Below are positions 1-24,544 of a stretch of DNA of 24,544 nt, one piece after another (positions within the stretch are counted from its first letter, which is position 1; each line of letters opens with the position of its first letter). The stretch is from the IMG/VR virus record IMGVR_UViG_3300010885_046561, positions 1-24,544 of that record, one strand, 5' to 3'. Position numbers and translations under genes: made by a program. The notes under the pieces were generated by a model that saw only the letters and a program-made list of their open reading frames with translations, did no database searches and was not told the origin of the DNA. The DNA comes from a virus.

Positions 1-47
1 AAGTTGATGATGATACTGTATTAAACAATTATTCAGAAATAAAATAA
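1..47 (+). CDS. C-terminal fragment of an upstream gene (partial)
   Basis: Reading from base 3, an open frame enters from the left edge and encodes VDDDTVLNNYSEIK before TAA at 45-47. The other two forward frames stop within the first 24 bases. The fragment is acidic and too short to assign. It ends 53 bases before the next start, which fits the tight packing elsewhere. I infer that it is the end of a real gene, but no function can be given. Confidence 0.35.
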   Translation, partial: VDDDTVLNNYSEIK

Positions 48-100
48 AAATAACAATTTTTCAAACAACCTTTGTTATATAAGGTATAAACAAATAAGAT

Positions 101-835
101 ATGAATTCAAAAAGCGTATTAAATAAAATATTGACTCTATTATCATTAGAAGAGCAAATTAATTTCACAGATGCTAAAGATGCACAAGGTAACATTTTAC
201 AATCTCCTACATTTGATTTAGGTGAAACTGTAGAAGTAATACATGAAGATGGAAGTAAAACTCCAGCACCAGATGGTGAGCATGAAATTGCATTAAAAGA
301 TTCTGAAGGCAACGATGTTGTTATCAGAATTACAACCAAAGATGGTAAAATTGAAAGTAGAGAAAATGTTGAAGAAGCAAACCCAGCTAATTTAACTGAT
401 GCTGAGGTTGAAGTTGAAGTAGAAAAAGAAACTGAAATGGCAGATGCTACAATTGAAGAAGCACATCCTTTACCAAACACAACTGATGAAGACCCTCGCA
501 ATATGATTGCAGATGATTCAGAAGAAACTGAAAAAGACCCATTGATTTCTTTAGGATATAGAATATCAGAAATGGAAAAAGCAATGGATGCAATTAAACT
601 TAAATTAGGTTTAGAAGATAATCCTCCAATGGAAGAAGAATCTCCATCAGATGTTGCTCCGTTAATGCCTGAAGGTGTTGCGATGGCAGAAGTTGATGAA
701 GAAGAATTACCTAAATTAGATGGTGCACCAATTGAAGCAGGATTTAGATTTTCAGCAGATACAGTACATAAACCAAACTTTGGCAAGAAAGTAGGAGATT
801 CTCAATCTTCATTCTTATCAAAATTATATAATTAA
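101..835 (+). CDS. Acidic capsid-assembly scaffold-like protein
   Basis: The protein has 244 residues and is very rich in Glu and Asp. The middle (about 85-140) is a run of acidic, low-complexity sequence. A predicted helix (about 148-172, ISLGYRISEMEKAMDAIKL) could form a coiled coil. The C terminus is less acidic, contains FRFSADTV (215-222) and ends in a Lys/Ser-rich stretch, the usual layout of scaffolds whose C-terminal end contacts the capsid protein. The gene sits 29 bases before the major capsid gene, the classic scaffold position. There is no protease signature; the candidate protease lies at 17996. The start follows an A-rich leader without a Shine-Dalgarno sequence. The function is inferred from composition and position only. 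Confidence 0.6.
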   Translation: MNSKSVLNKILTLLSLEEQINFTDAKDAQGNILQSPTFDLGETVEVIHEDGSKTPAPDGEHEIALKDSEGNDVVIRITTKDGKIESRENVEEANPANLTDAEVEVEVEKETEMADATIEEAHPLPNTTDEDPRNMIADDSEETEKDPLISLGYRISEMEKAMDAIKLKLGLEDNPPMEEESPSDVAPLMPEGVAMAEVDEEELPKLDGAPIEAGFRFSADTVHKPNFGKKVGDSQSSFLSKLYN

Positions 836-864
836 TTAAAAATATTTAAAAAACAACAAACAAC

Positions 865-1830
865 ATGAAAAAATTTCAAAAGTTTGCTGAACCAACTATC
901 ACCGCTACATCGTATGCAGGTGAAGCGGCTGCTCAATATATAGCGGCAAGTTTGTTATCAGCAAAAACACTTGACAACAAGTATGTGACTATCATGCCAA
1001 ATGTGAAATACAAAGAAGTAATTCAAAAATTGGCAGTTGATGGTATAGTACAAGATGGATCTTGTGATTTCGTAACTTCAGGTAGTGTAACTATCTCTGA
1101 AAGAGTTATCACTCCAAAAGAATTACAAGTTAACCTTACTTTATGTAAGCAAAACTTTGTAGCATCTTGGGAAGCATTACAATTAGGTTTCTCAGCATTT
1201 GATGAAATTCCTAAATCTTTCAACGATTACTTAATCTCTTATGTAGGTGGAGTAGTAGCACAAGCAACTGAACAATCTATTTGGACTGGTTCAGCTTCAA
1301 CTAACGGACAATTCGGTGGATTTGGACCTGCATTATCTTCATCTATTGCAGCTGCAACAGGTGTTATCTCTGCAAAGAGTGGTTCAATTGTAATCTCTGG
1401 TTCTATCACTTCTGCAAACGTATTATCAATAATGAACTCTGTTGTGGATACTATCCCAGCAACTGTTTATGGTAAAGAAGATTTGTTATTGTATGTTCCT
1501 ACTAACGTAGGTAAAGCATACCAACAAGCATTAGCAGGTGGAGCAGTAGGTGCAAACGGATGGAACAACCAAATGAACGTAGGTGATAAGCCTTTCAACT
1601 TCAATGGTATTGAAATCGTAATGTGTCCAGGTATGGCATCTTCTACTGTAGTTGCAGCTCAAAAATCTAACATGTTCTTCGGTACAGGTTTACTTTCTGA
1701 CTACAATGAAGTAAAAGTGTTAGACATGGCTAACATCGATGGTTCTCAAAACTACCGTATCATAATGAGATACACAGCAGGTACACAAATAGGTGTATTA
1801 AGTGATGTAGTTTATTACGGAGCATACTAA
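865..1830 (+). CDS. Major capsid protein
   Basis: The 321-residue protein is of a size and composition typical of HK97-fold capsid proteins. An N-terminal helical arm (MKKFQKFAEPTITATS) is followed by an Ala-rich segment. A mid-region (about 120-220) is rich in Gly, Ser and Ala. The C-terminal half carries LLLYVPTNVGKAYQQALAGG and KPFNFNGIEIVMCPGM, the fold's usual pattern of a target peptide followed by its beta strands. The end, MRYTAGTQIGVLSDVVYYG, is a common closing strand of such proteins. The gene lies directly after the scaffold-like gene and in the same transcription unit as the probable tail tube gene. Its codons look more C-ending (AAC, ATC, TTC) than those of its neighbours, consistent with high expression. 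The leader aaaacaacaaacaac before ATG is A-rich. Confidence 0.8.
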   Translation: MKKFQKFAEPTITATSYAGEAAAQYIAASLLSAKTLDNKYVTIMPNVKYKEVIQKLAVDGIVQDGSCDFVTSGSVTISERVITPKELQVNLTLCKQNFVASWEALQLGFSAFDEIPKSFNDYLISYVGGVVAQATEQSIWTGSASTNGQFGGFGPALSSSIAAATGVISAKSGSIVISGSITSANVLSIMNSVVDTIPATVYGKEDLLLYVPTNVGKAYQQALAGGAVGANGWNNQMNVGDKPFNFNGIEIVMCPGMASSTVVAAQKSNMFFGTGLLSDYNEVKVLDMANIDGSQNYRIIMRYTAGTQIGVLSDVVYYGAY

Positions 1831-1842
1831 TAAAATAACTAA

Positions 1843-1885
1843 TTGGTAGGTGGGGAGTATCGTAGAACAGAAACCCACCAACTAA
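1843..1885 (+). promoter_or_regulatory. Intergenic RNA hairpin between capsid and tube genes
   Basis: TTGGTAGGTGGG (1843-1854) can pair with CCCACCAACTAA (1874-1885): 12 positions with one G-U and one A-A mismatch, closing a 19-base loop. No T-run follows, so it is not an ordinary terminator. It begins 12 bases after the capsid stop codon and ends 33 bases before the next start. It could be an RNA stability or processing element, or influence translation of the downstream gene. The pairing is seen in the sequence; the role is inferred. Confidence 0.4.
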
Positions 1886-1918
1886 TTTAACTAACAACAA
1901 AAATAAAACTTAACAGCT

Positions 1919-2455
1919 ATGGCTTGTAACTTAACCCAAGGACGTCAGGAAGTATGTAAAGAAAGTATCGGCGGATTGCAAGGTGCTTACTTTATCAATT
2001 ACACTACTGGATCCTTTACAAAAAACGCTAGTGGAGAAGTAACCGCTTTACCATCTGGCTCAACTGTATATTATTATCAGTTGAAAGGTAGCAGCAACTA
2101 TACTGAAACAGTTAATACATCTCGTGAAAATGGTACAACTTTCTTCTCTCAAGCAGCAACGCTTAATTTGAAGAAATTGACTAACGAAATGACTACTCAA
2201 TTAAAGTTGATGTCTTACGGACGTCCTCAAATAATTGTATGGACTAATAACGGTGATGCATTGTTAGTTGGTGAAAAATTAGGAGCAGATGTTACTGCAG
2301 GTTCAATTTCAACAGGTGGAGCATTGGGTGACCTTTATGGTTATTCAGTAACTCTTACAGGTATGGAACAATTACCAGCAGCATTCATTTCTGGAAGTAC
2401 AACTACTAGTCCATTCGCTGGATTACAAGTTCAACCAACTATCGTATACAACTAA
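1919..2455 (+). CDS. Probable major tail tube protein
   Basis: The 178-residue protein is predicted to be beta-rich. SRENGTTFFSQAATLNLKKL (about 68-87) is followed by MTTQLKLMSYGRPQIIVWTNNG, then VGEKLGADVTAGSISTGGALGD and a closing strand GYSVTLTGMEQLPAAF. Strand pairs of this kind, with a Gly-rich turn before a 'GY.l.l.g.E..PA' strand, are recalled from tail tube proteins of Bacteroidota phages. The position supports it: the gene shares a transcription unit with the capsid gene, and a strong terminator follows at once, as expected for a second high-copy virion protein. It also has C-ending codons. The alternative is a minor capsid or decoration protein. The family call is from memory and unverified. 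Confidence 0.5.
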   Translation: MACNLTQGRQEVCKESIGGLQGAYFINYTTGSFTKNASGEVTALPSGSTVYYYQLKGSSNYTETVNTSRENGTTFFSQAATLNLKKLTNEMTTQLKLMSYGRPQIIVWTNNGDALLVGEKLGADVTAGSISTGGALGDLYGYSVTLTGMEQLPAAFISGSTTTSPFAGLQVQPTIVYN

Positions 2456-2476
2456 TCAGTATAAGCTAAAAATATT

Positions 2477-2510
2477 AAAGGGATATTCTTAATTGAGTAT
2501 CCCTTTTTTT
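2477..2510 (+). terminator. Intrinsic terminator after the capsid/tube unit
   Basis: AAAGGGATATTC (2477-2488) pairs with GAGTATCCCTTT (2495-2506) around a six-base loop TTAATT: 12 pairs, one of them G-U. The descending arm runs into seven T residues (2504-2510). This is a textbook rho-independent terminator. It separates the high-copy capsid/tube genes from the portal and neck genes. Confidence 0.9.
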
Positions 2511-2575
2511 ATTTAATCATATTTCAACCTAATAGTGTTATAAGTTGTAGATAAATACTACTTAAAGTCAAGCTA

Positions 2576-2941
2576 ATGTTAGGATATCACATATCACAAA
2601 GTAACGAATATACTATTAGAACTGAACCTACATCTTCTAACGAATTCACTATGAGTTTGCAGAATATGTATGAACTAACAAATAGTACTGCATCTTTATC
2701 AGGAATTACTTATCAACCATTTGAAAGTATATTAGCTTTTACAGCAAGTATAAGTGGAGCAGTAGTTAGCTCTGAATGGAGAGCGGCTCTTTATAATTCA
2801 GGCAGTACTGAAGCTATTTGGCATGGTACGTTCCAAGCATTTGCTTCAGCATCACTTTCTATTCCTAAATCTGATTACGAAAACCTAAATAAACAATATA
2901 TCTCTCCTATTAATGAGAACAAGTATATTATAATGGATTAA
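2576..2941 (+). CDS. Small virion-associated protein of unknown function
   Basis: The protein has 121 residues with alternating polar and hydrophobic sequence suggesting a beta sandwich (SLSGITYQPFESILAFTAS, EWRAALYNSGSTEAIWHGTF). There is no signal peptide or membrane segment. It ends KYIIMD three bases before the portal gene and so is probably translated with it. The gene is the first after the terminator at 2477-2510. No clear promoter was found in 2511-2575, so its expression may depend on read-through. I do not recognise the family; a structural role is inferred from its position between the tube and portal genes. Confidence 0.6.
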   Translation: MLGYHISQSNEYTIRTEPTSSNEFTMSLQNMYELTNSTASLSGITYQPFESILAFTASISGAVVSSEWRAALYNSGSTEAIWHGTFQAFASASLSIPKSDYENLNKQYISPINENKYIIMD

Positions 2942-2944
2942 CAT

Positions 2945-4258
2945 ATGAAACAAACGCAAAAATTCGCAGTAATAAATGTAAATACAAATCAGCTTCCAAT
3001 TATTTCGGAAGATACTAAGACTCGTTATTCATGGATACCATTTGGTGTTTATGGACAGGATGATTTCTTTGATGCTGTAACATCTGCATTTAACGTATCC
3101 ACAACTACATCGGCTTGTGTTGAAGGAATAGCTGATTTAATATTTGGTAAAGGATTGTATTCAAAAAATGAAGTAAATAATAAATTATTACAAAAGTTAA
3201 TTCCACAAGAAGAAACTAAGAGAGCTGCATTTGATTTAAAACTATTTGGTAATGCTGCATATCAAGTATATTGGAATGATGACCATACTAAGGTAATTAA
3301 GTTTTATCATATACCAGTCCAAACTCTTAGAGCTGAAAAGATATATGGTGAACCTAAAATACAAAATTACTACTATTGTGTTGATTGGAATGACCAAAGA
3401 AAAATAAAGGATAAGAAGAAAGTTCCTGCATTTGGTACTTCTAATGAAAAGATGGAAATACTTTACATAAAGAATTATTTCCCTGGCCTTTACTATTATA
3501 ATTTGCCTGATTGGGTATCTGCAATGCAATATTCTATATCAGAAGGTGAAATAAGTAACTTACACTTAAATAACATTACTAATGGTTTCTTACCAGCAGT
3601 AATGATTAACTTTAATAATGGAGTTCCTGCACCTGAAGAAAGACAAACTATCGAAGATTTAGTTCAAGCTAAGTTTACAGGTACGGATAACGCAGGCCGT
3701 TTTATGTTATCATTTAACGATGACCCTACAACTAAACCTACTATTGATGTAATTAATATTGAAAACTTACATGAAAAATATCAATACGTTGCAGAATATA
3801 CACAGGATAGAATATTGGTTGCTCATAGAGTTACCTCTCCATTATTATTCGGTATTAGAACTGCTAACAATGGTTTTTCTTCTCAGTCAGAAGAAATGAA
3901 AACAGCATTTTCTATTATGCAAACTATGACAATATCTCCATTTCAAAACCTTATCTTAAATTCATTAGATATGGCATTAACTGAAGGTGGATATGATGAA
4001 ATGGAATTATACTTTGAACAATTAACTCCATTAGTAATTCTTTCTACAACTGCAGAAGAAACAGGTAAGAGTATTGCACAAGTTGAAGATGAAACAAATA
4101 AATCAATGGAAAATCCTGCAACGCAAGAAGAACCACAAGACCAAACTACATCTGAAGCAATTCCTCCTAAAAAATCTAATTTTTCAGAAGAAGAATTTTC
4201 ATTAGTAAGAACAACCCAACCTTTTTTTAACAGAGAATACGAAACATATAACGATTAA
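2945..4258 (+). CDS. Portal protein
   Basis: At 437 residues it is the right length for a dodecameric portal, the ring at the capsid vertex through which DNA is packaged and ejected. The N-terminal part has a helical segment around TSACVEGIADLIFGKGLYS. The middle has FDLKLFGNAAYQVYW and FYHIPVQTLRAEKIYG, typical of the portal wing and clip. The strongest mark is the region about 250-310: NAGRFMLSFNDD, then NLHEKYQYVAEYTQDRIL and VAHRVTSPLLFGI, the familiar 'I..aHrVp..llG' portal signature. The C-terminal 60 residues are Glu/Gln/Thr-rich and probably disordered. The N terminus MKQTQKFA resembles that of the capsid protein (MKKFQKFA). The gene lies downstream of the capsid gene, the reverse of the usual order. 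Confidence 0.85.
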   Translation: MKQTQKFAVINVNTNQLPIISEDTKTRYSWIPFGVYGQDDFFDAVTSAFNVSTTTSACVEGIADLIFGKGLYSKNEVNNKLLQKLIPQEETKRAAFDLKLFGNAAYQVYWNDDHTKVIKFYHIPVQTLRAEKIYGEPKIQNYYYCVDWNDQRKIKDKKKVPAFGTSNEKMEILYIKNYFPGLYYYNLPDWVSAMQYSISEGEISNLHLNNITNGFLPAVMINFNNGVPAPEERQTIEDLVQAKFTGTDNAGRFMLSFNDDPTTKPTIDVINIENLHEKYQYVAEYTQDRILVAHRVTSPLLFGIRTANNGFSSQSEEMKTAFSIMQTMTISPFQNLILNSLDMALTEGGYDEMELYFEQLTPLVILSTTAEETGKSIAQVEDETNKSMENPATQEEPQDQTTSEAIPPKKSNFSEEEFSLVRTTQPFFNREYETYND

Positions 4259-4260
4259 TT

Positions 4261-4779
4261 ATGGCATACGCACTATTTATTAGCAGAAACGATATTATTA
4301 AAAATACACCATTACAAGGTGCTATTGATGCAGATGCTTTATTGCCATTTGTAAGAACCGCACAGGACAAATACTTAAAGAATTTATTAGGTACTGTTTT
4401 GTTCTTTTATTTACAAGCACAAATAGAAGCAGGAACTGAAAATACTTTATCGGTATATTATCAAGACCTTTTGGATGACCACATTAAGAATACTTTAATA
4501 TGGTATTCAGCAGTTGAGTATATTCCATTTAGTTCTATTCAATTTAAATCTAATGGAGCAGTTAAACAGGCATCAGAGCAAGGTACAGCACCATCTAAAA
4601 ATGAAATTGATTATCTAAAGCAACAAGCACAAACAAATGCTGATTACTATGCATTAAGATTACAAAACTATCTTATCGCATACTCTAATCAAATACCTCA
4701 ATACTTACAATCTGTTGGTAATCAAACTCAAATCTATCCCGACCAAACAAATCAATATTTTGGAGGCATACAATTATAA
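4261..4779 (+). CDS. Putative head-tail connector protein
   Basis: The 172-residue protein is mostly helical. It begins ALFISRNDIIKNTPLQGAID and continues LLPFVRTAQDKYLKNLLGT, which resembles the helical bundle of gp6-like connectors and DUF6712-type Bacteroidota phage proteins (recalled, not searched). A second helical region (IDYLKQQAQTNADYYALRLQ) is followed by a polar, Gln/Tyr-rich tail. Its position right after the portal gene, two bases away, and before a tail terminator-like gene is the standard connector slot. It would form the ring docked under the portal. Confidence 0.6.
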   Translation: MAYALFISRNDIIKNTPLQGAIDADALLPFVRTAQDKYLKNLLGTVLFFYLQAQIEAGTENTLSVYYQDLLDDHIKNTLIWYSAVEYIPFSSIQFKSNGAVKQASEQGTAPSKNEIDYLKQQAQTNADYYALRLQNYLIAYSNQIPQYLQSVGNQTQIYPDQTNQYFGGIQL

Positions 4780-4782
4780 ACT

Positions 4783-5304
4783 ATGAGCAATTATTTAGTT
4801 AACAATACAGGTACTAATTATTCATTATATTATAATGTTTTGGAATATTTCAAAACTATTATGAATAATCATCCATCTATTCAGCAAGTTTCACAAGGTG
4901 AAATAAGTGATGTAGATGATATTGTATACCCAACATATCCATTAGGTAATGTTATGATTGGAAATACTACATTAGGAACAAATGTAACTGAATTTGAAAT
5001 ACAAATTATTATAGCTGATAAGGTTAAAAATAAAAACAATGAATCAGCTGATAGAACAAATGCACAAATCGTTCCGTTCTATGGTGTAGATGATACCGTT
5101 GATATTCATGCAAACGCATTGGGAATTATAAACGATTTAACTTCATTCACTCAATATTCAGTAGAAGCATTCCAAATAAATTCAGATATAGAATGTGTAC
5201 CATTTGCTGATAGATTTAATAATGGTTTAGCAGGATATGCAGCAACATTTACATTGACTGTACACAACGATAAGAATAGATGCTTATATAATCTTTTAGC
5301 ATAA
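4783..5304 (+). CDS. Putative tail terminator / head-tail joining protein
   Basis: The protein has 173 residues. An N-terminal helix (YYNVLEYFKTIMNNHPSIQQVSQG written as two parts: YYNVLEYFKTIMNNH, then PSIQQVSQG) is followed by alternating strands: VTEFEIQIIIADKV, then a long loop, then AGYAATFTLTVHND near the end. A helix followed by a beta sheet with 'f.i.i.v.d' strands is characteristic of tail terminators, which cap the tail tube and join it to the head. It sits between the connector and the gp10-like gene, as in other siphovirus and myovirus neck modules. Its stop codon overlaps the next start (TAATG). No diagnostic residues are available, so the call rests on fold-level reading and gene order. 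Confidence 0.5.
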   Translation: MSNYLVNNTGTNYSLYYNVLEYFKTIMNNHPSIQQVSQGEISDVDDIVYPTYPLGNVMIGNTTLGTNVTEFEIQIIIADKVKNKNNESADRTNAQIVPFYGVDDTVDIHANALGIINDLTSFTQYSVEAFQINSDIECVPFADRFNNGLAGYAATFTLTVHNDKNRCLYNLLA

Positions 5305-5696
5305 TGAAAACGATAGAGGATGTTGCAGAGAAATATAGACAAGTTGCACAATCCCTAATTAAAAACGGATATTCGGGATGGAAGAAAGCTCCATACGATA
5401 CTGGCAACTTATATCGTACTGTTGGTAGTTTTAATACGAATTCCCGAATGATATTTAAGCAGGGTGGTAAATCCTACCTTAACTTTAATTATGCTCCTCA
5501 AGGGGCTAAATATGGTGGCTATGTAGAAAAGGGAACTACGAAAATGGCATCAAGACCATTTGCTGAAACAGCAGCTAATTCAACTGAACTTAAAAAAGAA
5601 ATAAGAGAGTATCAGGATTCGCAAGTATTAGAAATAAGAAACGAAATATACAAAAGGATTACTGTTATAATGAAGCCCATTACTAAAAGTAACTAA
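5304..5696 (+). CDS. HK97 gp10-like neck protein
   Basis: The 130-residue protein has an N-terminal helix (VAEKYRQVAQSLIKNG) and the segment APYDTGNLYRTVGSF, matching the 'aP.dTG.Lr.s' motif of the HK97 gp10-like family. A later segment, YGGYVEKGTTKMASRPFAET, matches the family's 'Y...vE.GT.kM.arPF..pA' motif well. It ends in a helix. Proteins of this family act at the head-tail junction or in tail assembly. Translation is probably coupled to the upstream gene through the one-base TAATG overlap. About 55 bases with no gene follow. Confidence 0.75.
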   Translation: MKTIEDVAEKYRQVAQSLIKNGYSGWKKAPYDTGNLYRTVGSFNTNSRMIFKQGGKSYLNFNYAPQGAKYGGYVEKGTTKMASRPFAETAANSTELKKEIREYQDSQVLEIRNEIYKRITVIMKPITKSN

Positions 5697-5751
5697 CCAT
5701 CAATTACTTTTGTTCTTTCTATGGTTATATAGTAAAGAATTAATTTAAGAA

Positions 5752-6927
5752 ATGGCTTTAACCTTATTACAATCCCCAGCAACGGTAAACCTATCTCAAT
5801 CACCAATGGTGTATGCTATTTCCTCATCTACGGATTTAGCTAACCCTGGGTTTACATATGTTTGCAATTTATTTATTTGGTCAGGTGTTGAATCTGCTTC
5901 AGGCTCATATGAGTATCAATTAATTAAATACCCAAATGAAGCATTTACAGGTATTTTTGAAGTTAGTAGAATTGTAAACTCTACTATGACTGATTTCTTA
6001 GAATCAAATCAATCAAATGTTAAATTTGTTAAAGCAGATTTATTTTATCAATATCTTTCAGGCAGTAATAACGTTTATGTTACATCATCTGCACATACTA
6101 TAACATCTACAACTAAAGCATTAGATGGGTACGCTATATTTCAGGAACCAATCGGACAAGAGGTATATGAAAAAAGTCAATTCTGGCCTTTGATGACTGA
6201 TGGACCTGCAACTCAAAGTTGTTTTACAACTAATACAGGAGTAGCTGGAGTTTTTGTTGGTGATAGTGGATATGGTGTACAACCAAATAAAATAGTTTAT
6301 ACTACAAATTTAGGTATATCAACAAACTATACATTATCAGCTACATCAGGTTCGACATCTACACAAATAAGAACATATCCAATAGGACCTTCTGAAACAG
6401 GATTCCCTGTATCTACAATAGGAATGGAATGGTTTACAGTTCAAGCATATTATAATACAACTCCTTTAGGTTCTAAAATTAAATATGAAATAGCTTGTGA
6501 ACAAAAATATCCAAATGTAAGAATCAAATGGAAAAATAGATTTGGACAATTTGATTTTTTAAACTTTAATATGATTTCTCGTAATTCATTTAATACTGAA
6601 AAGAGAACATATGAACCACAATTAGGAACTTGGAATTCTAAAACTTTAAGCTATGAAGCATATCAATCAGCAGTAAGAAACTATATAACCGATTCAAAAT
6701 TAGGTATATCAGTTAATAGTTGGTTTTTACCTGAAAGCTTTAATGAGATTCTAAAACAATTGTTAGTATCAGATGAAATATATTGGGTATATGATGAAGC
6801 AAATGATGATGTAAGACCTTTGACTGTGGTAACATCTAATGTAGTATTTAAAACTGGAGTAGTTGACCATCTAATCCAATATCAAATCGACTTTAATTAC
6901 GGACAAGGATATAAATTAATAATCTAA
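5752..6927 (+). CDS. Tail or baseplate structural protein
   Basis: The 391-residue protein has beta-strand-rich composition with many SGS turns. The N terminus (LLQSPATVNLSQSPMVYAIS) looks like a Bacteroidota phage structural domain. The most distinctive segment is CEQKYPNVRIKWKNRFGQFD (about 249-268) followed by FLNFNMISRNSFNTEKRTYE, a motif I associate with tail proteins of Bacteroidota phages and prophages, though I cannot name the family. The last 60 residues hold another strand set ending QIDFNYGQGYKLII. Its stop overlaps the next start (TAATG), so the two products are probably made in a set ratio. A distal-tail or baseplate component is the likeliest role. Confidence 0.55.
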   Translation: MALTLLQSPATVNLSQSPMVYAISSSTDLANPGFTYVCNLFIWSGVESASGSYEYQLIKYPNEAFTGIFEVSRIVNSTMTDFLESNQSNVKFVKADLFYQYLSGSNNVYVTSSAHTITSTTKALDGYAIFQEPIGQEVYEKSQFWPLMTDGPATQSCFTTNTGVAGVFVGDSGYGVQPNKIVYTTNLGISTNYTLSATSGSTSTQIRTYPIGPSETGFPVSTIGMEWFTVQAYYNTTPLGSKIKYEIACEQKYPNVRIKWKNRFGQFDFLNFNMISRNSFNTEKRTYEPQLGTWNSKTLSYEAYQSAVRNYITDSKLGISVNSWFLPESFNEILKQLLVSDEIYWVYDEANDDVRPLTVVTSNVVFKTGVVDHLIQYQIDFNYGQGYKLII

Positions 6928-9041
6928 TGGGGTTGACTTCAACACAAGGGTATCAATTTAGATTGGTAGCAAATGGAACACAATTAGACCTATTTAGAGA
7001 TGAAACAATTAAAGTTTCAAACAATGTAACAGGTTTATTTGATGTAGATATTCTTCCAGCTGAATTTAGTAGAACAATAACTGTTCCTGGCACAAAAGTA
7101 AATAATGCTTTCTTTGAGCATGTTTATGATATATCAGTTAACGACCCATATCTTTTTGAAACAAACACAAAAGTACCTGCTTACTTTGATTTTGGTGGTA
7201 TCTATTTAGTACAAGGCTATTTACAATTACTTAAAGTAAATGTATATGAGAATAAATTCGTAGATTCATATGAAATATCTATCTTCGGAGCATTATCATC
7301 ATTTAGTCGTGATTTAAATCGTACATTCTTAACTGATTTAACTGGCTCTTTAGCTCAATATAATCACTATTCATATCCTTCTAATATTACAAAAAGCTGG
7401 AAAGGAGAATTATCTAATGGTAACATAGTTTATCCATTAGCTGAATATGGACAGGCAATGAACTACTCTAATGAAGTATATTTTGGAACTGATGATATAG
7501 AGGGAGCATTAAATGTTCAAAACTTTAAACCTTCTATAAGAGTTAAAGCAGTTTGGGATGCAATATTTGATACATTTGGATATACTTACTCAGGATCTTT
7601 TTGGGAACAAAGTTGGTTAAACGATGTATATTTAGTAGCTAATAACGCTTTAAAATATCCTGAATACTCTGGTGTTGATTTAGAAACATATGGACAAATA
7701 AGATTATCTGCTATTAGTGGTAGTGGAACATCTAACATTACATTAACTCAAGGAACTGATAGTAATATAAAATGGTATAATATTGAATCTGACCCATCTC
7801 ATTTTGTTGGGCAAAACGTTTCTTATTATGTAGAAAAGCTAACTAAATTAAGAGGTACAATTGGATTAAACTTTTCAGTTAGTGGAAGCATATCATATAA
7901 TGGAGCACCTCAATTTACATTAGATATTATTCCAACAGGTTCAGCTTTACCACAATCTTCAACAAATTTAGTTGAGATAAATGAATATATGCAAGCAGTT
8001 GTTGCAGCTAATCAGAACACAGTAAATCAAACATATAATTTAACTACGAGATATAATACTGTAGATTTACCGCAAGGAACTTATTACTTTGCAATTAAGT
8101 ATACACCATATGGTTCATCTAATATAACTGTTGTATTGGATCCTGGAGCAGCTAAATCATTTTTAACTGTTGATGAAGTTTGTCAGGGAGCTGATGGTAG
8201 ATTATTAGAAATGGCTAGAAACATGCCATATGGAACTAATGGTATTAAGTGTGTAGATTTTGTAAAAGCAGTACAAAGAAAATTCAATTTAGTAATATAT
8301 CCATCTAAAAGAAATCAAAACCAATTCATTGTAGAAACATTTAATAATTGGTATAAGCTTGGACAAATAAAAGACTTTAATAATTACATAAATATTAAAG
8401 ATAAGATTGAAGTAATTCCAGCTAATAATCTTGCTGTAAACAAATTAGAATTTGGTGATACATTAGATACTGATTATGTATCTCAGCAATTCTTTAAAGG
8501 AGCTAATAGAGAATATGGTAAAACATATTATATAGATACACAAAACTTTTTCTCACAAGGTGAATTCAAAGTACAATCGGGATTCGCTTCTTCTCCATTA
8601 GTATTGGTAGCAGGTAGTGGTATATCAGGTTCACAAGGTTCTGCGGATACAGGTAATAATTTATTTATCTCAATGCAAGATGTACAACAAGCTCCAACTA
8701 CAATAACTTGTTTAGGAAATTCATTTCCACAAGATAATTGGAGAACAACTATTCAATTAGTAAATGCAAGTGGTTCACCTCAAACAAATACAGGATTTCC
8801 AATAACTGTAACATTTAGATATTACAGAACTTATTGCTATGGTAGAACACTTGCTGAAGATATTAGTATTACAATTCCAAATGGAGCAACTAATGAATAT
8901 TATGATTATGTAAGAAGTACTTATGTAGATTGTGGACAAGGTAGTTGCGAACCTGAAGCATTAGCATTATCTTGCTATACAAATGTAACAGGCCAAGCAT
9001 TACCAATTTATAGTGGTTCACCTTTTAATACTCAATGTTAA
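6927..9041 (+). CDS. Large tail/baseplate protein
   Basis: The protein has 704 residues. The N-terminal 100 residues (GYQFRLVANGTQLDLFRDET, then LPAEFSRTITVPGTKVNNAF) match a pattern I recall from tail-tip or baseplate proteins of Bacteroidota phages, in which an 'i.iPgT..N..f' segment precedes a Tyr-rich sheet domain. The middle (about 260-430) is Ser/Thr/Gly-rich and probably beta-structured. About 415-560 contains ADGRLLEMARNMPYGTNGIK and DFVKAVQRKFNLVIYP, a mixed domain. The C terminus has several cysteines (YCYG, DCGQGSC, LSCYTN, ends QC), the first Cys-rich segment before the Cys-rich adhesin. It may be the tail-tip hub on which the fibre sits; this is inference from size and order. Confidence 0.5.
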   Translation: MGLTSTQGYQFRLVANGTQLDLFRDETIKVSNNVTGLFDVDILPAEFSRTITVPGTKVNNAFFEHVYDISVNDPYLFETNTKVPAYFDFGGIYLVQGYLQLLKVNVYENKFVDSYEISIFGALSSFSRDLNRTFLTDLTGSLAQYNHYSYPSNITKSWKGELSNGNIVYPLAEYGQAMNYSNEVYFGTDDIEGALNVQNFKPSIRVKAVWDAIFDTFGYTYSGSFWEQSWLNDVYLVANNALKYPEYSGVDLETYGQIRLSAISGSGTSNITLTQGTDSNIKWYNIESDPSHFVGQNVSYYVEKLTKLRGTIGLNFSVSGSISYNGAPQFTLDIIPTGSALPQSSTNLVEINEYMQAVVAANQNTVNQTYNLTTRYNTVDLPQGTYYFAIKYTPYGSSNITVVLDPGAAKSFLTVDEVCQGADGRLLEMARNMPYGTNGIKCVDFVKAVQRKFNLVIYPSKRNQNQFIVETFNNWYKLGQIKDFNNYINIKDKIEVIPANNLAVNKLEFGDTLDTDYVSQQFFKGANREYGKTYYIDTQNFFSQGEFKVQSGFASSPLVLVAGSGISGSQGSADTGNNLFISMQDVQQAPTTITCLGNSFPQDNWRTTIQLVNASGSPQTNTGFPITVTFRYYRTYCYGRTLAEDISITIPNGATNEYYDYVRSTYVDCGQGSCEPEALALSCYTNVTGQALPIYSGSPFNTQC

Positions 9042-9042
9042 T

Positions 9043-9591
9043 ATGGCAACAAATCCGATATACATACCAACGTTTATTAATAGTATAACATACCAACCTG
9101 CAAGGGTTTTACCTCATGTTTACTTTTTTAATGGTAATAAACCATGTAGACCTTTTTGGTTTCAAGGATATGATGATGCAGGTACTTCGGTTGTATCTCA
9201 ACAAGTAAGTTCATTTCCATATTTTGGACATTATAGTGGAATAAATTCAACAACTTCTTCAATTTCATTGTTATTTAATAATGAAGCATCTCCTTATGGT
9301 GATATTCCTAATGAATCCTTATATACAACATATTGGGAAACATATATACAATTGCTTTACAATCCAAAAACAAGATTGTTAAATTGTTCAGCAATTATTC
9401 CATTGGCTGATTATTTTAAAATGGAATTGAATGATGTAGTTCAGTTTAGAGGAAATTATTACCATTTAAGAGCAATAAATGATTATAATATACAAAATGG
9501 CGAATGTGAATTACAATTATTAGGTCCAATTATTCCTGATACACTTCAGGCACTATTAGGATTAGATTGTAATTTTGATTTTAGAGCATAA
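9043..9591 (+). CDS. Tail protein preceding the adhesin
   Basis: The 182-residue product begins MATNPIYIPTFINSITYQPA. An in-frame ATG exists at 9013, but it lies inside the upstream gene. The ATG at 9043 follows that gene's stop in a TAATATG junction used repeatedly in this window, so it is preferred. The sequence is aromatic-rich and predicted beta (HVYFFNGNKPCRPFWFQGYD, TYWETYIQLLYNPKTRLLNC). The C terminus (YYHLRAINDYNIQNGECELQ) resembles short tail-tip domains. It probably links the baseplate to the fibre encoded next, 11 bases away. I do not recognise the family. Confidence 0.5.
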   Translation: MATNPIYIPTFINSITYQPARVLPHVYFFNGNKPCRPFWFQGYDDAGTSVVSQQVSSFPYFGHYSGINSTTSSISLLFNNEASPYGDIPNESLYTTYWETYIQLLYNPKTRLLNCSAIIPLADYFKMELNDVVQFRGNYYHLRAINDYNIQNGECELQLLGPIIPDTLQALLGLDCNFDFRA

Positions 9592-9602
9592 AGATAAAAA
9601 TA

Positions 9603-12600
9603 ATGATAAATAAAACCATAACATTAACTGAAAAAGGTAGAAGTGCAGGACCAGATTATTCTGTATTTTATTCAACTGATTGTACTAATTATACATTAGC
9701 TAATGCTAGTGTATCGTTACCAAACATTGGTTCTACTGCTGTTGTTTCAGTTGCTGATAATACTCTTTGTATTAAATTGGTAAACTTATCACCTACTTGT
9801 AATGAAAATGATGTAATAATTGATTTAAGAAATACAACTACTACTACAACTACACTACGTCCAAGCAATTACGATATTTGTAAATGTTTAGAATATGATT
9901 TTGTGCCAGGCAGTGGTACTCAAACTGTTACAAATGTTTTACGTTGTGGAACTTTAACATCAGGAAGTATTTCAATATCAACAAATACAGCTATATGTAT
10001 TGTTTCTCAATCGGCACCATATGTTGGAATAACAGGTGTTGGTTCTCAAATTAATTTAGTAGGAACATGTACTACTGGTTCTTGTACAACTACAACAACC
10101 ACAACTACAACTACTCAAGCTCCTGTAACTACTACTACAACTCAGAATCCTGCGTTTACAACTACTACAACTTATGCACCTGGTACATTTGTTAGAGTAG
10201 TAGCTCACCAATGTCAAGATTTTTATGATTTCCAAACATATTTAGTTTCTTCAACACCTCAACCGGCTATTGATAATGTATATAAAGATGCATATGGACA
10301 ATGTTATTATGTAACATCAATACCAACAGGTACAGGTCCTAATGTTGGAACTTTAACTTATGTAGGTGGAGCTGGAAGTTGTACATCTTCTTCTTGTGTT
10401 ACTACTACAACTACTGCAGCACCTTATTGTAATATATGGCAAGTACAAAACTCATTTGGTTTTGGACAATATTTCAAATATCAATATTGCGGACAACAGC
10501 AATATACATATTTACAAGTACCAGCAAATACAACTGTAACTGTATGTACTCAAAATGATAGAATATATAATTCATTTAGTTCATCTTTAACATTTAATAA
10601 TTTATCAACTTCTTGTACCGGTACTACTACAACTACAACATTAGCACCTGTATTACAAAGAATTGTAGCACATAATTGCCAGGACTTTTATGATTTTGGA
10701 ACATATGGTGTAAACGTAAACTTACACCCATCATCTTCTATTGGTGAAGTATTTAAAGATACTTATGGAACTTGTTATTACGCAACATCAATACCAAGCG
10801 ACCAAACTTTACCAGTATTAGGTACTCTTACTTTTGTAGGTGGAACAGGTGCTTGTACATCATCTCAATGTGTTACAACAACAACAACAATAGCTCCTTT
10901 TTGTAATCAATGGAAAGTAGAAAACGATAGTGGATTTGGACAAAATTTTAAATACCAATATTGTGGACAAACTGGTTACTTATATCCTGAAGTTGCAGCA
11001 TATAGTTCAGTAACTGTTTGTGTTCAAAATAATAGAATATTTAATTCGTTTAGTTCTTCAATGGAGTTTACTAATTTAAATACTTCATGTAACGCTACTA
11101 CAACAACAACTACAACACAAGGACCTGTTGTGAAATTTACAGCAGCAAATTGCCAAGATATATATGATTTTCAGGTATACCAAGCAGCATCTGCTTCATA
11201 CTCATTAGGTGATGTATTTAAAGATTCCTACGGAACATGTTATAACATACTTTCATTTAATGGACAGGTAGCAGTTGGAACTTTAACATATGTTGGACCT
11301 GCAGGAAGCTGTAATTCTTCATCTTGCGTAACAACAACTACAACGGCGGCACCATTTTGTAATACTTGGAAAGTAGAAAATTCATATGGAGCAGCTTATT
11401 CATTTAAGTACAAATATTGTGGAGCAATTGATTATTCATATCCTGAAGTTCCTGCAAATAGTACTGCATCTTTTTGTGTTCAAAATAATGAAATATATAA
11501 TGCATTTGGAACTCCTTTATATTTTACTAACTTATCATCTAGCTGTAATGCCACTACTACGACAAGTACAACTACAACTACAACTACTTTACCTTCCGGT
11601 TGTTTTACATATAACGTTGTAAACAATGGAGCTGGTACTGCTTATTACGATTATCAATATTGTAATGGAACTTATAATCATATACAATTAGCAGGTAATG
11701 GTACATCATCAAGTGTTTGTGTACTTAATCATAATATTAGTTCATCTTATGCTGGATTTACTTTTACATTTACAGGAAATAGTTGTTCAGCAACTACTAC
11801 AACGACTACTACTACTACATCTACTACTACAACCACAACTACATTAGCGCCTGGCTGTTTTACATACAATGTTATTAATGCAGGTGGTGGTACAGCTGCA
11901 TTTAATTATGTTGCTTGTAGTGGAAGTACTCCAACAAATGTTTTTTTAGCACCAGCTGCATCATCTTCAGTATGTGTTGATAACGCACAAATAAGTAGTG
12001 ATTATTTCTATATGGTAATTAATAGAACTACATCTTCTTGTTCACCTACTACAACTACTACATCTACTACAACTACAACTACTTTACCTTCAGGTTGTTT
12101 TATTTTTAATGTAAGTTGTTCTTTAAGTGCTGTATTTGCAAAAACAGTAAATTATGTTTCTTGTAGTTCAGCAGTAACATCTTCATTAAGTATATCGCCT
12201 GGATATAGTGCATCAGTTTGTGTTGATAATTACAAAATATCTACACCTGACCCATCTTATATTAGTTGGTATAATACATTTATATCTTGTACTAATAATA
12301 CAACTACAACTACTACATCTACTACATCTACTACTACTACAACTACTACAACTGCAGGGCCTGTTGTGAATCAAAAAGTTGTAATGCAAAGTTGCGTAGG
12401 AAGTGGTTCTGTTATTACTCCTATTGAATTAGTAGTAAATGGACCTGCATTGGTAAATGGAAACGTAGTTCATATTGTTGGTGGATTTGCTGATTTGTAT
12501 TGTTATACTATTACAAATTCAAATTATACAGGAAGTGTTGTTTATTACAAAGATATTGATGCTAAATATGCAAATTGTGGAGCTTGTACTGAAGGTGATA

Positions 12601-14117
12601 TAACTACAACTACAACATCAACTACAACTGCAGGTCCAACTACAACAACAACTGCTGGTCCTGTTGTATGTGAATATTTTCAATTACAAGCCGGAGATAA
12701 TGATGGAAATAGAGCTTATATTACTGCTGTTACTTGTGATGGAACTGAATTTACAATAGTTGGTGGTGGTACAATTGGAAATAGTAATATACCTCCAACA
12801 TATTATGATGGATGTTTAAGAACAAATCCATATCCGCATGTAGTTGGTTCTCCAGGCGTTTCTACATATTTTATTGATTCATATGGTAGTGGAAGTTGTA
12901 CTCAATGTAATTGCGTTTCTGCTTCATTTATTGATAATTCAGGCGAAGGTGCACGTATAAGTTATATGGGATGTAGTGGAACAATTGTTAGTAATCAATA
13001 TCAAGATGGAGATTTAACTGTTTGTGCTATAAGTGGAACTGCACATTTTGCATCACAGCCTGAAGCTGGATGGTCTTTAGGTCAAGGTGCATCTTGTGGA
13101 ACTGCTACAAGATGTCAAAATACTACAACTACTACAACAACTGCTTCTCCTTTTGTAAGCGTTGAATATTTAATAGTAGCAGGTGGAGGAGCCGGTGGCG
13201 GCCCTAATAATGGTGTAAATGCAGGAGCTGGTGGAGGCGGAGGAGCTGGTGGATTATTATCAGGATCGATGGGCTTATATCAATTACAATACAATGTAAT
13301 AGTAGGTACTGCAGGAACATATCTTGGCGGAATAAATGCTGGAAATAATGGTGGAAGCTCTTCATTTAATGGAGTAAATACTATTGGTGGAGGTGGTGGA
13401 GGTGCTGCTAGTACTTCTGGTACAAATGCAAAATCAGGTGGTTCAGGTGGTGGAGGTGGTAGTAATAAAACACCTCAAAGTGGATTAGGAACGGCAGGCC
13501 AAGGAAGAAATGGTGGTGTAGGTTATCAATATAACCACTATGCAGGTGGTGGTGGAGGTGCATCTAGCGTTGGGGGTGCTGGTGTAAATGGCTCCAATGG
13601 TGGTGGTGGAATAGGTTCTTTTAATAATATATCAGGTACAAATATTAACTACGCTGAAGGCGGAGCAGGTGGAAGTGCAACTGCACCAACATTAATTGGT
13701 GGGGGTGGTGGTGGAGCAGGATATCCTACTGGAAATGGTACAGCAGGAGCAAATGGAACTGTAATTATAAAATATTTAGGAACTCCAATTGCAACAGGTG
13801 GAACAATTACACAAGTTGGTGGGTATACTATACATACATTTACAACATCTGGTACTTTAATTGTAGGTGGAGCAACAACAACTACGACATCTACTACAAC
13901 TACGACATCTACAACTACAACAATTTCTCCAACGGGAGGATGTTATCAATTTACATTTGCAGTAGCAAGTGGAGTTGAAACTGCAAGTTATGTATTATGT
14001 AATGGAAATACAATTACTAATACACAAGTTTCAGGATCCTTAACTGTATGTTGCTATGAGCAACCAAAAAGTATTACAGGAAATGGTTCTACAATAACAC
14101 AGGGAGCCGCTTGTTAA
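9603..14117 (+). CDS. Giant modular poly-threonine-linked tail fibre/adhesin
   Basis: The protein has 1504 residues, the longest in the window. Residues 1-75 form an N-terminal domain (SAGPDYSVFYSTDCTNYTLA) that probably attaches it to the tail. Fourteen linkers of Thr, with some Ser, follow; they are often closed by AP, AGP or LPS. Between them sit cysteine-bearing modules of about 60-75 residues. Type A (VAHQCQDFYDFQTY ... GSCTSSSC) occurs three times clearly. Type B (C ... YQYCG ... VCVQNN ... SC) occurs six times plus more distant copies. Residues about 1183-1423 are a glycine-rich domain starting VEYLIVAGGGAGGG, like the Gly-rich domains of phage tail fibres (PF21722-like, by memory). 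A last B-like module ends the protein. Paired cysteines suggest disulfides in each module. The likely role is host-surface binding. There is no signal peptide, as expected for a virion protein. It is followed by two glycosyltransferases. Confidence 0.75.
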   Translation: MINKTITLTEKGRSAGPDYSVFYSTDCTNYTLANASVSLPNIGSTAVVSVADNTLCIKLVNLSPTCNENDVIIDLRNTTTTTTTLRPSNYDICKCLEYDFVPGSGTQTVTNVLRCGTLTSGSISISTNTAICIVSQSAPYVGITGVGSQINLVGTCTTGSCTTTTTTTTTTQAPVTTTTTQNPAFTTTTTYAPGTFVRVVAHQCQDFYDFQTYLVSSTPQPAIDNVYKDAYGQCYYVTSIPTGTGPNVGTLTYVGGAGSCTSSSCVTTTTTAAPYCNIWQVQNSFGFGQYFKYQYCGQQQYTYLQVPANTTVTVCTQNDRIYNSFSSSLTFNNLSTSCTGTTTTTTLAPVLQRIVAHNCQDFYDFGTYGVNVNLHPSSSIGEVFKDTYGTCYYATSIPSDQTLPVLGTLTFVGGTGACTSSQCVTTTTTIAPFCNQWKVENDSGFGQNFKYQYCGQTGYLYPEVAAYSSVTVCVQNNRIFNSFSSSMEFTNLNTSCNATTTTTTTQGPVVKFTAANCQDIYDFQVYQAASASYSLGDVFKDSYGTCYNILSFNGQVAVGTLTYVGPAGSCNSSSCVTTTTTAAPFCNTWKVENSYGAAYSFKYKYCGAIDYSYPEVPANSTASFCVQNNEIYNAFGTPLYFTNLSSSCNATTTTSTTTTTTTLPSGCFTYNVVNNGAGTAYYDYQYCNGTYNHIQLAGNGTSSSVCVLNHNISSSYAGFTFTFTGNSCSATTTTTTTTTSTTTTTTTLAPGCFTYNVINAGGGTAAFNYVACSGSTPTNVFLAPAASSSVCVDNAQISSDYFYMVINRTTSSCSPTTTTTSTTTTTTLPSGCFIFNVSCSLSAVFAKTVNYVSCSSAVTSSLSISPGYSASVCVDNYKISTPDPSYISWYNTFISCTNNTTTTTTSTTSTTTTTTTTAGPVVNQKVVMQSCVGSGSVITPIELVVNGPALVNGNVVHIVGGFADLYCYTITNSNYTGSVVYYKDIDAKYANCGACTEGDITTTTTSTTTAGPTTTTTAGPVVCEYFQLQAGDNDGNRAYITAVTCDGTEFTIVGGGTIGNSNIPPTYYDGCLRTNPYPHVVGSPGVSTYFIDSYGSGSCTQCNCVSASFIDNSGEGARISYMGCSGTIVSNQYQDGDLTVCAISGTAHFASQPEAGWSLGQGASCGTATRCQNTTTTTTTASPFVSVEYLIVAGGGAGGGPNNGVNAGAGGGGGAGGLLSGSMGLYQLQYNVIVGTAGTYLGGINAGNNGGSSSFNGVNTIGGGGGGAASTSGTNAKSGGSGGGGGSNKTPQSGLGTAGQGRNGGVGYQYNHYAGGGGGASSVGGAGVNGSNGGGGIGSFNNISGTNINYAEGGAGGSATAPTLIGGGGGGAGYPTGNGTAGANGTVIIKYLGTPIATGGTITQVGGYTIHTFTTSGTLIVGGATTTTTSTTTTTSTTTTISPTGGCYQFTFAVASGVETASYVLCNGNTITNTQVSGSLTVCCYEQPKSITGNGSTITQGAAC
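9831..13930 (+). repeat. Fourteen ACN-codon (poly-Thr) linker tracts
   Basis: Tracts of ACT/ACA codons, some with TCT/TCA/AGT Ser codons, lie at about 9831-9863, 10082-10182, 10401-10423, 10621-10648, 10873-10898, 11093-11125, 11330-11353, 11550-11593, 11791-11850, 12046-12088, 12297-12362, 12602-12661, 13120-13150 and 13873-13930. At the DNA level they are near-perfect trinucleotide or hexanucleotide repeats on a three-base frame. Slippage or unequal recombination between them would change linker length or module number without shifting the frame. The protein linkers would be extended and are potential O-glycosylation targets. Confidence 0.85.
10183..11553 (+). repeat. Three tandem A+B coding repeats in the adhesin
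   Basis: A module of type A then type B occurs three times, beginning near 10183, 10649 and 11126 (periods of about 466 and 477 bases). Each A copy carries CQD.YDF..Y, a K-D-[AST]-Y-G-x-C core and a GTLT[YF]VG strand before GSC/GAC. Each B copy has C..W.V.N, F.Y.YCG, a VC.QN or FCVQN strand and a final SC. Linkers separate every half. Further B-type modules (11594-11790, 11851-12045, 12089-12296, 13931-14114) extend the array without A partners. The pattern indicates internal duplication followed by divergence. Confidence 0.85.
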
Positions 14118-14161
14118 TACTTTTTGAGTTTTAATTGTTAAATAATAAAATAGTAAAAAAT

Positions 14162-15112
14162 ATGTTATTGAAGCAATTGAGATTCGTCTGCGCACAGCCC
14201 GCAACAAAGTATTATGCATGGCAAGTTGAAGTAATGATAAATAACTTCATCGAAATGGGAGTTAATCCTAATACAATTGATATTGTATGTTGGAAAGAAA
14301 ATGGATTAATACCCCAAGAATGGCAAACATTAGCCAATCACTACAACTATGTTCGTTTCTTTTTTTATGATGATACAAGAGAAACTAAGCATTACATTTC
14401 ATCTATCAGACCAAATATTCTAAAGCAACATTGGGAAAACCATCCTGAATTAAAGTATGATGCTATATTTTATCACGATTCTGATATCATTTTTACAAAA
14501 CCAATAAACGAATGGATTGAGCCTGAAATGATTGGTAACGATACATGGTATGGTTCAGATACAAGATGGTATATAGCACATTCGTATATATTAGGCAAAG
14601 GTGAAGATGTATTGGATAAGATGTGTGAGATTGTAGACATACCAAAAATAATGGTTGAACAAAATGAACAAAACGCCATTGGTGCTCAGTATCTAATGAA
14701 AGATATTGATTATGAATTTTGGAACAATGTTGAAAGAGACTCTGAAAATCTATTCAGAGATATTACATCTTTAAATAATAATAAAAAATCTCTAAATCCA
14801 GCTTATCACGAATTACAAATATGGTGTGCAGATATGTGGGCTGTATTATGGAATGGATGGAAGTTAGGAGCACAAACTATATGTCATCCTAATTTTGAAT
14901 TTAGTTGGGCTACATCTACCGAAGAAGATTACCATAGATTAAATATAATGCATAACGCCGGAGTTACAAATCCACACTCTGGTTTATTCTATAAAGCTGA
15001 ATATATGAATTCATATCCATATAATTTAAATTTAAAAATTAATGAAGGTTCAGCATCTAAAAAATATTATGAGTGGATTAACAAAATAGGACAAAAAACA
15101 TGCTTAAAGTAA
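14162..15112 (+). CDS. Glycosyltransferase-like protein (GT-A, DxD motif)
   Basis: The product has 316 residues if started at the ATG at 14162. A TTG at 14135 is in frame, but the ATG follows an A-rich leader and begins the recognisable domain. After strands and helices (LRFVCAQPATKYYAWQVEVM, IDIVCWKENG), residues 101-113 read AIFYHDSDIIFTK: the DSD (106-108) is the metal and nucleotide-sugar binding motif of GT-A enzymes. Later blocks, TRWYIAHSYILGKG, MVEQNEQNAIGAQYL and IMHNAGVTNPHSGLFYKAEY (about 262-281), resemble plant-type peptidyl serine or hydroxyproline O-glycosyltransferases, by memory. The substrate is unknown; the adjacent Thr-rich adhesin is the obvious candidate. The end overlaps the next gene by 13 bases. 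Confidence 0.65.
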   Translation: MLLKQLRFVCAQPATKYYAWQVEVMINNFIEMGVNPNTIDIVCWKENGLIPQEWQTLANHYNYVRFFFYDDTRETKHYISSIRPNILKQHWENHPELKYDAIFYHDSDIIFTKPINEWIEPEMIGNDTWYGSDTRWYIAHSYILGKGEDVLDKMCEIVDIPKIMVEQNEQNAIGAQYLMKDIDYEFWNNVERDSENLFRDITSLNNNKKSLNPAYHELQIWCADMWAVLWNGWKLGAQTICHPNFEFSWATSTEEDYHRLNIMHNAGVTNPHSGLFYKAEYMNSYPYNLNLKINEGSASKKYYEWINKIGQKTCLK

Positions 15113-15975
15113 TAAAGGCTACATATGGTGGAGAAGATTGTACAGGTTTAATACAATCAAAAATAAAGGGTGATAGATTGATTTTAAGAGCAGATAATAA
15201 CTTGATAGGTGATACTATGCCTGGAGTAGTAAAGACTCTTCAAATCACAGGGGAATACGAAGGCGAGTCATTTGTAAGCACAACCAAAGAAGGGAGTTTA
15301 TTAACCTTACCTAAAACAAAATTAAATCGTTTAGGAATTTTCTATTCTAATAATAATAATCATTCTATTTGGCCGGCTATTGAGAAATCAATGGATACTA
15401 TTAAAAAGGCGGCTGATGGGAAAGCTGATATTGTTAGTTGTATGTGGAATCCAATGCCAAACAATCCATTTCATCAATTAAATAGTTGGTATACATCTCA
15501 ATCTCATTTAAATCAATTACTTCAAATAATGCAATGTCTTTATTCTGCAAAGGAAATGGGGCAATATGATTATGTTTCTTTTTTAGAACATGATGTAATG
15601 TATGCTGAAGGGCACTTTGATTATCCTGATTTTGAAAGAGGAGAAGTACTTACTAATATGAAATATGGTGGAATAAATAAAGAAGGATGGCAATTGAGAG
15701 GACAAGATGATGAACCATTCCATCAGATGACAATGCAGTTTGATGATGCTATTGAACATTGTTTATCTATTTTGCCAAACGCTTTAAGAACAAATAGTGG
15801 AATGATAGAAACTCAAAAATTAAAAAGAATTCAATGGAATTCACCTAATGAATCTATCCACATTAATCACGGAGTACATTTCACTTCGCACAATTCAATA
15901 TATAAAAAAACAGATACTTACTTAAATCATCCATATTGGGGTGAACATTCAGAATACCTTCACTTATTTAATTAA
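15100..15975 (+). CDS. AtYG-domain/glycosyltransferase-like fusion protein
   Basis: The protein has 291 residues. Residues 1-53 read VIKATYGGEDCTGLIQSKIK followed by NNLIGDTMPGVVKTLQI. This fits the small beta domain with an 'AtYG ... DvT ... N...GDP.pG..K.L.v' pattern known as DUF3395, found in DnaJC11 and as an accessory domain in bacterial carbohydrate enzymes. Residues about 75-291 look like a second GT-A-type domain: a Rossmann-like start (LNRLGIFYSN), then YDYVSFLEHDVMYAEGHFDY, whose EHD (163-165) could replace the usual DxD, and a His-rich end (IHINHGVHFTSHN). It overlaps the preceding glycosyltransferase by 13 bases, so the two are probably co-translated. Catalytic activity is less certain than for its neighbour. 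Confidence 0.55.
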   Translation: MLKVIKATYGGEDCTGLIQSKIKGDRLILRADNNLIGDTMPGVVKTLQITGEYEGESFVSTTKEGSLLTLPKTKLNRLGIFYSNNNNHSIWPAIEKSMDTIKKAADGKADIVSCMWNPMPNNPFHQLNSWYTSQSHLNQLLQIMQCLYSAKEMGQYDYVSFLEHDVMYAEGHFDYPDFERGEVLTNMKYGGINKEGWQLRGQDDEPFHQMTMQFDDAIEHCLSILPNALRTNSGMIETQKLKRIQWNSPNESIHINHGVHFTSHNSIYKKTDTYLNHPYWGEHSEYLHLFN

Positions 15976-15994
15976 TTTAGTTTGTTATTAGATT

Positions 15995-16141
15995 ATGATT
16001 AAAAATATAATTGACTTGCTTAATATGGGCGATTTTTATGGTGTTGATAAGAACATCGATATCGCAAAAGGCTTATACGCACTCCCATATACTTTTAAAC
16101 AAGGAAAGAAACAAATTAAAAGAATTTGGAAAAGTAAGTAG
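15995..16141 (+). CDS. Small 48-residue hypothetical protein
   Basis: An ATG at 15995 opens a 48-codon frame ending in TAG at 16139-16141, two bases before the tape measure start. The product begins MIKNIIDLLNMGDFYGVDKN and ends basic (KQGKKQIKRIWKSK). It fills what would otherwise be a 168-base gap in a genome with almost no gaps, which supports it as a real gene. An N-terminal amphipathic helix and basic C terminus are seen. In many phages, one or two small chaperone-type ORFs precede the tape measure gene; whether this is an analogue is not known. Confidence 0.55.
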   Translation: MIKNIIDLLNMGDFYGVDKNIDIAKGLYALPYTFKQGKKQIKRIWKSK

Positions 16142-16143
16142 CC

Positions 16144-17964
16144 ATGGCAGATAATGTAACCACATATACCACCGTTGTCGATGTTGAAGTAAAAGGCGCT
16201 GATGAGGTAAAGGATTTAGGCGATAAGACCGAAGAGGCCGATGGTAAGTTTAAATCACTTCGTTCTCAAATAAGAGAAACAACTGTTGCTTTACAAAAAT
16301 TAGCTGATGAAGGAAAAGCTGGAACTAAAGAATTCCAAAACCTATCAGATAAGTTAGATGATTTAGGTGATGCGCAGAAAAAGGTTGCATTCCAATCAGG
16401 TCAAATTGAAGATAAGTTAGCTGCATTGCCAGGTCCTATTGGACAGATAGGTAAAGGATTTTCATCTTTAAAAGATTCAGTAGATACATTTGGTAAAACT
16501 CTTACAATATCATTAGGTGTTGTGGGTTTATTAGTTGCAGCATTCTTTGCAATTAAAGAAGCATTAAGTAAAACAAAAGAAGGACAAGAAGGATTATCTA
16601 AAGCAATGTCTGCTTTCAATGATGTTCTTGCTCCATTATTTGCTATATTAGAAAAAGTTGGTTTAATAGTTCTTCCTATTATTACAAAAGGATTTGAAGT
16701 ATTAGGTAGTGTAATGAATAAAGTTGCAGGTTTCTTTGGAGCAACTAATGATAAGATTAAAGAAGTTAAAGGTTCATTAGAAGAAAACAATGAATATGCT
16801 AAAAAGTTAGCTGAAGATGAAAAAGCTAGAATAGATGCAATTAATAAAAAGAAAGCAGAAGATTTACAAAAGCATAAAGAATGGTTAGCTAAAAAGAAAG
16901 CAGCTGATGATAAAGCAGCAGCTGAGAAGAAAAAGAAAGATGAAGAAGATAGAAAGAACTTAGAAGATGCTAATAAAGTATTAGTTGAAGCATATCTTAC
17001 TACAATATCCGATAGAGATAAAGAAATATTTAAAAGAGGTGAGAAGTTAAACGCTGATATATTGGCATTAACTAAAGCTGGATATAAAGATTTAACTTCA
17101 GTAAAAGAAGCATACTATATTGAAATTGATAAAATAAATAAAAAGTATGATGATGAAGCAGCTAAGAAGATAGAGGAAGAGAATAAAAAGAAAGCAGATG
17201 AAGCTCAGAAGGCTAAAGATGAAGCTGAGAAATTAGCAAAAGAACAATTAGATAGAGATAATATATTAAGAGAAGATAAAGCAAACCTTTATCAATCTGA
17301 TTATGATTTAAAAAGAGCTACTAATGATGCAACATATCAAGATGAATTAGATTTATTTGATAGAACTAGACAATTAGGTCATGAAAATCTAATTGCTAAT
17401 AAAGCATCCAATGATGCAATTGCTGCATATGATAAACAAACTGCAGCTGTTAGAATACAAATTGAAAAAGCACAACAGGCATCTAAGTTAGCAATAATTT
17501 CAGATGCATTAGGACAAATCGCTGAAGCAGTTGGCGCACAAACTACGGCTGGAAAGGCTTTAGCTATAGCACAAGCAACGATTAATACTTACTTAGGTGC
17601 TACACAGGCATTAGCAACATATCCTCCTCCATTTGGAGCAATAGCAGCTGGAACTGTTATCTTAGCAGGTTTACTACAAGTTAAAAAGATTGTAGAAACT
17701 AAATTGCCACCTGTTCCTTTGCCAGGTGGTGGGCAAACAAGTGGAGGAGGTGGAACTAGCAATGCTCCATCTATGGCTGCACCATCTATTCCAACATTAT
17801 CAATGCCAGGTATTACAGCAACAGGTGGAACTAATCCAACTCAACAAATTGCAAATACATTAGCAGGTAGTACAAACAAACCAATTAAGGCATATGTGGT
17901 AAGTGGTGATGTATCATCTCAACAAGCTTTAGATAGAAGAACAACTAAAGCAGCTACATTTTAA
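16144..17964 (+). CDS. Tape measure protein
   Basis: The protein has 606 residues. An N-terminal part rich in charged helices (EVKGADEVKDLGDKTEEADG) carries heptad-like coiled coil to about residue 95. Hydrophobic segments follow at about 119-138 (LTISLGVVGLLVAAFFAIKE) and 161-182. A long Lys/Glu/Ala-rich coiled coil runs over about 205-395. A third hydrophobic region (about 465-520) includes GQIAEAVGAQTTAGKALAIA, typical of tape measure C-terminal halves. The end is Pro/Gly/Ser/Thr-rich. Such proteins fix tail length and later help DNA pass the host membrane. At 606 residues it implies a short tail, if the usual rough proportion of length to residues holds. It is encoded after the fibre and glycosyltransferases, not before the tail-tip genes. 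Confidence 0.75.
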   Translation: MADNVTTYTTVVDVEVKGADEVKDLGDKTEEADGKFKSLRSQIRETTVALQKLADEGKAGTKEFQNLSDKLDDLGDAQKKVAFQSGQIEDKLAALPGPIGQIGKGFSSLKDSVDTFGKTLTISLGVVGLLVAAFFAIKEALSKTKEGQEGLSKAMSAFNDVLAPLFAILEKVGLIVLPIITKGFEVLGSVMNKVAGFFGATNDKIKEVKGSLEENNEYAKKLAEDEKARIDAINKKKAEDLQKHKEWLAKKKAADDKAAAEKKKKDEEDRKNLEDANKVLVEAYLTTISDRDKEIFKRGEKLNADILALTKAGYKDLTSVKEAYYIEIDKINKKYDDEAAKKIEEENKKKADEAQKAKDEAEKLAKEQLDRDNILREDKANLYQSDYDLKRATNDATYQDELDLFDRTRQLGHENLIANKASNDAIAAYDKQTAAVRIQIEKAQQASKLAIISDALGQIAEAVGAQTTAGKALAIAQATINTYLGATQALATYPPPFGAIAAGTVILAGLLQVKKIVETKLPPVPLPGGGQTSGGGGTSNAPSMAAPSIPTLSMPGITATGGTNPTQQIANTLAGSTNKPIKAYVVSGDVSSQQALDRRTTKAATF

Positions 17965-17995
17965 GTAAATTTTAAATATTAAGTGTTAAATAGAC

Positions 17996-18751
17996 ATGAA
18001 ACTATACGAATTACAAATAGAAGATAATATGGATGAGGTATTCGCTATCTCATTAGTAGAAAATCCTGCCATTGAATCAGATTTTATATTTTTTAATAAA
18101 GAAACAATTCAATTTGCAGCAGTTGATAATTCTAAAAGAACTTTAATAGGACCTATCTTAATACCTGATAAAAAAATTATGAGAGTAGAAGCTGATGGTT
18201 CTCCATACGAAGTATTCTTTACAAAAGATACAGTACAAAAGTTAGCACAAAACTATTTAGCAAAGAAATATACTGATAAGGCTACGTTAGAACATGATGC
18301 TAAAATCAAAGGAGTTCATTTAGTAGAAAGTTGGATTAAAGAAGGTCAGTTAGATAAATCAAATCAATACGGATTAAACTTACCAAAAGGAACTTGGGTA
18401 GGTATGTTTAAAATTACCGATGATAAAATATGGAATGATTATATCAAAACAGGTAAAGTTAAAGGATTCAGCATTGAAGGTCTTTTCTCACACAAATTAA
18501 TTCAAGCTTCTTTAGAAGATATTTTAGAAAAAGAAATTACTGAGTTAAGTGATTATGAAGCGCAAGCAGTATTGAAGAAATTAAAACATATTATAAAATC
18601 TGATAATAGATTCAGAAAAGGGCAAAGAGTAGATGTATACGATATGGAAGGTGAATCACCATCTATACCAGCATCAACATACCCTGGCCAAAGTGGAACT
18701 AAAAAGAAAAAGAATTATATACATCCTGCATTGATAGGAACAAAAGATTAA
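17996..18751 (+). CDS. XkdF-like capsid maturation serine protease
   Basis: The protein has 251 residues. The N terminus (ISLVENPAIESDFIFFN) and RTLIGPILIPDKKIMRVE fit the XkdF/prohead-protease family, whose members cleave capsid and scaffold proteins during head maturation. LEHDAKIKGVHLVESWI gives the probable catalytic His100, with the family's conserved ESW (111-113). LPKGTWVGMFKI then leads to VKGFSIEGLF, with Ser159 in the characteristic G-F-S-I motif. The last 70 residues are basic and low-complexity and may be removed during maturation. The gene is about 16 kb downstream of the capsid gene, although proteases normally sit just before it. Residues 38-42 (IQFAA) share an F-A motif with several head proteins here. 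Confidence 0.75.
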   Translation: MKLYELQIEDNMDEVFAISLVENPAIESDFIFFNKETIQFAAVDNSKRTLIGPILIPDKKIMRVEADGSPYEVFFTKDTVQKLAQNYLAKKYTDKATLEHDAKIKGVHLVESWIKEGQLDKSNQYGLNLPKGTWVGMFKITDDKIWNDYIKTGKVKGFSIEGLFSHKLIQASLEDILEKEITELSDYEAQAVLKKLKHIIKSDNRFRKGQRVDVYDMEGESPSIPASTYPGQSGTKKKKNYIHPALIGTKD

Positions 18752-18753
18752 TT

Positions 18754-19122
18754 ATGGCAACATTTGTAGAATTTTTATCGGTATTAAACTCAGCTAAACA
18801 ACAAGCAATATTTTGGCATAATCAAACTGAAGTATATTCAGAACATAAAACTCTTAATGGATTTTATGATAGAATATTGGGACAATTAGATGGCTTAGTT
18901 GAATCGGTAGCAGGTATCTATGGTAGACCAAAAGGATATGAAGCACATGATTTTGTAGATTGGACTTCAACTGATGATACAATTACTTATTTCAAAAATT
19001 TATACAATTATGTAGAAACTGAAAGAAAAGGATTATATCAAGAAAGTTGGATTCAAAACCAAATAGATGAGATATCAGCACAAATATCACAAACTATCTA
19101 CTTACTTACATTAAAAAAATAA
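18754..19122 (+). CDS. Dps/ferritin-like helical protein (DUF5856-like)
   Basis: The 122-residue product is almost entirely helical. The first part, FLSVLNSAKQQAIFWHNQTE followed by VYSEHKTLNGFYDRILGQLD and GLVESVAGIYGR, has the spacing of a Dps-like four-helix bundle: a WH...T in helix 1 and a H...Y/D..L...D in helix 2. I recall similar phage proteins as DUF5856, described as ferritin-like. Whether metal-binding residues are complete cannot be settled by eye. It begins two bases after the protease gene and is followed by a cysteine-rich gene in a TAATATG junction. A virion-associated or DNA-protecting role is possible but unproven. Confidence 0.5.
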   Translation: MATFVEFLSVLNSAKQQAIFWHNQTEVYSEHKTLNGFYDRILGQLDGLVESVAGIYGRPKGYEAHDFVDWTSTDDTITYFKNLYNYVETERKGLYQESWIQNQIDEISAQISQTIYLLTLKK

Positions 19123-19123
19123 T

Positions 19124-19621
19124 ATGTTAGGAAATCAAAAAACATTAGGTAGATTAAAACAAATCCGTTTAGCTACTTGTCCTCCAGCAACTAAAGATAT
19201 TGCTACTAATTTAAAGAATAGACAAAATGCTATTGATACTGCTAATTACGGACCTCTTAATCCAAACGAACCTAACGAAGAGTATTGGATTGCTAAAGCA
19301 GATATTTTCAAAGGAAATGTTGAAGAAGCTAAAAAGGCATTGTGTGGCAATTGTGCATTCTTTAATCAAACTAAAGAAATACTTAATTGTATTGCTGAAG
19401 GAATTGGTGGAACACAAAAAGAAGAATGGGATACAATAGAAGCTGGTGATTTAGGATATTGTGAAGCATTTGATTTTAAATGTGCAGCTCAAAGAACTTG
19501 TGATGCTTGGGTAACAGGCGGACCAATAACATTAGATATTGAACCTAACCCTTGTTGGGAAGGATACGAACCAATAGGATTGAAGCCAGATGGTTCACCA
19601 AATTGTGTACCAATAAAGTAA
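19124..19621 (+). CDS. Cysteine-rich, HiPIP-like metal-binding protein
   Basis: The protein has 165 residues and nine cysteines. Residues 74-130 contain CGNCAFF, NC (89), LGYC (113), FKC (120) and RTCDAW (126), followed by GGPI. I recall this 'CgNCa.F ... C ... GyC ... fKC.a.rtCd.w..GGPi' pattern from cyanophage and pelagiphage proteins annotated as high-potential iron-sulfur-like. A separate C-terminal motif, NPCWEGYEPIGLKPDG followed by SPNCVP (144 and 161), is a short two-cysteine knot seen on other phage head proteins. It may bind an Fe-S cluster or zinc; no function is established. Its stop overlaps the next start (TAATG). Confidence 0.55.
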   Translation: MLGNQKTLGRLKQIRLATCPPATKDIATNLKNRQNAIDTANYGPLNPNEPNEEYWIAKADIFKGNVEEAKKALCGNCAFFNQTKEILNCIAEGIGGTQKEEWDTIEAGDLGYCEAFDFKCAAQRTCDAWVTGGPITLDIEPNPCWEGYEPIGLKPDGSPNCVPIK

Positions 19622-19962
19622 TGAATAGTAATACTATACATAATAAATTATTAAACTTCGCTGATTCATATAATGATTATCCTGAATCTGTAAAGAATAA
19701 TGCTAAAAGAGCATTAGATTGGGCTGATAAGAATGGTTGGGGTGATTGTGGAACTCCTGTTGGAAAACAAAGAGCTAATCAATTAGCTAAGGGAGAAAAC
19801 ATAACAAGGGAAACAATAGCAAGAATGGCATCATTTAAAAGACAACAACAAAATAAAGATGTTCCTTATAGTGAAGGATGTGGTGGATTGATGTGGGATG
19901 CTTGGGGTGGAACATCAGGTGTTGAATGGGCAATTAATAAATTGAAAGAAATAGATGGATAG
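19621..19962 (+). CDS. WGG-motif phage protein of unknown function
   Basis: The product has 113 residues from the ATG at 19621. An in-frame ATG at 19552 lies inside the upstream gene, and the TAATG overlap favours 19621. It reads YPESVKNNAKRALDWADKNG, then CGTPVGKQRANQLAKGENIT, then TIARMASFKRQQQNKD and LMWDAWGGTSGVEWAINKLK. I know this domain as a short phage module ('NAkral.w.e..g...cgT.VG..RAnQLA', 'MaSFkRh', 'WGG..gi.WA'), often found on its own or attached to maturation proteases and head proteins. Function is unknown. The protein ends overlapping the next gene by eight bases. Confidence 0.6.
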   Translation: MNSNTIHNKLLNFADSYNDYPESVKNNAKRALDWADKNGWGDCGTPVGKQRANQLAKGENITRETIARMASFKRQQQNKDVPYSEGCGGLMWDAWGGTSGVEWAINKLKEIDG

Positions 19963-20260
19963 TAATAAAGTACATACTAAAATATATTTTGCTAAAAAGC
20001 AATGGATATCTGCTTCTGAAATGGAAGATATGGTATTGACTTGGTACGAACCATTTAAAATCTATTCAAAGAAGTTAGATGGAAGTAATATGACAAGAGA
20101 TATGTATTCAGTAGCAGGTCCTTCGGGAGATGCAGTATATGATTACGAAGCAAAAGGATATATGGTATTATACGATACCGGTAAAAGAGATTTTAGAACA
20201 ATCGTTTGGGACAATGTTGAAAAACTTGTCAAAGATGGTACAACTTATTATATAAGATAA
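19955..20260 (+). CDS. Hypothetical 101-residue protein
   Basis: The product begins MDSNKVHTKIYFAKKQWISA and is predicted mixed alpha/beta. It has several aromatic strands (MVLTWYEPFKIYSKKLDG, GYMVLYDTGKRDFRTIVWDN) and ends GTTYYIR. It resembles no family I can name. The start overlaps the upstream stop by eight bases and its own stop overlaps a 22-codon ORF (TAATG), so it is embedded in the same translation chain as the cysteine-rich cluster. IYFAK at 10-14 repeats the F-A motif seen in the capsid, portal and protease proteins. Confidence 0.55.
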   Translation: MDSNKVHTKIYFAKKQWISASEMEDMVLTWYEPFKIYSKKLDGSNMTRDMYSVAGPSGDAVYDYEAKGYMVLYDTGKRDFRTIVWDNVEKLVKDGTTYYIR

Positions 20261-20328
20261 TGGAAAATTACGCAACAAGCTGTACTCAGCAAATAGTAAA
20301 TCAATCTATAACAATTTTAAAAAAGTAA
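20260..20328 (+). CDS. Possible 22-residue microprotein
   Basis: A frame from ATG 20260 to TAA 20326-20328 encodes 22 residues (MENYATSCTQQIVNQSITIL plus KK). It starts in a TAATG overlap with the upstream stop and ends in a TAATATG junction with the next gene, the same junction types used by proven-size genes here. Without it there would be a 69-base gap. It could be a real microprotein or a short leader that carries ribosomes to the next start. There is no composition evidence at this length. Confidence 0.35.
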   Translation: MENYATSCTQQIVNQSITILKK

Positions 20329-20329
20329 T

Positions 20330-20863
20330 ATGCCAGTTAAACCAACCGCATCTGAATCAGAGCAAGACTTTATAGGTAGATGTATGAGTGAAGAGAAAGA
20401 TTCTTTTCCAGATAATACACAAAGATACGCAGTATGCAAATCTAAATGGGATGCAGAAAATATGAGTTTAGCAGTAGAAGATACTTCTAAATTAATTGAA
20501 CCTAAACCAAACGAAAGTAGAGACCAATACATCAGAAGATGTGTTCCTACAATTTATAAAGCAGGTGGTGAATATGACCAAAGAACTGCAACTGCAATGT
20601 GTGCTGATAGATACGAAAATAGTAATACACTATTAAATAAACAATTGGATTCATTCAGTTCAGTAGCTAGAAAGATTAAATTATACTTTGCTGAAGATAC
20701 AGGTTTAGATATTAAAATGGAAGCTGAAAGAATTATGGAAGAACATGGTTTAGCAGCTTATCCTTGGGAGCAATGTATTGCTGACCAAACCAAACAATAT
20801 GGAGATGAGGAAACTGCAAAGAAAGTTTGTGGTTATATCAAATCTCAATATGGTGGTGAATAA
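20330..20863 (+). CDS. Triple cysteine-pair repeat phage protein
   Basis: The 177-residue protein has three copies of a helical, two-cysteine unit: about 10-42 (ESEQDFIGRCMSEEK ... QRYAVCKSKW, Cys18/Cys36), about 62-96 (ESRDQYIRRCVPTIYKAG ... ATAMCADRY, Cys71/Cys91) and about 143-174 (YPWEQCIADQTKQYGDEETA ... VCGYIKSQYG, Cys149/Cys167). The cysteines are spaced 18, 20 and 18 residues apart. I recall the 'E..fi.RCm.e....p...QR.AvC...W' unit from phage head and protease proteins, where it occurs alone or as an extension; its function is unknown. A helical linker with KLYFAEDTG (about 117-125) separates units two and three. Confidence 0.6.
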   Translation: MPVKPTASESEQDFIGRCMSEEKDSFPDNTQRYAVCKSKWDAENMSLAVEDTSKLIEPKPNESRDQYIRRCVPTIYKAGGEYDQRTATAMCADRYENSNTLLNKQLDSFSSVARKIKLYFAEDTGLDIKMEAERIMEEHGLAAYPWEQCIADQTKQYGDEETAKKVCGYIKSQYGGE

Positions 20864-20880
20864 CCTCTAATATAAAACAA

Positions 20881-21069
20881 ATGTTTAATATATTCAAAAA
20901 GAAAGATGATTTATATTATCGTCTTTATAATATTGAATTGAAACTAGAACATCAGCAAAAACAAACTGATGAATTAAGACAATTGATATTGGCTTTAGCT
21001 AAAGATATTAGTATAATGCAAAAAGAATTAAATTACTTATCGGATAACAAATACGGAAAAGCATTGTAA
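20881..21069 (+). CDS. Small coiled-coil protein
   Basis: The 62-residue protein has a basic N terminus (MFNIFKKKDD) and then a heptad-patterned helix (YRLYNIELKLEHQQKQTDEL, then RQLILALAKDISIMQKELNY) that should form a coiled coil over about residues 15-52. It has no cysteines or membrane segment. It is the last gene before the terminator at 21094 and 17 bases downstream of the preceding gene. Such short coiled coils in virion operons can be minor head or scaffold-like proteins, but none can be assigned here. Confidence 0.55.
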   Translation: MFNIFKKKDDLYYRLYNIELKLEHQQKQTDELRQLILALAKDISIMQKELNYLSDNKYGKAL

Positions 21070-21093
21070 GTAAAATCGAGAATAACTGAAATT

Positions 21094-21120
21094 AGGGGAT
21101 GCAGAAATGTATCCCTTTTT
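21094..21120 (+). terminator. Intrinsic terminator closing the late structural block
   Basis: AGGGGATGC (21094-21102) pairs with GTATCCCTT (21109-21117) around the loop AGAAAT, with two G-U pairs. Five T residues (21116-21120) follow. It lies 25 bases after the coiled-coil gene and just upstream of the promoter at 21174, so it separates the structural genes from the replication-type gene. Confidence 0.8.
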
Positions 21121-21156
21121 CGTTTGACAAAATTTCACGATATATATTGATGTAAG

Positions 21157-21175
21157 ATATGATTAACATATGATT
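21157..21175 (+). promoter_or_regulatory. Direct repeat, possible operator
   Basis: ATATGATT occurs at 21157-21164 and again at 21168-21175, an 11-base period, about one DNA helix turn. The second copy overlaps the first two bases of the promoter's TTTG box. Two sites on the same face of the helix next to a promoter are typical of a regulator binding site. The repeat is AT-rich, so chance cannot be excluded. Confidence 0.35.
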
Positions 21176-21205
21176 TGGAATTATGAAATATTTTTATTAT
21201 CTTTA
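21174..21205 (+). promoter_or_regulatory. Bacteroidota-type promoter for the 21235 gene
   Basis: TTTG (21174-21177), a 20-base spacer and TATCTTTA (21198-21205) match the Bacteroidota promoter pattern (TTTG at -33, TAnnTTTG at -7) with one difference in the last base. Transcription would start about 21212, some 23 bases before the ATG at 21235. A close copy lies at 21875. It follows the terminator at 21094, as an independent unit needs. Confidence 0.7.
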
Positions 21206-21234
21206 CATTATTAAATAACTAAAACAATAAAAAA

Positions 21235-21717
21235 ATGGCTAAAGACCCTGCGGTGTTATTTTACACCCAAGACTTCCTTGTAGGAACAATGACAATGAGT
21301 ATGGAACAAAAAGGTAAGTATATACACTTACTTTGTTTGCAGCATCAAAAATCAAAACTAACTTTAAAAGATTTGCAATCTGTATTAACTGATGAAGATG
21401 TAGATATTGCTGAAAGGTTTGTACAATATGATGATGGATTTTATTATAATATCAGAATGCAAGAAGAAGCTGATAAAAGAAAGAAATATACAGAAAGTAG
21501 AAGAAATAATAGAACTAAGAAACCATATGATATAGATGTGAATAAGATATCTAAATCATATGTTAATTCATATGTTAAACGTATGGAAAATGAAAATGCA
21601 ACTGTAAATGTAAATGAAGTTGCAACTGTAAATGCTAATATAAATTCTAGTAACAGTACTAGTACTAGCATAGACTTTGATAAATTAATAAATGATATTA
21701 AATCAGTAAGAATTTAA
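21235..21717 (+). CDS. Short DUF1376/DnaD-type replication protein
   Basis: The 160-residue product begins AKDPAVLFYTQDFLVGTMTM followed by SMEQKGKYIHLLCLQHQKSK. This matches the N-terminal winged-helix region of phage replication-initiation and DUF1376 proteins ('dp...Y..DFl.gT..ms..e.G.Yi.LLc.qh..g.l'). Residues about 75-110 are Arg/Lys-rich. The tail (about 115-150) is low-complexity Asn/Thr/Val/Ser (ATVNVNEVATVNANINSSNS), where longer family members have a DnaD helicase-loader domain. It is thus a short form, perhaps a regulator or truncated initiator. It has its own promoter and a following terminator, so it is a single-gene unit. Confidence 0.65.
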   Translation: MAKDPAVLFYTQDFLVGTMTMSMEQKGKYIHLLCLQHQKSKLTLKDLQSVLTDEDVDIAERFVQYDDGFYYNIRMQEEADKRKKYTESRRNNRTKKPYDIDVNKISKSYVNSYVKRMENENATVNVNEVATVNANINSSNSTSTSIDFDKLINDIKSVRI

Positions 21718-21743
21718 ATAAATTAATTACTTTTATAATCTAC

Positions 21744-21864
21744 ATATGTTATAGTAGAGTAAGGCTTAATCTCGTACTAAATCTATATTTACTATTTAAT
21801 ATTTAGTGCCTTACCACATAACATATTGAGCGTAGGTTTCTAGTCATTCCTACGCTCTTTTTTT
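21744..21864 (+). ncRNA. Candidate structured RNA with three nested helices
   Basis: Three perfect inverted-repeat helices nest around one loop: ATATGTTAT (21744-21752) with ATAACATAT (21818-21826), GTAAGGC (21759-21765) with GCCTTAC (21808-21814), and ACTAAAT (21776-21782) with ATTTAGT (21801-21807). This gives 23 pairs. The outer and middle helices are separated by a 6 x 3 internal loop, the middle and inner by a 10-base bulge on the 5' side only, and the apical loop has 18 bases. One base later comes a perfect terminator hairpin. The 239-base gap between genes (21718-21956) is otherwise non-coding apart from the promoter at 21875. It could be a stand-alone small RNA, a 3' UTR-derived RNA of the upstream gene, or a riboregulator. 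No clear promoter for it alone was seen. Confidence 0.6.
21828..21864 (+). terminator. Intrinsic terminator at the 3' end of the structured RNA
   Basis: GAGCGTAGG (21828-21836) pairs perfectly with CCTACGCTC (21849-21857) around a 12-base loop, followed by seven T residues (21858-21864). It ends the transcript of the 21235 gene and/or of the structured RNA. Confidence 0.9.
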
Positions 21865-21874
21865 GCCTAATACT

Positions 21875-21906
21875 TTTGGAAATATAAAATATTATTCGTA
21901 TCTTTA
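21875..21906 (+). promoter_or_regulatory. Second Bacteroidota-type promoter
   Basis: TTTG (21875-21878), a 20-base spacer and TATCTTTA (21899-21906) repeat the arrangement at 21174, and the spacers are also similar (both begin GAA and share AAATATT). It starts 10 bases after the preceding T-run. The ATG at 21906 overlaps the promoter box, so the nuclease gene must start further on, at 21957. Confidence 0.7.
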
Positions 21907-21956
21907 TGTTTGAAAAAAATCTATATATTTATTATAGTATACTAAAGATTACAAAA

Positions 21957-22484
21957 ATGACTAAAGAATGTAAATTATGTGGAAAGCTGAAACCACTCAT
22001 TGAATTCAGCAAATGTACATCAAATAACGATGGCTTACAGTTCCGATGTAAGAGCTGTAATAAAAAAGACAATCAACATTTTAGAGATGATATCCAACCT
22101 GATTATCAATTAGGATGGTATAAGAATAACAGAAAGAAATGGTCTGATTATGCTTTAGATTATAAGAGGGCAACTAATACTCCTACAATTTATGGAATAG
22201 TAAACCCTGATGGAGAGATGTATGTAGGTAGCACAATGGCTAGGCCTTGGGTTCGTTTCTTTCAACATAAAACTCATTATAGACAAATGCAAAAAGGAGT
22301 TACATATCTCAATAGACTGCCAAAATTACACGATTCATTTGACAAGTATGGAGAGAAGGCGCACACTTTAGTTGTGTTAGGTCAGTTTGAAGGTATTGAT
22401 AGAAAATTTTTGAATATGATTGAAACTACCTTTATTAAATCAGTAATGATGAGTGGTAAATCTCTTAATGCAAGACACCATTAA
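21957..22484 (+). CDS. Zinc-finger GIY-YIG endonuclease
   Basis: The product has 175 residues from ATG 21957; the upstream ATG at 21906 overlaps the promoter and is rejected. Residues 1-40 hold a Cys4 finger (CKLC at 5-8, CKSC at 31-34), of the type found on homing-type HNH and GIY-YIG nucleases for DNA recognition. The catalytic domain shows YGIV (79-82), YVGST (89-93), Arg100, His104, the conserved Glu156 in IETTFI and a closing LNAR (170-173), all GIY-YIG landmarks. Residues 122-134 (KLHDSFDKYGEK) match the family's 'l..a..kyG...f'. It probably cuts DNA as a free-standing homing-type or Seg-like enzyme. It heads the last gene block and is driven by the promoter at 21875. Confidence 0.75.
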   Translation: MTKECKLCGKLKPLIEFSKCTSNNDGLQFRCKSCNKKDNQHFRDDIQPDYQLGWYKNNRKKWSDYALDYKRATNTPTIYGIVNPDGEMYVGSTMARPWVRFFQHKTHYRQMQKGVTYLNRLPKLHDSFDKYGEKAHTLVVLGQFEGIDRKFLNMIETTFIKSVMMSGKSLNARHH

Positions 22485-22485
22485 T

Positions 22486-22635
22486 ATGAATAAGAAAGAG
22501 AGTTATAAAATGTTGCAGATAAGTACTGAAACTCATAAAGTACTTAAAGAGTATTGTAAAGATAAAGGACTTATAATGGGGCATTTCGTAGGGCAAATAA
22601 TAAAGAAATATATTGAAACAAATAAAAAGAAATAG
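22486..22635 (+). CDS. Ribbon-helix-helix-like small protein
   Basis: The product has 49 residues from ATG 22486, one base after the nuclease stop (TAATATG). An in-frame ATG at 22453 lies inside the nuclease gene. YKMLQISTETHKVLKEYCKD followed by KGLIMGHFVGQIIKKYIETN reads as a short strand, a helix, a turn with Gly and a second helix, the layout of CopG/Arc ribbon-helix-helix DNA-binding proteins. It may regulate phage promoters, for example the operator-like repeat at 21157; that target is speculation. Confidence 0.55.
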   Translation: MNKKESYKMLQISTETHKVLKEYCKDKGLIMGHFVGQIIKKYIETNKKK

Positions 22636-22636
22636 T

Positions 22637-22819
22637 ATGTGTATAATCAAATTAGGTAATATGGTTGAAGGATTAATCAATGTAATCACAGGGGGTTGGG
22701 GGAAAGATTTGGCGTCGTTTATAGCCAAAAAATTATTTGATAGTGATGATTGCGGCTGTGAAGCCAGAAGAATATATTTAAATGAATTATGTGGATGTAA
22801 AGAAGGAATAAAATTATGA
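22637..22819 (+). CDS. Small cysteine-containing phage protein
   Basis: The product has 60 residues from ATG 22637; the in-frame ATG at 22613 lies inside the upstream gene. The N-terminal half is hydrophobic (MVEGLINVITGGWGKDLASF). The C-terminal half has a DCGCEARRIYLNELCGC motif, with two closely spaced Cys pairs. I recall similar 'GCgC..RR..LN' proteins in phage early or packaging-side clusters, but no function. Its stop overlaps the next start (ATGA), implying coupled translation. Confidence 0.5.
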   Translation: MCIIKLGNMVEGLINVITGGWGKDLASFIAKKLFDSDDCGCEARRIYLNELCGCKEGIKL

Positions 22820-23037
22820 TAAAATTAGTAAGAGATTTAGGAGATGATTGGTATGTAATTGAATTAGTAGGTACACAATACCATCAGATAGTAAACAAAT
22901 GGGATGTGTTTGAATTACTATTGGATAACTATCCAAATATGCCAGTAGAAGATTTCCCAATGTCAGAAGAAGAACTTGCTGATAGACTTGAAGGAACAAA
23001 ACAGTTAAGAGAATTTAGTAAAAAAATAAACAAATAA
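22816..23037 (+). CDS. Hypothetical 73-residue protein
   Basis: The product begins MIKLVRDLGDDWYVIELVGT and has short strands, then an acidic helical part (FPMSEEELADRLEGTKQLRE). It has no cysteines, no hydrophobic segment and no recognised domain. The start shares ATGA with the upstream stop, and a TAATATG junction follows, so it belongs to the same operon as the nuclease and ribbon-helix-helix genes. Confidence 0.5.
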   Translation: MIKLVRDLGDDWYVIELVGTQYHQIVNKWDVFELLLDNYPNMPVEDFPMSEEELADRLEGTKQLREFSKKINK

Positions 23038-23038
23038 T

Positions 23039-23317
23039 ATGTTAGAACAAACAGCAACAAAAGCAACATTGGATGGAACTCCAACAACTGAGCAAAATTC
23101 ATTATATTTGGTAGATTTCAGTAAGATGAATTCAGTAAATGATTTAGTAGTAATACTATCAGCAATGGGAATCTCATTCGCAGGTTCACACCCACACTTT
23201 GAAGTGGTTAAACCATTCCTTAATTTAAATAATCCTATTAAGCTTCCACCTCAACCAAATGCACCTGAGGTGAGTGTAAAAAAAGAATTCTCTTTACCAA
23301 AGTTAAAACAAATATAA
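23039..23317 (+). CDS. Hypothetical 92-residue protein
   Basis: The N terminus is low-complexity Thr/Ala/Glu, followed by a predicted helix (SVNDLVVILSAMGISFAG) and a Pro-rich C-terminal third ending KKEFSLPKLKQI. No family is recognised. It lies between two TAATATG junctions in the nuclease-headed operon. The Pro- and Lys-rich tail suggests a flexible binding partner, but this is weak. Confidence 0.45.
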   Translation: MLEQTATKATLDGTPTTEQNSLYLVDFSKMNSVNDLVVILSAMGISFAGSHPHFEVVKPFLNLNNPIKLPPQPNAPEVSVKKEFSLPKLKQI

Positions 23318-23318
23318 T

Positions 23319-23552
23319 ATGGAAGAAAAAGGTAAATACCATCCATTAAATGAAGAACAATGGATTAGACTAAATGAAGTACTTGAACGTATTACATCAC
23401 ATCTTCCTGATAGTGAAGCGCCTTTTATTTGGAATATGTATAATGATACAAGAGGAGTAGCAGAACGCCAACCATGCACATGTGGAAGTAGTGGAAGATA
23501 TTGGGGAGAGTCAATTCAACATTTGAGAAGTTGGGTAAAAGAAAGAAAGTAA
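23319..23552 (+). CDS. Hypothetical 77-residue CTCG-motif protein
   Basis: The product has a helical N-terminal part (LNEEQWIRLNEVLERITSHL) and a C-terminal segment PCTCGSSGRYW with the two cysteines of a small metal- or disulfide-binding turn. I have seen 'CTCgssg.hW' on other Bacteroidota phage proteins but cannot assign it a function. Its stop overlaps the next start (TAATG), coupling it to the sigma-like gene. Confidence 0.5.
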   Translation: MEEKGKYHPLNEEQWIRLNEVLERITSHLPDSEAPFIWNMYNDTRGVAERQPCTCGSSGRYWGESIQHLRSWVKERK

Positions 23553-24106
23553 TGAACGATGTAACTTCAAGTATACAAATGGAATGTGAAAACAGACTTA
23601 CTAATCTATACAAAGAGTCGCATAATTGGTTACTTCAGGTAGCATACAATGTAACAAAGAATACTGAGAACGCAGAAGATATGGTGCAAGAACTATATGA
23701 GTATCTTCATAAAAAATGTAATCCAAAATTGTATTGGAAAGATAAAAGTTATAATTTATTATATTGTAGTAAATTTCTAAAACATAGATTCATTAATAAA
23801 ACTAAAAAGTTAAATAGAATTACCTATGTTGAAGAAATTATTGATGTAGAGTTAGATTTTGAATACGATACAGAAAAAGATTTAGCAATACAAAAAGCAT
23901 ACGATGAAGTAATAGGGGAATTAAAAAGATTAGAAGCAACTAAGTTATGGCCACAAAGTAAGTTGTTTCAATTATATTGGTGTACTGATGATACGTTAGA
24001 TGAAGTTGCAAAGAACATAGGTATAAGCAAGAGTACAACATTTTTAGCAGTAAAGAAAATAAGAACCTATTTAAAACAAGTTATAAATAATCCATTTAAT
24101 GAATGA
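23552..24106 (+). CDS. Sigma-70-like DNA-binding protein
   Basis: The product has 184 residues from ATG 23552; an in-frame ATG at 23501 lies inside the upstream gene. Residues about 20-85 resemble sigma region 2 (LLQVAYNVTKNTENAEDMVQ followed by ELYEYLHKKC). Residues about 138-175 form a clear helix-turn-helix like region 4: LFQLYWCTDDTLDEVAKNIG then ISKSTTFLAVKKIRTYLKQ. Two-domain proteins of this sort in Bacteroidota phages are usually annotated as sigma-70 family factors. It might direct phage promoters. An alternative is a small-terminase-like or other HTH protein, since it lies before an unfinished gene block. It overlaps the next gene by eight bases. Confidence 0.55.
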   Translation: MNDVTSSIQMECENRLTNLYKESHNWLLQVAYNVTKNTENAEDMVQELYEYLHKKCNPKLYWKDKSYNLLYCSKFLKHRFINKTKKLNRITYVEEIIDVELDFEYDTEKDLAIQKAYDEVIGELKRLEATKLWPQSKLFQLYWCTDDTLDEVAKNIGISKSTTFLAVKKIRTYLKQVINNPFNE

Positions 24107-24521
24107 TGAACAACCCAAACTTACTGTAAGATTATTTGCTTGCATAAAGTGTGATACAAAATTTGAAAGAACTAAGACAGCTACCGGCAATATATGTCCA
24201 GCATGTATAAGGGCAGCATCACTTAGATGGTACAATGAAAATAAAGATAAAGTTAAGAGTTATGTACTTCCACCAAAAGCTGCTTATCCATATCCAGATT
24301 TAGAAAAAAGAAGTAGATTTAATAAATTACAATCCGAATTAAGAAAAATAAACAAAAGAGAAGAATGGGTTAAATACTTATCGGACAGGTTAGATGAATT
24401 ATATCAGAATACAGAGTTAATGACTTGGATATGGGATAGAAGGGATAATAATTCCATACAAGAAAATAAAACGACTTCAAATGCTATTAAAGAATGGAGA
24501 AAAAGAAATGCTAACATTTGA
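24099..24521 (+). CDS. Cys4 zinc-finger hypothetical protein
   Basis: The 140-residue protein has an N-terminal Cys4 finger: FACIKC (CxxC, about 15-18) and NICPACI (CxxC, about 33-36). It is followed by a basic stretch and a helical region (LQSELRKINKREEWVKYLSD then RLDELYQNTELMTWIWDRRD). It resembles short DNA- or RNA-binding zinc-finger proteins of phages; no specific role is known. The last 14 bases overlap the beginning of the next gene, so translation is probably coupled. Confidence 0.5.
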   Translation: MNDEQPKLTVRLFACIKCDTKFERTKTATGNICPACIRAASLRWYNENKDKVKSYVLPPKAAYPYPDLEKRSRFNKLQSELRKINKREEWVKYLSDRLDELYQNTELMTWIWDRRDNNSIQENKTTSNAIKEWRKRNANI

Positions 24522-24544
24522 ATTTAATTGGAATGATGTTAAAG
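24508..24544 (+). CDS. Start of a downstream gene (partial)
   Basis: An ATG at 24508 opens a frame encoding MLTFEFNWNDVK that remains open to the window edge, overlapping the upstream gene by 14 bases. Such overlaps are the rule in this operon. It is too short to assign a function. Confidence 0.4.
   Translation, partial: MLTFEFNWNDVK

Follow-up and report, generated by a model that had tools for sequence, protein, structure and literature searches.

A Structured RNA Family in Phages with a Terminator Loop That Matches the Start-Codon Region of Neighboring Homing-Type Endonuclease Genes

We show here that a viral record of 24,544 bases from IMG/VR, the whole of which is referred to below as the window, carries a structured RNA that is a member of a real RNA family absent from Rfam, and that in most phages with this RNA the loop of its terminator matches the start-codon region of the phage's own neighboring homing-type endonuclease gene. 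We propose that it is a small RNA of about 120 to 130 nucleotides (nt), representing a new family in phages of Bacteroidota-type bacteria, in which a conserved scaffold (P0, P1, a UUAA bulge, and P2) is followed by a terminator whose exposed loop would act as an antisense seed. The seed would pair with the start-codon region of the mRNA of the neighboring homing-type endonuclease, and probably also with the start of a DUF1376-like (primosomal) gene, and this pairing would block translation initiation, so that the nuclease might be kept low or be timed during infection. On comparative sequence evidence, we consider it likely that the RNA is an antisense repressor of initiation of the endonuclease and probably also of the DUF1376-like gene.

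Results

The structured RNA with its terminator occupies positions 21744 to 21864 on the plus strand of the window, its 5' end being uncertain (about 21735 to 21744), and sits between a DUF1376-like gene (stop at 21717) and an endonuclease gene (start at 21957). The original prediction had described three perfect helices of 9, 7, and 7 pairs, a bulge, an internal loop, and a terminator, all of which were recovered in place. P0 is a perfect 9-bp helix of ATATGTTAT (21744 to 21752) and ATAACATAT (21818 to 21826), P1 a 7-bp helix of GTAAGGC (21759 to 21765) and GCCTTAC (21808 to 21814), and P2 a 7-bp helix of ACTAAAT (21776 to 21782) and ATTTAGT (21801 to 21807), P1 and P2 being supported by both folding and covariation. 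A 6 x 3 internal loop lies between P0 and P1, and a one-sided 10-nt bulge, TTAATCTCGT, occupies positions 21766 to 21775. The intrinsic terminator (21828 to 21864) consists of a 9-bp hairpin, GAGCGTAGG-12 nt-CCTACGCTC (21828 to 21857), and a run of seven T residues; all these elements are on the plus strand. Comparison of the folding energy with that of shuffled sequence, which had been proposed as a check, gave -34.3 kcal/mol for positions 21735 to 21864 versus -16.8 +/- 2.9 kcal/mol in dinucleotide shuffles (z = -6.0), and none of 200 shuffles was as stable.

The gene 5' of the RNA (21235 to 21717, plus strand) encodes a DUF1376-like, primosomal-protein-like product with matches to primosomal PHROGs and to Pfam DUF1376 (E value of 3e-5, a score under the family cutoff). 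The gene on its 3' side (21957 to 22484, plus strand) matched phrog_1035 (E value of 2e-9) and phrog_7168 (2.5e-5), and its product combines an N-terminal zinc ribbon (endonuclease VII/HNH PHROGs) with a C-terminal GIY-YIG-like region (homing endonuclease PHROG). HNH_3/NUMOD4 proteins occupy this position in relatives; among ten endonuclease neighbors tested, HNH_3 was found in eight and NUMOD4 in one. The family of the endonuclease 3' of the RNA thus varies from zinc-ribbon/GIY-YIG in the window to HNH_3 with or without NUMOD4 elsewhere, and possession of an HNH/NUMOD or GIY-YIG domain marks the neighbor as a predicted homing endonuclease gene. Elsewhere in the window, a sigma-70-like protein that is conserved clade-wide is encoded downstream of the RNA locus (23501 to 24106), and positions 22637 to 22819 encode a Cys-rich protein of 60 residues (MCIIKLGN...CGCEARRIYLNELCGCK) that is extremely conserved within the clade and for which no relative was found among phage isolates. 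Positions 9603 to 14117 encode a 1,504-residue protein in which Thr-rich linkers recur between similar domains and which looks like a phage surface or fiber-type protein.

A nucleotide search of phage isolates with the region, an exact-core scan of IMG/VR, and a protein search of isolates with the DUF1376-like and Cys-rich neighbor proteins gave no close isolate; the sole match of the window capsid protein was to Nonlabens phage P12024 (27%). Two relatives, L002 and L003, were reached through the DUF1376-like gene; in both, the gene order is kept and the fold is the same, with different helix sequences. About 150 more viral loci were collected via two neighbor proteins, and copies of the RNA were detected by a descriptor scan and then with a covariance model, R1, built from ten copies. 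R1 found many further copies, including clear matches beyond its training set; the window copy, itself one of the ten training sequences, scores 64.7 bits (E value of about 1e-13). A third, independent neighbor, the sigma-like protein, added about 78 new loci; 64 of these were searched with R1, which yielded 37 copies. A loose pattern scan with CTTAATNAATACTCNNT retrieved a copy in only three of 80 loci, two of them new; within the range tested, the RNA is therefore restricted to this phage clade. A weak second match at the end of record G001 (L283) was treated as chance, since a terminator is absent there. DUF1376-like relatives were also present on contigs of genomes labeled Oscillospiraceae and Clostridia (L150 and L151), possibly phage contigs that were assigned to the wrong host in binning.

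Among 28 copies, 96.8% of core-pair cells were paired, with double changes at 12 of 13 pairs; 98 cells were double-changed, versus 26.5 in shuffles, and slid controls paired at 31 to 48%. The final alignment of 51 distinct copies in related phage contigs had 97.2% of core-pair cells paired, 223 double-changed cells versus 72 in shuffles, and slid controls at 34 to 46%, again with double changes at 12 of the 13 core pairs; being fitted to the model, this alignment leans toward the structure, an effect that does not touch the strong matches of independent loci. P1 showed double changes at all seven pairs (98% of cells paired) and P2 at five of its six modeled pairs (96%). The covariance check in related phages thus went in favor of the prediction: P1 and P2 are retained with compensatory changes, and neither loss of the helices nor uncompensated breakage of pairs, both of which were looked for, occurred. 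Because homologs keep P1 and P2 in this way, the fold in the window is not a product of chance. No Rfam 15 family matched the window or its relatives at or above the gathering cutoff, all matches in permissive searches were far under gathering scores, and a tRNA/tmRNA search found none.

Column counts over the 51 copies gave a bulge consensus of UUAA(n)AAU in which UUAA is near-invariant, and a conserved (A/G)CU opens the 5' arm of P2. A contact between this UUAA and a TTAA in the apical loop, as had been suggested, was abandoned because the apical loop is not conserved and holds no conserved TTAA. P0 is optional, occurring in about 17 of 28 copies inspected with a sequence that differs between them. 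As for the role of the scaffold, we can offer the guess that it is a protein or stability site.

A terminator hairpin stands 3' of the scaffold in almost every complete copy. Immediately 5' of the RNA, 24 of 51 copies have a promoter of the form TTTG-N17-21-TAnnTT, versus 2.0 in shuffles, and opposite-strand copies are among them; this promoter corresponds to the Bacteroidetes sigma-A type, with TAnnTTTG at -7 and TTTG at about -33 (PMC7366714). The claim that the RNA lies between two promoters stands in part, as many relatives have a clear promoter for the RNA and the window has a degenerate one; transcription of the RNA in the window is presumed. As would be expected of a base-pairing small RNA, the gene appears to be a discrete unit with a promoter and an intrinsic terminator, the promoter of the window copy not being clear. 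Copies without the standard promoter have in common an A-rich box like AATTAAATACAAAATTAAAAAAGAATGTTTAT about 60 to 20 nt upstream of P1 (L140, L182, L353, L355, L359, L298, L317, L310, and L125), perhaps a promoter for the phage's own sigma-like factor.

That the RNA directly follows the DUF1376-like gene in the window and many relatives, and that about half of the copies have no recognizable promoter, would suit an ordinary terminator with a 3' untranslated region (UTR) fold of that gene and no regulatory role. In several copies, however, the RNA is encoded on the other strand from the neighboring genes and is therefore not merely a 3' UTR; with the conserved scaffold and loop, the promoters of opposite-strand copies, and the specific complementarity described below also against it, this explanation is extremely improbable. 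Of the two options raised by the original prediction, an undescribed phage small RNA or a 3' UTR element, the strong covariation, the terminator, the promoters, and the lack of an Rfam match agree with an undescribed element of this kind.

The word GYCAU(U), antisense to AUGRC, is kept in the terminator loops while the terminator stems differ among copies. In the window, this seed, UAGUCAUU (21841 to 21848, plus strand), which is predicted to be mostly unpaired, can form eight Watson-Crick pairs with AAUGACUA at the endonuclease start (21956 to 21963, plus strand; ATG at 21957). By contiguous pairing, this proposed target ranks first among the 15 gene starts of the window, with a duplex energy of -8.8 kcal/mol versus -3 to -5 kcal/mol for unrelated starts. 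A probable second target, AAUGGCUA at the DUF1376-like start (21234 to 21241, plus strand; ATG at 21235), ranks second with eight pairs, one of them G-U; at -10.6 kcal/mol, its duplex was more stable than that of any other window start tried. In 34 of 60 nonredundant loci, GYCATT occurs in the 300 nt preceding the endonuclease, versus 5.9 expected; control counts were 5 on the reverse strand and 0 to 3 upstream of other genes.

Across copies, the median number of contiguous pairs between the seed and its target is 8 and the maximum 13, and loop and start differ together between phages. Compensated pairs include UGCCAUCGGUU/AACCGAUGGCA in L332, UGCCAUGUUU/AAACAUGGCA in L300, and GUCAUAUU/AAUAUGAC in L002, with further cases in L019 (AGUAUGAUAA) and L020 (11 bp); in L317, whose core is 96% identical to that of L332, the loop UUUGUCAUU stands against AAUGACAAA. 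Pairing is even retained in L319 (UUGCUAUU/AAUAGCAA) and L327, where the AUG has been lost from the paired stretch and the endonuclease begins a few bases later. Five copies fit poorly (L029, L021, L359, L340, and L125). In L008, L012, and L125, a paired AUGGCA just 5' of the endonuclease forms a tiny upstream reading frame (AUGGCACAAUUAUGA and AUGGCAAAAUGA) that overlaps the endonuclease start as AUGA, which suggests translational coupling.

Swapping loops among phages destroys the match, which is therefore phage specific. With start windows chosen by eye and identical windows used for the swaps, the summed score among 23 phages, which are related to each other, was 419 for own loops versus 340 +/- 15 for swapped ones (z = 5.3; 0 of 200,000 permutations), and z was 3.1 when loops were swapped within the GUCA and GCCA groups alone. 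Under the same windowing, and again among related phages, 18 copies fetched after the hypothesis had been formed scored 354 versus 267 +/- 14 (z = 6.2; 0 of 200,000), and the combined test gave a z of 8.9 (0 of 200,000). GUCA loops are associated with AUGA[C/U] starts, and GCCA loops are associated with AUGG[C/U] starts (17/0 versus 1/17; Fisher P = 4e-9). In 32 of 41 cases, the best pairing within the first 350 nt of the mRNA lands at the start. Applied to the starts of nine other gene families, the same test gave z values of -1.9 to 0.8 for eight and a weak 2.5 for one, the Cys-rich gene. Between closely related pairs, the own loop beat the swapped one in 124 of 165 comparisons, with 16 ties; non-overlapping, independent pairs favored own loops 10 to 6, with one tie and with wins larger than losses. 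As in base-pairing small RNAs, the family has a conserved, predicted unpaired seed that is complementary to the initiation region of its putative target and changes with it.

Since the gene starts compared were the phage's own, the true partner of the RNA could be a host mRNA or a protein, the RNA being a small RNA or a stable decay product and the start-codon match secondary. Conservation of the bulge, UUAAnnAAU, beyond the needs of a mere hairpin would fit such a partner, yet the loop and the start codon of the neighboring endonuclease change together across phages, and we regard this explanation as quite unlikely. At the DNA level, the loop and the endonuclease start might instead be a pair of operators bound by a single regulator: some phages have an Arc-like gene after the endonuclease, and shared sites in inverted orientation would appear complementary. 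Against this reading, the antisense word is invariably on the RNA strand, in whichever orientation the RNA gene lies; the word moreover sits in a hairpin loop, is aimed at the start codon, and varies freely together with its partner, which leaves a DNA-level explanation very improbable.

The copies on the opposite strand bear on how an antisense RNA would reach its target. In nine of them, the best-matching gene start is that of the endonuclease or of the DUF1376-like gene. These two starts take the first and second ranks in L296, L304, and L291, and in L296 both start regions read AAAAUGGCAC, with pairing over 10 bp. These copies keep complementarity where pairing in cis is impossible, and their start-codon matches therefore imply action in trans, presumably on separate mRNAs. 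If a leader acted in cis, as in T4-like phages, the loop of a read-through transcript would block the endonuclease start of that transcript by pairing with it, so that translation would come only from transcripts begun at the endonuclease's own promoter. In most copies, RNA, terminator, and endonuclease do follow one another on a single strand, T4 endonucleases are silenced likewise on upstream transcripts (PMC2988022), and a read-through interaction in same-strand copies would yield the identical pattern. We nevertheless consider a cis leader unlikely, given the nine opposite-strand copies, the many copies with their own promoter and terminator, and the 35 of 60 loci in which a promoter separates the terminator from the endonuclease. 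Several opposite-strand copies have the DUF1376-like start as their best target; in the set made up mostly of same-strand copies, this gene showed no phage-specific matching (z = 0.76).

Loci without an R1 match often hold a second RNA (class II) at the same place, in which a first hairpin with the loop ..GCCAUU.. is followed by a GAGAG-AAUAAUAC-CUCUC hairpin and a terminator, often behind a good TTTGG-N19-TATATTTG promoter (L008, 2249 to 2348; L042, 5506 to 5608; L056, 3536 to 3634; L147, 1948 to 2054; and others). Seed-target covariation in class II was not significant in the swap test (z = 0.42), and phage-specific matching is therefore not claimed for it. A third arrangement, 250 nt upstream of the endonuclease in L086, L088, L098, L104, L095, and L116, consists of a hairpin with the loop UUGCCAUUUUAU or CGCCAUUUUAU and a terminator, the loop of which often has GUGUCAUUUCC or UUUCAUUU.

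Discussion

Free-standing homing endonucleases are common parasites of phages. A review describes their translational control as largely unexplored beyond the cis hairpins of T4-like phages (PMC2988022). If the proposed function holds true, a dedicated trans-acting RNA would add a new layer of conflict or coadaptation between selfish nucleases and phages. We infer that the pairing represses rather than activates initiation. Bacteroidetes mRNAs have no classical Shine-Dalgarno sequences, and Bacteroides has no obvious Hfq (PMC7366714); because of the former, a duplex over the AUG would be a sensible control point, and start-codon masking is a plausible small-RNA mode for Bacteroidota phages. 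As seed-target pairs change together in dozens of phages, the idea is directly testable with simple reporters.

Terminator, promoter, and endonuclease seem to be swapped as one cassette onto a constant RNA scaffold. Such cassette exchange would preserve the match of seed and target through the replacement of one endonuclease family by another. It is tempting to extend this to a trans-acting small-RNA family that is dedicated to restraining homing-type endonucleases, is exchanged as a cassette, and corepresses a replication-type neighbor gene; for this wider proposal, we judge the chances to be about even.

Our literature search found no small RNA that targets homing endonucleases in trans, and the window RNA shares single features with several known systems. 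Like CfrI of cyanophage S-PM2, it is a phage noncoding RNA adjoining a free-standing homing endonuclease gene; CfrI lies between psbA and that gene, is described as an antisense RNA linked to psbA, and has been reported neither to pair with the endonuclease start nor to form a structured family (PMC12197685). In having the loop of an intrinsic terminator as its seed, it resembles Helicobacter pylori RepG, a bacterial RNA whose C/U-rich loop acts against a G repeat in a leader and whose sequence and targets are unrelated to those of the window RNA (PMC8295292).

The type I toxin-antitoxin systems SymE/SymR and RalR/RalA likewise use an RNA antisense to a nuclease mRNA (PMC4147584), and the window RNA is predicted to be antisense to the mRNA of a putative toxin in this sense, with a short seed against the nuclease start. 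SymR covers the symE start codon and is a full cis-antisense RNA encoded opposite its target, while RalA, directed against a DNase, requires Hfq and acts by pairing within the coding region (PMC4147584). Unlike these, the window RNA has its short seed in a loop and is built on a conserved scaffold.

A parallel in the target is found in the cis hairpin controls of T4-type endonuclease genes, i.e., those of I-TevI, I-TevII, I-TevIII, segB, and Aeh1 mobE (PMC2988022). There, phage homing-type endonucleases are restrained at translation initiation via RNA pairing, and the same is predicted for the system described here. In the T4 system, the hairpin forms in cis, within the endonuclease transcript itself, and hides the ribosome binding site (PMC2988022), whereas the RNA described here would be a separate structured molecule with a terminator, some copies of which lie on the other strand.
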